From NCBI RefSeq assembly GCF_028885415.1, contig NZ_CP118527.1, positions 5,022,001 to 5,086,000 on the forward strand: 64,000 bases of DNA, given 5' to 3'. The notes under the pieces are model-generated. The model had not been told where the DNA came from. It ran no database searches and saw only the letters and a program-made list of their open reading frames with translations. Within the stretch, counting starts at the first letter, position 1. Every line of letters begins with the position of its first letter. Made by a program: the position numbers and the translations under genes. Below, piece by piece: positions 1 to 64,000 of the stretch. Origin of the DNA: Streptomyces coeruleorubidus (GTDB taxonomy: Bacteria; Actinomycetota; Actinomycetes; Streptomycetales; Streptomycetaceae).

Positions 1-1
1 C

Positions 2-340
2 GCCGGCACGGCGGTCGTCACGCTCGTACTGGGCCTCCAGGCGGCGGTGGTGGCCGTCATGGAACGGGGCGACGAAGGGGTGCACGGCAACATCGAGGAG
101 AACATCCGCGAGCACGGAGCGCTCACACCGCTCACCGTGTGTCTGATCGCCGGTGCGGTGGCGCTGGTCGTCGGCGCGTTCGCCCGGCACGATCTGGGCG
201 CACGGCGGGAGCAGTACACGAGACAGGCGGCGAGCGGTACGCACACACTGACCTCGATCGCGAAGGGTCTGGCGATCCCGGCGCTGGTCCTCGCCGTCCT
301 CGCGGGCATCACCTACCTGGTGGGCAGCTCTCATTGGTGA
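2..340 (+). CDS. Membrane protein, C-terminal part (5' end outside window)
   Basis: The reading frame is open from the first bases of the window and ends at a TGA, so only the last ~112 residues are visible. They contain about three hydrophobic segments (one at the left edge, one around VCLIAGAVALVVGAF and one near the C-terminus), separated by a charged loop rich in Glu, Arg and His. GTG codons at 47 and 50 and an ATG at 59 are probably internal rather than starts. I do not recognise the family; an integral membrane protein is all that can be said. Confidence 0.6.
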   Translation, partial: AGTAVVTLVLGLQAAVVAVMERGDEGVHGNIEENIREHGALTPLTVCLIAGAVALVVGAFARHDLGARREQYTRQAASGTHTLTSIAKGLAIPALVLAVLAGITYLVGSSHW

Positions 341-456
341 CTGCCTCAGCAGCCGGGTGACCTGAACCGGCGACCGGGCCAGCGGCGCTGACGCCCCGTC
401 ACCCGAGCGGGCCTTTCCGGCGGGACGGCCCGCCCCGGGCATGGTCGGGTGGAGGC

Positions 457-1497
457 GTGCAGGACTCCGACCCGACCGCTCCCGGCCCCAGGCCGCTCCT
501 CCCGGACCCCCTGCGGCGTCTCGCCGCCTGGTGCGCGCTCCTCCTGCTCGTGTCCGGGGTCGTCTACGTCGGGATCCGGCTGTGCGACGAGTTCCGGACC
601 GCCGTCGTGCCCGTGTTGCTCGCGCTGCTCGGGACGGCCCTGCTCGGGCCCCTGCACCGGCGGCTGGTGAGGGCCGGGGTGCAGCGGTCGGTCGCGGCCG
701 GGCTCACGTGTGTCGCGGTGGTGGCCGTGGTCGGCGGGGCCGTGTACATCGTGGTCGCCGCGCTCATCGACACGGGCGACGAGATCGTCGCCTCGCTCAA
801 GCAGGCCGCGCGGGGCATCTCCGAGTACTTCGGGGCGGCCGGGACCTCGCTGGAGGACCTGGCCTCCAACGCCCGGGAGCTCCTGGGCAAGTTCGGCGGC
901 TCGGCCGCCTCGGGTGTGATCAGCGGGGTCAGCGTGGTCGGCGAGACCATCGCCATGGCCGTGCTCGCGCTGCTGCTCGTCTTCTTCTTCCTGCGCGACT
1001 CCGACAAGGCCGCCGGGACGCTGCGGGCCCTGTCCCCGCGTGGCTCGGCCGAAACCCTGGAGGCCATGGCGCGGCGGGCCTTCCAGGCCGTCGAGGGCTT
1101 CATGCGCGGCACCACCTTCATCGCCCTCATCGACGCGCTGTGCATCACCGTCGGACTGCTCGTCCTCGACGTGCCCGGGGCGGCCGGGCTGGGGGCGCTG
1201 GTCTTCGTCGGCGCTTACATTCCCTACCTCGGCGCCTTCATCTCGGGAGCCGTGGCCGTGCTGGTCGCGCTCGCCGACCGGGGGTTCGTCATCGCGCTGT
1301 GGGTGCTCGGGGTGGTGCTCGCGGTGCAGGTGCTGGAAGGGCATGTGCTCCAGCCGATGATCCAGAGCCGGACCGTGCAGATGCACCCGGCGGTGGTGAT
1401 GGTGGCGATCACGGCCGGGGCGTCGGTGGCCGGTGTCCTCGGGATGCTGCTCGCCGTGCCGCTCACCGCCGCCGCCTTCGGCGTCCTCCAGTCGTGA
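457..1497 (+). CDS. AI-2E family transporter / PerM-like permease
   Basis: 346 aa polytopic inner-membrane protein. The alternating hydrophobic segments, the long amphipathic middle region and the conserved end (a VLEGHVLQPMIQ-like stretch followed by a final Gly/Ala-rich membrane pair) fit the AI-2E/PerM (UPF0118) family. Members are exporters or ion-coupled transporters of mostly unknown substrate; the quorum-signal name is inherited from one Escherichia member and should not be taken as function here. The GTG start at 457 has GGAGG just upstream. The gene converges with the phosphatase at 1502, leaving only four bases between the stops. Confidence 0.85.
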   Translation: MQDSDPTAPGPRPLLPDPLRRLAAWCALLLLVSGVVYVGIRLCDEFRTAVVPVLLALLGTALLGPLHRRLVRAGVQRSVAAGLTCVAVVAVVGGAVYIVVAALIDTGDEIVASLKQAARGISEYFGAAGTSLEDLASNARELLGKFGGSAASGVISGVSVVGETIAMAVLALLLVFFFLRDSDKAAGTLRALSPRGSAETLEAMARRAFQAVEGFMRGTTFIALIDALCITVGLLVLDVPGAAGLGALVFVGAYIPYLGAFISGAVAVLVALADRGFVIALWVLGVVLAVQVLEGHVLQPMIQSRTVQMHPAVVMVAITAGASVAGVLGMLLAVPLTAAAFGVLQS

Positions 1498-1501
1498 CCC
1501 G

Positions 1502-3640
1502 CTACGGCTGCCACGACCCGTCGCCCGAGCCGTCCACGGACTCGTAGAGCTCGAACCAGATGCTCTTGCCCTCGCCGCGCGGGTCCACCCCCCAGGCGTG
1601 CGCGAGCAGCTCCATCAGCACCAGGCCACGCCCGGAGGACGCCAGCTCCCCGGGCCTGCGCTTGTGCGGCAGGTCGTCGCCGGCGTCGGTGACCTCGATC
1701 CGCAGCCGCCGCTCACCCACCCCGCCGGTGATCTCGGCGACGAGCAGCGCGTCGGAGTCGGTGTGCACGAGCACGTTCGTCAGCATCTCGGACAGCAGCA
1801 GCACCGCAGAGTCGACCTGGTCGGGGGAGGACCAGTCGTGCAGCAGCTCGCGCAGCTGCTGCCGGGCCACCGCGACCCGCTCGGGCTCGGCCTGCGCGAC
1901 CGTCAGCACCGTGCGCCGCACGGGGGCCCGCACGATCACGGTGTCGCCGCAGCCGCAGCCCTCGCCCTCCCGGCACAGCAGAAGCAGCGCGATGTCGTCC
2001 TCGCGACGGTCGGCCAGCGGGCCGGTGGTGTGGTGCGACGACGGCCCGTGCACGGCCTGCACCAGGGTGTCGGCGAGTTCCTCCAGATCGCCCTTGTGGT
2101 CCTCCAGGATCGCGCGCAGCCGCCGCCAGCCGGAGTCCAGGTCGTGGCCGCCGGTCTCGATCAGGCCGTCCGTGCAGATCAGCATGGTCTCGCCGGGCTC
2201 AAGGGCGAGCCGGGTCGTGGGGTAGTCGGCGTCCGGGTCGATGCCCAGCGGCAGCCCGCCCGACGTGGGCCGCGTCAGCACCGTGCCGTCGGCCATCCGG
2301 ATCGCCGGGTCCGGATGGCCGGCCCGGGCGATGTCCAGCACGCCGGTCGCCGGGTCGACCTCGACGTACACACAGGTCGCGAAGCGCGGGTCGGCGGGGT
2401 CCTCGTCGCTGATGCCGTGCAGGAAGCGGGAGGCGCGGGAGAGGACGGCGTCGGGGCGGTGGCCCTCGGAGGCGTAGGCGCGCAGGGCGATGCGGAGCTG
2501 GCCCATCAGGCCCGCCGCGCGTACGTCATGGCCCTGGACGTCCCCGATGACCAGCGAGAACCGTCCACTGGGCAGCGGAATCACGTCGTACCAGTCGCCG
2601 CCGACCTGGAGGCCGCCGCCGGTGGGGACGTAGCGGGCGGCGACGCTCATGCCCGGGATGCGCTGCGGGCCGAGCCTCGGCAGCATCGTGCGCTGGAGCC
2701 CGTCGGTCAGCGCCCGCTCGCTCTCGGCCACGCCCGCCCGGGTCAGCGCCTGTGCCAGCATCCGCGCCACGGTGGCCAGCACGGACCGCTCGTCCGGTGT
2801 GAAGGCGACCGGGTAGGCGAAGGCCGCCATCCACGCACCCATCGTGCGGCCGGCCACGGTCAGCGGCAGGAACGCCCAGGACCTCCGGCCGAAGCGCTCG
2901 GCGAGCGGCCAGGTCAGCGGGTAGCGGGCCTTGTACTGCTCGGGGGAGGACAGGTACACCGCCCGGCCGGTCCGCACGACCTCGGCGGCCGGGTAGTCCG
3001 TGTCCAGCGGCATGTCGGAGAACGGGCTGTCGTCGCCCTGCTGCTGCCCGTGGTGCCCGATGATCGTCAGCCGGTCGCCCTCCACGCCGAACACCGCAAG
3101 CCCGTCCGGCGAGAAGCCCGGCATCGACAGATTGGCCGTGACCCGCAGGACCTCCTGCGTGGAGCGCGCCTCGGCCAGCGCCCGGCCCGCGTCCAGCAGG
3201 AACGCCTCCCGGGAGCGTCGCCAGTCACCGGTGACCGCGCTGCGCCCGGCCGGGGTGCCCGGCGTGGGCTCGGTGACCTCCTGGAGGGTGCCGATCAGCC
3301 GGTACGCCTTGCGGGCCCGGTCGAAGGACGGCTTGGAGCGGCTGCGGACGATCCGGACGATGCGGCCCTGCTCGTCCATGATCCGGATCCGTACCTCGGC
3401 GAGGGTGCCCTCGGCGACGGCGAGCTGGATCACGCCGGTGATCTCGTTCCAGTCGACCGGATGCAGCCGGGCCCGGGCCTGGGCCTCCGTAAGGCTGACT
3501 TGTTCCGCGGGCAGCCCGAGCAACCGTGCCGCCTCGGCGTCGACCGTGACCAGCCCGGTGGCGGTGTCCCAGTGCCACAGGCCGGTCGCGAGGGCTGCGA
3601 GAGCCTCCCCCACGGCGGGCAAGGGCTCGCCAGTGCGCAT
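1502..3640 (-). CDS. SpoIIE-type PP2C phosphatase with PAS, GAF and HATPase domains
   Basis: 712 aa, apparently soluble. Order of domains: PAS-like (about 15-125), GAF (about 150-310), PP2C/SpoIIE phosphatase (about 330-545, with VGGDWYDV, IGDVQGHD and a CTDGLIE motif that supply metal-binding Asp residues), and a C-terminal GHKL ATPase/anti-sigma kinase-like domain (about 575-700, N-box SEMLTNVLVHT and G-box SSGRGLVLM). Such Streptomyces proteins act in partner-switching cascades, dephosphorylating anti-anti-sigma factors while the ATPase domain can bind or phosphorylate them. No sigma factor or STAS gene lies next to it, so its partners are unknown. The ATG start at 3640 is preceded by an AGTAGG-like ribosome site. 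Confidence 0.9.
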   Translation of the reverse strand: MRTGEPLPAVGEALAALATGLWHWDTATGLVTVDAEAARLLGLPAEQVSLTEAQARARLHPVDWNEITGVIQLAVAEGTLAEVRIRIMDEQGRIVRIVRSRSKPSFDRARKAYRLIGTLQEVTEPTPGTPAGRSAVTGDWRRSREAFLLDAGRALAEARSTQEVLRVTANLSMPGFSPDGLAVFGVEGDRLTIIGHHGQQQGDDSPFSDMPLDTDYPAAEVVRTGRAVYLSSPEQYKARYPLTWPLAERFGRRSWAFLPLTVAGRTMGAWMAAFAYPVAFTPDERSVLATVARMLAQALTRAGVAESERALTDGLQRTMLPRLGPQRIPGMSVAARYVPTGGGLQVGGDWYDVIPLPSGRFSLVIGDVQGHDVRAAGLMGQLRIALRAYASEGHRPDAVLSRASRFLHGISDEDPADPRFATCVYVEVDPATGVLDIARAGHPDPAIRMADGTVLTRPTSGGLPLGIDPDADYPTTRLALEPGETMLICTDGLIETGGHDLDSGWRRLRAILEDHKGDLEELADTLVQAVHGPSSHHTTGPLADRREDDIALLLLCREGEGCGCGDTVIVRAPVRRTVLTVAQAEPERVAVARQQLRELLHDWSSPDQVDSAVLLLSEMLTNVLVHTDSDALLVAEITGGVGERRLRIEVTDAGDDLPHKRRPGELASSGRGLVLMELLAHAWGVDPRGEGKSIWFELYESVDGSGDGSWQP

Positions 3641-3749
3641 TGACCTACTTTAAGAAGAGGCGATCGAACACTGCCACGCGAAGAGGGAAGTGTGCTCGAT
3701 CGTTAACTGAGGAGAGCCGATCTTCGCCTGCCCGGTACGCTGGGGACCA

Positions 3750-3763
3750 GTTTCACGTGAAAC
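3750..3763. promoter_or_regulatory. parS centromere site (ParB binding)
   Basis: GTTTCACGTGAAAC is a perfect 14-bp palindrome identical to the known Streptomyces parS core bound by ParB during chromosome segregation. It lies 35 bp before aspS, in what is probably its 5' untranslated region. Clustered parS sites surround oriC in Streptomyces. I saw no second copy in the window. Confidence 0.85.
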
Positions 3764-3798
3764 ACAGACCCCGATCAGCGAAGACTGGATGAACGACG

Positions 3799-5562
3799 AT
3801 GCATCGGTACAGGTCCCACACCTGCGGCGAGCTCCGCGCCTCTGACGTCGACACCGACGTCCGGCTGAGTGGCTGGCTGCACAATCGGCGCGACCTGGGC
3901 GGCATCCTCTTCATCGATCTGCGCGACCACTACGGCATCACGCAGCTCGTGGCCCGTCCCGGCACCCCCGCCTACGAGGCCCTCGACAAGCTCTCCAAGG
4001 AATCGACCGTCCGCGTCGACGGCAAGGTCGTCTCCCGGGGCGCCGAGAACATCAACCCCGAGCTGCCGACCGGTGAGGTCGAGGTCGAGGTCGGCGAGGT
4101 CGAGCTGCTCGGCGCGGCCGCCCCGCTGCCGTTCACGATCAACGCCGAGGACGGGGTCAACGAGGAGCGGCGTCTGGAGTACCGCTTCCTGGACCTGCGC
4201 CGCGAGCGCATGCACCGCAACATCATGCTGCGCACGGCGGTCATCTCGGCGATCCGCCACAAGATGACGGCCCTCGGCTTCAACGAGATGGCGACGCCGA
4301 TCCTCTCCGCGACCTCCCCCGAGGGCGCCCGCGACTTCGTCGTCCCGTCCCGCCTGCACCCGGGCAAGTTCTACGCCCTTCCCCAGGCGCCCCAGCAGTT
4401 CAAGCAGCTGCTGATGATCTCCGGGTTCGACCGGTACTTCCAGATCGCGCCCTGCTTCCGTGACGAGGACGCGCGCGCCGACCGCTCGCCCGGCGAGTTC
4501 TACCAGCTCGACATCGAGATGAGCTTCGTCGAGCAGGAAGACGTCTTCCGGCCCGTCGAGAAGCTGATGACCGAGCTGTTCGAGGAGTTCGGCGGTGGCC
4601 GCCACGTCACCTCGCCGTTCCCGCGGATCCCGTTCCGCGAGGCGATGCTGAAGTACGGCTCCGACAAGCCCGACCTGCGCGCCCAGCTCGAACTCGTCGA
4701 CATCACCGACATCTTCGAGGGCTCGGAGTTCAAGGCCTTCGCCGGCAAGCACGTCCGCGCCCTGCCGGTGCCGGACGTCTCCGCGCAGCCCCGCAAGTTC
4801 TTCGACCAGCTCGGCGACTACGCCGTCTCGCAGGGCGCCAAGGGCCTGGCCTGGGTCCGGGTCGCCGAGGACGGCTCCCTCTCCGGCCCGATCGCGAAGT
4901 TCCTCACCGAGGAGAACGTCGCCGAGCTGACCAAGCGCCTGTCCCTGGCGGCCGGCCACGCCGTGTTCTTCGGCGCGGGTGAGTTCGACGAGGTCTCCAA
5001 GATCATGGGCGCGGTGCGGGTGGAAGCCGCCAAGCGTGCCGGGCACTTCGAGGAGAACGTCTTCCGCTTCTGCTGGATCGTCGACTTCCCGATGTACGAG
5101 AAGGACGAGGAGACCGGCGCGATCGACTTCTCGCACAACCCCTTCTCCATGCCGCAGGGCGGCCTGGAGGCCTTGGAGACCCAGGACCCGCTGGACATCC
5201 TCGGCTGGCAGTACGACATCGTCTGCAACGGCGTCGAGCTGTCCTCCGGCGCGATCCGGAACCACGAGCCGGAGATCATGCTCAAGGCCTTCGAGATCGC
5301 CGGGTACGACCGCGAGACGGTCGAGGAGAAGTTCGCCGGCATGCTGCGCGCCTTCCGCTTCGGCGCCCCGCCGCACGGCGGCATCGCGCCCGGCGTCGAC
5401 CGCATTGTCATGCTGCTCGCCGACGAGCCGAACATCCGCGAGACCATCGCCTTCCCGCTCAACGGCAACGCCCAGGACCTGATGATGGGCGCGCCGACGG
5501 AGCTGGAGGAGGCGCGGCTGAAGGAGCTGCACCTGTCGGTGCGCAAGCCGCAGCCCAAGTAG
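3799..5562 (+). CDS. aspS: Aspartyl-tRNA synthetase
   Basis: 587 aa class II aminoacyl-tRNA synthetase of the bacterial type, charging tRNA-Asp in the cytoplasm. The N-terminal OB fold (about 1-110) recognises the anticodon. The catalytic core carries motif 2 ([21 protein letters not shown]) interrupted by the bacterial GAD insertion (about 290-420), and motif 3 ([13 protein letters not shown]) is near the C-terminus. Length and domain order are normal. Whether it also charges tRNA-Asn cannot be judged without knowing if the genome has AsnRS or GatCAB. Upstream is the parS site; downstream is a strong hairpin terminator. Confidence 0.98.
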
Positions 5563-5575
5563 TCGCGGCAGCGTC

Positions 5576-5612
5576 AGCGGCCCGGAACCGGCGTCGGTTC
5601 CGGGCCGCTTTC
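5576..5612 (+). terminator. Intrinsic terminator after aspS
   Basis: A 14-bp perfect stem (AGCGGCCCGGAACC, 5576-5589, with its complement at 5596-5609) closes a GGCGTC loop and runs into CTTTCG. The loop and inner stem are shared with the terminator at 9656 that closes the dynamin operon. Confidence 0.85.
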
Positions 5613-5769
5613 GTGTGTGCACAGCAACCCACAGGTTCCTCTGGGGGTGACGTACCCGTCGCGGAGCTGAACCCTCATATGACCCACCCTGCTCGATTCG
5701 CCTCCAAGGCCACGGGAAAGTTGCCATCATGGTGTGTCGGCCATCACACAGTGATTTTTCGGGGGCGGA

Positions 5770-7578
5770 GTGACGGCGCATGACCTGGATGAATCCGATC
5801 CGGGACGTCCGGGCGGGACTGCTGTGCAGGCAAGTGGGCAGCTCGGGCATCTCGCTGAGCGGGTCGCCGCGCTGGCCGACCGTGCCGGCGCCGACGGCGC
5901 CGCCCGCTTGATTCGCCATGTGAACCGGCCGGCCTCGGCAGCCGCCCGCGTGTGTGTCGTGGGCGGCATGAACGTGGGCAAGTCGTCACTCATCAATCAA
6001 CTGGCCGGCGCCCGCTGCCTGCCTGTGTCGATCCACCCCACCTCCTCGGCCGTGCCCACACTCGTCCGGGCCTCGGAGCACCCCGCCGGCGCCGTGGACG
6101 CCCTGGAGGGGCCCCTGCGTGTCGTCAGCGCCGGCCCTGACGCGTCCTGGTTGGCCGACGCCGGGCTGGAACTGGTGGAGACCCCCAACTGGGACGCATG
6201 GTCTCTTGTCCGGGGCGGCGATCACTCCGGTCGGAGCGAACATCGGGTCGGCGATCTCCTGGCCTCTGCCGTCAGCGGCTGCGATGTGATCGTGATCGTC
6301 ACTTCGGCCCCCAGAGCCCTGCCCGCCTCCGACGTGTCCAGGCTGAAGGCACTGGCCGGACAGCCACACTGCCCGCCCCTCCTCGTCGTCGTCACCAGAC
6401 TCGACGAGATGGAGACCGCCGCCGAGGCGGATGACGTCATGCGGCGTGTCCGGCACCAAGTGGCACTCACCGCCGCCGACGCCCACGTCCTGGCGGGACC
6501 CGGGCGGCTCGGGGAGGAGAGCGAGGAGAGGCTGGAACACTGCCGCACCGTGCTGGCAGTGCTCGGTACCACGCACCGGCGGACCGGTATGCGCGCCCGG
6601 CGTCGGGCCCAGCTCCTCCTCGCCACCTGTGAACTGATCTCCAGCGCGGCGGAGCGCGCCATGGCAGCCGAGGCAGGGCCGGACGATCCGGCACGGACCA
6701 GCGCCGCCGCGGCATGGCAGGCCGCACGCACCACCGCTCTGGTGAACTGGATATCGCTGTCCGCCGCACTGGACGAGCGGCGTGACGAACTGCTGGGCCG
6801 GATCACCGCTGAGTCCGACCACCTGCGAGCGCTGTGCCTGAGACGGCTGGCGCGTGAGCTGTCCCAGGGCCAGGACGCCCGGGAGTTCGTACGGCTGCGC
6901 GTCATACCCGAGGTCGCAGTGGCGCTGCAGAAGGTCGAAGGGCGGATCACAAAACAGGTCGAACAGGCCCTCGAAGCCGACGCACAGTGGCTGCAGGAGG
7001 CGCTGGCCGCCCACCGACCCGCCGCGGAGCTGCTGTCCGGCATACCGGAGCAGCGCACCACTGGGCCGGTACCTGATGGCCGTCCGTCCGTGTGGGTGGA
7101 CAGGGGCAGCCGAACCGACGCAGATGACCGGAACAAGGCCGACCCGTCGAAGCGGTCGGCCGCTACTGGTGGCTCCTCCTTCATCCCGGAGCTCGTCGGG
7201 GCAGGCGTGCAGGCCCTGCTGGGCTCCCTGGTCCCGGACGCCGTGGCCGGCCTGATGGGGGCCGCGGGCACGGCCCTGGCGGGCGACGCGTTCGCACGCG
7301 GCCGGGAACAGGCGCTGGACGCCACGATCAACGACCTGCAACGGGCTGTCGATGCCGGCTTCGCCGAGCACCTGACAACCGTGGCCCGACGGCTCGACCG
7401 GCTCTACGCACGGCTCGAAGCGCGCGCCAGGGAAGGCGACGAGCAGTGGTGGCGGGTCAACGGGGCCGCCTTCGCGGCACGACCGGATTCGCGCGGCCAC
7501 TGGTTGACGCTGCTGGAGGAGTCCAGGGCGCTGCGCCGGTCGGTCAGGGAGCTGGTGACAACCTGGGATGAGGTGTGA
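5770..7578 (+). CDS. Dynamin-like GTPase, first of a tandem pair
   Basis: 602 aa. A P-loop GGMNVGKSS lies at residues 65-73 with a switch-like HPTSSAVPT region after it. The G3 position (ETPNWD) departs from the usual DxxG, and G4 is TRLD instead of NKxD. The remainder is mostly helical, with an Ala/Gly-rich hydrophobic hairpin near residues 475-515 resembling a membrane-inserting paddle. This fits bacterial dynamin-like proteins, large GTPases that remodel or protect membranes. The GTG start at 5770 follows GGGGCGGAG. Its stop overlaps the start of the next GTPase, so the two are translationally coupled and probably form a hetero-oligomer. The divergent G3 suggests a weaker or accessory GTPase. 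Confidence 0.75.
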   Translation: MTAHDLDESDPGRPGGTAVQASGQLGHLAERVAALADRAGADGAARLIRHVNRPASAAARVCVVGGMNVGKSSLINQLAGARCLPVSIHPTSSAVPTLVRASEHPAGAVDALEGPLRVVSAGPDASWLADAGLELVETPNWDAWSLVRGGDHSGRSEHRVGDLLASAVSGCDVIVIVTSAPRALPASDVSRLKALAGQPHCPPLLVVVTRLDEMETAAEADDVMRRVRHQVALTAADAHVLAGPGRLGEESEERLEHCRTVLAVLGTTHRRTGMRARRRAQLLLATCELISSAAERAMAAEAGPDDPARTSAAAAWQAARTTALVNWISLSAALDERRDELLGRITAESDHLRALCLRRLARELSQGQDAREFVRLRVIPEVAVALQKVEGRITKQVEQALEADAQWLQEALAAHRPAAELLSGIPEQRTTGPVPDGRPSVWVDRGSRTDADDRNKADPSKRSAATGGSSFIPELVGAGVQALLGSLVPDAVAGLMGAAGTALAGDAFARGREQALDATINDLQRAVDAGFAEHLTTVARRLDRLYARLEARAREGDEQWWRVNGAAFAARPDSRGHWLTLLEESRALRRSVRELVTTWDEV

Positions 7579-9620
7579 TGGAGCAGGAAACTCCGCAACG
7601 TCAGAGCGGAACTCAGGGGGAGTTCGACAACTGGAGTTCCCGCATGGGTTCGTTGCAGGAGCTCTACCAGCGGATCAGGGGGGTCTCCGAGCAAACGGCG
7701 GGCCTGATGGGGACGGACACCCGGGAGCAGGGCACGATCCGGCTCGAGAGCACGCGCAGTGTCTTCGAGCGCGAGACGTTCCGGATGATGGTCCTCGGCG
7801 AGTTCAGCAGCGGCAAGAGCACGCTGATCAACGCCATGCTGGGCAAGCGACTGCTGCCGACGAAGGCCAATCCCACGACCGCCTTCACCACCTTGCTGCG
7901 CTGGGGCGAGAACGAGCAGGCCGAGCTCTACCGTGACATGGACCGCCGAGAGTCCACCGTGGTCAGCACGGAGAAGTTCCAGGAGGAGGTGGCCCTGCAG
8001 ATCGATGCCGAAGGCGCGTCCCGTGAGCCCTCGTTCTCCCTCGCCGTCGTCTCCCAGCCGCTGGAACTGCTGGGGCGCTGGGTCGAGATCGTCGACTCGG
8101 CGGGCGTGAACGAGAACCCCTCGCGCGAGCAGGTCACGTTGAGCTTCCTGGAGGAGGTCGACGCGATCGTCTATGTCACCGATGCGTCCCGGCCCTTCAC
8201 GCTCCACGAGACCGAGAACTATCTGGAGCAGGTCTACGCCCTCGGCCACCGGGACATCTTCTACGTCGTCAACCGCTTCGACCTGATCGACGAGGACGAG
8301 CAGGACGAAGTGATGAGGCGCTGCCGCAACGAGGTGGCCAAACTGGAGCGCCGCCTGGCGGGGCAGGCGCACAACGAGGTGCACTTCGTCAGCGCACGGG
8401 ATGCGCTGCGGGCCCGCCTCGCGGGCGATGAAGCCGCAGTCGAGCGGTCGGGGCTCACGGCTCTGCAGAAGTCCCTGGAACTCTTCTGTCTGCGCGACGC
8501 GGCCCGGGTGAAGTTCGTGCGGCTCGCCGAGTATCTGCGGCAGACCGCGATCCGCCTGCGCAAGCACTTGCAGAACCAGAGCGGGGGTCTCGCCAGAACG
8601 ACCCAGGAACTTCGGGAAGTGCTCAACAGCGCCGAGGCCAGCCGGGAACAGCTGCAGCAGGACGAGTCGAAGATCCGGCGCATCGTCGAAGCCTGGGTCA
8701 CTGAGGTGGAAAAGGATGTCAAGGCGGAGTTCTCGGCCCACCTGGTCAAGTTGAGCGCGCAACTGCCCGGCTGGGACGTGAAAGGCCCCGGCCTGCTGGA
8801 TCGTGCGGGACGTGTGATCACTCCCGGGGGCCGCGACGCCATTGCCAACCAGATCATCGACGGGTACACGAGCGCGCTGCAACGCCGTATGCAGGTGTTC
8901 TGCTCGGTGGACCTGGAGGAGGTCGTCCAAGAGCACCAGGCCCGGCTGCTGGAGCGGCTGACACCCCTGATCCGCGAGTACGAGAGCGCGCTGGAAGAGA
9001 TACGCGCCCGCCTGACCGGCGTCAGTGAGGACCGCCAGGCCGACCAGCTGCTGTACGGGTTGGCGCTGTCGGCCAGTCGTGGAGGGTTCGGGGGCACCAT
9101 GCCGTTTTCCATGCCGTTCCGGTTCCGGCCCGGTGAGGTCACGGCACTGGCCGCGGGGGTCGGCGCCGCAGGGGCCGGTGGACTGGCCCTGGCCGGTGCC
9201 AGCGGGGCGCTCAGCCTCGGATTCGCCGTTCCTCCGGTGGGCATCGCGCTGGCCGTCGGTGCCGCGCTCGGCCCGGTGCTCGGGGCGGTCTCCCTCGCCG
9301 TCTCGAGCGGCAAGCTGCGGGCCAAAGTGGCCAACCACATCGCGGAGCAGCTGAAGCAGTCCGCCGGCCACATCGCGCAACAGTACGTGCGCAACCGCGT
9401 CGCCGATCTTCGCGCCGTGTGGAACGGAGTTGCGAACTCTCTGACGGAACGACTCAACGAAGTCATCGCCGACATCGAGCGCAGCATCGATCAGTCGCGC
9501 CTCGACGAGCAGGAGAAGCAGGCCAAACGCGACGAGCTGTACCGCTACGAACAGGAGCTGACGAACATCGAGGTCGCCATCGGGGAGTTCCTGCGCCCGT
9601 ACGTTGCCGAGGCCGCCTGA
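7575..9620 (+). CDS. Dynamin-like GTPase, second of a tandem pair
   Basis: 681 aa with a complete set of GTPase motifs: G1 GEFSSGKST (about 75-83), G2 Thr in KANPTTAFTT, G3 DSAG, G4 NRFD. The LPTxxxPTTAxxT spacing is typical of bacterial dynamin-like proteins. A long helical stalk follows, then a Gly/Ala-rich hydrophobic stretch (about 530-580) likely to insert into the membrane, then more coiled-coil. The start is GTG 7575 or ATG 7578, overlapping the upstream stop. Paired bacterial dynamins are known in Streptomyces sporulation (DynA/DynB) and in stress or phage protection elsewhere. This pair lacks the genes that usually flank dynAB, so it is probably a separate system. Confidence 0.85.
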   Translation: MMEQETPQRQSGTQGEFDNWSSRMGSLQELYQRIRGVSEQTAGLMGTDTREQGTIRLESTRSVFERETFRMMVLGEFSSGKSTLINAMLGKRLLPTKANPTTAFTTLLRWGENEQAELYRDMDRRESTVVSTEKFQEEVALQIDAEGASREPSFSLAVVSQPLELLGRWVEIVDSAGVNENPSREQVTLSFLEEVDAIVYVTDASRPFTLHETENYLEQVYALGHRDIFYVVNRFDLIDEDEQDEVMRRCRNEVAKLERRLAGQAHNEVHFVSARDALRARLAGDEAAVERSGLTALQKSLELFCLRDAARVKFVRLAEYLRQTAIRLRKHLQNQSGGLARTTQELREVLNSAEASREQLQQDESKIRRIVEAWVTEVEKDVKAEFSAHLVKLSAQLPGWDVKGPGLLDRAGRVITPGGRDAIANQIIDGYTSALQRRMQVFCSVDLEEVVQEHQARLLERLTPLIREYESALEEIRARLTGVSEDRQADQLLYGLALSASRGGFGGTMPFSMPFRFRPGEVTALAAGVGAAGAGGLALAGASGALSLGFAVPPVGIALAVGAALGPVLGAVSLAVSSGKLRAKVANHIAEQLKQSAGHIAQQYVRNRVADLRAVWNGVANSLTERLNEVIADIERSIDQSRLDEQEKQAKRDELYRYEQELTNIEVAIGEFLRPYVAEAA

Positions 9621-9655
9621 CGGACGAGGCGCCGCACGGCGCAGGACTTCCAGGC

Positions 9656-9692
9656 AGTGGCTCGGAACCGGCGTCGGTTCCGAGCCACTTTC
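9656..9692 (+). terminator. Intrinsic terminator after the dynamin operon
   Basis: A 14-bp perfect stem (AGTGGCTCGGAACC, 9656-9669, pairing with 9676-9689) with the same GGCGTC loop and following TTTCG as the aspS terminator at 5576. The shared 20-base core flanks the GTPase pair on both sides. Confidence 0.85.
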
Positions 9693-9759
9693 GCACCCAG
9701 GGCTCTCACCCAGCTCTCACCCAGGCTCCTGACAGGCGGGCTCCCTAGTTTCCCTTCCC

Positions 9760-10710
9760 ATGACGGAACAGGAAACGGCCCAAGGGCCTGAACACAAACG
9801 CGATCTGACACGGCGTAAGGTCATCGCCGCGGGCGCCGGAGCGGTGGTGGCGGCGGGTGTCGGCGGTACGTTCGCGGCGGGCGCGTTCGCCGGGGAGGAG
9901 ACGCGAGCCGCCAAGGGGACGGCCGCCGGGGGCTCCGGTGAGGTCTGCTACAGGCTGACCTCCGAAACCACCGAGGGCCCCTACTACATCGACGCCGACA
10001 AGCTCCGCCGGGACGTCACCGAGGACCAGGAGGGCATCCCGCTCACCCTGCGCCTCAAGGTGATCGACTCCGAGACCTGCAAGCCCCTCGCGAACGCCGC
10101 CGTCGACATCTGGCACTGCAACGCGCTGGGTGCGTACTCGGGGTACGAGGCGATGGGCAGCGGTGGAGGCGGCGGGGGCGGTACGCCGCCCTCGGGCACA
10201 CCGACCGGCACGCCCACGGGTGCGCCCCCGGACGGTGGTGGTGGCGGTGGGGGACACCAGGAGCCCACCGACGACGAGCGCTATCTGCGCGGCACCTGGC
10301 GGACTGACAAGCGGGGACTCGTCGAGTTCCGTACGGTCTTCCCCGGCTGGTACCAGGGCCGCTGCGTGCACATCCACACCAAGGTGCATGTGAACGGCAC
10401 GTGGACCGACGCCGGTTACGAGGGCGGCACGACCTGCCACACCGGTCAGCTCTTCTTCGACGAGGAGTCCGTGCTGGCCTCCGCCGAGGTCGAGCCGTAC
10501 TCCACGAACACCACGACCCGCACCACCCTCGACGAGGACACCATCTACCCCGGCAACGGCACCGAGGGCGGGCTGCTGAAGCTCCAGTACACGAAGAACG
10601 CCATCGCCAAGGGCGTCGTCGCCACCCTCACCATGGGCGTCGACCCCGAGGCGACGCACGACGGCACGGAGGGCTCGGTCCAGCCGGGGGCGTCGGCTTC
10701 CGCGGGCTGA
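9760..10710 (+). CDS. Tat-exported intradiol ring-cleavage dioxygenase
   Basis: 316 aa. The N-terminus has a twin-arginine signal (LTRRKVIAAG followed by a Gly/Ala hydrophobic core, cleavage near residue 44). The catalytic domain shows intradiol dioxygenase hallmarks: GPYYID, DIWHCNALGAYSGYE and WYQGRCVHIHTKV, which would supply the Tyr, Tyr, His, His iron(III) ligands. Members open catechol or protocatechuate rings; the secreted Streptomyces forms may attack lignin- or tannin-derived aromatics outside the cell. A low-complexity Gly/Pro/Thr insertion of about 35 residues interrupts the domain near 135-170. The MFS transporter downstream of the anion:cation type could take up the products, but the two are separated by 163 bp with an inverted repeat. 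Confidence 0.88.
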   Translation: MTEQETAQGPEHKRDLTRRKVIAAGAGAVVAAGVGGTFAAGAFAGEETRAAKGTAAGGSGEVCYRLTSETTEGPYYIDADKLRRDVTEDQEGIPLTLRLKVIDSETCKPLANAAVDIWHCNALGAYSGYEAMGSGGGGGGGTPPSGTPTGTPTGAPPDGGGGGGGHQEPTDDERYLRGTWRTDKRGLVEFRTVFPGWYQGRCVHIHTKVHVNGTWTDAGYEGGTTCHTGQLFFDEESVLASAEVEPYSTNTTTRTTLDEDTIYPGNGTEGGLLKLQYTKNAIAKGVVATLTMGVDPEATHDGTEGSVQPGASASAG

Positions 10711-10829
10711 TGGATGGACGCGTGTGGGGTGGACACGTACGGCCGTCCGCCCCGCATTCACATACATGTACTTCTGCTCAATCCGTTGACCCGGAAGATG
10801 AGCCTCCATAAAGTCCCTCCGAGAACGCG

Positions 10830-10850
10830 TACGTGACTGCTGTTCACGTA
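10830..10850. promoter_or_regulatory. Inverted repeat, possible operator of the MFS gene
   Basis: TACGTGA (10830-10836) and TCACGTA (10844-10850) form a 7-bp inverted repeat with a 7-bp spacer, followed at once by the palindrome TGTGCACA. It lies about 24-44 bp before the transporter start. No regulator gene is adjacent, so the binding protein is unknown. Confidence 0.4.
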
Positions 10851-10873
10851 TGTGCACAGCGAGGGAGACAACG

Positions 10874-12217
10874 ATGTCAGACACCGCGACACCCATACCC
10901 GAGGCAGAGCAGCGTGCGGTCGGCAAGTTCCTGCGCCGCATGCTGCCGATCCTGGTCCTGATGCTGCTGGTCAACCAGATGGACCGGACGAACGTGGGCT
11001 TCGTCCAGAACGAACTGCGGGCCGATGTCGGCGTGAGCGCCACCGCCTACGGACTCGGCGCGGGCCTGTTCTTCATCGGATACGCCCTGTTCGAGGTGCC
11101 GAGCAACATGCTCCTGGAGCGGTTCGGCGCCCGGGTCTGGCTGACCCGGATCATGATCACCTGGGGTGCGGTGATCGTGGCGATGTGCTTCATCCACAAC
11201 GTGTGGATGTTCTACGCCCTGCGCTTCCTGCTCGGTGTCGCGGAGGCCGGCTTCTTCCCCGGTGTGCTCCTCTACTTCACCCAGTGGCTGCCGGACTCCA
11301 GCCGGGGCCGGGCCAGTGCGATCTTCCTGGGCGGCTCGGCCACGGCGTACATCGTCACCGGCCCGATCACCGGCGCGCTGCTGGAGCTGCACGGCGCGGG
11401 CGGTATCGCGGGCTGGCGGTGGATGTTCGCCCTGGAGGGCGCATTCTCGATCCTGGTCGGCTTCATCGCCGGGTTCTTCCTCGTCTCCCGGATCCAGGAC
11501 GCGAAGTGGCTGACGCGGGAGGAGAAGGACGCGCTGAGCGAGGCGGTGGCACGGGACAAGGAGGCGCGTGACCGGGCGCCGTCGGTGTCGCGGATGAAAC
11601 TGATCTTCCACCCCCAGGTCGCCGTCCTGACCGCGGTCTTCTTCGCGATGGCGCTGACCGGCTACGCGATCACGTTCTGGCTGCCGAGTCTGGTGGAGGA
11701 GATCGGCGGACTGTCCTCCTTCCAGATCGGTCTGCTGTCGGCGATCCCCTGGATCTGCGCGGTGATCGCGATGTACACGATGAGCCACTTCACCGACCGG
11801 GCCCCGGACCGCCGCCCCTACCTGGCGATCGCCCTGATCCTTTCGGCCACCGGCACCTTCCTCGCCACGCTCGGTTCGCCCTGGTTCGGCCTGGCCGCCC
11901 TCACCCTCGCCGCGGTCGGCGGCAAGTGCGCGGCCACCCTGTTCTGGCCGATGGCCCAGTCGGGCCTCGACCTGAAGATCGCCGCGCCGGGTCTTGCCCT
12001 GGTCAACTCCATCGGAAACCTGGGCGGGTTCGTGTCGCCGACGCTGTTCGGATATCTGAAGGACACGACGGGCAGCACGAACGGGGGGCTGTACACGCTG
12101 TCGGCGGCTTCCGTACTGGCGGTGCTGGGCGTGGCCTTCGTACGCCACACCAACAGGGGGCCGCGGGCGGGCGCCGGGGATCGCGCGGGGGTGACGGGGA
12201 AGGCGGCTGTGAGGTAG
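10874..12217 (+). CDS. MFS transporter, ACS (anion:cation symporter) type
   Basis: 447 aa with about 12 membrane segments. The N-terminal NQMDRTNVGF motif and the GYALFEVPSNMLLERFGAR region with RxxRIMITWG are characteristic of the ACS family, which moves organic anions such as tartrate, phthalate, glucarate or hydroxyphenylacetate in symport with protons. An upstream in-frame ATG at 10850 exists, but the ATG at 10874 follows GAGGGAG at proper spacing and is preferred. It follows the exported dioxygenase in the same direction, suggesting uptake of aromatic or carboxylate products; this is inference only. Confidence 0.9.
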   Translation: MSDTATPIPEAEQRAVGKFLRRMLPILVLMLLVNQMDRTNVGFVQNELRADVGVSATAYGLGAGLFFIGYALFEVPSNMLLERFGARVWLTRIMITWGAVIVAMCFIHNVWMFYALRFLLGVAEAGFFPGVLLYFTQWLPDSSRGRASAIFLGGSATAYIVTGPITGALLELHGAGGIAGWRWMFALEGAFSILVGFIAGFFLVSRIQDAKWLTREEKDALSEAVARDKEARDRAPSVSRMKLIFHPQVAVLTAVFFAMALTGYAITFWLPSLVEEIGGLSSFQIGLLSAIPWICAVIAMYTMSHFTDRAPDRRPYLAIALILSATGTFLATLGSPWFGLAALTLAAVGGKCAATLFWPMAQSGLDLKIAAPGLALVNSIGNLGGFVSPTLFGYLKDTTGSTNGGLYTLSAASVLAVLGVAFVRHTNRGPRAGAGDRAGVTGKAAVR

Positions 12218-12235
12218 GCGCGCCGACTCGGGGCT

Positions 12236-12267
12236 GGGGCCCGCTCCTTGTCGCGGTTGCGGGCCCC
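12236..12267. terminator. Bidirectional hairpin between MFS and Rpn genes
   Basis: GGGGCCCGC (12236-12244) pairs with GCGGGCCCC (12259-12267) across a 14-base loop, between two convergent genes. No U-tract, as is common for actinobacterial terminators. Confidence 0.6.
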
Positions 12268-12283
12268 GGCCTTCAGGAGTTGA

Positions 12284-13222
12284 TCACTCCTCGGCGAACA
12301 GGTCCTCCACCGTGGTGGCCGTCAGGGAGCGGTCGAACCAGAGGGTGAGGGTGTCGAGGTCGGTGCAGGAGATGATGCGGTCGCGGGTGTCCTCGGGGAC
12401 GGGGATACCGCGCTTCTCCAGCACGCTCAAGATGGACTCGGCTTTGCCCTCTGCCTTGCCTTCGGCTTTGCCCTCGGCCTTGCCTTCGGCTTTGCCCTCG
12501 GCTTTGCCCTCGGCCTTGCCCTCCAGGTACGTCTCCTCGAAGAGGGTTCCCCTGCCCGGGAAGTAGGTGGCGACCATTTTCTCCAGCTCTCTCCATGTCT
12601 CCCGGACCGGAGTGTCCTCCAGCCCGACCTCAAGCCATTCGCACCAGTACTTCGCTGTGGCCTTGTCGAACGACCGCATTCCGCGAGCCAGCATGCCCAG
12701 TATGGCGGCGGCGTTTTCACTTTCGCTATGCACGATGGCCGAGAACGTGGCCATGGCCGGTTCCCGGGCCACGACGGACTCGTCGGTGATCTCCGGAACG
12801 TTGTCGGGGCCCAGCACGAAAGGACGGGTGCTCTGGGTCGTCCAGGTGCCGACCCGGCACTCGAAGGGGCCGGCCGCCCAGGATGCGGTCGGCCGGTTCT
12901 TGCAGACCGCGACGAGCAGCACCGGCAGGTCGAACTTCGCGCGCAGGTACGCCACGTAGTACGACCAGCTGGATCCCTTGCCGCGGGCAGGGGCGGTCTG
13001 GGCCTCGACGGCGATGAGGAAGCTGTCCCCTTCGGACGGCTCGACTCTCAGTACCGTGTCCACACGGCGTTCCAGAGGCTTGATCTCCGTGGCGTCAGGG
13101 GTGAGCGCCTCGATCGTCGCCTTCGCGGGCGGTGGCAGGCCCAGTGCCTCGAAGACGGGGATGAGTACCTCCGGATGGTCCTGGAAGATCCGGTGTGAGG
13201 TCTCATGGGTTGATGTGACCAT
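12284..13222 (-). CDS. Rpn/PD-(D/E)XK nuclease-family protein with KAEG repeat
   Basis: 312 aa. The N-terminal half matches the Rpn / PD-(D/E)XK-like family common in Streptomyces: Asp in RRVDTVL (about 55) and a VEAQT strand (Glu73-x-Gln75) give the D...ExQ active-site pattern. Rpn proteins are DNA endonucleases linked to recombination and, in enterobacteria, phage defence. Residues about 230-260 are a perfect KAEG tetrapeptide repeat (seven or so copies, 12 bp each) joining the nuclease to a C-terminal 60-residue domain. The gene stands alone, converging with the MFS gene. ATG start at 13222. Confidence 0.75.
   Translation of the reverse strand: MVTSTHETSHRIFQDHPEVLIPVFEALGLPPPAKATIEALTPDATEIKPLERRVDTVLRVEPSEGDSFLIAVEAQTAPARGKGSSWSYYVAYLRAKFDLPVLLVAVCKNRPTASWAAGPFECRVGTWTTQSTRPFVLGPDNVPEITDESVVAREPAMATFSAIVHSESENAAAILGMLARGMRSFDKATAKYWCEWLEVGLEDTPVRETWRELEKMVATYFPGRGTLFEETYLEGKAEGKAEGKAEGKAEGKAEGKAEGKAESILSVLEKRGIPVPEDTRDRIISCTDLDTLTLWFDRSLTATTVEDLFAEE
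12435..12525 (-). repeat. 12-bp tandem repeat encoding KAEG
   Basis: About seven near-identical 12-bp units (read on the plus strand as TTGCCCTCGGCT-like units with C/T variation) encode alternating Lys-Ala-Glu-Gly. Because the unit is a multiple of three, gain or loss of copies changes linker length but not frame. Confidence 0.9.
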
Positions 13223-13302
13223 GTGCGCAAGCTAGGCCCATCAGAGGGCGGCGTGTTCGGCGAACGGGGCTGCGTTCACTCTTTCGAGAGCGGCAAAAAC
13301 GT

Positions 13303-14154
13303 TCACGTCGTCGTGCTCGGCGGCCGGCGCAGAAGGTAGCCCGAGACCGGGCCCAGGGACTCGTCGTCCAAGTGGCAGGTGTCCGACCACTTGCGTTGTT
13401 CGACAGGGGCCAGCAGGGACTCCACCGTGCAGGACCAGGCCAGCTTGAGGGAGTCGATGGTCCACTCGCTGGGCTGCCAGGGCAGCGAACCCGTCGTGTG
13501 GCGGAACTCCTCGGCGAGCCGGTCCACGGGCCACCAGTGGCTGGCCGCCAGTTCGCCGATCAGCGGGCCGTACACCTCCCGCATCTGGGCCCCCTCGATG
13601 AGGAAGATGTCATGGCCCGTACGGGACGGCCACGGCTGGTCCACCAGCCGCTTGGCCTGTTCCGCGTGCGTGTCGCGGATCGCCGTCGCCAGGCAGACGT
13701 CCACGATCTCGGCGGGCGGCGTGTCCAGCTCTTCCCGGTCGGGCCAGCATCCCTCCCGGTGGTAGTAGGCCAACGACACGAGATCGCGCCATCGCTTCTC
13801 GCCGAGCGTCTCGGGCACGGTCGTCCTGTACGCCGCTGCACCCATCGCCGCGTCGTGCAGCACGAAGGCGCAGCCCAGCACGTATGCCTCGGCGGGATTC
13901 AGGGTCACCTCGGTACCGCACACGAGTTCGGCCGTCTCCCACAGTGCGTCCACGTGACTGATGTCGTGCACCGTGAAGTCCGGCATGCTGCGCGCGTTCT
14001 CCTCGAGAAGCACAGCCGCCTGCTTCCGCAGCTCCGCGTACGACGTGCGCAGTCGTTCCCGCTGTTCGGCGTGGGCGTCGGGCTCGGGGCGCCCGGCGAG
14101 GGTGCTCTGCCACAGGGACGTGCTGGTGTAGTCGTGCTCGGGCACCGGGGACAC
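13303..14154 (-). CDS. HD-domain protein
   Basis: 283 aa. Two HD pairs are visible: His63-Asp64 in TVHDISHVDALWE and His100-Asp101 in FVLHDAAMGA, the arrangement of metal-dependent HD phosphohydrolase domains, particularly those found in conflict systems next to Hsp90/GHKL-like ATPases. No ATPase domain follows. The frame ends in LRRPPSTTT while a neighbouring frame stays open to 13241, so the C-terminus may be truncated by a frameshift. The GTG start at 14154 abuts the stop of the upstream membrane-protein gene, so the two form an operon. Confidence 0.65.
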   Translation of the reverse strand: MSPVPEHDYTSTSLWQSTLAGRPEPDAHAEQRERLRTSYAELRKQAAVLLEENARSMPDFTVHDISHVDALWETAELVCGTEVTLNPAEAYVLGCAFVLHDAAMGAAAYRTTVPETLGEKRWRDLVSLAYYHREGCWPDREELDTPPAEIVDVCLATAIRDTHAEQAKRLVDQPWPSRTGHDIFLIEGAQMREVYGPLIGELAASHWWPVDRLAEEFRHTTGSLPWQPSEWTIDSLKLAWSCTVESLLAPVEQRKWSDTCHLDDESLGPVSGYLLRRPPSTTT

Positions 14155-14648
14155 TCACCTCATTGCGGGCAGGAGGAACAACGCGGCGAGCAGCCACATG
14201 GTGATCACCGATAGGAGAATGAAGAGCAGGACGTACGTCTCGTACCAGCGCAGGAAGTTGCCGGGGCGAGGGCGCTTGCGGAAGCCGGCCCGACGACCTC
14301 GTCGGTGATGTCGCACTCCTCGTTGCGGTAGTCGAGCCAGGCGAGCGCCCCCACCACGATCAGCGTGCCGGTGAAGGCGGCGACCACCGTCGCCAGCGTC
14401 AGCAGGCCGATGACTCCGCCACGGGCGGTGGCCGCCGCCAGTTCCCACTTGCGGTAGCCGACGAAGAGGGCGAGGGCCGCGGTGACGAGTGCGGTGGCGA
14501 GCGTCTGGTAGATGGCGAGGAACCGGTGGGCGTTCTCGTTCACGGCATGGATCTGCTGCAGGACGTACCGGTAGCGCTCCAGCGCGAACTCGTTCCGGAC
14601 GGTCACCGCTTCCGGCCGTGCTTCCCCCGACTCGGCCATCGCCCCCAC
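14155..14648 (-). pseudogene. Small multi-pass membrane protein, frameshifted
   Basis: The frame from GTG 14648 (or ATG 14639) reads a helical N-terminus (ERYRYVLQQIHAVNENAHRFLAIYQ) and two membrane segments up to the sequence CDITDEVVG, then runs into unrelated residues. Another frame continues at about 14290 with GFRKRPRPGNFLRWYE and a third membrane segment, ending at 14155 directly before the HD gene. Adding one G to the GGG run (CCC at 14289-14291 on the plus strand) restores a ~165-residue protein with three or four membrane segments, of a SLATT/RipA-like small membrane type. This is either a recent inactivating deletion or a homopolymer sequencing error. Confidence 0.6.
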
Positions 14649-14750
14649 CCGTCTGACCCTTTGTCAGCGAACGTATACCCAAGGCCCGTTCGTCCATCCA
14701 GTGTGACGGATGATCACCATGTGCGGCCAGGGGCGGGCCGCGGATCGCCG

Positions 14751-15116
14751 TTACCGCGCCACGAACTGGGTCAGGATCGCCTGGACCTCGTAGATGTCGA
14801 CGCCCTTGGTGAAGGTCTTCTCGATGGGGGTCGGGGTGCCGGAGATCCAGATCTTGAGTTCGGCGTCGAGGTCGAAGGTGCCGGCCGTTTCCACCGCGAA
14901 GTGGGTGATGCTGCGGTAGGGGACGGAGTGGTACTCCACCTTCTTGCCGGTGATGCCCTGCTTGTCGATCAGGATCAGGCGGCGGTCGGTGAAGAGGATG
15001 GTGTCGCGGATGAGGAGGAACGCGGCGTGGACCTGTTCGCCGTGGCCGAGGAGGCGGGCGTAGTCCTGCTGGGCCGATGCCGGGTCGACGGTGTGCGCGT
15101 TGCCGAACAGTGCCAT
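14751..15116 (-). CDS. Bacterial PH-domain protein
   Basis: 121 aa. The start is MALFGNA; the body is beta-rich with conserved LFTDRRLILIDKQGITGKKVEYHSVPY and a C-terminal helix ending in TQFVAR. This is the bacterial pleckstrin-homology (bPH_1, YvbH-like) family, small soluble proteins of unknown role, often stress-related. The ATG at 15116 is chosen because the homologous core begins there. It is separated from metG by a terminator, so it is transcribed on its own. Confidence 0.85.
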   Translation of the reverse strand: MALFGNAHTVDPASAQQDYARLLGHGEQVHAAFLLIRDTILFTDRRLILIDKQGITGKKVEYHSVPYRSITHFAVETAGTFDLDAELKIWISGTPTPIEKTFTKGVDIYEVQAILTQFVAR

Positions 15117-15174
15117 GGGAGCCCCCCGGGTGTGTGGCGGCGGCCGGGTGGCCGCCCTCACGCGATCTTCGCAA

Positions 15175-15220
15175 AGCACGGGGCCCGGGAGAAGGTTCTC
15201 GTTCTCCCGGGCCCCGTGCT
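15175..15220 (-). terminator. Terminator of metG
   Basis: A 19-bp perfect stem: 15175-15193 pairs with 15202-15220 around GGTTCTCG. It follows the metG stop on the minus strand. Confidence 0.85.
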
Positions 15221-15253
15221 GTAGCGATCGTGTTACGCCCGTTACGCCGTCTG

Positions 15254-16870
15254 TTACGCCGTCGGCTTCTCCTCCAGGCGCGGGAAGAGGACCGCGCCCT
15301 TGGTGACCGTCGTGCCGGCGGGGAGCCTGCCCCACTCGTCGGCCTCGCCGATCTTCTGGTCCGCGAGGGCGCCGAGGGAGGCCGTCGCGCCGAGCGAGTC
15401 CCAGAGCTTCTGGGAGGTCTCCGGCATGACCGGGTTGAGGAGGACCGCCACCGCGCGGAGGGACTCCGCGGCCGTGTAGAGGATCGTCGCCAGACGGGCC
15501 TTGCCCTCGTCCGACGTGTCCTTGGCGACCTTCCACGGCTCCTGCTCCGTGATGTAGCCGTTGACCTGCTTGACGAAGTCGAAGATCGCCAGGATGCCGC
15601 CCTGGAAGTCCAGGTCCTCGCCGATGCGGCGGTCCGCCTCCGTGACCGCCTTCGCCAGGCCCGCGTGGATCGCCTGCTCCGCCTCGCCGGCCGCCGTGGC
15701 CTCGGGCAGCGTGCCGCCGAAGTACTTGCCCACCATCGCCGCGACGCGGGACGCCAGGTTGCCGTAGTCGTTCGCCAGCTCGCTGGTGTAGCGGGCGGAG
15801 AAGTCCTCCCAGGAGAAGGAGCCGTCCTGGCCGAAGGCGATCGCGCGCAGGAAGTACCAGCGGTAGGCGTCCACGCCGAAGTGCGAGGTCAGGTCCTGCG
15901 GCTTGATGCCGGTCAGGTTCGACTTCGACATCTTCTCGCCGCCGACCATCAGCCAGCCGTTGGCCGCGATCTTCCCGGGCAGCGGGAGGCCCTGCGCCAT
16001 CAGCATCGCCGGCCAGATCACCGCGTGGAAGCGGAGGATGTCCTTGCCGACCAGGTGGACGTCGGCCGGGAAGGTCTCCTCGAACTTGGCCTGGTTCTCG
16101 TTGTAGCCGACCGCCGTGGCGTAGTTCAGCAGGGCGTCGACCCAGACGTAGATCACGTGCTTGTCGTCCCACGGGATCGGGATGCCCCAGTCGAACGTCG
16201 AGCGCGAGATGGAGAGGTCCTGCAGGCCCTGGCGTACGAAGTTCACGACCTCGTTGCGCGCGGACTCGGGCTGGATGAAGCCGGGGTTCGCCTCGTAGTG
16301 GGCGAGGAGCTTCTCGCCGTACTCGCTCAGCTTGAAGAAGTAGTTCTCCTCGCTGAGGATCTCGACGGGCTTCTTGTGGATCGGGCAGAGCTTCTGGCCC
16401 GCGTACTCGCCCTCGCCGTCGAGGAGCTCGCCGGGGAGCTTGTACTCCTCGCAGCCGACGCAGTACGGGCCCTCGTAGCCGCCCTTGTAGATCTCGCCCT
16501 TGTCGTACAGGTCCTGGACGAACTCCTGGACGCGGTCCGTGTGCCGCTTCTGCGTGGTGCGGATGAAGTCGTCGTTCGCGATCTCCAGGTGCTCCCAGAG
16601 GGGCTTCCACGCTTCGGTGACGAGTTTGTCGGCCCACGCCTGGGGGGTGACCCCGTTGGCTTCGGCCGTGCGCATGATCTTCTGACCGTGCTCGTCCGTG
16701 CCGGTGAGGTACCACACCTTCTCGCCGCGCTGGCGGTGCCAGCGGGTGAGCACGTCGCCTGCGACGGTCGTATAGGCGTGGCCCAGGTGAGGAGCGTCGT
16801 TTACGTAGTAGATGGGGGTCGAGACGTAGTACGCCTTCGCTCCCTGCTTCTCGGATCCAGTGGCCGCCAT
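15254..16870 (-). CDS. metG: Methionyl-tRNA synthetase
   Basis: 538 aa class I synthetase. HLGH (residues 28-31) is the HIGH motif and EKMSKSN the KMSKS loop that binds ATP. The connective domain carries one zinc knuckle (CVGC ... CPIH). The anticodon-binding helical bundle includes the SRVAAMVGKYF region. There is no C-terminal tRNA-binding/dimerisation domain, as usual for the shorter actinobacterial form. The ATG start is at 16870; no operon partner follows because of the strong terminator. Confidence 0.98.
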   Translation of the reverse strand: MAATGSEKQGAKAYYVSTPIYYVNDAPHLGHAYTTVAGDVLTRWHRQRGEKVWYLTGTDEHGQKIMRTAEANGVTPQAWADKLVTEAWKPLWEHLEIANDDFIRTTQKRHTDRVQEFVQDLYDKGEIYKGGYEGPYCVGCEEYKLPGELLDGEGEYAGQKLCPIHKKPVEILSEENYFFKLSEYGEKLLAHYEANPGFIQPESARNEVVNFVRQGLQDLSISRSTFDWGIPIPWDDKHVIYVWVDALLNYATAVGYNENQAKFEETFPADVHLVGKDILRFHAVIWPAMLMAQGLPLPGKIAANGWLMVGGEKMSKSNLTGIKPQDLTSHFGVDAYRWYFLRAIAFGQDGSFSWEDFSARYTSELANDYGNLASRVAAMVGKYFGGTLPEATAAGEAEQAIHAGLAKAVTEADRRIGEDLDFQGGILAIFDFVKQVNGYITEQEPWKVAKDTSDEGKARLATILYTAAESLRAVAVLLNPVMPETSQKLWDSLGATASLGALADQKIGEADEWGRLPAGTTVTKGAVLFPRLEEKPTA

Positions 16871-16916
16871 GGTCGAAATCCTACTGGGCCCGTGGAGATC
16901 GACTCACACGCGTTTC

Positions 16917-16959
16917 GGGGGGTGGACGTGGACAGGGGCTCTGTCCACGTCCACCCCCC
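16917..16959 (-). terminator. Terminator of the vWA gene
   Basis: A 19-bp perfect stem: 16917-16935 pairs with 16941-16959 around a 5-base loop, downstream of the vWA gene and upstream of metG on the minus strand. Confidence 0.85.
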
Positions 16960-16992
16960 GAGGGTTCTGCGGGCGGGTTCTGCGGGCTGGTG

Positions 16993-18690
16993 CTACGGGC
17001 GCCAGTTCGCCAGTACGCCCTCGTAGAGCTCCTTGTCCGTGAGCTCGCGGGGGGTTTCGCCGGCGAGGAAGTGGGACGTGTTGGGGGTCTTGAGCTTGCG
17101 GAGGTAGTCGAAGGCCTTGTTCTCCGGGTCGCCGAAGGCGACGAAGGAGAAGAAGACGGCGGGGTGGGTCTTGGCGGCCTCGGTGAGGGCCTGGGTGGCG
17201 GGGGTCTTGGCGTCGGGGGCGCCGTCCGTCTGGAAGATCACCAGGGCCGGGGTGTCGGGGGTCGCTTCCTTGCCGTGGTGGGCGAGGACCGCTTCGACGG
17301 CTGCGTGGTAGCTGGTGCGGCCCATGCGGCCGAGGCCGGCGTGCAGGTCGTCGATCTTGTTCTCGTGGTCGGTGAGGGTGATCTCGCCGGTGCCGTCGAG
17401 CTCGGTGGAGAAGAAGAAGACCGGGACGGTGGCCTCGGGGTCGAGGTGGGCGGCGAGGGCGAGGGTTTGTTCGGCGAGGGCCTGGGCGGAGCCGTCCTTG
17501 TAGTACGGGCGCATGGAGGCGGAGCGGTCGAGGACGAGGTAGACCTTGGCTCGGGTGCCGGTGAGGTTGTGCTTCTTGAGGGTGGTGGTGGCGGCCTTGT
17601 AGGCGGTGGTGAGGGTGGCTGCGTGGGTTTTGATGCGGGTGAGGGGGACGGCGGGGGCGGGGGTGTCCTGTTCGGCCTCGCCCTCGGCTTCGGCCGTGTC
17701 GTTGTTCCCACCCGCACCGCCCGTGCTGCTTTCGTCGTCGAGTGCGGGTGGCCCCTGTGGGGCGGACTCGCCGTCGGCGGCTGCGGGGGTGTCCACGGCC
17801 TTGGCCGTCGGCTCCGCCTCGGCCGTCGCGTCTGACTCGGTCGTCGGCTCTGCCTTGGCCGTGGGCTCGGCCTGGGCCTTGTCCTCCGGCTTCTCCGGTG
17901 CTGCGGGCTCGGGGGTCGACGACGACTCGGGCTCCTCGGGCACCGGGGCCTCGGCGGCGGTCGGCTTCTCGGCCGTGGCCTCTTCCGACGCTGTCGGCTC
18001 CTCGGTGACCGGCTGCTCCGCCGTAGTCGCCTCCGTCGGCTCCTCCACCGTCGGCTTGGTCTCCGCCTCCGCCTCCGCCTCCGGCGCCACCGTCGCAGGC
18101 TTCTCCGCGACCGTCGGCTCCTCCACAACCTGCGGCTTCTCCGCCGCCGGCTCCTCCTGAGCAGCCGGCTCCTCGACGACCGTCGGCTCCTCCTGAGCAG
18201 CCGGCTCCTCGACGACCGTCGGCTCCTCCTGAGCAGCCGGCTCCTCGACGACCGCCGGCTCCTCCTGAGCAACCGGCTCCTCCCCAACCGTCGGCTTCTC
18301 AGCGACCGCCGGTTCCTCAACCGCCGGCTCGTCCCCCGGCTTCTCCGCAACCTCCGGCTTCTCCTCAGCCCCCGGCTGCTCCGCAACCGCCGGCTCCCCC
18401 TCCGCCGGCCGCGCAGGCCTCGGCACCGTCACATTGTCGAAGATCAAGGACACGAGGTCGTGTTCGCCGCGGGGGTCCGGGACGTCGGCTGCCGGGCCGG
18501 GGGTCGGTTCCGGGGAGGGAGACGGGACCTTCGGGTCCGCCGCGGCGGGGGTGGGGGTCCCGGACGCCGGTGATTCCTGGGGAGGCGTGTCCGCCGGGGT
18601 CGTCGTGGTCTGCGCCGCACCCTCCGCCTCGGCGGTCCGTGACTTGCGTGACCGTCCGAACGCGTTCCGCAAGAGAGTGAGAATGCCCAT
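16993..18690 (-). CDS. TerF-like vWA protein with Pro/Glu repeat arm
   Basis: 565 aa. The C-terminal 230 residues form a von Willebrand A domain of the TerF/TerY type: VYLVLDRSASM supplies the MIDAS DxSxS and a later QTDGAPD the Asp, and the surrounding sequence matches tellurium-resistance-associated vWA proteins. The first ~330 residues are low-complexity Pro, Glu, Ala and Val, with near-perfect 12-residue repeats (EEPTVVEEPAAQ). TerF-like proteins act with TerD-family calcium-binding proteins in stress and membrane-linked complexes. No ter gene is adjacent here. The ATG at 18690 is used. Confidence 0.85.
   Translation of the reverse strand: MGILTLLRNAFGRSRKSRTAEAEGAAQTTTTPADTPPQESPASGTPTPAAADPKVPSPSPEPTPGPAADVPDPRGEHDLVSLIFDNVTVPRPARPAEGEPAVAEQPGAEEKPEVAEKPGDEPAVEEPAVAEKPTVGEEPVAQEEPAVVEEPAAQEEPTVVEEPAAQEEPTVVEEPAAQEEPAAEKPQVVEEPTVAEKPATVAPEAEAEAETKPTVEEPTEATTAEQPVTEEPTASEEATAEKPTAAEAPVPEEPESSSTPEPAAPEKPEDKAQAEPTAKAEPTTESDATAEAEPTAKAVDTPAAADGESAPQGPPALDDESSTGGAGGNNDTAEAEGEAEQDTPAPAVPLTRIKTHAATLTTAYKAATTTLKKHNLTGTRAKVYLVLDRSASMRPYYKDGSAQALAEQTLALAAHLDPEATVPVFFFSTELDGTGEITLTDHENKIDDLHAGLGRMGRTSYHAAVEAVLAHHGKEATPDTPALVIFQTDGAPDAKTPATQALTEAAKTHPAVFFSFVAFGDPENKAFDYLRKLKTPNTSHFLAGETPRELTDKELYEGVLANWRP
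18155..18285 (-). repeat. 36-bp tandem repeats in the vWA gene
   Basis: Three to four almost identical 36-bp units (GCAGCCGGCTCCTCGACGAC followed by a CGTCGGCTCCTCCTGA-type half) encode the EEPTVVEEPAAQ repeats. The unit is in frame, so copy number can vary without disrupting the protein. Confidence 0.85.
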
Positions 18691-18879
18691 GTGCGCGCAA
18701 CCCTTCGCGTGAGTTGAAGCCCGTCAATCCCTGGCCAGGACGGACACGTAAGGTTAGCGGCCCTCCTGGGTGATCTTGGGCAGGGTCGGGGATGGGAGGC
18801 TCACCCTGTCAAGAGGGACATCCGGCCTGCGAAGGTGTCGCCGTGCTGAATCGTCGTAACTGCCGTAAAGCTGCCGCAG

Positions 18880-18901
18880 GTTCACCCGCTGTTCACCCTG
18901 G
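18880..18901 (+). promoter_or_regulatory. PHO box (PhoP-binding direct repeat)
   Basis: GTTCACCCGCT (18880-18890) and GTTCACCCTGG (18891-18901) are two adjacent 11-bp direct-repeat units matching the Streptomyces PHO-box consensus G(G/T)TCAYYYR(G/C)G. They lie about 70 bp before the PhoX gene, as expected for phosphate-starvation control by PhoR-PhoP. Confidence 0.8.
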
Positions 18902-18970
18902 CGCCCGGCTGCCGCACATATGTGCCCCTACGGTCACGCTGACACCATGGGCATCCAAGGAGAGAGCAAA

Positions 18971-21064
18971 GTGCGAAAGCTGCTGCCGCTGATCGGAACG
19001 CCGTCCGGTTCACACCCTGGCGGCCGGTCCGCCATGACCTGTCGTTACCGGTGTGGTGACGCCTGCTTCCACGAGGTGCCCAACACCAGCTCCAACGAGT
19101 ACGTCGGTGATGTGATCGCCGGTGCGCTCAGCCGCCGGTCGATGATGCGGGCCGCGGCCGTGGTGACCGTGGCTGCCGCGGGCGCGGGGGCTGTGGGTGT
19201 CGCGCAGGCTCCGCAGGCCGGCGCCGTCCCGGCGGACGCCGCCGCGGCCGGCACCGCCGCCGAGGCCGCTCGGCGTCAACACAAGGGTGCGCGCGGGCTG
19301 CGCTTCGCGCCCGTCGAGCCCAACACCGCCGACGCCGTGACCGTGCCGGAGGGGTACCGGCAGAACGTCGTCATCCGCTGGGGCGAGCCCATCCTGCGCG
19401 GTGTGCCCGCCTTCGACCCGGAGAAGCAGACCGCCAAGGCGCAGGCCGGGCAGTTCGGGTACAACTGCGACTTCCTCGCGCTCCTTCCGCTGCCGGGCGA
19501 GCGCGGCCGGCAGCTGCTCGTCGCCAACCATGAGTACACCGATGAGGTGCTCATGTTCCGGGGGTACGACTCCGCCAACCCCACCCGTGAGCAGGCCGAG
19601 ATCGCCTGGGCCGCGCACGGGCTGTCCGCCGTCGTCGTGGAGGGGGACCGGAAGACCGGGAAGCTCACCGCCGTCCCGCGGCACCAGCTCAACCGGCGCG
19701 TCACCGCCACCAGCGAGTTCCGGCTCACCGGGCCCGTCGCCGGCTCCGACCTCGTCAAGACCTCCGCCGACCCGAGCGGCACCAAGGTGCTCGGCACCCT
19801 CAACAACTGCTCGGGCGGTGTCACCCCGTGGGGCACCACGCTGCACGGCGAGGAGAACTTCAACCAGTACTTCGCCAACAGCAGCCGGGCGACCGACAAG
19901 CGCTACGGTGTCGGGACCGGGGCCAGCGAGCGGAAGTGGGAGCGGTTCGACAAGCGGTTCGACGTCGCCCAGGAGCCGAACGAGGTGCACCGGTTCGGGT
20001 ACGTCGTGGAGTTCGACCCGTACGACCCGAGCTCCACTCCGCGCAAGCACACCGCCCTCGGGCGTTTCAAGCACGAGGCCGCCACCGTGCGGCTCACGCA
20101 GGACGGGCGGCCCGTCGTGTACTCGGGTGACGACGAGCGGTTCGACTACTTCTACAAGTTCGTCGGCAGCAAGCGGATGCGGCACGGCAGCAGCAGGGCC
20201 GTGCGCGAGCACAACCTCTCCCTGCTCGACGAGGGGACGCTGTACGTCGCCAAGCTCACCGGTGACTCCCCCGCCATCGAGATCGACGGCACGGGCAAGC
20301 TGCCGAACGACGGTGAGTTCGACGGGAGCGGCGAGTGGATTCCGCTGGCCACCGCCACCGCCGAGGGTGCCGTCTCGCACGTGGACGGGATGAGTGCCGA
20401 CGAGGTGTTCGTCTTCACGCGGCTCGCCGGTGACAAGGTGGGGGCCACCAAGATGGACCGGCCCGAGGACATCGAGCCCAACCCGGTGACCGGCAAGGTG
20501 TACGTCGCCCTGACCAACAACAGCAACCGTGGCGTCGGCACCAACGCCAAGGCGGACGAGGCCAATCCGCGCAACGCCAACAAGCACGGGCACGTCCTGG
20601 AGCTCACCGAGCGCTGGAACCGGCCCGAGAGCACCAGGTTCGCCTGGTCGCTGTTCCTCGTCGCCGGTGACCCGGACGACCCGGCGACCTACTTCGCCGG
20701 GTTCCCGAAGGAGGGCGTCAGCCCGATCTCCTGCCCGGACAACGTCGCCTTCGACCCCTACGGCAACCTGTGGATCTCCACCGACGGCGCCCAGCTCGGC
20801 TCCCACGACGGCCTGTTCGGCGTGGCGACCCGGGGTGAGCGGCGCGGTGAGCTGAAGCAGTTCCTGACCGTGCCGAAGGGCGCCGAGACCTGCGGTCCGA
20901 TCATCCAGGACCGGCGCGTCCTGGTCGCCGTGCAGCACCCGGGCGAGATCGACGGCGCGTCCGTGGAGAAGCCCGCCAGCACCTGGCCCGACGGGCCCGG
21001 GACGTACGTCCGGCCGGCCGTCGTGGCCGTGTGGCGTGCGGACGGCTGCGACATCGGCGTCTGA
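18971..21064 (+). CDS. PhoX-family (DUF839) alkaline phosphatase
   Basis: 697 aa. A Tat signal (SRRSMMRAAAVVTVAAAG, about residues 57-75) lies behind an unusually long N-region starting with RKLLPLIGT; that arrangement is usual for Streptomyces PhoX-like proteins. The mature part is the DUF839 six-bladed propeller of calcium/iron-dependent PhoX phosphatases: NHEYTDE, GGVTPWGTTLHGEENFNQYF, MDRPEDIEPNPVTGKVYVALTNN and CPDNVAFDPYGNLWISTDG provide metal and phosphate ligands. It would release phosphate from phosphoesters outside the cell. GTG 18971 is chosen over ATG 18947 because AAGGAG stands eight bases before it. The PHO box upstream supports PhoP control. Confidence 0.9.
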   Translation: MRKLLPLIGTPSGSHPGGRSAMTCRYRCGDACFHEVPNTSSNEYVGDVIAGALSRRSMMRAAAVVTVAAAGAGAVGVAQAPQAGAVPADAAAAGTAAEAARRQHKGARGLRFAPVEPNTADAVTVPEGYRQNVVIRWGEPILRGVPAFDPEKQTAKAQAGQFGYNCDFLALLPLPGERGRQLLVANHEYTDEVLMFRGYDSANPTREQAEIAWAAHGLSAVVVEGDRKTGKLTAVPRHQLNRRVTATSEFRLTGPVAGSDLVKTSADPSGTKVLGTLNNCSGGVTPWGTTLHGEENFNQYFANSSRATDKRYGVGTGASERKWERFDKRFDVAQEPNEVHRFGYVVEFDPYDPSSTPRKHTALGRFKHEAATVRLTQDGRPVVYSGDDERFDYFYKFVGSKRMRHGSSRAVREHNLSLLDEGTLYVAKLTGDSPAIEIDGTGKLPNDGEFDGSGEWIPLATATAEGAVSHVDGMSADEVFVFTRLAGDKVGATKMDRPEDIEPNPVTGKVYVALTNNSNRGVGTNAKADEANPRNANKHGHVLELTERWNRPESTRFAWSLFLVAGDPDDPATYFAGFPKEGVSPISCPDNVAFDPYGNLWISTDGAQLGSHDGLFGVATRGERRGELKQFLTVPKGAETCGPIIQDRRVLVAVQHPGEIDGASVEKPASTWPDGPGTYVRPAVVAVWRADGCDIGV

Positions 21065-21094
21065 CCGGAGGAGCGACTCAGGGGAGTGACTCAT

Positions 21095-21119
21095 GGGGGG
21101 CGCCTGTCCGGCGTCCCCC
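21095..21119 (+). terminator. Hairpin after the PhoX gene
   Basis: GGGGGGCGCC (21095-21104) pairs with GGCGTCCCCC (21110-21119, one G-U pair) around TGTCC, between convergent genes, followed by TTCCTCTC. Confidence 0.6.
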
Positions 21120-21127
21120 TTCCTCTC

Positions 21128-22126
21128 TCACCGGCCTGAGTGCAGCGTGAGGTCCGTCAGCACCGCCCGGTGATCCGTGTCGGCCACGTCCAGGATGCGC
21201 GTGCGGTCGGCCGCGAAGTCCTCCGACACCAGTACGTGGTCGATCTGCGCGCCGAACGTCGGGGCGGTCCGGGCCGGCCAGGTGGCCGTGCGGTCGGCGT
21301 CGTCCAGGCGGGCGGCGTCGCTCAGGCCGGTGTCGAGGATGCGGCGGAAGGCGGCGTGGTCCTGGGAGGCGTTGAAGTCGCCGGCCAGGACCAGGGGTGT
21401 GCCGGGGTCGGCGGTGGCCGCGTCGCGCAGGGCGTCCAGCTCCGTGCGCCAGAGGTCCAGCTGGCCGGGCAGCGGGGGCATGGGGTGGGCGAGCTGGAGC
21501 CGTACGGGATGCCCGTCGACGTCGGCGATCGCCCCGGGCATGCCCATGGTGCCGGGGACGCCGTCGGTGGGGCGCAGCGGGAAGCGGCTGAGGATGACGG
21601 AGCCCTCGGAGCCGCCGCCCTCGACGGCCCGGCGGTGCGGGTAGTCCTGGGAGAGGTCGTCCTTCAGCCGCGCGTCACACTCGTACTCGCATTCCTGTAC
21701 GAAGACGATGTCCGGTTTCTCGCGGCGGACGGCGGCGACCAGGGACCCGGAGCCCTGCCCGAACTCGACGTTCGAGGTCAGCACGCGCACGTCGGCGACC
21801 GGGCGGCCGGCGGGGTCGCCGACCTTGCCGTACGGCTCGATGAACCAGGCCAGCAGGCCGAGCAGGACCACTCCCCAGACCGTCCCGAGCCACCACCGGG
21901 ACAGCAGGGTGAGCAGCAGCGCCAGGCCGGTGGGGGCGAGCAGCCAGGGGAGGAAGGCGAGGACCTGCGGGACGGGCGTGATGCCGTCGCTGTCGGCGGT
22001 CCGGAAGCCGGTCACCACACTGACCGCGGCGAACAGCAGGGCGGCGCACCAGGCGCCGAGCCGCCGTCCGGGCGGACGGTGTTCCGGCCCGTCGGTGGCG
22101 GTCCACTCGGCAGCGGCGGTGTCCAA
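21128..22126 (-). CDS. Membrane-anchored endonuclease/exonuclease/phosphatase (EEP) protein
   Basis: 332 aa. Three hydrophobic segments in the first ~95 residues anchor an exposed EEP domain (about 110-330). Catalytic motifs are visible: TSNVEFG, VQECEYEC (metal Glu), LAGDFNASQDH, and AQIDHVLVS ... DTDHRAVLTDL (final Asp-His pair). The family cleaves phosphoester bonds in nucleic acids, phospholipids or sugar phosphates; the substrate here is unknown. Next to PhoX, an extracellular phosphorus-scavenging role is plausible. The TTG start at 22126 follows GGAAGG. Confidence 0.85.
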   Translation of the reverse strand: MDTAAAEWTATDGPEHRPPGRRLGAWCAALLFAAVSVVTGFRTADSDGITPVPQVLAFLPWLLAPTGLALLLTLLSRWWLGTVWGVVLLGLLAWFIEPYGKVGDPAGRPVADVRVLTSNVEFGQGSGSLVAAVRREKPDIVFVQECEYECDARLKDDLSQDYPHRRAVEGGGSEGSVILSRFPLRPTDGVPGTMGMPGAIADVDGHPVRLQLAHPMPPLPGQLDLWRTELDALRDAATADPGTPLVLAGDFNASQDHAAFRRILDTGLSDAARLDDADRTATWPARTAPTFGAQIDHVLVSEDFAADRTRILDVADTDHRAVLTDLTLHSGR

Positions 22127-22150
22127 GGCCCGGCCTTCCGTTCGCGGGTG

Positions 22151-22204
22151 GGTGCCCGAATCCTCCCTCGAAGTTCGAGGGGTGGGGTGCCCGAATCCTC
22201 CCTC
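22151..22204. repeat. 19-bp direct repeat between EEP and hydrolase genes
   Basis: GGTGCCCGAATCCTCCCTC occurs at 22151-22169 and again at 22186-22204, period 35 bp, with a CCTCGAAGTTCGAGG hairpin between the copies. Function unknown; it could be a recombination scar or transcript-processing element. Confidence 0.75.
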
Positions 22205-23051
22205 AAAGACGGGGTGGGGCGGTGGAAGGTTGCCGCCGGCCGGCGTCCCCGGGCCGTGCGTCGACGCGGGCCAGGAATTCCCCGAGCGCCTTGTCGAACT
22301 CCTCGGGGCGTTCGAGGTTCGGCATGTGGGCCGTGCCGTCGATCACGTGCAGGACCGACTCCGGGAGGGCCGCGTGCATGGCCCGGGCGTCGGAGACCGG
22401 GGTGTAGGTGTCGTCGGCTCCCACGACGACCAGGGCCGGGACGGACACGCGGGTGAGCAGGGCGGCGTAGTCGGGGCGCCGGGCGCGGGCGCGCAGGGCC
22501 GCGGCGGCGCCCTCGGGGGAGGCGGCCGTCATCATGCGGTGGACGTGCGCCTTGACCTCGGCGGGGGCGTACGGGGCGACCATCCGCTCCAGGACCTCGT
22601 CGGCGTAGCCGCGCATGCCCTCCCGCAGGAGGCGGTCAGCCATGGCGTCGCGGGTGCGGACGCCCTCCGGGGTCTCGGCCGCCGGGAAGGTGTCCGCGAG
22701 GACCAGGCCCCGGACGCGGCCGGGGAACAGGCGGTAGCAGTCCATCGCGATCTGGCCGCCCATGGACAGCCCGGCGAGGACGAAGGACTCCACCTCCAGC
22801 TCGTCGAGCAGGGCCTCGATGTCCCGGGCGAACTGCGAGAAGTCCGTGACGGCCGGGGTGGTCGGGGAGGCGCCGTAGCCGCGCAGGTCGGGGGCGATGA
22901 CGCGGCGGGCCGCCGAGAACGTGCCGAGCTGCGGGGCCCACATCGTGCGGTCGAAGGGGTGGCCGTGGACGAGAACGAGGGGGACGCGGGGGACATGGGG
23001 CTGCCGTGGGGTTACGGGGCCTTTGTCCTCGTATGCGAGGAAGGGTGCCAT
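22203..23051 (-). CDS. Alpha/beta hydrolase
   Basis: 282 aa, cytoplasmic. The oxyanion-loop VLVHGHPFD, the DLRGYG motif and the nucleophile elbow GLSMGG are clear; Asp and His follow in VVGADDTYTP and GTAHMPNLE. It looks like a 3-oxoadipate enol-lactonase or haloperoxidase-type esterase; the substrate is not decidable. It is divergent from a MocR regulator with only 75 bp between the starts, so it is a likely regulatory target. Confidence 0.88.
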   Translation of the reverse strand: MAPFLAYEDKGPVTPRQPHVPRVPLVLVHGHPFDRTMWAPQLGTFSAARRVIAPDLRGYGASPTTPAVTDFSQFARDIEALLDELEVESFVLAGLSMGGQIAMDCYRLFPGRVRGLVLADTFPAAETPEGVRTRDAMADRLLREGMRGYADEVLERMVAPYAPAEVKAHVHRMMTAASPEGAAAALRARARRPDYAALLTRVSVPALVVVGADDTYTPVSDARAMHAALPESVLHVIDGTAHMPNLERPEEFDKALGEFLARVDARPGDAGRRQPSTAPPRL

Positions 23052-23126
23052 GTGGTGACCCTAGGCCGCCCCAACTACTCAGTGCAATAAGATCTTTGCT
23101 CTCGGTGTAATCCAAGGGGGAGACCG

Positions 23127-24473
23127 ATGGGTGACTACCGCCGTATCGCCGACAGGATCGCCGACGACATCGCCAGCGGGCGGCTGAAGCCCGGTCAACG
23201 GCTGCCGCCGCAGCGGGCGTTCGCCCGGCGCCGGGGCATCGCCTCGTCGACGGCCGGGCGGGTGTACGGCGAACTCGTACGGCGCGGGCTGGTCGTCGGC
23301 GAGGTCGGGCGCGGCACCTTCGTACGGGCCGCCCCGGACGGGCCGACGGGGCAGGCGCTCGCCGAGCCGGGCCCGGCCGACGCCCCGGTCAACCTGGAGC
23401 TCAACTACCCCAGCGCACCCGGCCAGCCGGAGCTCCTCGCCCCCGTTCTCGCGCCGCTGCTGCGTCCCGACGTGCTGGCCGAGGCGCTGCTGCCGGCCGC
23501 CGCCACCGGTACCGAGTCGGCCCGGGAGGCCGCGGCCGCGCTCCTCGCCACCCCGGGCTGGCGCCCCGCCCCGGACCGGCTGCTGTTCACCGGCAACGCA
23601 CGGCAGGCCATCGCCGCCGTGCTGGCCTCCCTGGTCCGGCCGGGCGGCCGGGTCGGCGTGGAGCAGCTGACGTATCCGCTGGTCAAGCAGATCGCGGCGC
23701 GGCTGGGCATCACCCTGGTGCCGCTGGCCGGTGACGCGGCCGGGCTGCTCCCGGAGGCCGTCGCCGCCGCGCACCGTACGGCGCCGCTGTCCGCCCTGTA
23801 CGTGCAGCCGACGCTGCACAACCCGACGTCCCTGACGACGAGCCGCGCCCGCTTACTGCAACTCGCCCAGCTGGTCCACGACCTGAACCTGCCCGTGGTG
23901 GAGGACCGCATCTGGTCCTTCCTGCACGAGCCGGGCGATCCGCTCGCCGCTCACGCCCCCGCCCTCACCCACGTCGTCGACGGTCTCTCCAAGCGGGTCG
24001 CGCCGGGCCTCACCGTCGGTTTCCTCGTCGTGCCGCCGCACCGGGCCGGGGCCGTGGCCGATGCCGTGCGGTCGGGCGGGTGGAGTGCGGGGCGGTTCGC
24101 GCTGGAGGCGGCCGTGCGGTGGGCCGGGGAGGGCACCGTGGCGCGGCTGGTGGCGGCCAAGCGGGCGGACGCGGCGCGCAGGCAGCGGATCCTCGCCGAG
24201 GAGCTCGCGGGCTTCGCCGTACGGTCCGATCCGCGCGCCTACTTCGCCTGGTGGGAGCTGCCCGCCCCGTGGCGCGCGGACACCTTCACCGGGGCCGCCG
24301 CCGCGCACGGCATCGCCGTCACGCCCGGCCCCGCCTTCGCCGTCGCCCCCGGCCACACGCCCGACGCCGTCAGGCTCGGGCTCGCGTCGGCTCCGGAGGC
24401 GGATCTGCGGCGGGCGCTGCGGACGCTCGCGCACGTCGCCGCGCGGCGAGCCGGGGACCGTAGCGGCCCGTGA
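23127..24473 (+). CDS. MocR-type (GntR/aminotransferase) transcription regulator
   Basis: 448 aa. An N-terminal GntR winged helix-turn-helix (residues 3-70, RIADDIASGRLKPGQRLPPQR and SSTAGRVYGELVRRG) is fused to a fold-type I aminotransferase domain (about 85-440). The PLP-binding Lys lies in DGLSKRVAPG near residue 288, and the YVQPTLHNPT substrate loop is present. MocR proteins use PLP or an amino-compound adduct as effector and often control divergent genes; the alpha/beta hydrolase at 23051 is the obvious candidate. The 3' end overlaps the convergent membrane-protein gene by about 100 bp. Confidence 0.9.
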   Translation: MGDYRRIADRIADDIASGRLKPGQRLPPQRAFARRRGIASSTAGRVYGELVRRGLVVGEVGRGTFVRAAPDGPTGQALAEPGPADAPVNLELNYPSAPGQPELLAPVLAPLLRPDVLAEALLPAAATGTESAREAAAALLATPGWRPAPDRLLFTGNARQAIAAVLASLVRPGGRVGVEQLTYPLVKQIAARLGITLVPLAGDAAGLLPEAVAAAHRTAPLSALYVQPTLHNPTSLTTSRARLLQLAQLVHDLNLPVVEDRIWSFLHEPGDPLAAHAPALTHVVDGLSKRVAPGLTVGFLVVPPHRAGAVADAVRSGGWSAGRFALEAAVRWAGEGTVARLVAAKRADAARRQRILAEELAGFAVRSDPRAYFAWWELPAPWRADTFTGAAAAHGIAVTPGPAFAVAPGHTPDAVRLGLASAPEADLRRALRTLAHVAARRAGDRSGP

Positions 24474-25338
24474 GCCACGAGCCGAGCGCCACCGTCAGGC
24501 CGAGGGCGAACAGCAGCCAGGACACCGTCACCAGGGTGCCCGTCAGGGCGTCGTAGACCGCGCCGGCGGCCGGGCGGTGGAGCGTGTCGGGCAGGTCGGC
24601 GAGGGTGAGGCGGCGGCCGATCGCGACGGCCAGGACGAGCAGGGCGCCGCCCAGCGCCGTGCCGAGGCCGAGCGCGGTGACCGCGCGGCGGCGGCACGCG
24701 GCGAGGGCGATCCCGGCCACGGCGCACACGGCGGCGGCGAGCGGCAGCCAGAAGGCGGCGGTGTCCAGCACGTGGTACCCCCTGCGCAGTCGGTCCACGT
24801 CGTCGGCCGGGAGCACCGGGACCCGGGCGTGCGGGACCGGGATGCGGTGGGCGAACGGCACGTGGTCGTCGGTGAGTTGGCGTTTGACCCGGGCGACGAC
24901 CGGCGCGAGGTCGACGGTGACCTCGGCGGCGCGGGTGCCGTCGTCGCGCAGGGCGCGCAGCACGGCGTCGTGGACGGCGTGGTTCGCCGCGTCCCAGCCC
25001 GTGCGGAAAGCCTCGGTCCGGGTGAACGAGCGCACGGCGTCGTGCACGAAGGGCCCGACCGTGCCGCGCAGCGGACCGGTGTCGAGCTCGTGCCCGGCCT
25101 CCCGCATGATGCCGTCCCCGACGGCGTCCGCGACCGCGCGCTGCACGTCCGGGTCGGCGGCGAGCGGCGCCATCGTACGGACGTAGCGGCCGGTGTCGGT
25201 CAGCCCGTGCGCCGCCCAGGAGGCGAGCGTCCCGAACGGCAGAAGCAGGCACGCGAGGAGCAGCAGAACGGCCGACAGGGCGTTCCGCGGTCGTAGGGGC
25301 GCCTGCTCGGGTACGGGCGCCCGGTCGCGCTCGGACAC
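24370..25338 (-). CDS. Integral membrane protein of unknown function
   Basis: 322 aa. One membrane segment near the N-terminus (AVLLLLACLLLPFGTLASW), an external helical domain of ~150 residues, then three to four segments (AAAVCAVAGIALAAC, ALGGALLVLAVAIG, VSWLLFALGLTVALGSWL) and a Pro/Arg-rich tail. This layout is common in Streptomyces membrane proteins without known role. The GTG at 25338 is preferred over a TTG four codons upstream. Its last ~100 bp lie inside the convergent MocR gene. Confidence 0.75.
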   Translation of the reverse strand: MSERDRAPVPEQAPLRPRNALSAVLLLLACLLLPFGTLASWAAHGLTDTGRYVRTMAPLAADPDVQRAVADAVGDGIMREAGHELDTGPLRGTVGPFVHDAVRSFTRTEAFRTGWDAANHAVHDAVLRALRDDGTRAAEVTVDLAPVVARVKRQLTDDHVPFAHRIPVPHARVPVLPADDVDRLRRGYHVLDTAAFWLPLAAAVCAVAGIALAACRRRAVTALGLGTALGGALLVLAVAIGRRLTLADLPDTLHRPAAGAVYDALTGTLVTVSWLLFALGLTVALGSWLTGRYGPRLAARRRARASAAPAADPPPEPTRARA

Positions 25339-25431
25339 GCTTCCAGGCAAGGCGCCAGGGGCCCGTCCCGCGAGCGGCGTGACTGCATTCGGCCCCGCGT
25401 GCCGAGCCGAACGTGTCGCACGGGTACGTCG

Positions 25432-25872
25432 TCAGTCGACGCGTCGGCCGGCGGCGTCCTCGTGTGTGTAGTAGCGGTAGAACGACGTCACGAGGACGCC
25501 CGCGCCGACCACCACCCCCATCCCGGTGGACCGCAGTACGGACTCGCCGGTCTGGCTGTAGAGGAAGCCGATCGCGCAGCCGGTGAAGGCGAACCAGAGC
25601 AGGGCGTGCGGTTCGCGCCGCAGCCGTGGGGCGATTTCCCGCACGGCTGCGTACAGCACGGCGAACACGAGCGCGGTGAGGAAGCCGAACAGCAGGTTCC
25701 AGCCCGTGATGGGCCCGGCGTCGCGCCGGTTGGCCGCGGCCCAGTAGCCGTAGACGAGCCCGAGGACGACGGGTACCGCGAGCTTCGCCATGGCGTGGGT
25801 GCGCGGGCTGAAGACATCGGGTGTACGGCGTCGCGTGGTCACCTTGCGTGAGGCGGGTGCCGCATGAGCCAT
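25432..25872 (-). CDS. Small four-segment membrane protein
   Basis: 146 aa. After a basic N-terminus come four hydrophobic segments (VPVVLGLVYGYWAA, LLFGFLTALVFAVLYA, LLWFAFTGCAIGFLY, GVVVGAGVLVTSFYRYY). Found widely in actinomycetes as a hypothetical membrane protein; no catalytic motif is visible. It is followed at ~94 bp by the membrane protein at 25338 on the same strand. Confidence 0.75.
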   Translation of the reverse strand: MAHAAPASRKVTTRRRTPDVFSPRTHAMAKLAVPVVLGLVYGYWAAANRRDAGPITGWNLLFGFLTALVFAVLYAAVREIAPRLRREPHALLWFAFTGCAIGFLYSQTGESVLRSTGMGVVVGAGVLVTSFYRYYTHEDAAGRRVD

Positions 25873-26059
25873 GAGAGCTCTCCTCTCTCTCCCTGCCCCT
25901 GCCTACCAGCGCACACCGGCGCGGACCCGCTGGCAAGTCGGCGGAACGCAGGACGCGCTGCCCGGACCGGACGCGGCCCGTGCGCCCCCGTGTTTCGCGG
26001 GGCCGTGAGGCGCCACCGCGGGGGCGGCGGCAGGAGCTGCTGCGGGTGCGGGGCCGCGG
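25873..26059. other. Intergenic stretch, no gene seen
   Basis: G+C-rich sequence between the small membrane protein start and the decayed phosphatase. It presumably holds the membrane-protein promoter on the minus strand; no clear element was recognised. Confidence 0.5.
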
Positions 26060-26395
26060 CGTGGTCTGGATGCCGCCGCCGCTGCTCGCAGCCGTCGCGG
26101 CGTGCTGATCGGCGACGTGCGGGGCAGGGGCCTGGGCGCGGTGGAGGCGACGGCCGTGCTGCTCGGCTTCCCCGAGGACGCCCGGGAGGCGGTGGACGCC
26201 GTCGTCTTCGAGCACGAGCCGCCGGCGGTCGGGCCGCACGGGGTGCGGAGCCTGTCGGCCGGCCGCGAGGTCCTGCTGCTGGTGACGGACGGTGTGACGG
26301 AGGCCCGGGACGGCACCGGGGGTTCTACGCGCTCGCCGACGGCACCACCGTCTTCGCCGTGCGCCGCCGGACCGTCCCCGAAGAGGGGGGCGAAG
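26060..26395 (+). pseudogene. Decayed SpoIIE-type PP2C phosphatase
   Basis: Three fragments of a SpoIIE-like phosphatase lie in order but not in one frame. LIGDVRGRGLGAVEA and FPEDAREA (near 26102-26200) correspond to the metal-binding centre; a deletion then joins straight to GREVLLLVTDGVTEARDGTGG (26265-26325), the second metal motif; the tail GFYALADGTTVFAVRRRT continues in another frame. The N-terminal membrane region and about 100 central residues are missing. It is a broken remnant of a membrane-bound PP2C protein common in Streptomyces. Confidence 0.75.
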
Positions 26396-26489
26396 CACCC
26401 GAAGGCGGACGTTTGCGGTCCTGGGGCCCACCTTTGCAGCCGCAGCGGTTACGGTGCTGCGGTACGTGATCGACAGGGGGAGGGACGAG

Positions 26490-27551
26490 ATGCCCGGAAC
26501 CGTGCTGCTGCTGGCGGCCTCGCCGGTGGGCAAGGGGCGCCTGGTGGACGCCGCGTCCGTGCTCCCCGTCCTGGCCGCCGTCCCACCCGGCGTGCTGGCC
26601 GGCACGGACACCGCGAACGTCGTCGAACTCGCCGACCCGCTGGAGCCGCAGGCCGTCCTCACCCGGCTGCGCGCCGCCGCCGCGGCCCCCGGCCCGCTCA
26701 CCGTGTACGTCACCGGCCAGCTCCAGCTCGATCGCCGCCAGCGCCTGCCCCATCTGGCGCTGGCCCGCACCACCGCGTCCACCGCCCGCTACACGGCCTT
26801 CCCCTGGCACTGGTTCCGGGACGAACTGCGGCTCAGGCCGGCCGGCGCGACGACCCTCATGCTCGACCTGCACGCGGACGCCGAGACCTGGGAGCTGCTG
26901 CGCGGCACCCCGCTGGACTCGGGCCGCGGCAACGCCGTGCACGGCCGCATCGCGCCCCCGCCGTCCAGACGCACGGTCGCGGCACCGGCGTACATGAAGG
27001 CCGTCGCGACGATCCTGCGCAGCGGGTTCCGGCCGCCGCTGGAGCAGTTGCACCAGCAGGCGCTGGCCCGGATCGCGCCGGAGAGCGCGGGCACGGATCT
27101 CGTGCTGAGCACGCCGGGCCCCTCGGCCGGTGATCCGCACGCCGCCATCACCGCCGCCGTCCAGAACGGCCGCCACGCCGACGCCGACGCGCTCGCCGCC
27201 CGGCACGAGCAGGCCGCCGTCGCCGCGCACGGGCCGGCCTCCGAGGAGGCCCTGCACTGGGCCGAGGTCCGGGCCGACCTGGCGATGTTCGCCGGGGACG
27301 CGGGCCGCAGCTGCCACACCTGGCTGACGGTGGCCACCGTCCGCCTGAACGCCGGGCAGGCGCCGGACGCGCCCGCCGTCGAGGCCGCCGTGGACCGGGC
27401 CCACCACCAGTGGGGCCAGATCCGCGACACCGCGCGCGCCCGTGAACTGGGCGCGGCGCTCGCCGAGTTGCGGGGGCGGGTCCCCGGGCGGCGCGAGGGG
27501 GCGCTCGATCATGTGCAGCGGCAGTTGCGGCAGTTGCAGACCCAGCCCTGA
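26490..27551 (+). CDS. Hypothetical protein, alpha/beta N-domain and helical C-domain
   Basis: 353 aa. Residues 1-165 alternate strands and helices (TVLLLAASPVG, LTVYVTGQLQLDRRQ, TTLMLDLHADAET) and loosely resemble a nucleotide-binding or caspase-like Rossmannoid fold without clear catalytic residues. The C-terminal ~180 residues are Ala-rich helices reminiscent of TPR repeats. The start at ATG 26490 follows GGGAGGGACGAG and is better than GTG 26454. I do not recognise the family. Its place in front of the EACC1/caspase operon suggests a link, but 125 bp separate them. Confidence 0.65.
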   Translation: MPGTVLLLAASPVGKGRLVDAASVLPVLAAVPPGVLAGTDTANVVELADPLEPQAVLTRLRAAAAAPGPLTVYVTGQLQLDRRQRLPHLALARTTASTARYTAFPWHWFRDELRLRPAGATTLMLDLHADAETWELLRGTPLDSGRGNAVHGRIAPPPSRRTVAAPAYMKAVATILRSGFRPPLEQLHQQALARIAPESAGTDLVLSTPGPSAGDPHAAITAAVQNGRHADADALAARHEQAAVAAHGPASEEALHWAEVRADLAMFAGDAGRSCHTWLTVATVRLNAGQAPDAPAVEAAVDRAHHQWGQIRDTARARELGAALAELRGRVPGRREGALDHVQRQLRQLQTQP

Positions 27552-27676
27552 CCACGCGTGCGCCGTGTGCGCCTGGCGTGAAGGGGGCGTGCAATCGCTT
27601 GCACAGGTCACGTCACAGGTCTGCCGCCGAGGCCTGACCCGGTGTCATGATGTCGGGTATGACAGAGGGGGACGAA

Positions 27677-28012
27677 GTGGCTGTCTTAGGCGTACGCGTG
27701 CGGCTGGGCGCCGGCGCGACCGTGGACGATGTCAGAGCACTGAAGACGTGGCTGGAGCGGGAAGAGCCGCTGGAGGAACTGCTCTCCAAACGGCACCTGA
27801 TCATTGAGGAGCAGGCCGGCACGGACGGGCCCGATGGGCGGCTGGGGCCCGACATCGAACTCGTTCTGAGAGTGCTCGGTCACGTCGTCACGCTCGCGGC
27901 ACTGACCGAGTACACCGCACGCGCGGTGAAGGCCTGGACGAACAACCGCCGCAGGCTCCAGCGCGGCGATCCCGATCCAGAGATCCGCCCGCTGGACCCC
28001 GACGGGGAGTAG
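27677..28012 (+). CDS. Effector-associated constant component EACC1-like protein
   Basis: 111 aa. A beta-strand N-terminus (VAVLGVRVRLG), a central helix with RALKTWLEREEPL, and a C-terminal hydrophobic helix (ELVLRVLGHVVTLAALTEYTARAVKAW) then a charged tail ending RPLDPDGE. This architecture matches the EACC1 family, which precedes variable effectors such as caspases in predicted NTP-dependent conflict systems. GTG 27677 is chosen because GAGGGGGA lies just before it; ATG 27659 is possible. The stop is four bases before the caspase start, so the two are one translational unit. Confidence 0.7.
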   Translation: MAVLGVRVRLGAGATVDDVRALKTWLEREEPLEELLSKRHLIIEEQAGTDGPDGRLGPDIELVLRVLGHVVTLAALTEYTARAVKAWTNNRRRLQRGDPDPEIRPLDPDGE

Positions 28013-28016
28013 GCCC

Positions 28017-30539
28017 GTGAGCCGCTACGACCCGCGCGGCAAAGTGAACCGGGCGCTGCTGGTCGGTGTGTCCGAGTACGACCACACGGCGCCGGACACC
28101 CAGGGCGTCAACGGCCAGCTCCCCGCCGTGCGGCGCAACCGGATGCTGCTCGAGGACGCCCTGCACCAGGGCAATGTGTTCGGTGCGGGCGAGGTGAGGG
28201 CCCTGGCCTCGCCGACCCCGGACGAGTTCACAGGGGCGCTGCGCCGCGCCTGCCGTAAGGCCAGAGGGCTGCTGCTGCTCTACTTCGCCGGGCATGCCGT
28301 CACCTCCACCTCCGGCAGCGAGCTGCACCTCCAGATGCGCACCGCGCGGGTGCTCACGGGCGACGAGCTGCCTGGCTCGGTCAGTTTCAGCCAGGTGCTG
28401 GGCGAGCTCGTCGAGAGCCGCGCCGAGCAGGTCGTGGTGATCCTCGACTGCTGCTACGCGGGCAACGCCGCGGGAATCTGGCACCGCTTCGACGATCCGA
28501 AGCGGAAGAAGGACAAGATCCTGCTGCTGATGAGCGTGCAGCCCAACCGTTGCATCCTGGGCGGGGACGCCGACGTCCCGACGCCGTTCACCCGTGAACT
28601 CGCGCACGTCCTCGATGAGGGCGGGGAGGTGTGGCTCTCCAAGCTGTATTCCACGGTGAAGCAGCGGATGGCCGAGGCGAAGTACAAGCTGGAGGACAAC
28701 GACACGCAGCGGCCGCAGGCGTTGGCTCCTCCCTGGGACTCGGACGCGGACGTGCTGCTGGCGGCGGGCCCGGTGATCACGCCCTTTCCGGACGACCCCC
28801 CGATCCCCCGCTGGCGCCTCTGGCTCCGGAGCACCTTCGCCCGCGCCCGGAAGGCCGTCGGCCGGCTCGGCCGTACGGGACTGACGGTTCTGCTGGCGGT
28901 GCTCGTCACCGGCGCCGGCGGCTACGGCGTCCTGGTCCTGGCCGGCGGCTCCGGCCACTGCGGCCCGGCACGGGAGCTGCGTCTCCTCACCGACCCCGAT
29001 CTGGAACCGGCGATGCGGGCGGCCGCGGACGCCTACGCCGCCTCGGACGCCAACACGACGGACGACGGCTGCCGGCGCAGCGGCGTCACCGTCTACAGCG
29101 CCGGTGCCGCGGGCGTGGTGACCGCGCTGGGCAAGCGGACCGACGCCTGGCAGCAGCCGCGCGACGACGACAACCCGCAGCGGGACATCGGCCCGCAGCC
29201 GGACGTGTGGATCCCCGCCGCCCGCGCGGACGTCCGCCGGGTCACCGCGGCCCAGGAGGACCGCGTCTTCGCCCGGCTGGAGCCGGACGCCGAGCCGTTC
29301 GTGTACTCGCCGGTCGTCCTGGCCGTCCCGGAGGGCCTGGACGACGCCGTCGAGCCCACCGGGCGGACGCTGTCGCAGCTGGTCACCGGCCTGGAACAAG
29401 AGCTCGGCGAGGCCGAAGTGCACCGCCCCGACCCGGAGTTCGCCGACTCGGCGCTGCTGGCGACGGTGGGCCTGTACGGCCGCGGAGCCGACGCGCGCGG
29501 CGCGGAGCGGCTCATCACGCAGTCCGGCCGGCCCGAGCCCTCCGCCGTCAGGCTGCTGTGCACGCTGGCCGACGTCGGCGCCGTGGACGACCGCAGCGCG
29601 GCCCTGGTCCCGGAGTTCCTGCTGAAGAGCGGCGTCGGCTGCCACCCGGCCACGCGCGCCCCGCGCACCGCCGCCTACCCCGACGACGTCCCCGGTCTGG
29701 AACCCACGTTCGTGCGGGTGCGCTGGGAGGACGGCGAGCGGGACGCCGACGCGCGGGACGCCGAGGTGGACCGCTTCCGCTCCTGGCTGACCGGCGACGA
29801 GGGCCGCGGGGTGCTCGGCGAGCAGGGCTTCAGGTCCGCGCACGGCGAGCGTCGCCTGCTCGATGCGAAGTCGGCCCCCGAAGGGCTGATCGACGAGGTC
29901 CGGCCGGCGGGCTCCGCCGACCCGTCGGAGATGGACACGGCGCTGGAGAGCTACGGCAACGCGCACGGCCCCGGCCGGGTCCTGTTCCTCCTCGACAGCT
30001 CCGGCTCGATGGCCGGACTGTGGGACGGATCCAGCGGCGGCCCCGGCATCATCGAGCAGACCCTGACCGGCCTCGGCGGGGAGGACGAGTACGGGGTGTG
30101 GGCGGTGCACGGTCTCGGCGGCCGCACGCACACCGACCTGCTGCCCTTCGGCACGCACTCCCGCCGGGAGGCCGAGCGCGCCCTGGACGCCGCCCGGGTG
30201 CGCGACGCGGAAGCCGATCCGTCCGCCGTCCTGCCGGAGGCCCTGGAGTTCATGCGGGAGCGCGGCACCGGCGACGAGCGGCCGCAGCTGATCGTGTACC
30301 TCACCGACGGCGAGGACGACAACCGCCTGACCGGCGGCGAACTCAAGCAGGTGGTCGACCGGGCCCGGACCGCCGGCGTGCCCCTGGCCATGGTGACCCT
30401 GAAGAACGGGGCCTGCGACCGGGACCGCCCCGGCACGCAGATCGCTCAGGCCGGCCGGGGCCGCTGCCTGGACGCCGGGGACGACCTCGTGCCCACCCTG
30501 CGCGACGAGGTCGCCCGCACCGGAACGGGGGAGGAATGA
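28017..30539 (+). CDS. Transmembrane caspase-SBP-vWA fusion
   Basis: 840 aa. Residues 10-250 are a caspase (metacaspase-like) domain with His93 in LLYFAGHAV and Cys146 in VVVILDCCYAG, both catalytic residues intact. One membrane segment follows at about 287-310. The outside part begins with a periplasmic-binding-protein-like domain (about 317-640) and ends with a von Willebrand A domain (about 652-830) whose MIDAS DSSGSM is at 660-665 and later TDGED is retained. Topology: protease inside, ligand-binding and adhesion modules outside. It suggests a one-protein sensor that turns an external signal into proteolysis and perhaps cell death. The 3' end overlaps the start of the lipoprotein gene. 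Confidence 0.85.
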   Translation: MSRYDPRGKVNRALLVGVSEYDHTAPDTQGVNGQLPAVRRNRMLLEDALHQGNVFGAGEVRALASPTPDEFTGALRRACRKARGLLLLYFAGHAVTSTSGSELHLQMRTARVLTGDELPGSVSFSQVLGELVESRAEQVVVILDCCYAGNAAGIWHRFDDPKRKKDKILLLMSVQPNRCILGGDADVPTPFTRELAHVLDEGGEVWLSKLYSTVKQRMAEAKYKLEDNDTQRPQALAPPWDSDADVLLAAGPVITPFPDDPPIPRWRLWLRSTFARARKAVGRLGRTGLTVLLAVLVTGAGGYGVLVLAGGSGHCGPARELRLLTDPDLEPAMRAAADAYAASDANTTDDGCRRSGVTVYSAGAAGVVTALGKRTDAWQQPRDDDNPQRDIGPQPDVWIPAARADVRRVTAAQEDRVFARLEPDAEPFVYSPVVLAVPEGLDDAVEPTGRTLSQLVTGLEQELGEAEVHRPDPEFADSALLATVGLYGRGADARGAERLITQSGRPEPSAVRLLCTLADVGAVDDRSAALVPEFLLKSGVGCHPATRAPRTAAYPDDVPGLEPTFVRVRWEDGERDADARDAEVDRFRSWLTGDEGRGVLGEQGFRSAHGERRLLDAKSAPEGLIDEVRPAGSADPSEMDTALESYGNAHGPGRVLFLLDSSGSMAGLWDGSSGGPGIIEQTLTGLGGEDEYGVWAVHGLGGRTHTDLLPFGTHSRREAERALDAARVRDAEADPSAVLPEALEFMRERGTGDERPQLIVYLTDGEDDNRLTGGELKQVVDRARTAGVPLAMVTLKNGACDRDRPGTQIAQAGRGRCLDAGDDLVPTLRDEVARTGTGEE

Positions 30540-31945
30540 TGGCCCGACGCCTGGCGGCCGCCGCGCTGTCCCTGCTGTCGCTGACGCTGGCGGCCTGCAC
30601 CGGCGGTGACGTACAGGAGCGGCCGCAGGGCGCCGATCCCTCGCCCCGGATCGTGGTGGCCAGCGGCCAGGACGTCACCGGCAAGAACGGCATCCGCCAG
30701 CAGCTCATCGACGCCTGGAACGCCAAGGAGGGCGAACACGGCTACCGGGCCCGGCTGGTGGAGCTGCCCGGCTCGGCCGACCAGCAGCGCAGCCAGCTGC
30801 TCGGTGCCCTGCAGTCCGGCAGCGCCGAGTACGACGTGGTGAACCTGGACGTGACCTGGATCCCGGAGTTCGCCGACGCCAGCCTGATCCGGCCGCTGAG
30901 CGACTCGGCCGTCAAGGACCCCGAGGACCTCATCAAGTCCGTGGACAGCACGTCGTACTGGGACGGCAAGCGGTACGCGGTCCCCTTCAACAGCGATGTG
31001 GGCCTGCTGTACTACCGCAAGGACCACCTGGTGAAGGCGAGTGCCTCCCGGACCGACCTCGGCGACGACGTCACCTGGGACGAACTGCGGGAACTGCTCG
31101 GTGCCCTGACCCAGGCCGACATCGAGGACTACGAGGCGATCTGGACCACCCAGCTCGCCGCGTACGAGGGCCGTACCGTCAACGCGATCGAGGCCTTCGC
31201 CTCGGCCGTGCCGGGCTTTCGGCTGACCGACGGCGACGGCCAGTACGTCGCGACCCAGGAGCAGCTGACGGCGGGGGTGACCGAACTGCGGGAGCGCACG
31301 GCGTCTCCGTACCTCCTGGAGGGGGCCGCCGAGTCCCGCGAGGCCGAGTCGCTCAGCGCCTTCGCCGAGGGCCGCACCACCTTCCTGCGGCACTGGCCCT
31401 ACGTCTACCCGACCCTGCACGAGACCTTCGAGGGAAACCTCGGTGTGGCCCGGCTGCCCGGCAGGGCGGTGCTCGGCGGCCAGAACCTGGCCGTCACCTC
31501 GTCCACGTCCGAGCAGCGCGCGGCGAAGGCGGCCGAACTGATCGCGTTCCTCACCGGCCCGGACAGCGAACGCTGCCTGTTGCGCGCCGGTTTCGCCGCG
31601 ACCCGCACCTCGGCCTACCAGGAGCCGGGCACCGCCCCGGAATGCCGGCACGCCCCCGCGTACGCCGAGGGCCCCTCGGCGTCGCCCGGCGGAGAGAGCA
31701 CCGCCCGCATGGTCCCCGACCGGATGGCCGACGGCACCAGCTACTCCCGCGACATCCTGCTCCCGGCCCTGAGCGAGGCGGTGGACCGCCCCCGCACACC
31801 CCTGTACGGAGCGGTGACCCACACCCTCACCACCGAACTCGACGCCCTCTACGGCCCGCCACGCGGGCCGGGCGGAAGCCGGCCGGGTGACGTGGAGGTG
31901 GCGAAAAGCCTTGACGAGGCGTTGAGGAAAGTTTTACCCGGTTGA
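30539..31945 (+). CDS. Extracellular substrate-binding lipoprotein
   Basis: 468 aa. The signal peptide ends in a lipobox LTLAACTG, so the protein is lipid-anchored outside the membrane. The remainder is an ABC-type solute-binding fold of the sugar-binding (SBP type 1) kind: VASGQDVTGK, DVVNLDVTWIPEFA, YWDGKRYAVPFNSDVGLLYYRKD. No ABC permease or ATPase gene is nearby. Its start (ATG 30539, after GGGGGAGGA) overlaps the stop of the caspase fusion, which carries a related binding domain, so it more likely serves as a ligand-sensing partner than a transporter subunit. Confidence 0.85.
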   Translation: MARRLAAAALSLLSLTLAACTGGDVQERPQGADPSPRIVVASGQDVTGKNGIRQQLIDAWNAKEGEHGYRARLVELPGSADQQRSQLLGALQSGSAEYDVVNLDVTWIPEFADASLIRPLSDSAVKDPEDLIKSVDSTSYWDGKRYAVPFNSDVGLLYYRKDHLVKASASRTDLGDDVTWDELRELLGALTQADIEDYEAIWTTQLAAYEGRTVNAIEAFASAVPGFRLTDGDGQYVATQEQLTAGVTELRERTASPYLLEGAAESREAESLSAFAEGRTTFLRHWPYVYPTLHETFEGNLGVARLPGRAVLGGQNLAVTSSTSEQRAAKAAELIAFLTGPDSERCLLRAGFAATRTSAYQEPGTAPECRHAPAYAEGPSASPGGESTARMVPDRMADGTSYSRDILLPALSEAVDRPRTPLYGAVTHTLTTELDALYGPPRGPGGSRPGDVEVAKSLDEALRKVLPG

Positions 31946-31977
31946 ATCTCCTCCCGCTGATGTTCACATTTCCTCCA

Positions 31978-32007
31978 TTGCTTACGTGCGTCGCCGGTGG
32001 GTAGCGT
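31978..32007 (+). promoter_or_regulatory. Possible vegetative promoter of the secreted-protein gene
   Basis: TTGCTT (31978-31983) and TAGCGT (32002-32007) are separated by 18 bp, resembling a HrdB-type promoter. The sequence around it is unusually A+T-rich for the window. Confidence 0.4.
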
Positions 32008-32059
32008 CTTTTTCGCACTGACCATGCAATTCGAAAAACCGAAAACGGGGACGGACTTC

Positions 32060-32536
32060 GTGAGCATACGAAGCAAGGGAATTTCTGCTGTCATCACGTT
32101 CGCCATGACCGGCGCGCTGTGCGGCGTCGGAGCGCAGGCGGCACAGGCGGCACCGGCCCAGCCGGAACTCCGCGCCGGCGCGGACGAGATCTGCGCGGTC
32201 CTGGGGATCGGCAGCGGCGCGGCGGGCCTCACCAAGGCGCTGGCCAAGGGCGCTTCCTGGGTGGGCATCGGCGCCAGCATCGGGTGCTACGCGTACACCA
32301 AGGCGAAGGAGGCCACGCCTGCTCAGAGGCGGGCCGCCATGATCGCCTCCTACAAGAAGTACCAGGCCATGAGCGACATCAAGAAGCTCGATGCGCTCGG
32401 CTACTACTGCCGTAAGAAGGACGGCGGCGGTGGCGGCGGCACGGATGTCGCCCCCGCCAACCCGACCGTGAAGGCGGGGTACCGCGACATCAGGATGAAG
32501 GGCGTGACATACAAGTGCACGGCTACCGGGGACTGA
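32060..32536 (+). CDS. Small secreted protein, Gly/Ala-rich
   Basis: 158 aa. A clear Sec signal peptide (SIRSKGISAVITFAMTGALCGVGAQAAQA) precedes a mature ~128-residue protein. The centre (ICAVLGIGSGAAGLTKALAKGASWVGIGASIGCYAYTK) is hydrophobic with small-residue spacing like a glycine zipper and two flanking Cys; a basic helix and a second Cys pair follow. I do not recognise a family. The GTG at 32060 has GGGGACGG upstream; an in-frame ATG at 32024 lacks one. A small membrane protein overlaps its 3' end. Confidence 0.65.
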   Translation: MSIRSKGISAVITFAMTGALCGVGAQAAQAAPAQPELRAGADEICAVLGIGSGAAGLTKALAKGASWVGIGASIGCYAYTKAKEATPAQRRAAMIASYKKYQAMSDIKKLDALGYYCRKKDGGGGGGTDVAPANPTVKAGYRDIRMKGVTYKCTATGD

Positions 32537-32730
32537 CCGGCCGTCGCGGCCCGGGCTATGGAGAACGCCTGCTGTTCTCCATAGCGCTGGTCGTGGTGAG
32601 CCTGTTGTGGATCACGCAGGACATGGCTGCGTGGGCGACGGCGACGTGTGCGGTGGGCGCCGCCGGTGGAGCGGTTGGGGTTTGTTATTTCGGCTGGCAT
32701 TACATTCGCGCCCGAGGGAATTCGCACTAG
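32515..32730 (+). CDS. Small two-segment membrane protein
   Basis: 71 aa from GTG 32515, overlapping the end of the secreted-protein gene by 22 bp. It has two hydrophobic segments (LLFSIALVVVSLLWI and AVGAAGGAVGVCYFGW) and short basic ends. Close coupling to a small secreted polypeptide suggests a partner or protection role, but there is no direct evidence. Confidence 0.5.
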   Translation: MHGYRGLTGRRGPGYGERLLFSIALVVVSLLWITQDMAAWATATCAVGAAGGAVGVCYFGWHYIRARGNSH

Positions 32731-32749
32731 CCGAATTGAATCAACCCCT

Positions 32750-32770
32750 GGAATTCACTGATTGAATTCC
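32750..32770. other. A+T-rich inverted repeat at convergent gene ends
   Basis: GGAATTCA (32750-32757) and TGAATTCC (32763-32770) form a perfect 8-bp inverted repeat around CTGAT, overlapping the stop of the HATPase gene. It could act as a weak bidirectional terminator. Confidence 0.4.
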
Positions 32771-33192
32771 TTGCTCACGTCACACTCGAACCAGACGGTC
32801 TTGCCGGGCCGGTCGGGCAGTGGATCCCACCCCCACCGGTCCGTGACGGCGTCGACGATCAGCACGCCGCGTCCGTCCTCGGCGAGTTCGTCCACAGCTG
32901 TGGACAGCGGCGGCCGCGGGCACGTGTCCGTGACCTCCACGCGCACCCCGCGCCCGTCCGGCCGCCGCGCCAACAGCACGGCGGCGCGCCGGTCGGGCGT
33001 GTGGCGTACGACGTTGGCGACCAGCTCGGTGAGGGTGAGACAGGCCGGCTCGCACAGTTCGGCCATCTCCCAGGCGGTGAGATAGACCCTGAGGATGCGG
33101 CGCAGATGCCGGGCGGAGTGCTCACCCAGGGTGAAGTCCGTGCCATACCTGGTGCCAAGTCCGCCGCCATGGTGGGCAGTTACGTGATTCAT
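32755..33192 (-). CDS. RsbW-like HATPase (anti-sigma type)
   Basis: 145 aa single-domain GHKL ATPase. The N-box LTLTELVANVVRHT, the G1 box EVTDTCP and the GRGLLIVDAV-like G2 region (EDGRGVLIVDAVTDRWGW) are visible. Streptomyces encodes many such stand-alone anti-sigma or switch kinases. It is divergent from an XRE regulator with DUF397 genes, the classic whiJ-like arrangement, in which the HATPase and XRE proteins work with a small DUF397 protein to time development or antibiotic production. Confidence 0.85.
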   Translation of the reverse strand: MNHVTAHHGGGLGTRYGTDFTLGEHSARHLRRILRVYLTAWEMAELCEPACLTLTELVANVVRHTPDRRAAVLLARRPDGRGVRVEVTDTCPRPPLSTAVDELAEDGRGVLIVDAVTDRWGWDPLPDRPGKTVWFECDVSKEFNQ

Positions 33193-33278
33193 GCCACCAG
33201 CGTGAAGTCATGTGGTTACTCTCGGCTACAGACCGAAATGAACGCCGCGCGGCGTTCGGACCTGGGGGTGACCGCTTC

Positions 33279-34127
33279 ATGCCCAACATCCGCCGACTCG
33301 ACCCCACCGCCTCGCCGTTGGACTACTTCGGCTCGGAGCTCCGCCGCTACCGCGAGAGTGCGGGGCTGTCCCAGAAGGAACTGGGGGACTGCATCTTCTG
33401 CACGGGCTCGCTGGTGGGCCAGATCGAGACGGCGCACAAGGTCCCGACCAGGGAGTTCGCGGAGCGGGCGGATGCGGCGCTGATGACGGACGGTTGTTTC
33501 TCGCGGTTGGTGGGGTTGGTTCTGCGGAGCCAACTCCCGGCCTGGTTTCAGGCCTATGCGGAGATGGAGGCGAAGGCGACCTACATCTCCACGTACCAGG
33601 CTCAGTTGGTGTACGGGCTGCTGCAGACGCCGGAGTACGCGAGGGCGGTGCTGGGTGCGCTTCAACCGGACAACCTCGACGAGTTGGTCGAGGCCCGGCT
33701 GGAGCGGCAGCGCCTCCTGCGGAAGGAGAAGCCGCCGCTGGTGTGGGTAGTGCTGGACGAGGCGGTGTTGTACCGGCCCATGGGCGGCCGGGAAGTGATG
33801 CGAAACCAACTGGCGCACCTGTTGCGTTTCCGGAACGAAAGGCGCTTGAAGATCCAGGTGCTGCCGTTCTCGGCCGGGGAGCACCCGAGTGTGCAGGGTT
33901 CCTACAACCTCCTGCGCCTCGATGACGACCCGGACATCGTCTACACCGAGGACTTTGTGCAAGGCCACATGACGGCCAATCCGGATAGTGTCAGCGAAGG
34001 TTGGCTCCATTACGATCAAGTGCGAGCTGCTGCCCTCTCGGTACGGGACTCGGCAGACCTGATCGCCCACGTGATGGAGGAGCGCTATGGAGACCAGCCT
34101 GCAGCTGAGGAGCGCGACGTGGCGTAA
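33279..34127 (+). CDS. XRE-family regulator with DUF5753 (WhiJ-like)
   Basis: 282 aa. A helix-turn-helix (about 17-75, LRRYRESAGLSQKELGDCIFCTGSLVGQIE) is followed by the DUF5753 domain (about 95-275, with TYISTYQAQLVYGLLQTPEYARAVL and VLPFSAGEHPSVQGSYNLLRL). WhiJ-like proteins repress developmental genes and are relieved by partner DUF397 proteins. ATG 33279 follows GGGGGTG. The downstream DUF397 gene begins inside this gene. Confidence 0.9.
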   Translation: MPNIRRLDPTASPLDYFGSELRRYRESAGLSQKELGDCIFCTGSLVGQIETAHKVPTREFAERADAALMTDGCFSRLVGLVLRSQLPAWFQAYAEMEAKATYISTYQAQLVYGLLQTPEYARAVLGALQPDNLDELVEARLERQRLLRKEKPPLVWVVLDEAVLYRPMGGREVMRNQLAHLLRFRNERRLKIQVLPFSAGEHPSVQGSYNLLRLDDDPDIVYTEDFVQGHMTANPDSVSEGWLHYDQVRAAALSVRDSADLIAHVMEERYGDQPAAEERDVA

Positions 34128-34287
34128 GTCGTCGTACAGCGGGAGCACCGGGGGCGATTGTGTCGAGGTCGCCGACCTTGGTACTCCCGGTGCCGCCATG
34201 CGCGACTCCAAGAACCCCGAGGCCGGCATCCTCACCGTCTCCCCGCATGCCTACGCGGCCTTCGTCGCTCACGTGGCCGTGAAGTGA
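34087..34287 (+). CDS. DUF397 protein, first copy
   Basis: 66 aa. WRKSSYSGSTGGDCVEVADL and the AMRDSKNPEAGILTVSP region are the DUF397 signature (BldB-related small proteins). It starts 41 bp inside the XRE gene, so expression is coupled. It presumably modulates the XRE repressor, as known for WhiJ/BldB-type pairs. Confidence 0.9.
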   Translation: METSLQLRSATWRKSSYSGSTGGDCVEVADLGTPGAAMRDSKNPEAGILTVSPHAYAAFVAHVAVK

Positions 34288-34475
34288 CTGCCGCGCCCGT
34301 GCGGAGCGAGTGGCGTAAGTCGTCGTACAGCGGCAACACCGGCGGCGATTGCGTCGAGGTCGCCGACCTCGGTGCTCCCGGCGTCGCCTTGCGCGACTCC
34401 AAGCAGCCCGAGGTCGGGATCCTCACCGTCTCTCCGGAGGCCTACACCGCCTTCGTGACCTACGTCAGCGCGTGA
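34284..34475 (+). CDS. DUF397 protein, second copy
   Basis: 63 aa from GTG 34284, which overlaps the first copy's TGA (GTGA). The WRKSSYSGNTGGDCVEVADL segment is nearly identical in DNA to the first copy, showing a recent tandem duplication. The last bases overlap the end of the convergent secreted-protein gene. Confidence 0.88.
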   Translation: MTAAPVRSEWRKSSYSGNTGGDCVEVADLGAPGVALRDSKQPEVGILTVSPEAYTAFVTYVSA

Positions 34476-36465
34476 AGACGAAGTACTTCCACGTGCCGTA
34501 CGTCGTCGTGTTGACGTTGTCACCCGACGTCGGGTCGATGTAGGACGAGCGGATCCGGAAGCGCGGACCGACCGGCGGCGTGCCGTCGAGCGTGGTCGCG
34601 TCCTTGCCGTAGCGGTCGAGGGCGAAGTACTCCGCGGCCGTGGTGCGCCACGCGCCGTCGGAGTAACGCTGGACCTGGAGCTGGTACTTGCGGCCCGGGT
34701 ACATGGACATCGTCGTGTTGTGGACGGGGTCCTTGGACTGGCGGAAGTAGAAGTACTTCTGGTTCCAGGCGGTCGCCGACTTGTAGTAGCCGCTCAGGGT
34801 CGTCGAGATCTTGACCCTGGTGTAGACCGAGTTGGTGACCGTCTTCGCGGCGTACCGCGTGTCGCCCGTGAACTTCGCGCTGACCTTCGTGTCACGGGTC
34901 AGGTGGACCGTCGCCGCGAGGTCGCCGGCCGAGTCGACCGTGCCCTTCTTCACCAGCGTGCTCGGCTTGTCGGAGCCGTACGGGTCGGCCCAGATCTCGA
35001 CCGTGCGGTTCTTGTACGTCGTGCCGAGGTGCGCGGTGAAGGTGACGTCACGGCCGTAGTCGTACACCTTGCCGTTGTTGGTCAGTGTCAGCGTGGTCGC
35101 CGTCTTCGCCACCGTCGTCGATGCCGAGGCCGTGGCGCCCGCGTGGTCGGCGTCGCCCGCGTACGTGACCGTGTACGTCACCTTGCCGCCGGCGGGCGGC
35201 GTGTCCGTGAAGGAGTACGAGCCGTCCGCGGCGACCGTCGCCGTGCCGAGCGGCTTGCCGGACGGGGACTCGTCGTCGGTGCGGGTGACGGAGACCTCGG
35301 TGGCCGCCGGGAAGGCCGCCGACGAGGACAGCCTGCCGGTGAGGGTCAGGGGCTTGGCGCGGGTGGCCGTGGCGGGGGCGTTCGCCGTGAGGGTGGTGGA
35401 CGTCTTGGTCGGGGCGTCGAGGATCCGCAGCGAGTAGACGTTGCTGTCGTTCTCCGAGATCGCGAACAGCTTGCTCTCGTCGGGTGCCCAGGCCAGACCC
35501 GCCGGGGCCAGGGTGTCGGCGCCGCTGCTGGTGCCGGTGTTGGGGAAGTCGTACTGCTTCAGCGGCGTCGAGGTGCCCGGCTTGAAGACGTGGACGTCCG
35601 GGTCGTACCAGGAGAAGGTGCCCGCCGCGACGTCGCCGTTCGGGGCGATGTCCACCGCGTTCGGGTAGGTGTTGGTGACGTACTTGCCGTCCGCGGACAG
35701 GTCCGTGAGCTTGTAGACCGCCTGGTAGTACGGGGCGCCGCTGGCCGTGACGACGTCCTTGCCGTCCGGCGTGACCGCGAGATCCTGGAGGTTGCCGCCG
35801 CCCGTGCTGCCCGGGTCGAAGGCGTACGCCGTACGGGTCGCCGTGCCGGAGGAGACGTCGTACACGGCGAGTTCGACCGGGCTCTGGCCGGGCGCGCCCG
35901 CGGCGAGCGTGCCCGGGGCGCCCGGGGAGGCGTCCAGGATCGGGGCCTCGTAGAAGGTGCGGCTGGTGTCCTGGCCCAGGGTGAGGCCCGGGTCGGTGGC
36001 GTTCGGGTCGAGGGAGCCGATGTTGCCGTTGCCGGAGGCGCCGTAGCTGAACCACAGCCTGCCGCCGGCCAGGGCGACGTACGCCGGGCCGGCGGCCTGG
36101 CCCGTGGACCAGCGGCGGGTCTCGGTCGCCGTGGCCGTGTCGATCGCGACGACCGCGGTCGCGTCGTGCACGGCCGCGTACAGGGTGCCCGAGTCGGGCG
36201 ACAGCTCCAGGCCGTGGACGCCGGGCAGCGAGCCGACGGTGCCGACGACCGTGCCGGCGTAGTTCGTGACGACGACCTGGCCGGCGGTCGGGTCGCTGAT
36301 GAAGACCCGCTGGTGGACCCCGTCGACGACGATGTCGCCGGTCGACTTCACGGGCAGGGGCGCGCTGGAGTCGGCAGCCGCCGACCCGGCGCCGGTCGCG
36401 ACGAGCGTGAGCGAGCCGAAGAGGACCGCGAGCGCCGTCGCGGCCGAGAGAGTGCGTCTGTGCAA
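34465..36465 (-). CDS. Secreted beta-propeller / Ig-like repeat protein
   Basis: 666 aa. A Sec signal (ALAVLFGSLTLVATGAGSAAA) is followed by a YncE/NHL-like propeller (about 35-345: VVVTNYAGTVVGTVGSLPGVHGLELSPDSGTLYAAV, AVDIAPNGDVAAGTFSWY) and by bacterial Ig-like domains of the Big_3 type (about 350-560: KTSTTLTANAPATATRAKPLTLTGRL, YTVTYAGDADHAGA). The end is Tyr/Lys-rich without anchor. It is probably a cell-surface or matrix protein; no enzyme motif seen. The start codon is TTG 36465. A 14-bp direct repeat stands in its promoter region. Confidence 0.8.
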   Translation of the reverse strand: MHRRTLSAATALAVLFGSLTLVATGAGSAAADSSAPLPVKSTGDIVVDGVHQRVFISDPTAGQVVVTNYAGTVVGTVGSLPGVHGLELSPDSGTLYAAVHDATAVVAIDTATATETRRWSTGQAAGPAYVALAGGRLWFSYGASGNGNIGSLDPNATDPGLTLGQDTSRTFYEAPILDASPGAPGTLAAGAPGQSPVELAVYDVSSGTATRTAYAFDPGSTGGGNLQDLAVTPDGKDVVTASGAPYYQAVYKLTDLSADGKYVTNTYPNAVDIAPNGDVAAGTFSWYDPDVHVFKPGTSTPLKQYDFPNTGTSSGADTLAPAGLAWAPDESKLFAISENDSNVYSLRILDAPTKTSTTLTANAPATATRAKPLTLTGRLSSSAAFPAATEVSVTRTDDESPSGKPLGTATVAADGSYSFTDTPPAGGKVTYTVTYAGDADHAGATASASTTVAKTATTLTLTNNGKVYDYGRDVTFTAHLGTTYKNRTVEIWADPYGSDKPSTLVKKGTVDSAGDLAATVHLTRDTKVSAKFTGDTRYAAKTVTNSVYTRVKISTTLSGYYKSATAWNQKYFYFRQSKDPVHNTTMSMYPGRKYQLQVQRYSDGAWRTTAAEYFALDRYGKDATTLDGTPPVGPRFRIRSSYIDPTSGDNVNTTTYGTWKYFVFTR

Positions 36466-36488
36466 GGTTTTCGAACCCCCCGGAACGA

Positions 36489-36519
36489 AAGAAGTGATCA
36501 GCAGGAAGAAGTGATCAGC
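36489..36519 (-). repeat. Direct repeat in the promoter of the Ig-like protein gene
   Basis: AAGAAGTGATCAGC occurs at 36489-36502 and 36506-36519, period 17 bp, each containing the palindrome TGATCA. It lies 24-54 bp upstream of the TTG start and could be an operator. Confidence 0.6.
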
Positions 36520-36586
36520 CTGCGCAGGCTAGAGCACCCCACTGACACGCGGGTGAACCGGGACGTAAGACGTCGGTGTGACTGTC

Positions 36587-39500
36587 TCATCGAGTGAAGG
36601 ACTGGGCGATGAGAGCCGCCAAGTCGTAGAAGGCCTTGCGGAGTTCGCCGTCCAGTCGGTCGAGGCGGGCTTCGCCCGTGTTGGCCAGGTAGGAGCTGTG
36701 GGGGATCGCCACGATGCCTCGGCACAGATGGCGCAGGTCGGCGTCGCGCTCGATGATGCCGTGCGGTCCGCGGGGCGCTCTTCCGACGGGCTGTGACTTC
36801 GAGACGACGAGGACGCTGCGCGCCAGCAGTTCCTTGTAGCCGAGCCCCAGCAGGCGGTTGAAATACTCCACCTGGGCTCCCGGGAGCAGGTGCGAGAGGG
36901 AGTCCACGACGAGGACGAGTTGGTCGGCCTGGCTCAGAACGGCGCGCTTGCTCTCGTCGAGGTCGGTTGTGTGGGAGTCGGTGATCAGGATCTCGTAGTG
37001 CCGCGCCAGGACGTCGCAGACCCGTCTCACCTGCTCCGGCGGTGGCGTGGGCAGGCCGACCAGGTCCGTCAGGACGTCCGCCCCCGAGTACATGGTGGAC
37101 ACGTAGGTGGCCAGGTCCCTGGGCGCGTTGATCCGGTCGAGGATGCGGATGAGCGCGGACATGCCCTGGCCCCGGTTCCGGTCCACCCGGAACCCCAGCG
37201 TGCCGCGCCCGGGGTCGGCGTCCACCACGATGGTCCGGCCCTGCCGCTCGACGGCGAAGACCGTGGCCAGGAGCGCGGCGACGGTGCTCTTGCCGGAGGA
37301 ACCCGGCACGCCGAGAACGGCGATCCTGCGGCAGGAGGGTACCCGCGTGGAGATCAGTTCGGATCTCGCCTGCGGGTCCATCGCGGCCACGAGCCTCCCG
37401 TCGTCCCCCTGCATGCCCAGGCGGGCGGCCAGTACCTCCGCCAGTTGCCCCGCGGTGGGCCGGCTGTCCGGAGACCTTGCGTCGCACGTCTCCAGCAGGG
37501 CCCTGAGTTCGTCGAGGTCCACCTCGGGTGCGAAGGCGATCAGGGCGGTGATGAGCCGTCCCAGCGCCTCGATGTCCGCGCCGAGGTCGTGTTCCGCCCC
37601 GTGCGTCGACCAGAACCAATCTGTCAGGAGCACGCTCCGGCCCAGGCATCGGACGGTCTGGGCGTCGATGTTCCCGTGCACCAGGTCGGCGCGGTGGCTG
37701 GTCTCGACTGCCTCACACAGGTGCCAGGCCAGCTCCAGGGCTGCGTCCGGTTCCAGGTCTTCACGAGCCAGGACCGTGGCCAGCGGCTCGGCCGGGACGC
37801 CGTCCGGCGAGTGCGGCGGGACCTCGGCGACCCAGGGCGGCGTGCCGTCGAGGTCGCTCGCGACGAGCCGGGGCGCGTACCGGCCGGCCAGGCGTCGCAA
37901 GGCGCGTTCCTCGGTGCTCAGAAAGCCCTGGAACCGGGTCTCGGCCGTGACGACGACGACCTCCGCACCACCCGGGTCCCGTCCGAGGAACTTGCGGCAC
38001 AGCCTGTCGTCGAAACCCCTGGCATGCACGGTGTACGGCCCGATGCGCCACGGGTCGCCCGACCGCAGCGGCCTCCAGACGCTTCCCATGCGCCGCTCCA
38101 GACTGCCGACGCCGAAACGCGCGGCCAGACGGGGGCCGATGGCCGCGAAGGCCCGGGTCGAGGACGGGATGCGTTCCTTGCCCTCGGGGTGGGCGAGCCA
38201 GGCGGGGAAGTCGGGCGAACGGCCCGCCAGTTGCTCCAGACGTGCGCTCACGGTCCTGCCGGTCTCCACGACGTCGGCCAGCGGTACGGCGTTGAGCAGC
38301 ACGTCGCCGATGTCGCTGTCGAAGTCGAAGAGCTGGTGCTGCGGCGGCAGGCACTCGCCCGGCGCCGCCGGAAGCGGGCGCAGCAGTCCGCCGAGGAACA
38401 CCTCGGCCAGATGAGGGGTGTCCGCCCAGGGGATGGCCGCCTGCACCAGCCGCATCACGGGCAGGGACAGGGGAGCGACTCCGGCCAGATGGGCTGCGAG
38501 CCGGTACGCCTCGGGGGTGGCCGCGGAATGGAAGCGCCGCAGCCTGGGCAGCCCCCTGTCGGCGGGCCGGGGCAGCCGCGGCCGGGGAGCGGCCAGCAGG
38601 GGCAGCGTGGCGGACGCGGCCGGGGCGGCCACCAGCCGCACCCAGGCGGAGAGCGCGGCCGGTGCGGGTTCCAGCACCGGCACGGGAACCCCGCGGAAGG
38701 ACATGACGTCCGGCGGCAGCACCGGATCGGTGACGACCCACTCGGCGTTGGCCGAGCCGCGTCGTCCGCTGAAGACCTGCCAGCGCTGGGCGCGCAGGCC
38801 CGAGCCGCCCCACATGCGGGGCGGGAGCGCGTGCACGACCGCGGTCGGGCCGCACCGGGCCCAATCGCTCAGCGTGCTGTGCATGCGGCCGTCGCGCCAG
38901 GCCCGGCCCACGCCGTCGCTCACCAGGAGGACCAGTGTCCGGCCCGTCGGGTCGGCGACCAGGTGCGTGGGCATCCGGTTCGCCTCGTCGGAGAAGGGCC
39001 GTCCGCGCAGGTACACCTCGTCGCCCCGGGTGTGCAGTCCGTAGGTGCGGATCATCCGGAAGGCGCCGGCCCGGCGCAACAGGGCGTGCAGTTCCGTGGC
39101 GAGGCGTTGCCACAGCAGCATGGACATGCCGTCGTCGACGACCAGAGCGAGGTCGAGCCAGCGCTCCGGGGCCGGCCGCAGCACCACGTCGGGCAGCCCG
39201 GTCTCCGCCAGGGCGTTCACGGTGGCCTCCTCGTCGAAGTGGTAGCGCGAGGTGCTGGGGCGGGACTGCTTCAACGGCCTCAGGACTCGGCCGATGAGCA
39301 GTTCGTCGGCCAGGGCCTTGGCCTCGGGCACGCGCAGTGGCATCGCCCGCGTCTCCTCGGCCTGGGGCGTCACGGCCGGTGGCGCGGTTTCCGGTTCGGG
39401 GACGGAAGCGGTGGTTTCGGGTGCCGGGCGGGACTTCAGCCCGGGGCCGCCGAACAGACCGGCCTCGCCCCCGGGCGCCTCACGCGGCCTGCCCCTGTCG

Positions 39501-39694
39501 GACTCGGCCGTGGTGGGCGGGACGTCGGCCCGGGGGGTGGCGTCCCGGTGGAGGGGCAGGGTGTCGGGGGTGCCGGTCAGCCGTCGTGCCAGCCATAGTG
39601 CGTCGAGCAGTTCCTCCTGGGAGAGGCTGACCCCGCAGTCGGCGAGCACGTCCAGCGCGAACCGGAGCTCGAACCCCGCGGTGTCCCCGGGCAT
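36587..39694 (-). CDS. SAV_2336-type fusion: vWA-like, pseudokinase and MinD-like NTPase
   Basis: 1035 aa. Residues 1-45 match the SAV_2336 N-terminal domain; a low-complexity linker follows to ~115. A vWA-like domain (about 178-345) has a degenerate MIDAS (VDDGMSM). A kinase-like region (about 560-740) has VHGNIDAQTV where HRD-x-x-x-x-N would be and LTDW in place of DFG, so it is a pseudokinase. Residues 780-1035 are a SIMIBI/MinD-like NTPase with Walker A GVPGSSGKST, VVDADPGRG and LVVDSLSH. The ATG abuts the TGA of the MoxR gene. The protein looks like the output or assembly hub of the trypsin-MoxR operon. Confidence 0.8.
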   Translation of the reverse strand: MPGDTAGFELRFALDVLADCGVSLSQEELLDALWLARRLTGTPDTLPLHRDATPRADVPPTTAESDRGRPREAPGGEAGLFGGPGLKSRPAPETTASVPEPETAPPAVTPQAEETRAMPLRVPEAKALADELLIGRVLRPLKQSRPSTSRYHFDEEATVNALAETGLPDVVLRPAPERWLDLALVVDDGMSMLLWQRLATELHALLRRAGAFRMIRTYGLHTRGDEVYLRGRPFSDEANRMPTHLVADPTGRTLVLLVSDGVGRAWRDGRMHSTLSDWARCGPTAVVHALPPRMWGGSGLRAQRWQVFSGRRGSANAEWVVTDPVLPPDVMSFRGVPVPVLEPAPAALSAWVRLVAAPAASATLPLLAAPRPRLPRPADRGLPRLRRFHSAATPEAYRLAAHLAGVAPLSLPVMRLVQAAIPWADTPHLAEVFLGGLLRPLPAAPGECLPPQHQLFDFDSDIGDVLLNAVPLADVVETGRTVSARLEQLAGRSPDFPAWLAHPEGKERIPSSTRAFAAIGPRLAARFGVGSLERRMGSVWRPLRSGDPWRIGPYTVHARGFDDRLCRKFLGRDPGGAEVVVVTAETRFQGFLSTEERALRRLAGRYAPRLVASDLDGTPPWVAEVPPHSPDGVPAEPLATVLAREDLEPDAALELAWHLCEAVETSHRADLVHGNIDAQTVRCLGRSVLLTDWFWSTHGAEHDLGADIEALGRLITALIAFAPEVDLDELRALLETCDARSPDSRPTAGQLAEVLAARLGMQGDDGRLVAAMDPQARSELISTRVPSCRRIAVLGVPGSSGKSTVAALLATVFAVERQGRTIVVDADPGRGTLGFRVDRNRGQGMSALIRILDRINAPRDLATYVSTMYSGADVLTDLVGLPTPPPEQVRRVCDVLARHYEILITDSHTTDLDESKRAVLSQADQLVLVVDSLSHLLPGAQVEYFNRLLGLGYKELLARSVLVVSKSQPVGRAPRGPHGIIERDADLRHLCRGIVAIPHSSYLANTGEARLDRLDGELRKAFYDLAALIAQSFTR

Positions 39695-40645
39695 TCAGAT
39701 TGTCCCGCCGAGCCGGTGCAGTACGGCCTCCAGCAGTCCGTCGGCGTCCAGGTCGACCCCGCCGGCGCGCAGGAACACCGCGTTGAGCAGTTGGTCCGTG
39801 GCGAGTCCGCCGCGCTGCTGGCGTCGCAGGAAATCGTCGAGCAGATCCTGGACATCGGCTGCCGCCGCCTCGCCCAGGTGGGCCAGGACGATCTCCCGCA
39901 GGCGCTGACTGTCGGGCGGCGGCAGTTCGAGCCGTACGCATCTGCGCAGGAACGCGGGCGGGAAGTCGCGTTCCCCGTTGCTGGTGATCACCACGACGGG
40001 GAACTCGTCGCACCTGACCCGCCCCCGGGTCACCGTGATCCGGGTGTCGGGGTCGGCGGACAGCACGTCGACCACGGACTGGTCCTCGGGCAGCCGGGCC
40101 AGTTCGGGGATTTCGTACTCGCCCTCCTCGAAGACCGTGAGCAGGTCGTTGGGGAGGTCGACGTCGCCCTTGTCCAGTTCGTCGACGAGCAGGACGCGCG
40201 GCAGCGGCCGGGGCACCATGGCGGTGCCGAGAGGGCCGAGCCGGACGAAGGTGCCGATCTCTGGCTCCTCGCGTTCCTGGTCCCGGGTCAGGGCGGTTTC
40301 GCGCAGCCGGCCCACGGCGTCGTAGCGGTAGAGGGCCTCGCTCACGGTGGAGCGGCTGTTGACAGGCCAGTGCAGGACCTCCCCGAGCCGGAGTTCGTGC
40401 GCGATGGCCCGGGCCAGGGAGGACTTGCCGGTTCCGGGCTGGCCGGTGACGAGCAGGGGGCGGCGCAGGTGCAGCGCGGCGTTGACGACGTCGGCGTGCC
40501 CGGGGGAGATGAGGTAGGGGGCCGCGCTCGTGCCCGACCGCCGGCCGTCGCCGAAGCGGCGCCAGGGCGGGGCGGGCGGAAGGTGGTCGATGCCCCGGGG
40601 AACGCCGTCCCCCCGGAAGAGCCGCCAGGATGCGTCGGATGTCAT
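39695..40645 (-). CDS. MoxR-type AAA+ ATPase
   Basis: 316 aa. Walker A GQPGTGKSS (about 66-74), Walker B VLLVDELDKGD, sensor 1 TSNGERD and the arginine-finger region FLRRCVRLELPPP are present; the C-terminal lid follows. MoxR ATPases act as chaperones that remodel vWA-containing partners, and such a partner is encoded immediately downstream. The ATG overlaps the trypsin stop (ATGA), so all three are translationally coupled. Confidence 0.92.
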   Translation of the reverse strand: MTSDASWRLFRGDGVPRGIDHLPPAPPWRRFGDGRRSGTSAAPYLISPGHADVVNAALHLRRPLLVTGQPGTGKSSLARAIAHELRLGEVLHWPVNSRSTVSEALYRYDAVGRLRETALTRDQEREEPEIGTFVRLGPLGTAMVPRPLPRVLLVDELDKGDVDLPNDLLTVFEEGEYEIPELARLPEDQSVVDVLSADPDTRITVTRGRVRCDEFPVVVITSNGERDFPPAFLRRCVRLELPPPDSQRLREIVLAHLGEAAAADVQDLLDDFLRRQQRGGLATDQLLNAVFLRAGGVDLDADGLLEAVLHRLGGTI

Positions 40646-42804
40646 GCGAGCTCCTCCGAGGGGTCGTCGAGGTAGAGGTCGTCGGGCAGCGGGCCGTTGT
40701 CGTCGGACCAGGCCAGCACGGGTCGTCCGACGTGCACGTCCGGTTCGTTCCAGATGCCTCTGCGGTACCGGCGCACCTCGTGGGGCAGCGCCGCGGGGGG
40801 AACGTCGGCGAGCCGGCTCTCGGCATGCGTCCAGCCCTTCTCGCCCCGTCCGAACAGCACCACGGGCATGCCCGCCGCGAGGCAGTACTGCACCACGACC
40901 TCACGGAAGGCGGGGTCGACCTCTCCTACCACGGCGCCGACGGCGTCCATCTCACCCGCGAAGCGCCCGTAGATCTCGTCGAGACTGCCGACCGAGGCAT
41001 CGATCCGCACCAGGACACCCCGGTACAGGCGCCTCTTCCGCTCCCGGAGGAACTCCGCGTCGGTGCCCTGCTCGACCAGCTCCGGGCAGGTGAACACGAC
41101 GGGGAAGTCCACCCCGAGGGTCCGGTGCGTGTTCAGCGGGCCCGGGGCCTTCCACCAGTGGGGATTCAGATCCAGATCCGCACGGTCCAGGAGCAGTTCG
41201 ACGATGGGCAGGGTGCCGGTCCGCCACAGCAGGGAGGCGGCGGTGAAGATCTGCGCGGCCGTCCCGGTGACGTCCCGGATCTGCCCCTCGTCGGAGTGGA
41301 CACGCTGCCATGACGTCGTCTCGCGTCGCCACATACGCAGGGTGTAACGGCAGCTGTCTCCCTCACCGTCGACCCGCCTCAGGCGCACCAGCAGCCGCGG
41401 CGCGTTCCGGTTCGGCGCCCGTAGCCGCCCCGCGTGCTCCCTGGCCAGCGCCAGCCGCTCCGCCAGCGCCGCTCGGTGCCCCTGGGTGCGCCGGACGACT
41501 GTGTCGCACCAGCTGACCAACGGGGTCGCGAGGTCGTCGGGTGACGCGGCGGCGACATGGAGGACGAAGCAGACCAGAGCGGGCAGCAGCGGGCTGCTCG
41601 GCTGCTCGGTCGCGGGAGCGCGACGGCTGCGTTCCAGCTGGTCGAGCAGCGCTTCCAGGGCGCCGGAGGCCGCGTCCGGATCCAGCCAGGCCTCATCGGT
41701 GAGCACGGCGGCGGGGAGGTCGATGTCGGGCAGCGCGTCGAGGACGAGAGCGGGGATGGAGGCGGTGATCCCGTGCGGCAGCGACTCGAGCAGGGCCGTC
41801 AGATGTTTCCGCTCGGTTTGGGTGAGCAGCGTGCTGTGCGGGATTCGCGCGCCCACGTCCAGGAGTTCCGCTACGGCACCGGGTTTGGTCGCGAACAGCA
41901 CGTGGGTGAGCTCGGCCAGGGCACGGGGATAGGTGAGCAGCACGCGTGCGAACTCCTCCACGGACGGTGCGGAACGGTCGTCGGGGTGGGCCAGGCCGCA
42001 CTTCCTGGCCACCTCACGGCCGCACTTGGCCAGCGCCTTGGGGGTGTCCACCTTCCGGTTCAGGATGTTCGCGAGGTCGAAGGCCTCGCTCGAGGTGTCG
42101 GGTTCTTCCGAGTCGTGCGGGGCGTCGAGCAGGTGCGCGGCGCCCGCGGCGGCGAGTTCCTCGCGGACGCGCTGGGTGGGCAGGAACCAACTGCGGCGGC
42201 GGACCTGGTCGGGATGGTGGGCTCGTTCCTCGTCCCCCTTGAGCTGCGCCACGACCATGCCGACGACGGCCCGGTCCTCGGCGAACCAGACCGGGCCGCC
42301 GCTGTAGCCGTGCTGAATGGTCGCTCCGCTGTCGCTGCCGTCCACGACGGCGAACGCGAATTCGGGGTCGACCGCCACCACCTTGCTCCGGGCCAGAGAG
42401 AACTCGGGCCGCCCCGCCGGATGCCAGGCGCAAACGGGCAGTCCCTCGGTGACCGGCCGCCACGGGGGCGGTACGAGGTTCGGTGGTAAGCAGCGCAGGA
42501 GTTCGAGTACGGCCAGATCGCCCTTCCAGTGCAGCTTCGTCCGCTCGCGTACCGGTATCCAGACCATGACCCGCGCGTCCTGCCAGTGGCCATCGACCCG
42601 TACACACAGGAGGGTCTTCTTGCCGGGGTGCGCCGCGTCGTACTTGTCCTTCCTGCCCAGGGCCAGGTTGACGACGTGTGCGGCGGTGAGGACGCGGCTG
42701 CCGGGCAGCAGGACGCCGGCGCCGACGCTGCCTCTTTTCCCGGAGCGCGGGAACACGGAAACGGTCGCCGGGCGGGACGGGCCCGGCGAGGAGAACCACG
42801 GCAA
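40642..42804 (-). CDS. Trypsin-like serine protease with VMAP-type C-terminal region
   Basis: 720 aa, no signal peptide, so probably cytoplasmic. The trypsin domain (about 10-215) has an intact triad: His43 in LTAAHVV, Asp96 in KGDLAVLEL and Ser168 in HGYSGGPVW. A middle helical effector-associated domain (about 240-400) and a C-terminal VMAP-like region (about 440-720, ending with VLAWSDDNGPLPDDL) follow. In predicted conflict systems VMAP proteins link a protease to a MoxR-vWA machine. The TTG start at 42804 is nine bases after the Trypco1 stop, with AGGGCG before it; a GTG at 42756 is an alternative. Confidence 0.85.
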   Translation of the reverse strand: MPWFSSPGPSRPATVSVFPRSGKRGSVGAGVLLPGSRVLTAAHVVNLALGRKDKYDAAHPGKKTLLCVRVDGHWQDARVMVWIPVRERTKLHWKGDLAVLELLRCLPPNLVPPPWRPVTEGLPVCAWHPAGRPEFSLARSKVVAVDPEFAFAVVDGSDSGATIQHGYSGGPVWFAEDRAVVGMVVAQLKGDEERAHHPDQVRRRSWFLPTQRVREELAAAGAAHLLDAPHDSEEPDTSSEAFDLANILNRKVDTPKALAKCGREVARKCGLAHPDDRSAPSVEEFARVLLTYPRALAELTHVLFATKPGAVAELLDVGARIPHSTLLTQTERKHLTALLESLPHGITASIPALVLDALPDIDLPAAVLTDEAWLDPDAASGALEALLDQLERSRRAPATEQPSSPLLPALVCFVLHVAAASPDDLATPLVSWCDTVVRRTQGHRAALAERLALAREHAGRLRAPNRNAPRLLVRLRRVDGEGDSCRYTLRMWRRETTSWQRVHSDEGQIRDVTGTAAQIFTAASLLWRTGTLPIVELLLDRADLDLNPHWWKAPGPLNTHRTLGVDFPVVFTCPELVEQGTDAEFLRERKRRLYRGVLVRIDASVGSLDEIYGRFAGEMDAVGAVVGEVDPAFREVVVQYCLAAGMPVVLFGRGEKGWTHAESRLADVPPAALPHEVRRYRRGIWNEPDVHVGRPVLAWSDDNGPLPDDLYLDDPSEELA

Positions 42805-42813
42805 GTCGGCGCC

Positions 42814-43251
42814 CTAGACGACGGTGCCCTGGCCGGGGGCGGCCGCAACGACGTTGTCCGGGACGGGCCGCCAGGTCGCCGAGACCTTCAGGCTGCTCGC
42901 GCTGTTGACGCCCACGATGCCGAGCTTCAGGTCCTGCCCGAGCTGGAGGCCGAACTCGACGCTGAACTCCTGTGGCGGGTCATCGACCGAGGTGACGGTG
43001 GCGTGGACCTCCCGCAGGAGCGGCCCGAGGGGGCTCAGCGCGCCGCGCACGGTCCCGCCGACCAGCACCCGCGCGGCATCGCGCAGCCGGCCCACCGGCT
43101 CCGCGCCCCGCATGCCGTCCGGCACGTCCTCGAACTCCCCGTACTCCTCCGAGTCCGGCTCCTGGCCGTCGGCCTGAGGTCCCCCGACCGGCGACAGCTC
43201 CAGGCGTATCACCGTGCTGTCGTCCAGCAACAACTCCGCGTATTGCGTCAT
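42814..43251 (-). CDS. Trypsin co-occurring domain 1 protein (CU044_2847 family)
   Basis: 145 aa. It starts YAELLLDDSTVIRLELS, has an acidic linker, and ends with EFSVEFGLQLGQDLKLGIVGVNSASSLKVSATW, the Trypco1 (CU044_2847) fold made mostly of strands. These small proteins are found next to trypsin-like effectors and are thought to recognise a trigger or regulate the protease. First gene of the four-gene operon on the minus strand. Confidence 0.88.
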   Translation of the reverse strand: MTQYAELLLDDSTVIRLELSPVGGPQADGQEPDSEEYGEFEDVPDGMRGAEPVGRLRDAARVLVGGTVRGALSPLGPLLREVHATVTSVDDPPQEFSVEFGLQLGQDLKLGIVGVNSASSLKVSATWRPVPDNVVAAAPGQGTVV

Positions 43252-43357
43252 GGGTCACAGTGTGCCCACCACGGATCCGCGACGAGGCCTGTTTCGACGA
43301 GTCCGAGCCGTATTCGATTCCCCTGGCCGACCAGGGCGGAGGCGAGCAGCCGAGCCC

Positions 43358-43522
43358 TCAGCCGTGCCGCTGATCCACCGAACCGGCCGTCTCGTGTGCG
43401 GACGGCGGCTCCGCCGCTCTCGCCGGCCCCGCGTTCGCCGCCAGCAGCAGGGTCGCGACGGCGACGACGGCGGCGGCGAAGCCTCTGGCGTACCGCTCGG
43501 GGGTGCGTGGGCGTTCGAGCAC
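43358..43522 (-). CDS. Very short exported peptide gene
   Basis: 54 aa from GTG 43522 (GAGGTC upstream) to TGA 43358. A basic N-terminus (ERPRTPERYARG) is followed by a hydrophobic core (FAAAVVAVATLLLAANAG) and a likely signal cleavage after PARA, leaving an ~18-residue hydrophilic peptide beginning AEPPSAHE. It is divergent from an XRE-TPR regulator across a perfect palindrome, the layout of peptide-responsive regulators. The call rests on composition and context only. Confidence 0.5.
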   Translation of the reverse strand: MLERPRTPERYARGFAAAVVAVATLLLAANAGPARAAEPPSAHETAGSVDQRHG

Positions 43523-43562
43523 GGCGACCTCGCAACAGGGGCGGCGAATACGACAGCAGCGT

Positions 43563-43590
43563 GTTAAGCACGCTTAACTCTCGGTTTAAC
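43563..43590. promoter_or_regulatory. Operator palindrome between peptide gene and XRE-TPR gene
   Basis: GTTAAGC (43563-43569) and GCTTAAC (43572-43578) form a perfect inverted repeat with a 2-bp spacer; a half-site GTTTAAC follows at 43584-43590. The A+T content is far above the neighbourhood. It lies 41 bp from the peptide start and 47 bp from the regulator start, ideal for autoregulation of both. Confidence 0.7.
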
Positions 43591-43636
43591 CTAGGGGCTG
43601 TCCGAGCCGAACGGCAAGAGGGACAGGGGGGTTGCC

Positions 43637-44980
43637 ATGGGGGAGCGTGACGATCCGGGGACCATCGGCCGTCGGGTGCAGCGGTTGCGTGTCGAACGCG
43701 GGCTGACGCAGCGGCAGTTGGCGGAACCCGTGTACACCCCCGCCTACGTCTCCACCCTGGAGTCGGGCCGGGTGCGGCCCTCCGACGACGCCCTGCGGCA
43801 TCTCGCCGGACGGCTCGGCGTCGCCTTCGAGGAACTCGCCACCGGGCGTTCGGCGCGGCTCGTGACCGAGCTGCGGCTGCGGCTGACCGAGGCCCAGCGC
43901 GTCTTCGCCGTCGGTGAGGCCGAGGCGGCGGCGGAGCAGTACGCCGGGTTACTCGTCGAGGCCGAGACGCAGGGGCTGGCCGGGGAACAGGCCGCCGCGC
44001 TGCTCGGGCTCGGCGAGTGCGCCCTGGAGACGGGCGAGCTGGTGGCGGGGCGGCAGTATTTCGAGCGGGCCGAGGGCTGTCTGGCCGGCGCGCCGCTGCC
44101 CGCACGGGTCCCGGCGCTGCGCGGGCGGGCCGTCGCGCACTACCTCGCCGGTGAACTCCGGTACGCCGTCTACCTGCTGGAGACCACCCTCGATGAGCTG
44201 AACCGTGGTGGGCTGCACGACCCGGACGCCCTGCTGCTGCTCTACGCCAGCGCCATCGGGCCGTACATGGACATGGGCGCGCACGCCCGCGCCGCCCAGG
44301 CCGCCGAGTTCGCCCTGGCGCTCGCCCCGCGGTCCGGCGACCCGGCCCTGGTCGCGCGCATGCACCGGTCGGTCGCCCGCACCCTGGTCGCCGAGGGCCG
44401 CCTCGCCGAGGCCGATGCCTCGCTGGCCAAGGCGGCCGAGCTGTACCGGGGCCTGCGGATCCGCACCGAACTCGCCAACTGCCACTGGATGCGCGGCTAC
44501 GTCTACGCCCAGGACGGCCAACTGGAGCTGGCCGAGAGCGAGTTGCGGGAGGCCCTCGGCATGCTGTCGGCCAAGCGCGCCGCCCTCTACAGCAGCCAGG
44601 TCGCCGTCGAACTGGCCGACGTGCTCCACCGGCGCGGCAAGTCCGACGAGGCGGCGGCCCTGCTGCGCGAGGTGCTCGACGAGCTGTCCCCCGAGCGCGG
44701 CGCCGTCCACTCCGCCGCCGCGCACCGCCTGCTCGGCATCATCGCCGAGGACGCCCGCCGGACGGAGGAGGCCGAGGAGCACTACGTCCGCGCCCTGAGC
44801 CTGCTGGAGCGGGCGGGCGCCGCCGGTGACCTGGCCGACCTGTGCCGCCTGCTGGGGGACCTGCTGCGGCGCACGGGCCGGGTGGAGGCCGCCCTGGACG
44901 CCTACCGGACGGGTCTCGGGCACCGTACGGCCCCCGGTACCACGACCCTCGGGCCCGCGCCCGCACAGCCTCCTCTGTGA
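43637..44980 (+). CDS. XRE-TPR transcriptional regulator
   Basis: 447 aa. An N-terminal XRE helix-turn-helix (about 8-63, RVQRLRVERGLTQRQLA ... AYVSTLESGRVRPS) is fused to about eight to nine TPR-like helical pairs (75-430). The architecture equals that of peptide-binding RRNPP regulators (PlcR, Rgg, ComR). The ATG at 43637 follows GAGGGACAGGGGGG. Its only close neighbour is the divergent small exported peptide. Streptomyces has many such proteins with unknown ligands. Confidence 0.9.
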   Translation: MGERDDPGTIGRRVQRLRVERGLTQRQLAEPVYTPAYVSTLESGRVRPSDDALRHLAGRLGVAFEELATGRSARLVTELRLRLTEAQRVFAVGEAEAAAEQYAGLLVEAETQGLAGEQAAALLGLGECALETGELVAGRQYFERAEGCLAGAPLPARVPALRGRAVAHYLAGELRYAVYLLETTLDELNRGGLHDPDALLLLYASAIGPYMDMGAHARAAQAAEFALALAPRSGDPALVARMHRSVARTLVAEGRLAEADASLAKAAELYRGLRIRTELANCHWMRGYVYAQDGQLELAESELREALGMLSAKRAALYSSQVAVELADVLHRRGKSDEAAALLREVLDELSPERGAVHSAAAHRLLGIIAEDARRTEEAEEHYVRALSLLERAGAAGDLADLCRLLGDLLRRTGRVEAALDAYRTGLGHRTAPGTTTLGPAPAQPPL

Positions 44981-45088
44981 GGAACGAGGGGCTTCGCATG
45001 GTCGGGGCGGGTTAGCCTCCTTCCGGAATGTGAACGACCGGGGCGATGGGGGTACCGCCCGCGTGAGCGAAGTCGAACGTGGGGGAGC

Positions 45089-46093
45089 GTGGAGAACCAA
45101 CGGACGGTGGCCGACGGCATACGGCTGGGGCTGCGGGCCCTCGTGTACGCCGTCCTCGGGGGCGCCGCGCTGATCGCCGTCGTGACGGTCGTGTCGGTGC
45201 TCGGGCCGATGCTGGCGCTCGATCTCTACACCCCGCCGGTCGCGGCCTGGTGGACGGTGTTCACCGCCATCACCGTCCAGGGCGTGCCCTTCCTGCTGCT
45301 GGGGACGGTCGTGTCGGCGGCGATCGGCGCGTTCGTGCCCGAGCGGGTGTTCCAGCGGTTGCTGCCCCGCCGTACGGCCCTCGCCGTGCCGGTCGCGGGG
45401 GCGGCGGGGGTCGTCCTGCCCGGCTGCGAGTGCGCGTCCGTTCCGGTGGCGGGCAGCCTCATGCGGCGGGGTGTCGCCCCGGCGGCCGCCCTCGCCTTCC
45501 TGCTGTCCGCGCCCGCGATCAACCCCGTCGTCCTGGTGGCGACCTCCGTCGCTTTCCCGGGGCAGCCGGAGATGGTCCTCGGCCGGCTGGTCGCCTCGCT
45601 CGCCACGGCCGTGGTGATGGGCTGGCTGTGGGCGCGGTTCGGGCGGGAGGAGTGGCTGCGGCCGCCGAAGCGGAGCGCGGCGCACGCCCCGGGTGGTCCG
45701 CGTGCTTTCGTCGCCGGGCTTCAGCACGACTTCCTGCACGCGGGCGGGTTCCTGGTGGTCGGCGCGGCGGCAGCGGCGACGTTCGACATCGTCGTGCCGA
45801 GGTCGCTGCTGGAGGTGTTCACCGGGTCGGCCTGGCTGTCGGTGCTGCTCCTGGCCGTGCTGGCGGTCGTGCTGTGCGTGTGCAGTGAGGCCGACGCGTT
45901 CGTGGCGGCCTCGCTGAGCGGCTTCTCGCCCACCGCGCGGCTGGCGTTCATGGTGGTCGGGCCGATGGTCGACCTCAAACTGATCGCGCTCCAGACGGGC
46001 ACGTTCGGCAGGTCCTTCGCGCTGCGGTTCTCCAGCGCGACCTGGCTGGTGGCCGTCGCGAGCAGCGTCCTGGTGGGGTGGTGGCTGCTGTGA
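45089..46093 (+). CDS. Permease, UPF0718/ArsP-like (YcgR type)
   Basis: 334 aa with about eight membrane segments. GCECASVPVAGSL is the conserved Cys-containing motif of the family, repeated in LCVCSEADAFVAASL; the two halves suggest a duplicated unit. Members move arsenic species or unknown metals. The GTG start follows GGGGGAG. The next gene overlaps its stop and encodes the usual partner. Confidence 0.9.
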   Translation: MENQRTVADGIRLGLRALVYAVLGGAALIAVVTVVSVLGPMLALDLYTPPVAAWWTVFTAITVQGVPFLLLGTVVSAAIGAFVPERVFQRLLPRRTALAVPVAGAAGVVLPGCECASVPVAGSLMRRGVAPAAALAFLLSAPAINPVVLVATSVAFPGQPEMVLGRLVASLATAVVMGWLWARFGREEWLRPPKRSAAHAPGGPRAFVAGLQHDFLHAGGFLVVGAAAAATFDIVVPRSLLEVFTGSAWLSVLLLAVLAVVLCVCSEADAFVAASLSGFSPTARLAFMVVGPMVDLKLIALQTGTFGRSFALRFSSATWLVAVASSVLVGWWLL

Positions 46094-46812
46094 GGCGCTA
46101 CGGACCGGCCGTACTGCTCGCCCTCGTCGGCGCGGCGATCCTGCGGGTTTCGCTCTTCGGCGATCTGTATCTGCGGTACGTGCAGGTCGGGTTGAGGCCG
46201 TATCTGGTGGTGTCGGGGGTGGTGCTGGTGCTGCTCGCGGTGGTGGTGGCGGTGCCGGCGCGGACAGCCGGGGAGCAGGAGAACCCCCACTCCCACCCCG
46301 ACCACACCCACGGCCCCGCCGGCCCCCGTGTCGCCTGGTTCCTCACTCTCCCCGCCCTGGCCCTGCTGCTGTTCCCGCCGCCCGCCCTCGGCTCCTACAG
46401 CGCGGAGCGCGAGGCCGCCCAGCGCGCGGCCCGGGGCGTCGGCACCTTCCCGGCGCTGCCGGCCGGGAACCCGCTCGACCTCACCCTCGGGGAGTTCGGC
46501 TCCCGGGCGGTCTACGACAGCGGCCGCTCCCTGCAGAGACGCACGGTCCGGCTCACCGGCTTCGTCACCCGCGACGCCGACGGCACCTGGTACGTCACCC
46601 GCCTCGTCGTCTCCTGCTGCGCCGCCGACGCCACCACCGCCAAGGCCGAGGTGCGCGGCGCCGGCGCCCCGTCCGTCGACACCTGGGTCACGGTCACCGG
46701 CACCTGGCACCCGCAGGGCGAGCTGGGCTCGGCCGCCGCCTGGCCGCCGGTCCTGGACGCCACCTCCGTACGGCGGGTGCGGCAGCCGGACAGCCCGTAC
46801 GAGAAGCGCTGA
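46090..46812 (+). CDS. TIGR03943 family permease partner (YcgQ type)
   Basis: 240 aa. Two to three membrane segments (AVLLALVGAAILRVSLFG, YLVVSGVVLVLLAVVVAVPA, VAWFLTLPALALLLFPPPALG), a His-rich loop and an exported domain with CCAADATT, typical of the TIGR03943 subunit paired with UPF0718 permeases. GTG 46090 overlaps the permease stop; GTG 46078 is an alternative. The His-rich loop points to a metal; no Zur-type box was recognised upstream. Confidence 0.88.
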   Translation: MRRYGPAVLLALVGAAILRVSLFGDLYLRYVQVGLRPYLVVSGVVLVLLAVVVAVPARTAGEQENPHSHPDHTHGPAGPRVAWFLTLPALALLLFPPPALGSYSAEREAAQRAARGVGTFPALPAGNPLDLTLGEFGSRAVYDSGRSLQRRTVRLTGFVTRDADGTWYVTRLVVSCCAADATTAKAEVRGAGAPSVDTWVTVTGTWHPQGELGSAAAWPPVLDATSVRRVRQPDSPYEKR

Positions 46813-47010
46813 GGGGCATGCCGCGGTGACGGCCCGGCGCAGGGGTTTCGCCCCACCTGCGACGGGTAGTCGGGGCACGATTCCGGGAGGGCTCGGAGGC
46901 CGCCGCACACCGGCCGGCCCGGGCAGGCGGCGCTCACCGGCCCACCCCGCGTACAGCGGGGCCGGAAGAGCGTCGACAGCGAAGGCCGGTGATCGAAGGA
47001 GGCGGTGGTC

Positions 47011-47796
47011 GTGCGGCCCAGGGACGATCCCCGAGACGCCCCCGGCGGCGACCCCGGTCCCCGCCGCACAGGGGGCGGTGACCTGGACCTGGACGGGATC
47101 CGGGCCGCCGATGTGATCGCCAGGGGCATGCGGGGCGCCGAGCCCGGGGAGGTCCCGGGTCGGCTGTGCGAGGTGGCGGTCGAGCTGCTGCCGGTGGTCG
47201 GCGCGAGCGTGTCGCTGCGCAGCGAGGGGATGCCCGTCCAGCTGAGCGCCAGCAGCTCGCACGCCGCGCACCTGGCGCAGATCCAGGCGACGCTGGGCGA
47301 CGGCCCCTGCCAGAGCGCGGTGGAGGACGGGGCGCCCGTGCTCGCCTGCGACCTGACGACCGGCCGGGACGCGGGCCGCTGGCCGGTCTTCGCCCAGCAG
47401 GCGACGGAGGCCGGGGTACGGGCGGTGTACGCGGTGCCGCTGGGCAGCGACGCGGTGTGCGTGGGCACCCTCGACCTGTACCGCGACAGGCCCGGCGGGC
47501 TCACCGACCGCCAGCTGCACGTGGCCCGGCTCGTGGCCGGTGTCATGACGGTGGCCCTGATGGCACTGCCGCGCGGGGCCGAGGCCGAGCCGCGGGACGA
47601 GGAACCCTGGCTCAGCGGGCTGGCCGCGGACCACGACGAGGTCTACCAGGCCGTCGGCATGATCATGGCGCAGCTCGGCGTCGGCGCCGACGACGCGCTC
47701 GCGCGACTGCGGGCAGACGCCTTCGCCCGCGGCTGCACGGCCCTCGACGCGGCACGCGAGGTGATCGCCCACCGCAGGCGTTTCGAACGGTACTGA
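47011..47796 (+). CDS. GAF-ANTAR regulator
   Basis: 261 aa. A GAF domain (about 40-175, LGDGPCQSAVEDGAPVLACDL) precedes an ANTAR RNA-binding domain (about 195-260, VYQAVGMIMAQLGVGADDALARLRADAFARGCTALDAAREV). ANTAR proteins act as antiterminators on nascent RNA. The GTG at 47011 stands eight bases after AAGGAGG. No dual-hexaloop target was searched for. Confidence 0.85.
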   Translation: MRPRDDPRDAPGGDPGPRRTGGGDLDLDGIRAADVIARGMRGAEPGEVPGRLCEVAVELLPVVGASVSLRSEGMPVQLSASSSHAAHLAQIQATLGDGPCQSAVEDGAPVLACDLTTGRDAGRWPVFAQQATEAGVRAVYAVPLGSDAVCVGTLDLYRDRPGGLTDRQLHVARLVAGVMTVALMALPRGAEAEPRDEEPWLSGLAADHDEVYQAVGMIMAQLGVGADDALARLRADAFARGCTALDAAREVIAHRRRFERY

Positions 47797-48105
47797 GACG
47801 TGGCCGGTGGCTTGGGAGCGGCGGCGGGGCCGGTCGGCGTGTGGGGGTGGTGTTGAGAGCGGCGGGTGGCGGGGCCGGTCGGCGTTGGGGGTGGTGTTGG
47901 GAGCGGTTGGTGGTGTGGGAGTGGTGGCGGGGCTTGGGCGGCGTGTGGGGCGGTGACGACATCCGGCTGGTGGCGAGGCCCGGGGGGCCGGCGGCCGGTG
48001 TCGAGACCGAAGGGTGGCGTGGGGACTGGTGGCGAGGCCCGGCCGGTGGTGGGGCCCGGTCGGCGTGGTGGAGCGGTATGGAGCACGAGATCCGGCCGGT
48101 GTCCG
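47797..48105. repeat. Low-complexity GGTGG-rich region with 45-bp tandem repeat
   Basis: No convincing gene. A ~40-base unit starting GGCGGGGCCGGTCGGCG and ending GGTGGTGTTG-AGCGG is present at 47823 and again at 47868 (period 45), then degenerates into G/T-rich sequence with runs of GGTGG. The plus strand is strikingly poor in A and C, a potential G-quadruplex or R-loop forming stretch. Confidence 0.7.
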
Positions 48106-48909
48106 TCAGATCTGGGCCCGTCCCCGCTTCCTGATCTCGGCCAGGCGCTGCGCTCCGAGTTCCGCGGTCTGCTGCGTGACCTCCTCGTACACCTCGTCGA
48201 GGCCGGCGTTGGTGAGCGTGATCGTCTCCTGCCCGACCCGCACGGCCGCGAGGTCCATCGTGAGGTACGTCAGCTCACCCTCCTCGGTCTCGCCGGCCAG
48301 GGTGACGCGCAGGGCCTGCCGGGCGTCCCCCACCGGCGGCAGCGGCATGTCGCTGACCTGGACGCCCTGGATGCCGCCGCGCGTGGTCGCGGCGGTGAAC
48401 TCGCCGCACCTCTCCGGCAGCGACTTCAGCCAGGCCAGGGTGCGGTCGACGTCCGCCGGCGGATGGGCGGCGACCTGGTAGCGCAACTGGGCGTCGGTGT
48501 CGGCGTCGTCGAACGAGGCCGTCGCCTTCGGGCCGGCCGGGGTGCCGAAGAGTTCCTCCGTGTAGAGGGCGTCCAGCAGCCGCTGGCAGTCACGGTCCTC
48601 CGTGGTCGCCTTGAGCAGCCCGTCCCGCCAGGTCCTGGCACCCCGCGTCGGCCCCCACGGCTCCCCCAGATCGACCGCGGTGATCAGTGCCGCCTGGGCC
48701 TGGGCCTCGGTGAGACCGGCCCCGGAGCCCGCGGGCCGTTCGCCGGCGGGCGACGCGCCGGTGGGGGTGGCGGAGGCGGAGAACCACCGTGGCCGCGGCT
48801 CGTCCTGGAGGGAACAGGCGGCCGTGGCCAGCAGGGCCGTCACGGACAGCGCGGAGGTGAGCAGGGCGCGGGTACCTGGGCCGCGTCGGCCGGCCGGAGG
48901 GTGGGGCAT
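48106..48909 (-). CDS. Lipoprotein of unknown function
   Basis: 267 aa. The signal ends in the lipobox LLATAACS, so Cys is lipidated. After a Ser/Pro linker comes a mixed domain (TEAQAQAALITAVDLGEPW, RDCQRLLDALYTEELFG, GQETITLTNAGLDEVYEEV) resembling Streptomyces PknH-like sensor-domain lipoproteins. The ATG at 48909 follows CAGGAGG. Confidence 0.8.
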   Translation of the reverse strand: MPHPPAGRRGPGTRALLTSALSVTALLATAACSLQDEPRPRWFSASATPTGASPAGERPAGSGAGLTEAQAQAALITAVDLGEPWGPTRGARTWRDGLLKATTEDRDCQRLLDALYTEELFGTPAGPKATASFDDADTDAQLRYQVAAHPPADVDRTLAWLKSLPERCGEFTAATTRGGIQGVQVSDMPLPPVGDARQALRVTLAGETEEGELTYLTMDLAAVRVGQETITLTNAGLDEVYEEVTQQTAELGAQRLAEIRKRGRAQI

Positions 48910-49110
48910 CGGAGGGCCTCCTGCGGGGAGTTCATGGAGGTGCCTCCTGACGGGGCGGGCTCTCCAAGATCGGGTACGTGCTCTTACGGCACCACCGCGA
49001 CGGGCGGCACACCAGTGCGACGGGCTGTTCGGGTGAGGGCGGCGTACGCCTCCCGGGCGACCGCGAAAAGCCGTCGCCCCGCGGGCCGCCCCCCTGTTAC
49101 GGTCACGCCC

Positions 49111-49173
49111 ATGAAGCGCGCCCAGCCGTTCCCGTCTCTCACGACGACGCCGGAGAGTGTCCCGGCGCGCTGA
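49111..49173 (+). CDS. Leader peptide of the thrS attenuator
   Basis: A 20-codon frame (ATG at 49111, TGA ending at 49173) encodes MKRAQPFPSL followed by three consecutive Thr codons (ACG ACG ACG). There is no ribosome site; GTTACGGTCACG just upstream could be a -10 region for a leaderless transcript, as known for other Streptomyces attenuator peptides. It precedes a perfect hairpin and thrS, the arrangement of ribosome-mediated attenuation sensing charged tRNA-Thr. Confidence 0.75.
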   Translation: MKRAQPFPSLTTTPESVPAR

Positions 49174-49191
49174 CAGCTGACGCAGATGTCC

Positions 49192-49219
49192 GAAGCCCGG
49201 GGCGAGTGCCCCGGGCTTC
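49192..49219 (+). terminator. Attenuator hairpin before thrS
   Basis: GAAGCCCGGGGC (49192-49203) and GCCCCGGGCTTC (49208-49219) make a 12-bp perfect stem with a GAGT loop, between the leader peptide and thrS. As in other actinobacterial terminators the U-tract is poor (GTCGTG). Confidence 0.8.
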
Positions 49220-49257
49220 GTCGTGTGGTGCTCGCCTCAGACCCGAGGAGCCCACCA

Positions 49258-50483
49258 TGCACGACCACCGACGGCTCGGCCGTGAACTGAACCTCTTCGA
49301 CACCGACCCGCTGATGGGCGCGGGCCTGCCGTACTGGCTGCCCGACGGCGCGATCGTGCGGCACACCCTGGAGGAGTACATCCGCGAGGCGGAACAGCGG
49401 GCCGGCTACCGGCACGTGTACTCGCCCGTCCTCGGAAAACGCGAGCTGTACGAGATCTCCGGGCACTGGGACCACTACAGCGAGGACATGTTCCCGCCGA
49501 TGGACCTCGGCTCGGAACAGGTCCTGCTGCGCCCGAGCCTGTGCCCCCACCACGCCCTGATCTACCGCTCCCGCCCCCACAGCTACCGCGAACTACCCCT
49601 CCGCATGGCCGAGTTGGGCGGCATGTACCGCTCGGAGCTGTCCGGCGTCCTCGGCGGCCTGACCCGGGTACGGGCCATCACCCTCAACGACGCGCACATC
49701 TTCTGCACCCTGGAGCAGGCCGTCGAGGAGGCGCGCGGCGCCCTGGAGCTGATCGGCCGTGCCTACGCGGACCTGGGCATCCGCGCGGCCCGCCACCGCC
49801 TCTCCCTGCCCGGCGAGGGCGGCAAGTACGTGGCGGACCCGGACCTGTGGCGGCGGGCCACCGCCCTGCTCAGGGAGGTCCTGGACGGCTCCGGCATCCC
49901 CTATGAGGCCGCCGAGGGCGAGGCGGCCTTCTACGGTCCGAAGATCGACGTGCAGATCGCCGACCCCGCCGGGCGGGAGGCCACCCTGTCCACCGTCCAG
50001 ATCGACTTCCACCAGCCCGAACGCTTCGACCTGCACTACATCGGCCCCGACGGGGCGAAGCACCGCCCGGTCATGGTGCACCGCAGCGTCATCGGCAGTG
50101 TGGAACGCGCGGTCGCCCACCTCGTCGAGACCCACGGCGGAGCCTTCCCGCCGTGGCTGGCCCCGGTGCAGCTGGTGATCCTGCCGGTGGGGGACGAGCA
50201 GAGCGAGGACGCCCACGCCCTGGCCCGCCGCGCCCACGACCTCGGCCTGCGCGCCGAGGTCGCCGGCCCCGAGCACGGCACCCTCGCCGCCCGTGTCCGC
50301 GAGGCCCGGCTGGTCCCGTACCAGGCGGTGATCGGCGGGAGGGAGGCCGCCGCCGGGCTCGTGGCACTCCGGGTGCGCGACGGCCACCGCCCGGACCCCC
50401 TCCCCGCCGCCGAGCTGCTGCGCCGTATCGGGGACCGGGTAGCGGCCCGCGCCACCGGTCTGTGGGCACCGGCAGCTGCCTGA
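49258..50483 (+). CDS. thrS: Threonyl-tRNA synthetase, short form without TGS and editing domains
   Basis: 408 aa. It begins right at the class II catalytic core (HRRLGRELNLFDTDPLMGAGLPYWLPDGAIVR), so the N-terminal TGS and editing domains (about 240 residues) are absent. The three zinc ligands are present: Cys in PSLCPHHA, His in NDAHIFC and His in VMVHRSVIGS; motif 2 is MAELGGMYRSEL. The C-terminal anticodon-binding domain is complete. Such short ThrRS are second copies; they charge tRNA-Thr without post-transfer proofreading. ATG 49258 has GAGGAG before it. The leader peptide and hairpin upstream predict attenuation by threonine. Confidence 0.92.
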
Positions 50484-50489
50484 GCAGGC

Positions 50490-51047
50490 TCAGAACGCCC
50501 AACGCGTGTGGCTGAAGACGCCGTTGTCGCGGCCGAAGCCGTACGCCGTCGCCGGTGCCACCGCGAACACCACGTCGTCCCCGCTGCGGAACGCGTCCCC
50601 CATGCCGTGGAAGGTGCCCTCGGGGGAGGTGATGTGCGGCCCGTACTTCGTCTCGTACGCCGTGATCACCTCCTCCAGCAGCGCCGGGTCGGTGACCGGC
50701 TCCGCCGTGCCCTCGACCACGAGGTCGAGCCCCTGGGCGAGCGAGTTCGCGCCGGTGGTCAGCGCGCAGTGCGCGTCGTGCGCGAGGTTCTTCGCCTTCT
50801 GCTCCCCCCTGCCGGTGGAGAAGTACAGCGCTCCGTCGTGCCAGGCGGCGATGCAGGGCGTGACGTGCAGTCTGCCGTCGGGCCGCACCGTGGACACCCA
50901 GAAGATCTCGGCGGCCTTCAGATGCCGCTGGGCCTCGGCCCAGTCGACGGCGGTGACGTCCGAGGCACCCGGGCGCGGATTGAGCGCGGAACTGTAACGG
51001 GCGTCGAGCTCGGTCGTGGGCTGCTTCGCGGGTCCTGGTGCGGGCAT
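50490..51047 (-). CDS. Pyridoxamine 5'-phosphate oxidase-fold protein
   Basis: 185 aa split-barrel protein: FWVSTVRPDGRLHVTPCIAAWHDGALYFSTGRGEQKAKNL is the flavin/F420-binding core. Such proteins are FMN- or F420-dependent oxidoreductases of diverse substrates; which cofactor is used cannot be told. The ATG is preceded by AAGGAGATCC. Convergent with thrS, seven bases between the stops. Confidence 0.88.
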   Translation of the reverse strand: MPAPGPAKQPTTELDARYSSALNPRPGASDVTAVDWAEAQRHLKAAEIFWVSTVRPDGRLHVTPCIAAWHDGALYFSTGRGEQKAKNLAHDAHCALTTGANSLAQGLDLVVEGTAEPVTDPALLEEVITAYETKYGPHITSPEGTFHGMGDAFRSGDDVVFAVAPATAYGFGRDNGVFSHTRWAF

Positions 51048-51177
51048 GGCGGATCTCCTTCGTCGGTTCTCTCCGATAACGACCGGAGGCCCGCACCGAA
51101 ATCATCGCCACTCCAGGCCGTAGGGTCGCGGGTGCCGCCCCCGCCCGGGAGCGGCCGGAGCGGAAGGAGGCCCAGTC

Positions 51178-52137
51178 GTGACGGACGATCAGCGGATTCC
51201 GGTGATCATCGACTGCGACACCGGCGTCGACGACGCCCTCGCCCTGCTGTTCGCCGTACGGCACCCGGCGCTCGACGTGCGGGCGATCACCTGCGTGGCC
51301 GGGAACACGGACGTGGGCGGCGTGGTCCGCAACACCCTGACCGTGCTGGAGGTGGCCGGTGCCGGGGACATTCCCGTCGCCCGGGGCGCCGAGCGGCCGC
51401 TGATCGAGCCCGTGCGGACGGCGCGGCACGTGCACGGGCAGGACGGGATGGGCGATCTGGGGCTGCCCGCGCCGACCCGTGTGCCGGTCGACGTGGACGC
51501 GGTGACGCTGCTGCGGCGCGAGATCCTCGCCTCGCCCAGGCCGGTCACGCTGATTCCGACCGCGCCCCTGACGAACATCGCGCTGCTGCTGCGGACGCAT
51601 CCCGAGGTGACCCGCAACATCGAGCGGATCGTGTTCATGGGCGGCGCGGTGGCGACCGGGAACGCCACGCCGGTCGCGGAGTTCAACGTGTGGCACGACC
51701 CGGAGGCGGCCGCGGTCCTGCTCACCGCGGGGGTGCCGATCACGATGTACGGGCTGGACGTGTTCAAGAAGGTCCTGGTGCCCGCGGGGGAGGTGGAGCG
51801 GCTGCGGGCGAGTTCGGAGCCGAGCCTGCGGATGGCCGGTGAGCTGCTTGCCCACCGGGACCCGGCCACGTCCGGTGATCCGACTCCCATGGGTGGGCTC
51901 GGTGACGCGGGTGCGGTCTGTGCGGTCGTCGATCCGAAGGGGCTGACCACCGAGTGCCTGCCGGTCGAGGTCGTTCTGGCCCCGGGGCCCGCACGCGGCC
52001 AGACGATCGTCGACCGGCGGCCACGGCTCGGAGAGTCCGAGATCCACGAGGGTGTGCGTGAACAGCCCTTGGTGGACGTGGCGCTGGGCGTGGACGTGGA
52101 GCGGTACGTGGAGCTGTGGCTGAAAACGGTGGAGTAG
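51178..52137 (+). CDS. Nucleoside hydrolase (inosine-uridine preferring type)
   Basis: 319 aa. DCDTGVDDALAL at the N-terminus is the calcium-binding DxDxxxDD motif of nucleoside hydrolases; VFMGGA, AEFNVWHDPEAA and a later MGGLGDAGAV support the fold. It splits the N-glycosidic bond of ribonucleosides for salvage. The GTG at 51178 is preceded by AAGGAGG. Confidence 0.9.
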   Translation: MTDDQRIPVIIDCDTGVDDALALLFAVRHPALDVRAITCVAGNTDVGGVVRNTLTVLEVAGAGDIPVARGAERPLIEPVRTARHVHGQDGMGDLGLPAPTRVPVDVDAVTLLRREILASPRPVTLIPTAPLTNIALLLRTHPEVTRNIERIVFMGGAVATGNATPVAEFNVWHDPEAAAVLLTAGVPITMYGLDVFKKVLVPAGEVERLRASSEPSLRMAGELLAHRDPATSGDPTPMGGLGDAGAVCAVVDPKGLTTECLPVEVVLAPGPARGQTIVDRRPRLGESEIHEGVREQPLVDVALGVDVERYVELWLKTVE

Positions 52138-52171
52138 GCCGGGGAGAGGCCGGCTCCTTAGGGGGTGTCCG

Positions 52172-55100
52172 CTAAGCGCCCTTGCGCGGCCTGCCGCGTC
52201 TCGGGGCGGGCGGACGCCAGGAGTCCACGTCCTCGTCTGACAGGCCGAGGCGGGTGAGGTGTTCGTCATAGGCGTGCTTGAGGGCTTCCCCGTCCGGCGT
52301 CGGACCAGCGCTGGATCCGTCGTCGAGGGCCATGACCCAGGGGAGAAGCTCTGCGAACGCCTTGAGCAGGGGCAGAGCCGCCTCCGGCCGCTGTGCATGG
52401 GCGTGGGAATCGGCTTCGAGGAGGTCGACCACCACCGAGGCTCGCTCACCGGCGGACCAGCCCGCCCAGCCCACCGGCGTGGTGGGAGACAGGAGGGAAG
52501 CGGAAGATGCGAAGGAGACGAACCGCTCGTTCGGGACGTCGAACTTGCCGCGGTGTCGCCAGTAGGACGGCCTGAGGAAGTCTCCGGACGTAAAGCGCGG
52601 TAGGACCGTGCCCGAATGGCGTCCGTCGGCGACGAACTCCTGTGCATCTTCTCGGCGTTGGGACTCCCACACCTCTTCCCAGACACGCCGCTTGGCGAGA
52701 CCCGACGCCTTGTACCGGAGAGGCGCAGCCTGTGGCACGTGTTCGTCGGCGAGCAGGTCCAGCAGTACGTCAGACGGCGCGGCAGCGGGAGCGTAGAGCG
52801 CCGCCAGCGTGGTGAAGTCCTCGTTCTCACATAGCAGTTCGGCCAGTTGGCGGACCGTCCGGGTGACAGGTCGGCGTCCTGCCGGGGAAGACTCGTACCA
52901 CAGGTGGGACGCTTCGCAGTGGTCGAGCAGACGATTCCGGAGCAGGGGGGCGATCCTGTTTTCCCAAGACTCGGCCCACCAGCGGCGCTTGTACTCGGGC
53001 TGCTCCAGCAGTCCCAGCGACGCGTTCTGCTCGATGGCGTTCACCCGGCGTCGTACCAGTTCCCGGTACGCCTGCGGCCAGTGCTGAGGAAGGTCGGTCA
53101 CCGGCGTCGCCGAGTGGCTGGTGAACCACTGCGTATCCACCTCTCCCGTCGAGGTCCGCCGGGCGAGCACGATCTCGAAGGCTCGCTCCCCCAATGCGAG
53201 GTCGGGCACGTCCTCGATCGGGCCGCTCAGCTCCCCGTCGTAAGGAATCAGGCCGTAGTGGGCGTACACCTTCCAGTCCAGTTCCTCCTGGAGCGCGATC
53301 ATCCGTGATCTGAGGGACGTCCATCGGCATCGGGCGGAGTCGAGGAGCCGACCGGTGATCCGGGTTTCAGGGGCGGCGATCTCCCGCATGATGTGCTGGG
53401 ACTCGGCCGCCAGGGAGTCCAGTTCGTCAGCCTCTGCGACGGGGAACGCGGCGGGAAGCGGCAGGTCGAGAAGCCGGGTCGAGGTGAACTCGTAGATTTT
53501 CGCCCAGGCTTCACCGCCCGTTTCGGCGCCTCGTAGCTGGTCGACGCGCGATTGCCCCTTGCTCTGGCTCATCTGCTTGAGCCAGAAACTCACGGCCGAG
53601 CTGTTGAGGGTGCCGAGGAGTCCGAGATGGGACTCCGCCGAGTCACTCGTCGACAGCTTGATCACCGGTGCCGAGTTGAGGGGGATGGCAGAACCCTTGA
53701 GCAGGCTGAAATGAGGGTGGGTTGCCACCCAGGGAAAGACGAGGGACCACGGATGCACATCCCCGGTGGACGCGATGTGGTGCCAGTCGTACCAGGGTGA
53801 CGTCCTCTTCGCGCCCTTCCGCTCCCGCAGAACGGTCCGGTACGGCCACAGCCGTCGGTGGTGTCCGGGAACGCTTCCCAGGTCGATGACGGGATCGAAG
53901 CGGTGATCCGTGCGAGGGAAGAACGCCATGAGCGCCGGGGACGCGGACCAGTCCCTTACCTCGGAGCCGGTGAGTACCGGGACGGTGGCGAACTCCTCGG
54001 CCCCTTGACGCCGGAATGAACGGGCGGTGGTGCAGAACAGGTCGTCGGATCCGGTGTTGGCGGCGTATCCGATGCGCACGACACGGTCGCCGAGCCGCTG
54101 CCCGGTCTCCATGCGGCGCAGTACGTTGCGGGCCGCCGACGGCGTGAGGCTCCAGGGGAACACACTCAGCTGTCCGCGGTCCTGCAGATAGGACTCCGCC
54201 CACTGGCTCGCAGCACCGGCCGTGAACGCCATGGTTCGCAGCGACCGCCAGACATGCCCCTGTTCGGGCACCTCCGGATGTGAGGGTTCGCCCCGACGGC
54301 CCACAACGGTGTGGACAGGCGCACCGGGATTGGCCATGCGGTTGCGGCCCGCGAGGATGGCGGTCGGGGTGCCGTGGCCAGGGATGTAGGCCCCGGACGT
54401 GTCGATGACGTGGGTGATCTCCACTCGGGACAGGACGCGCTCGACAAGGTTCCGCCCGAACTCACGCTTCATGAAGGAATTGGAGGTGAGAAGGCCGACC
54501 CGGCCCGCTGCATCGCCCGGTTGTGCGAGCTCGAAGGCGAGTTCCGTAAAGGGAACCGGCAGTGCGTAGGCCCCGCTGCAGCTCTCGTAGAGGTCGCGGT
54601 AGATCGCGGACAGCGCTTTGTCCGCGACCGTGACATACGGCGGATTGGTCGTCACCACGTGGTACGACGCCGGCCGGAGGAGCCCGTGACGAGCGGTGTA
54701 CTCGTCGATCTCGGACGGGATTCCCGAACTCGCGGCCGTCGGCTCCGAGTGGCGGCCGTGCAGAAGGGAGTCGCCGGTCGCGACGACAAGTGGCATGTCC
54801 GGGACCTCGTCGAGGCGCCGTTCCCCCGTGCTGTTCATGGCGGCCAGCAGCAGGCGGAACCGCGTGATGCTCACGGCGCACGGGTCGATGTCGCAGCCGT
54901 GCACCGACCGAAGAGCGCGGGCCGCCCGCTGCCACGGGCTCATGTCCGGTCTGGTCTCGGACCAGCGCCGGAAGAGTCGTTCGTACGCGTCGAGCAGGAA
55001 TGCGCCCGAGCCGCAGGCGGGGTCGATGATCCGGAGGCTGGACAGTCCCCCCGCCTGGGACACGTGTTCCGCAAGGGCCGGTTCGAGTACGAGATCGTGG

Positions 55101-55732
55101 ATGAGGTCGACGACGAACAGCGGGGTAGGTGCCTGGGCGTATGACTTCCGTGCCCGCTCGTTGAGCGCAGAGTGAAGGCCGGCCAGGAACTCCGTGGAGC
55201 GCGAGATATCGGTGAAGTCGTGCAGGGGAGCGCCGTCCGGGGTCCGGCGGCGCCAGAAGGAGAGCAACTCCTTGCCGGCCTCGTGGCTGGGCCGGAGCTG
55301 CCAGAGCGGATGGCTGCTGCTGAACACCGTGGCCATGACCGGATGCGCGCGGAGCCGGTCGATGGCGTGCACGACGAGGTCGCCGGCCGAGAGATGGGGT
55401 CGGGGTGTGTGGAAGGCTTCGTCCGCGAGGTCCGTCGGGCGGGTGGCGAAGGAGACGTCGAGCAACTCGTTGTCCTCGCAGAACCTGACCATCACGGTCG
55501 CCAGTACCCACGCGGTCGCCACCTGGGAGATCCGGGCGTCCCACCAGGCCGACCATGTCGTCGACGTCAGGCCGTGGCGCCGGGCGGAGTCGTATTCGTC
55601 GCGCAGCGCCTCGACGGCCGGGTCGGCGGGGAGGCGCTCACCCAGATCCGCTTCTATGCGGGCGGTGAGCCGTAGTAGGTCTCCGGCCAGGCCGTTGTCG
55701 ACGGGCATAGGCCCCTTCCCGGTCATCTTCAT
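52172..55732 (-). CDS. BREX-2 PglX-like adenine-specific DNA methyltransferase
   Basis: 1186 aa. Motif I DPACGSGAFLLDAY (from residue 237) binds SAM and NPPY (363-366) is the adenine-N6 methyltransferase catalytic motif. The long helical C-terminal half acts in target recognition in PglX. The length matches PglX of the phage growth limitation (Pgl/BREX-2) system. No pglW, pglY or pglZ homologue lies nearby, so it is an orphan methyltransferase or PglX-like variant. ATG 55732 is used; ATG 55708, with AAGGGG before it, is an alternative. Codon use is slightly less G+C-rich than its neighbours. Confidence 0.85.
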   Translation of the reverse strand: MKMTGKGPMPVDNGLAGDLLRLTARIEADLGERLPADPAVEALRDEYDSARRHGLTSTTWSAWWDARISQVATAWVLATVMVRFCEDNELLDVSFATRPTDLADEAFHTPRPHLSAGDLVVHAIDRLRAHPVMATVFSSSHPLWQLRPSHEAGKELLSFWRRRTPDGAPLHDFTDISRSTEFLAGLHSALNERARKSYAQAPTPLFVVDLIHDLVLEPALAEHVSQAGGLSSLRIIDPACGSGAFLLDAYERLFRRWSETRPDMSPWQRAARALRSVHGCDIDPCAVSITRFRLLLAAMNSTGERRLDEVPDMPLVVATGDSLLHGRHSEPTAASSGIPSEIDEYTARHGLLRPASYHVVTTNPPYVTVADKALSAIYRDLYESCSGAYALPVPFTELAFELAQPGDAAGRVGLLTSNSFMKREFGRNLVERVLSRVEITHVIDTSGAYIPGHGTPTAILAGRNRMANPGAPVHTVVGRRGEPSHPEVPEQGHVWRSLRTMAFTAGAASQWAESYLQDRGQLSVFPWSLTPSAARNVLRRMETGQRLGDRVVRIGYAANTGSDDLFCTTARSFRRQGAEEFATVPVLTGSEVRDWSASPALMAFFPRTDHRFDPVIDLGSVPGHHRRLWPYRTVLRERKGAKRTSPWYDWHHIASTGDVHPWSLVFPWVATHPHFSLLKGSAIPLNSAPVIKLSTSDSAESHLGLLGTLNSSAVSFWLKQMSQSKGQSRVDQLRGAETGGEAWAKIYEFTSTRLLDLPLPAAFPVAEADELDSLAAESQHIMREIAAPETRITGRLLDSARCRWTSLRSRMIALQEELDWKVYAHYGLIPYDGELSGPIEDVPDLALGERAFEIVLARRTSTGEVDTQWFTSHSATPVTDLPQHWPQAYRELVRRRVNAIEQNASLGLLEQPEYKRRWWAESWENRIAPLLRNRLLDHCEASHLWYESSPAGRRPVTRTVRQLAELLCENEDFTTLAALYAPAAAPSDVLLDLLADEHVPQAAPLRYKASGLAKRRVWEEVWESQRREDAQEFVADGRHSGTVLPRFTSGDFLRPSYWRHRGKFDVPNERFVSFASSASLLSPTTPVGWAGWSAGERASVVVDLLEADSHAHAQRPEAALPLLKAFAELLPWVMALDDGSSAGPTPDGEALKHAYDEHLTRLGLSDEDVDSWRPPAPRRGRPRKGA

Positions 55733-55864
55733 AGGTTCCTGGGTCTGACCTTATCACCGGGAGAGTGTCATAAAGCTTGGAGAGTGTTGTGATTGCCGTC
55801 TACGCTCCTGGGTGTTGGCCGGTCACGATGATCGGCCGTTCTCGACGGAAGGGGTGGGCGGCTC

Positions 55865-56083
55865 ATGGGTGGCGATGACGGGTGGCTCAAGTGGGTGTGG
55901 GTGGCGCTGGTTCTGATCGGCGCGTCGCTTCTCGGCTGTGCTGCGGCTGGTATTTGTTGGGTGACGACGGGTGGGAGTCCGGCCAGAGGGAGGGTGAAGG
56001 GGGCGCTCGCCGCAGGCGGCGTGACCTTCCTCGGCGTGGCCACTCTGGGTATCGCGATCGGGGGCTTCCTGACCTCGGGCTAG
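55865..56083 (+). CDS. Small two-segment membrane protein
   Basis: 72 aa with two hydrophobic segments (WVWVALVLIGASLLGCAAAGICWV and GALAAGGVTFLGVATLGIAIGGFL) joined by a short basic loop. It lies between the divergent PglX gene and the AAA-DUF234 gene. ATG start with GGGGTGGG upstream. Family not recognised. Confidence 0.65.
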   Translation: MGGDDGWLKWVWVALVLIGASLLGCAAAGICWVTTGGSPARGRVKGALAAGGVTFLGVATLGIAIGGFLTSG

Positions 56084-56152
56084 GGGTACACTCCTTAGGG
56101 TTGCACTACTTAAAGTCGGCGCCTCTCGTGGAACGGTCGCACAAGGAGTCAC

Positions 56153-57664
56153 ATGAACCGTCGGGCAAGGCCGGACAAGCCGTCGCGTGTCTACGATCGC
56201 AGGGGCGAATGGGACGCGCTCACCTCCTTCGTGAACCGGCCTCGGCCGAACGCCATGCTCGGGATCGTCAGCGGCCGACGCCGCATGGGGAAGACGTATC
56301 TCCTTCGAGCGCTCGTCGAGCAGTGTGGAGGCTTCTACTTCGGGGCCACGGCAGGGACGGAGGCGGAGTCCCTCCGCCAGTTCAGCGCAGCTCTGGCAGA
56401 CCACGCGGGTTCGCCGGTGCCCTTTTCCTTCGCTACATGGGATGACGCGATCTCGTATCTCTTCGATCTGGCCGGGCCCGGGCGGAGGAACGGCCCGTTC
56501 CTCGTGGTCATCGACGAGTTCCCGTACTTGGTGAAGGTGGCCCCGGGACTGACTTCACTCATCCAGCGCGCGATCGACCGCTATCAGGTAGAGGAGAGCC
56601 GTATGCGGTTGCTCCTGTGCGGTTCGGCGATGTCCGTCATGGGCGGGCTGCTGGCCAGCACAGCACCTCTGCGTGGCCGGGCGCAGCTGGAACTGGTCGT
56701 GCGGCCCTTCGGATACCGGGCCGCGGCGGACTTCTGGAGTGTCGCCGACGATCCCGCGCTGGCCGCGCGGCTGCACGCCATCGTGGGAGGTACCCCCGCG
56801 TACCGCCGCCAGTTCCTGGCGGATGACGTTCCCGCGGGTATGAGTGACTTCGACGACTGGGTGTGCCGGACTGTCCTGGCGCCGTTCAGTCCGCTCTTCC
56901 GGGAGGCTCGGTATTTGCTTGCCGAAGAGGCGGACATCCGTGACACCGCGCTGTACCACTCGGTGCTCGCGGCCGTGGCGCAGGGCAACACGACGCGGGG
57001 CGGAATCGCCGGCTACATCGGTCGCAAGTCCGTCGACATCTCGCATCCGCTGAACGTCCTGGAGGACAGCCACCTCCTGGTGCGGGAGGCGGACGTCTTC
57101 CGGGCCGGGAAGTCCCAGTACCGCATCACCGAGCCACTGATCAACTTTTACGAGGCCGTCATGCGCCCGGCCTGGGCCCGTCTGGAGAGCGGTCAGGCCG
57201 CAGAGGTCTGGGCGCAGTCGTCGGAGCGCTTCGCGGCGCAGGTGGCAGGTCCGCATTTCGAGGCGATGTGCCGGGAGTACGTGCTCGGACCAGGACGCTC
57301 CTTGCTCGACACCTCACTGGGCGAGATCGGCAGCGGCGTGGTGACCGACTCGAGGGAGCGTCAGCAGATCCAGATCGACGTAGCCGTGGTGGAGCCGGGG
57401 TCCGGTGGGAACAAGTCCGCGGTCACGCTGCTCGGTGAGGCGAAGTGGGGGACTCGCATTGGAACGAGCCACCTGGAACGTCTGGAGCGGGCCCGGGAAC
57501 TCCTTGCCGGACGGGGGATGGACACCACGCGGTGCGGTCTGGCGTGCTTCAGCGCTGCCGGTTTCAGCGATGCCCTGCGGGACGAGGCAGAGCGCAGTGG
57601 TGTCCTGTTGATCGGCCTCGACGAGCTCTACGGTCGGGCGATGCCGACGGCCGTTCTGCCCTAG
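56153..57664 (+). CDS. AAA ATPase with DUF234 nuclease-like domain
   Basis: 503 aa. Walker A SGRRRMGKTYLL (about 40-51), Walker B FLVVIDEFPYL (about 116-126) and the LCGSAMSVM sensor of the archaeal-type STAND-like ATPases are visible. A winged-helix region follows, and the C-terminal DUF234 domain shows a PD-(D/E)XK pattern (QIDVAVVEP then TLLGEAKWG). Such proteins are common in mobile and defence contexts. It is 70 bp from the small membrane protein and near the PglX gene, perhaps as part of the same cassette. Confidence 0.85.
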   Translation: MNRRARPDKPSRVYDRRGEWDALTSFVNRPRPNAMLGIVSGRRRMGKTYLLRALVEQCGGFYFGATAGTEAESLRQFSAALADHAGSPVPFSFATWDDAISYLFDLAGPGRRNGPFLVVIDEFPYLVKVAPGLTSLIQRAIDRYQVEESRMRLLLCGSAMSVMGGLLASTAPLRGRAQLELVVRPFGYRAAADFWSVADDPALAARLHAIVGGTPAYRRQFLADDVPAGMSDFDDWVCRTVLAPFSPLFREARYLLAEEADIRDTALYHSVLAAVAQGNTTRGGIAGYIGRKSVDISHPLNVLEDSHLLVREADVFRAGKSQYRITEPLINFYEAVMRPAWARLESGQAAEVWAQSSERFAAQVAGPHFEAMCREYVLGPGRSLLDTSLGEIGSGVVTDSRERQQIQIDVAVVEPGSGGNKSAVTLLGEAKWGTRIGTSHLERLERARELLAGRGMDTTRCGLACFSAAGFSDALRDEAERSGVLLIGLDELYGRAMPTAVLP

Positions 57665-57670
57665 ACAGAT

Positions 57671-57700
57671 GGGGCCCGGGGTTCGAAAGCCCCGGGCCCC
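57671..57700. terminator. Bidirectional terminator
   Basis: GGGGCCCGGGG (57671-57681) pairs with CCCCGGGCCCC (57690-57700) around TTCGAAAG, between convergent genes. Confidence 0.75.
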
Positions 57701-57707
57701 TCCGGCA

Positions 57708-58640
57708 TCAACGCGTCGCGCGCTTCCTGCGGGTTGCGACCACCATGGCCGCGCCGCCCGCCAGCAGCGCCGCCGCGCCGATGGCGATCGGGCCCGTGCT
57801 GCTGTCGGCGCCCGTTTCGGCGAGGTCTCCGCCGCCGCCGTTCGGCTTGGGGGCAGGGGGCGTCGTCGACTGGGAGGCGGACGGGGTGGGGGTGTCCGTG
57901 TCCGTGGCGGGGGGCGTCGAGGGCTCGGCGGGTTCCGACGGGGTGGCCGGCGGCGTGCTCTCCTCGGCCGGCTCCGACGGGGTGGCCGGGGGCGTCGAGC
58001 TCGCCGGAGGCTCCGCCGGCGGGGGCGTCGTCGTGCAGTCCTTCGTGCCGCCGTTCCAGGCCGCGATCAGCTTGTCCTTGATGACCGGACGGTCGGGCCC
58101 CTTGGGCAGCTCGCCGTGCTCGAAGCCGTCCTTCGCGTCGAGGTCGCCGTCGAACTTCACCGCGCCCCGGTAGAGGTCGATCTGCCCGAAGCAGCCGTTG
58201 TCCGGGATGGCGATGTCGAGCGAGTCGGTGCCGCCCGGCTTGACCGTCACCGTGTCGAAGTCGACGAACACCTGCTCGCCGGAGGTCGCGAAGGTCGCGC
58301 CGTGCGCGAGGTAGGAGGCCAGGGAGGCCGTGCACGTCGTCGCGTCACCGGCCGTGCGGACCTTGATGTGGACCTTGCCGTCCTCGGTCGGCTTCAGGTT
58401 CTGGTCGTCGACCTTGACCGAGTCGAAGAAGTTCGTGCCGTCGAGTGAGAACTGGCAGCGGTCGGTCCCGGTCTCCGTGCCCGCGCCGGTCCCGGGCTTG
58501 TAGGTGCCGCCGGACGACCAGCCCTCGCCACCGGGCGTACCGGTGGCGAACGCGGTGGTGGCGGATGCGGCGCACAGGGCGAGGGCCGCGGCGCCCGTCC
58601 CCAGCAGGCGGCGCGCGGTGACACGTCTCGCTATGGACAT
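57708..58640 (-). CDS. Sortase-type surface protein with LAETG signal
   Basis: 310 aa. A signal peptide (RRLLGTGAAALALCAASATTAFA) leads to a compact domain (DRCQFSLDGTNFF ... DNGCFGQIDLYRG) with paired Cys, then a Pro/Glu/Ser/Thr stalk containing TPPATPSEPAE repeats. LAETG, a membrane segment and an RRKRATR tail form a cell-wall sorting signal of the LAxTG type used by class E sortases. It is therefore probably attached to peptidoglycan. No sortase gene is adjacent. Confidence 0.85.
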   Translation of the reverse strand: MSIARRVTARRLLGTGAAALALCAASATTAFATGTPGGEGWSSGGTYKPGTGAGTETGTDRCQFSLDGTNFFDSVKVDDQNLKPTEDGKVHIKVRTAGDATTCTASLASYLAHGATFATSGEQVFVDFDTVTVKPGGTDSLDIAIPDNGCFGQIDLYRGAVKFDGDLDAKDGFEHGELPKGPDRPVIKDKLIAAWNGGTKDCTTTPPPAEPPASSTPPATPSEPAEESTPPATPSEPAEPSTPPATDTDTPTPSASQSTTPPAPKPNGGGGDLAETGADSSTGPIAIGAAALLAGGAAMVVATRRKRATR

Positions 58641-58959
58641 AGGGGTATCCCGTTTCTTGGCGTGTGCCTGAACCCGGGTGACGGCAAGCGGGCAGCGCGC
58701 GGCGCACGGCTGCCGGGGGCCACACCGGGGTGAGTGGTCTGAGAAACACTGGGCTCATTGGTCACATGCGCCTCAGTGCGCCCCCATCGTGGCCGTGCCG
58801 CAGCAGGCTGTCAACCTGCGGGTATGCAACATGAGTTGCTCCGTCATCACACTTTCATCACAGCGGGAATGGATCACTCCGATCAACGCGATGGTTCCTC
58901 TTTCCGGCATTCTGGACAGATTCAATGCTGTCGCCCGTATGCCCTGCGAAGGAGACCGC
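58641..58959. other. Intergenic region between surface-protein and glucosidase genes
   Basis: Divergent promoters are expected here. An inverted repeat lies at 58826-58839; the sequence from 58840 to 58930 is A+T-richer than the surroundings. No gene was found. Confidence 0.6.
58826..58839. promoter_or_regulatory. Inverted repeat, possible LacI-type operator of the glucosidase gene
   Basis: GCAAC (58826-58830) and GTTGC (58835-58839) frame ATGA, about 120 bp before the glucosidase start. It resembles sugar-regulator half-sites with a TTGC core known in Streptomyces, but no LacI gene lies in the window. Confidence 0.4.
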
Positions 58960-60621
58960 GTGACCGATCGCTCCACCCTCGACCTGTCGTCCCGGGATCC
59001 CGACTGGTGGCGCCAGGCAGTCGTCTACCAGGTCTATCCCCGCAGCTTCGCCGACGCCGACGGCGACGGCCTCGGCGACCTGCGCGGCATCACCCGCCGC
59101 CTCACCCACCTCGCCGCCCTGGGCGTGGACGCCCTGTGGCTGAGCCCCTTCTACCCGTCCGAGCTCGCCGACGGCGGCTACGACGTCGCCGACCCCAGGG
59201 GCGTCGACCCGCGCCTGGGCACCCTCGACGACTTCGACGCCCTGGTCGCCGAGGCCCACCGGCTCGGGCTGAAGGTCATCGTCGATATCGTGCCCAACCA
59301 CTCCTCGGACCAGCACGTGTGGTTCCAGGAGGCCCTGCGCTCGGGGCCCGGCTCCGCGGCCCGCGACCGGTACGTCTTCCGCGACGGCCGCGGCGAGCAC
59401 GGCGAACTCCCGCCCACCGACTGGCAGTCCGTCTTCGGCGGCAGCGCGTGGAAACGCGTGCCCGACGGCCAGTGGTACCTGCACCTGTTCGCCCCCGAGC
59501 AGCCCGACCTCAACTGGGAGAACCAGGAGGTCCGCGCCGACTACCGCACCACCCTGCGCTTCTGGTCCGACCGCGGGGTCGACGGCTTCCGGGTCGACGT
59601 CGCCCACGCCCTCGTCAAGGACCTGAGCGAACCGCTGCGCGACCTCGGCGCGCCCGAGCTGAGCCGGGAGGAGGCCCTCATCGGCATGCCGCCCGGCTCG
59701 CACCCGTTCTACGACCGTGACGACGTGCACGAGATCTACCGCGACTGGCGCAAGATCCTGGACGCCTACCGCCCGCCCCGCATGGCGGTCGCCGAGGCGT
59801 GGGTGCCCGGCGCCCGGCGCGCGCTGTACGCCCGTCCGGACGAGCTGGGCCAGGCCTTCAACTTCGAGTATCTGGAGGCCGGCTGGGAGGCGGACGAGCT
59901 GCGGCAGGTCATCACCGACTCGCTCGCCACCGCCCGGGCGGCCGGGGCGTCGGCCACCTGGGTGCTGTCCAACCACGACGTCGTCCGCCACGCCTCCCGG
60001 CTGATGCTCCCGCCCGGCACCGACCTCGACGCCTGGCTGCTCTCCGGCGGTCACGCCCCCGCGGTCGACGAGGCGGCCGGGCTCCGACGGGCCCGGGCGG
60101 CCACCCTGCTGATGCTGGCGCTGCCCGGCTCGGCCTACGTCTACCAGGGCGAGGAGCTCGGTCTGCCCGAGGTCGCCGACCTGCCCACCGAGGTGCTCCA
60201 GGACCCGATCTGGGAGCAGACGGGCCACGTCCGCAAGGGCCGTGACGGCTGCCGGGTGCCGCTGCCGTGGACGACGACCGGACCGTCGTACGGCTTCGGG
60301 CCGGGCGGTGCCTGGCTGCCGCAGCCACCCGGCTTCGCCGCCTACGCCGTCGAGGCCCAGGACGGCGTCGAGGGCTCGACCCTGGAGCTGTACCGCACGG
60401 CCCTGAAGCTGCGCCGCAAGCTGCTCGACGGCGAGGAGCTGACCTGGGCGGCGGACGCCCCGGACGGCGTCCTGCAGTTCGACCGCTGCGAGGGCTGGCG
60501 GTGCGTGACGAACCTGTCCGCGAGGGCGGTCTCGCTGCCGGCCGGTGAGGTGCTGCTGAGCAGCGCCCCACTGGAGGACGGCCGGCTCGGGCCGGACACG
60601 ACGGTGTGGCTCGGGCGTTAG
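58960..60621 (+). CDS. GH13 alpha-glucosidase / oligo-1,6-glucosidase
   Basis: 553 aa cytoplasmic. The GH13 signatures are all present: YQVYPRSFADADGDGLGDLRG, DIVPNHSSDQH, the nucleophile Asp in GFRVDVAH, the acid Glu in AVAEAWVPG and the transition-state Asp in VLSNHDVVRH. It hydrolyses alpha-1,4 or alpha-1,6 linked maltose, isomaltose or related sugars. GTG 58960 follows GAAGGAGA, so longer upstream frames are not used. Probably controlled by a sugar repressor at the inverted repeat upstream. Confidence 0.93.
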   Translation: MTDRSTLDLSSRDPDWWRQAVVYQVYPRSFADADGDGLGDLRGITRRLTHLAALGVDALWLSPFYPSELADGGYDVADPRGVDPRLGTLDDFDALVAEAHRLGLKVIVDIVPNHSSDQHVWFQEALRSGPGSAARDRYVFRDGRGEHGELPPTDWQSVFGGSAWKRVPDGQWYLHLFAPEQPDLNWENQEVRADYRTTLRFWSDRGVDGFRVDVAHALVKDLSEPLRDLGAPELSREEALIGMPPGSHPFYDRDDVHEIYRDWRKILDAYRPPRMAVAEAWVPGARRALYARPDELGQAFNFEYLEAGWEADELRQVITDSLATARAAGASATWVLSNHDVVRHASRLMLPPGTDLDAWLLSGGHAPAVDEAAGLRRARAATLLMLALPGSAYVYQGEELGLPEVADLPTEVLQDPIWEQTGHVRKGRDGCRVPLPWTTTGPSYGFGPGGAWLPQPPGFAAYAVEAQDGVEGSTLELYRTALKLRRKLLDGEELTWAADAPDGVLQFDRCEGWRCVTNLSARAVSLPAGEVLLSSAPLEDGRLGPDTTVWLGR

Positions 60622-60798
60622 GCCCGGACCTGGCTCACCCCGCCGGCGACGGACGCGGGCGGGGCGAGCCCGTGCACCCCAGCCCACGCCGGGCGTCCGC
60701 CACCCGCACGGCCCAGCAGCCCGTGCCACCTGCGGGAACGTCCTGCGAGAATCGCCGGCAGAGTGCCGTCGACGTCCGCACAGGGAGCCCCGCCCGCC

Positions 60799-61536
60799 AT
60801 GAACATGTCCAGGAATACAGCAGTCGTGGCGGGGGCCGTCGTCGCGGGGGTGCTCGCGTTCCCCGGCCCGCCGGCGGCGGCCCAGGACGGTGAGCTGTGG
60901 GGTGCCGCGACCATCGCACCCGGCCGGGAGGGCATCGTCCGAGTCGCGGGCTCCCAGGGGGCGGCGCCGGGCGCCACGCTGACGCTGACGGCGCCCCGGG
61001 GCACCCGCGTGACGGCCACGCCGCTCGACGCGCCGGGCTACCTCGGCCGGGTCGCCGCCGACGGCCGCAGCGCGACGTACACCGTCACCGGCGACGCGGC
61101 CGGGCAGTCGTGGCGGGACCGCACGTTCCCCTTCGTGCTGGCGGTCCCCGCCGACGCCGTGCCCGGCACGCGGCTGCGCGGCTGCGTCCTGCGGATCACC
61201 GACGCGCACGGCGTACGGCAGGCGGCCGGCCGGTGTGCCGTGACCGTGGGCTTGGCCGGGCCGACGCTGACCCGCCCGCTGTCCGGCGTGCCGCTGGACG
61301 TCCGGCCGCAGATCGCCGGTACGGCGCACCCGGGCGCCCGGATCACCGTCCGCGACAAGGACGACCGCGAGGCCTGCGCGACCGTCGCCGCCCCCGACGG
61401 CACCTGGACATGCACCCCGGGGCCGGCTCTCCCGGCGGGCACCAACCGGCTGCAGGCGGTCGCCACCCTGAACGGGGTGAGCGCCATGAGCGAGCAGATC
61501 GACATCTCGGTGGCGGACGCCGGCGCCGGTCAGTAG
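60799..61536 (+). CDS. Secreted Ig-like protein
   Basis: 245 aa. A signal peptide (NTAVVAGAVVAGVLAFPGPPAAA) is followed by beta-rich domains; the second (PLSGVPLDVRPQIAGTAHPGARITVRDKDDREACATV) resembles bacterial Ig-like repeats with one disulphide-capable Cys pair. ATG 60799 is used rather than the upstream ATG 60763 because the signal begins there. Function unknown; the end overlaps the convergent lipoprotein gene by a few bases. Confidence 0.75.
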   Translation: MNMSRNTAVVAGAVVAGVLAFPGPPAAAQDGELWGAATIAPGREGIVRVAGSQGAAPGATLTLTAPRGTRVTATPLDAPGYLGRVAADGRSATYTVTGDAAGQSWRDRTFPFVLAVPADAVPGTRLRGCVLRITDAHGVRQAAGRCAVTVGLAGPTLTRPLSGVPLDVRPQIAGTAHPGARITVRDKDDREACATVAAPDGTWTCTPGPALPAGTNRLQAVATLNGVSAMSEQIDISVADAGAGQ

Positions 61537-62015
61537 CGCACGGCCCGGGCCACCTCGGCCCGGACCTCGCCGGACAGGTCGTGGGTGCTGCGGGCGGTGG
61601 CCGTGGCGGAGTCGCCCGCCTGCACGTGCTCCACGGTGACGATGACCGTGTCGGTCAGCCGGCCCCCGGCGTCGGTGAAATCGACCTGGACGGCGAAGGA
61701 CCTGGCCGAGTCGTCGGTGTTGTCGGCGGTGACCTCGGCCCGGGCCCGGCCGTCGGCGCCGACGGTGGGCGCGCCGACCTTCACATCGCCCTTGACGTCG
61801 GTGCCGCCCCGGATGTCGTCGAGCCGGCGCTCGGCCTCCGCCGCGGCCGACTCGGCCGCCTCGGAGGCCTGCGAGGCGATCGATCCGACCGCGGACTCCG
61901 CCTTGCGGGCGGTGTCCGCGGGGCTGTCGCCGCCGCAGCCGGTGAGCACGCCGGCCAGGGCGAGCGTCAGCGCCGCCCCGCCCGTCGCCCAGCGCGTCCG
62001 GTGGCGGGCAGACAG
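61530..62015 (-). CDS. Small lipoprotein with probable CTG start
   Basis: 161 aa if started at CTG 62015. The in-frame GTG at 61949 would begin MLTGCGG and leave no signal peptide, although the residues before it (RWATGGAALTLALAGVLTGC) form a perfect lipoprotein signal. No ATG, GTG or TTG exists between that signal and an upstream stop; a CTG at 62015 is preceded by AAGGGAGG. The mature part has a helical segment (SAVGSIASQASEAAESAAAEAERRLDDIRGG) and a beta domain. Function unknown. Confidence 0.65.
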   Translation of the reverse strand: MSARHRTRWATGGAALTLALAGVLTGCGGDSPADTARKAESAVGSIASQASEAAESAAAEAERRLDDIRGGTDVKGDVKVGAPTVGADGRARAEVTADNTDDSARSFAVQVDFTDAGGRLTDTVIVTVEHVQAGDSATATARSTHDLSGEVRAEVARAVRY

Positions 62016-62056
62016 TCGCCTCCCTTGTCCTACGGCGGCCTCACGGCCTCACGGCA

Positions 62057-62431
62057 TCACGTGTGTCCGAGGCCGCCGCCGCCGAAGGACCCGCTGGATC
62101 CGGGCAGCCAGCGGCGGGGCTTTTGGTCCTTGCCCGTCCTGGTGCTCGCGTGGTGCAGCTCATGGGGCAGGAGCCGCTGGCCGTCGCGCGTCACGACCGG
62201 CATCTCGTCGGGCTCCCGCATCTCCCGCGTCTCGTGGACCGGCCCGCCCTCCGGGAGGTGCGGCTGTTCCTCGGGGGAGGGGTGGTGCGTGTCCTTGTCC
62301 ATGACGCGCATCCCGACCCGCACGGACCAGATCAGCGCGAGGGCGATGACCGCCCCGCCGATGAAGGCGATGGTCACGGCGACCGCGTGATCTGAGGACG
62401 CCGCCAGCAGTTCATACGTTGCCGTACTCAT
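62057..62431 (-). CDS. DUF6479 family small membrane protein
   Basis: 124 aa. One membrane segment (AVTIAFIGGAVIALALIWSVRVG) and a long hydrophilic tail with PSPEEQPHLPEGGPVHETREMREPDEMP and RLLPHELHHAST, the DUF6479 signature of Streptomyces. Role unknown. ATG at 62431 with GGAG before it. Confidence 0.85.
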   Translation of the reverse strand: MSTATYELLAASSDHAVAVTIAFIGGAVIALALIWSVRVGMRVMDKDTHHPSPEEQPHLPEGGPVHETREMREPDEMPVVTRDGQRLLPHELHHASTRTGKDQKPRRWLPGSSGSFGGGGLGHT

Positions 62432-62573
62432 GCTCCGATTATCGCCGACGTGATGCGATAAAGCGCCCGCAATGTCCCCACCTGGGCATCCGCCCCGCAC
62501 GCGCGGGCAACCTCCGCGGCGCCCGCGACGACCTGACGGTGATACCTCGTCCCCCCACACGAGGGAGATCACC

Positions 62574-63425
62574 ATGCGCAGACACCTCGCACGGCTGCTC
62601 ACCGTGCTCGCCGTCCTGGCGGCGGCGCTCGCCACCCCCGGCATGGCGAGCGGCAGGGCGCAGGCCGCCGACGAGTGGAACCCGCCCGCGCACCTCGCCC
62701 AGCCCCTGAACGAGGTGTGGAACCACGTCGAGTCGACCTACGGGAACCTCTACGGCTTCCGCAACTACGGCTGGGACCAGGTCATGGCCAACCGGGGAAG
62801 CGTCAACTACTGCGTCCGCTGGGAGTCCGACGCCCCGGTCAGCGCCGCCCTGCGCGACCGGATCCACGCGGCGCTGAAGAAGCAGTTCGGCAAGTGGATG
62901 GCGGCCATGACCGAGAACGGCAAGGGCCACAACGCCTGGCCGTACACCGATGTCCCCGTCAACATCGTCGGCTGGGCGGTGAAGAACCGCTCCACCCTCC
63001 AGTGGACCGACAACTCCGTCGACATCTACGCCGGCATCCTCGACAGCGGCGGCGCCCCGCAGTGCGCCCCGGACTGCGGCCGCTTCTTCCACCAGGACGG
63101 CGACTACTCGAAGTGCCCGGGCGGCGCCGCCCGCCACTACGACCAGTCGCTGTGGTTGACCAAGGGCTTCGGCGGCGGCGCGGGCGGCGACTGGGGCCAG
63201 CGCATGGGCCAGGAGTACTTCACCGGCGCCTTGAACCAGGAGAACATCCACATCTACCTGCACGAGGTCGGCCACGCCTTCGGCCTCGACGACTTCTACG
63301 ACTGGTCGCCGACCGGCCAGTGCTGCTTCCTGATGAAGGCGGGCAGCGCCACGCAGATCACCGAGTTCGACAAGTGGATGCTGCGTGACTTCTGGCGCCA
63401 TCTGAAGAGCCGCTACGGCCTCTGA
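62574..63425 (+). CDS. Secreted zincin-type metalloprotease
   Basis: 283 aa. A signal peptide (ARLLTVLAVLAAALATPGMASG) is followed by a compact domain with paired Cys and the metal-binding HEVGHAFGLDDFYD, i.e. HExxH plus a downstream Asp as in snapalysin- and astacin-like zincins. It probably cleaves proteins outside the cell. ATG 62574 follows GAGGGAGA; an ATG 102 bases upstream is rejected because the signal begins here. Confidence 0.88.
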   Translation: MRRHLARLLTVLAVLAAALATPGMASGRAQAADEWNPPAHLAQPLNEVWNHVESTYGNLYGFRNYGWDQVMANRGSVNYCVRWESDAPVSAALRDRIHAALKKQFGKWMAAMTENGKGHNAWPYTDVPVNIVGWAVKNRSTLQWTDNSVDIYAGILDSGGAPQCAPDCGRFFHQDGDYSKCPGGAARHYDQSLWLTKGFGGGAGGDWGQRMGQEYFTGALNQENIHIYLHEVGHAFGLDDFYDWSPTGQCCFLMKAGSATQITEFDKWMLRDFWRHLKSRYGL

Positions 63426-63433
63426 CCGACGCC

Positions 63434-63470
63434 GGGCGGCGTGGGCGGGCCCGGCACCCGTGCCGCCCTT
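63434..63470 (+). terminator. Hairpin after the metalloprotease gene
   Basis: GGGCGGC (63434-63440) pairs with GCCGCCC (63462-63468), with further pairing inside (GGG/CCC), followed by TT. Confidence 0.5.
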
Positions 63471-63557
63471 CCGGGTACGGTGGAAGAACCGGGGGTATGC
63501 CGCAACCGGTGGCCTACGGTCTCCTGGCCACGCCCCCCGTTCGCAGCAGGAGTCCTC

Positions 63558-63971
63558 ATGACGTCCGCCTCCTCGCCCTCGCCGCCCTTCCCGGCACCCT
63601 CCGAGGTCCGGCTGAGACTCGCGGTCCAGCCGCGTCTCGGCCGCACGGCCCGCCGTATCGACGGCGCGTGGTGGCCCCGGTCCTACGACCTGGCAGTGGA
63701 ACTGCCCGGGCTGCTGGCCGTGCTGCCGCGCGCCTGGGGCCGGATCAGCAGCGTCCTGGTCCACGGGAGCACCTGGCTCGACTGCCCGGAGCACCTGGAC
63801 GTCGCCGGCCAGGAGGTCCACGTGGGCCGCAGGGACGCGCCGGCCACCCCGGACACCGTGTGCCTGCTCACGCCCGGCCGGGGCCGCTGGGACCTGCTGG
63901 TGGTGCCGCCCGCGACGCCGGAGGCGGAGGCGGTCCGGCTCATGGACCGGGCCGTCACACAGGACGAGTGA
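63558..63971 (+). CDS. DUF5994 family protein
   Basis: 137 aa. RLAVQPRLGRTARRIDGAWWPRSYDLAVELPGLL and DLLVVPP are the DUF5994 signature seen across Streptomyces. It is soluble and of unknown role. ATG 63558 follows GCAGGAG. Only 29 bases remain to the window edge, with no further gene visible. Confidence 0.85.
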   Translation: MTSASSPSPPFPAPSEVRLRLAVQPRLGRTARRIDGAWWPRSYDLAVELPGLLAVLPRAWGRISSVLVHGSTWLDCPEHLDVAGQEVHVGRRDAPATPDTVCLLTPGRGRWDLLVVPPATPEAEAVRLMDRAVTQDE

Positions 63972-64000
63972 CGCCCTGTCCTAGTGCGCGAGCAGCACCA

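Follow-up and report, generated by a model that had tools for sequence, protein, structure and literature searches.

Ternary conflict systems with a VMAP component, the proteins of which would act as a complex against invaders, have been predicted from genome comparisons (Kaur et al., 2020, eLife, PMC7159879). The genes run in the order VMAP, MoxR, vWA, and Trypco1 or Trypco2 often adjoins a trypsin-VMAP. The MoxR proteins carry two N-terminal motifs, WxhapG and PsWRxa, the hubs possess an N-terminal helical extension with the pattern [D/E]xxx[D/E]xxxa, and a kinase coupled to a MinD/ParA domain is already listed among the hub C-termini, the MinD/ParA domains being predicted to be inactive. 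VMAP is assigned the role of a sensor and the hub that of the output. Work on ternary systems linked to DGRs (Dore et al., 2024, PMC10907252) proposes the reverse direction, in which the hub senses and VMAP executes.

Elsewhere, MoxR-vWA pairs are assembly chaperones, RavA/ViaA being a named example. NorQ/NorD, RavA/ViaA and similar chaperones share the MoxR plus vWA pair and the MIDAS with the operon presented here; to our knowledge, they have no VMAP, no protease and no variable hub C-terminus.

Layout and family membership of the operon

The window, i.e., the whole stretch of 64,000 nt that was analysed, contains four co-directional open reading frames (coordinates are positions within the window; all parts are on the minus strand):

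42814..43251, minus strand: Trypco1 protein, 145 aa, Pfam PF19493 at residues 40-128
40642..42804, minus strand: trypsin-VMAP, 720 aa, trypsin-like domain, variable middle and VMAP-C, predicted TTG start
39695..40645, minus strand: MoxR-clade AAA+ ATPase, 316 aa, with the N-terminal motifs of VMAP systems
36587..39694, minus strand: vWA hub (NCBI: SAV_2336 N-terminal domain-related), 1035 aa

The Trypco1 stop and the TTG of the trypsin-VMAP are 9 bp apart, the trypsin-VMAP and MoxR genes overlap by ATGA, and the TGA of MoxR directly abuts the hub ATG. None of the four frames has an internal stop. Positions and junctions are exactly as given in the first-pass annotation. Its further conclusion from the tight junctions, a fixed stoichiometry of the components, is unsupported: translational coupling of the four genes suggests coordinated synthesis, and for MoxR-clade proteins, which are expected as hexamers, it has been called unclear how many vWA units go with each ring.

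With the Trypco1/trypsin subtype of Kaur et al. (PMC7159879) the operon has in common the order 5'-VMAP, MoxR, vWA-3', the VMAP-C domain, PF19493 in the gene next to the trypsin-VMAP, the N-terminal MoxR motifs, a MIDAS with both of its Asp residues and a hub ending in a kinase coupled to MinD/ParA (S/T/Y kinase in that subtype). With the DGR-linked systems (PMC10907252) it shares MoxR, a vWA protein and a trypsin-VMAP; as a difference, a CLec/FGS domain is absent from the Pfam matches of the hub. Judged by its sequence, the operon almost certainly belongs to the VMAP-type ternary conflict systems with MoxR and vWA that Kaur et al. predicted (2020, PMC7159879); none of the defining features examined spoke against it. 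The NTP-dependent ternary system first proposed for the locus is borne out by domain scores, MoxR motifs, ordered gene sets and shared history. Whereas the systems of Kaur et al. prefer the points at about 33% of the chromosome, the window copy is at 5.06 of 9.41 Mb, off these points; a sister copy at 3.09 Mb is located at one of them (taking the single contig as a linear chromosome).

VMAP-C is present in 101 of the 121 genomes sampled from the genus, Trypco1 of the present type in 37. These Trypco1 genes occupy 41 places in the 121 Streptomyces genomes. The full ordered set stands at 29, partial sets at 4, and Trypco1 without the other three genes at 8, where the trypsins are possibly too distant for the profile used. 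Homologues are thus not usually found apart, and the claim of a joint system stands. Of the Trypco1 loci examined, 30 of 42 had all four genes alike in order and strand (L063 was scored as full with only 126 aa of the hub on its contig). Co-inheritance was examined in 28 of these 30, omitting L041 and L063 with split or contig-cut hubs. The patristic distances of the modules correlate at 0.88-0.95, and all 15 pairs reach p 0.001 in a Mantel test. By this measure the modules share one history.

Cargo of a mobile element was considered and rejected. No trypsin-VMAP relative was found in phage records and no hub relative in viral contigs searched with six patterns; one plasmid record gave a partial match, 70.6% identical over 17% of the query. 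Movement of the genes by ordinary recombination may still occur. A named defence system was likewise rejected, as matches to the PADLOC library are partial and low-scoring (at most 27.7 bits). With partial PADLOC matches and no phage or viral relatives in these scans, it is the argument already published that speaks for an antiviral role.

The host genome contains two further such systems with different hubs; at hub C-termini in this genome, NB-ARC plus TPR was found, as well as a HAD-type match that does not reach the cut-off. Six other hubs were scanned; Schlafen-type helicase, BTAD/NB-ARC and kinase-fold plus TPR are among their C-termini, and 1 of the 6 is without a Pfam match. Hub C-termini vary, while the core is conserved.

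The Trypco1, trypsin-VMAP and MoxR proteins

The Trypco1 protein scores 58.0 bits with PF19493 (curated cut-off 24.6) and 45.0 bits with the CU044_2847 family (cut-off 23); for alignment, the 41 of 42 hits above 60 bits were retained. Its AlphaFold model, two strands, helices and two strands, has a mean pLDDT of 62.6 and a pTM of 0.45. Foldseek found no match of the model to solved folds at E <= 0.001, and a profile search of the PDB gave none either. Calling this protein 'recognition-type' has no basis in these results: nothing beyond its linkage to trypsin is known of the Trypco1 domain, and the low-confidence model is without a solved-fold match.

Three parts of the trypsin-VMAP need mention:

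42301..42303, minus strand: codon of the catalytic Ser168 (GYSGGP)
41464..41814, minus strand: middle region, weak VMAP-M0 match
40702..41349, minus strand: VMAP-C domain, residues 486-701, PF20028

Trypsin_2 (PF13365) matches with 42.2 bits (cut-off 27.6) and VMAP-C with 87.7 bits (cut-off 27); the middle region stays below the cut-off of 25.9 with VMAP-M0 (PF19916, 13.5 bits), so that a middle region is there, but carries none of the type names VMAP-M0 to M28 of the published family. H43, D96 and S168 are unchanged in all 30 aligned relatives (30 of 35 hits, above 600 bits), confirming the complete triad noted earlier. Residue 162 lies six residues before the Ser and was equated with the Asp189 position by this count and not by structure; among the 30 relatives, 16 have A there, 4 have T and 2 have D; the P1 preference of the protease may be non-trypsin-like. 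Substitutions close to the catalytic Ser reveal neither an activation route nor a cleavage target, which we count against the mechanism proposed below. The PDB holds no sequence match, and a scan of genome contigs yielded one relative.

MoxR matches AAA_5 with 36.5 bits (cut-off 22). All 30 rows above 400 bits were aligned, and in all of them Walker A G/K, Walker B D/E, the sensor Asn and the finger Arg are kept. The N-terminal motifs read WRLFRG and PPWRRF, the position 's' being Pro; W, F and G in the former motif and PPWR in the latter are fixed in 30/30, the final aromatic residue in 27/30. A PDB search with the sequence gave no match. MadB was tried and rejected (NF047784, 63.6 bits, far under the cut-off of 475).

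The hub and its C-terminal half

The hub scores 374.8 bits with NF041121 (SAV_2336_NTERM, cut-off 200). The following parts are distinguished:

38831..39154, minus strand: vWA core, residues 181-288, MIDAS D187, S191 and D260
37400..38050, minus strand: pseudokinase of PknB fold, residues 549-765, no β3 Lys, HRD changed to HGN, DFG to DWF
36590..37342, minus strand: MinD/ParA-like domain, residues 785-1035
37283..37312, minus strand: retained P-loop GVPGSSGKST, residues 795-804, signature Lys absent

Hub rows above 500 bits were aligned (30 of 31, the S. violaceus hub counting as two pieces), and D187, S191 and D260 are present in 29 of the 29 rows with letters there. Assignment of the putative vWA core is based on this motif, the predicted secondary structure (block pLDDT 52-84) and the published family. 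No vWA chain is among the best 50 structural matches of the hub, which barely probe the parts outside 550-762, and none came up in a PDB sequence search. At the N-terminus E27, D31 and W34 may correspond to the described pattern, but the aromatic residue comes one position too early, and E27 lacks conservation among the hubs. The MIDAS is intact. The earlier label 'vWA-like hub' overlooked the C-terminal half with its pseudokinase and MinD/ParA-like domain.

An active Ser/Thr kinase has a β3 Lys, the HRD Asp and the DFG Asp. Aligned, the hub domain shows VVVVTAE without the Lys, HGN and DWF, with the Asp at the DFG position kept; some hubs of its subclade keep the Asp at HRD. The domain is degenerate by sequence, a predicted pseudokinase that does not have the full residue set of an active kinase.

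In active ParA/MinD ATPases the deviant Walker A motif is KGGxGKT with a signature Lys. By structural match, hub residues 786-1034 have the fold of these ATPases (3ea0; FleN, 5j1j) and share the P-loop Lys and the motif Asp residues, but not the signature Lys. The subclade of the window hub keeps the P-loop Lys in 8 of 9 members and has lost the signature Lys in all 9; outside of it the P-loop Lys occurs in 0 of 15 hubs in a comparison of 19 hub rows chosen for C-terminal similarity and in 0 of 8 in another, two sets that may overlap. While Kaur et al. (2020, PMC7159879) predicted the MinD/ParA domains of VMAP hubs to be inactive, the present domain has kept its P-loop Lys and, in two further motifs, the Asp. 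That it is a nucleotide-binding switch in this hub lineage rather than a dead decoy is a rather unlikely reading. If true, the domain, with these residues kept and the signature Lys lost, would still bind ATP but lack the hydrolysis typical of ParA, and the hub would add a nucleotide-gated step to that of MoxR; e.g., ATP-bound hubs would dimerise and the protease would be released once an invader displaces the partner.

Proposed working and competing explanations

Only the protease and MoxR look fully catalytic; with kinase and ParA residues lost, nothing else in the operon resembles a toxin. We favour a mechanism in which the hub senses and the protease acts, with a probability of roughly 0.45. 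The vWA hub, a MoxR ring and the trypsin-VMAP with its Trypco1 partner would form a resting complex. The C-terminal half of the hub, pseudokinase and altered MinD/ParA domain, would mimic a host PknB-like kinase and ParA/MinD ATPase and serve as a bait. Contact with an invader protein, presumably of a phage, would be relayed by the MIDAS of the vWA domain and by MoxR, remodelling at the expense of ATP, to VMAP-C. VMAP-C would in turn switch on the trypsin-like domain; as the output, the latter would cleave the hub or host proteins.

Kaur et al. argue for the opposite direction, and this counts against our proposal. Applied to the operon, VMAP would sense, MoxR would remodel and the trypsin would cut the hub; the freed pseudokinase-MinD half would be dominant-negative or a decoy against cell-division and kinase functions of invader or host. 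This is quite possible, if short of probable. The model was published for these very components, including kinase plus MinD/ParA hubs. Further, parts of the joint between vWA region and pseudokinase (within residues 502-538) have a pLDDT below 50, yet conservation within the subclade is among the highest at residues 496-540; a regulated joint could look like this. However, these low values stem from a model built on 17 sequences and carry little weight, short helices are predicted in the joint, a cleavage site in the hub is not visible, and the P1 preference perhaps is not that of a trypsin.

Alternatively, MoxR and vWA would be a chaperone for housekeeping or development to which a processing protease belongs, e.g., remodelling cell-division ATPases in hyphal growth, with no part in defence. 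The wide occurrence of VMAP-C in the genus, the role of other MoxR-vWA pairs and the near absence from phage, viral and plasmid records agree with such a function. Yet close homologues are patchy, genomes hold several non-equivalent copies and hub C-termini are exchangeable; this looks like a conflict system and not like a fixed chaperone, which we consider improbable. Chance neighbours or a decayed remnant, to which pseudokinase and partly degenerate MinD domain might point, can practically be dismissed considering the ordered set at 30 of 42 loci, invariant catalytic residues and uninterrupted frames.

VMAP-C occurs in most of the sampled Streptomyces genomes, yet among CC-licensed papers in PMC we found no bench experiment on any VMAP system. 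With its retained P-loop, the hub departs in a concrete way from the published prediction of inactive MinD/ParA effector domains. The two published models differ in whether VMAP senses and the hub acts, or the hub senses and the protease acts. Because a complete protease and ATPase are combined here with a degenerate hub kinase, single-residue changes could separate them.

Gene layout and match to VMAP ternary systems

The genome consists of a single contig of 9.41 Mb, of which the window covers bases 5,022,001-5,086,000; the closest relatives with a name are proteins of Streptomyces. The first-pass annotation had claimed a minus-strand operon of four tightly joined genes. Coordinates, junction sequences and domain matches, all above curated Pfam/NCBIfam cut-offs, bear this out:

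42814-43251, minus strand, Trypco1
40642-42804, minus strand, trypsin-VMAP (Trypsin_2 and VMAP-C), TTG start
39695-40645, minus strand, MoxR (AAA_5)
36587-39694, minus strand, hub of 1035 aa (SAV_2336_NTERM)

Trypco1 and trypsin-VMAP are 9 bp apart, trypsin-VMAP and MoxR overlap by ATGA, and MoxR meets the hub at TGA-ATG. Judged by sequence, the operon fits the VMAP ternary systems predicted by Kaur et al. (2020; PMC7159879), for which that paper gives the gene order VMAP, MoxR, vWA. VMAP-C is named there among the marks of such systems, trypsin-VMAPs are frequently adjoined by Trypco1 or Trypco2, and the MoxR protein carries the N-terminal motifs WxhapG and PsWRxa. The corresponding motifs here are WRLFRG and PPWRRF; in the alignment W, F, G and PPWR are invariant in 30 of 30 relatives. 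The vWA domain is described as having two MIDAS aspartates in most cases; hub residues D187, S191 and D260 are kept in all 29 alignment rows with letters. Two further features match less clearly: the middle region of trypsin-VMAP scores under the Pfam cut-off for VMAP-M0, and the spacing of the acidic/aromatic motif in the hub N-terminus is one residue short.

The protease triad, annotated as complete, is indeed so, H43, D96 and S168 being invariant in 30/30 relatives. S168 is followed by Gly (30/30), Gly (28/30) and Pro (30/30). Asp194 is the residue of classical zymogen activation; as Tyr or Phe precedes the Ser in 30/30, it is absent. The Asp189 position, placed by count, holds Ala in 16/30, Thr in 4/30 and Asp in 2/30. 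'Trypsin' is probably a fold name here rather than a Lys/Arg preference. All 30 MoxR sequences aligned have the key Walker A and Walker B residues, the sensor Asn and a pair of Arg at the finger.

Co-occurrence and shared history

A protein search of 121 genomes of the genus located the window-type Trypco1 in 37 of them, at 41 places counting that of the window itself; since it missed a sister Trypco1 at 3.09 Mb in the same genome, 37/121 counts the window-type protein only. Adding an S. violaceus locus to the window and the 40 other places gave 42 loci for comparison. The full set stands in the same order on one strand in 30 of them. Within the 121 genomes it is intact in 29 of 41 places, and the proposed gene order thus stood up to comparative genomics. 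Four of the 42 loci hold only part of the set: a contig end truncates one, and in the other three Trypco1 neighbors another trypsin-containing protein. In the remaining eight no relative of trypsin-VMAP, MoxR or the hub was detectable. Three of the stretches examined, L044, L060 and L061, carry a Trypco1 scoring as high as operon copies (144-155 bits); no relative of the other three proteins was detected within them. Trypco1 is not exclusive to the set: the whole Pfam family occurs in 96/121 genomes of the genus and in 1/14 control genomes (Methanosarcina acetivorans). VMAP-C is found in 101/121 and 0/14, respectively.

Tree distances of six modules correlate at 0.88-0.95 (28 loci; Mantel p 0.001 each, the floor of 999 permutations), and at 0.72-0.96 within 15 loci with kinase-MinD hubs, Trypco1 being loosest. 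At the level of sequence this shows co-inheritance of the modules, not contact, because the permutation leaves shared species history in.

Flanking genes, sister systems and variable hubs

Next to the hub lies a protein with a signal-like N-terminus (34465-36465, minus strand). Its Big_3_5-like repeats score 32.7 bits, below the cut-off of 35.5, and the other loci searched gave no match (E 1e-10). Beyond it are three plus-strand genes, and a fourth lies divergently just upstream of Trypco1:

33210-34127, plus strand, HTH_31/DUF5753 protein
34087-34287, plus strand, putative DUF397 protein
34158-34475, plus strand, putative DUF397 protein
43637-44980, plus strand, HTH_3 and TPR protein

The two small proteins are assigned by CxE and RDS motifs only, which are given for DUF397 in PMC7159879; about 4% of VMAP systems are linked to DUF397 genes there. 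At the S. violaceus draft-record locus L041 a related HTH gene likewise follows the hub. L041 also has a homologue of the window's HTH_3 and TPR gene, upstream of Trypco1 and on the strand opposite to it; no other locus searched showed one (E 1e-10). The L041 hub (13294-16495) is split over two overlapping frames; for S. violaceus there is also a record of a hub with 1035 aa (P0035), and the split is either a draft error or a strain difference.

The genome has three VMAP-C genes. The 3.09-Mb copy belongs to a set of Trypco1, trypsin-VMAP, MoxR and a hub with a HAD-type match (21.7 bits against a cut-off of 26.4), the 7.43-Mb copy to EAD2-VMAP, MoxR and a hub with NB-ARC and TPR. Differing hub C-termini within one genome are also described in PMC7159879, where a C-terminal MinD/ParA or wHTH domain tends to accompany hub S/T/Y kinase domains. 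At another locus, L069 (6112-10974, plus strand), a VMAP-system hub carries a fused helicase domain of the Schlafen group 3 type (274.9 bits). Elsewhere in the window's genome, a 1304-aa protein (L083, 6183-10097, minus strand) closes with a MinD/ParA domain bearing the canonical KGGVGKT; the hub's MinD domain may derive from the family of this protein.

Proposed working

Ternary systems are reported near type III CRISPR loci (PMC10910872); a literature search limited to CC-licensed PMC papers found no experiment on a VMAP system. Two directions of signaling have been modeled in print. Dore et al. (2024; PMC10907252) have the hub sense and the VMAP peptidase act. We lean this way, at somewhat under even odds (about 0.45), because in this operon the fully catalytic look is limited to the protease and MoxR, and because the hub ends resemble altered copies of host proteins. 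The reverse course of Kaur et al., in which VMAP senses, MoxR remodels and the peptidase frees hub effectors, is a serious though somewhat less probable competitor. In the Dore-type direction the hub would be the bait, MoxR the relay between hub and protease, and protease activity the output.

The operon is real and well formed, and of a kind already described in the literature. The new detail is the P-loop retained in the hub (GVPGSSGKST, residues 795-804), which departs from the published generalization that such MinD/ParA domains are predicted to be inactive.
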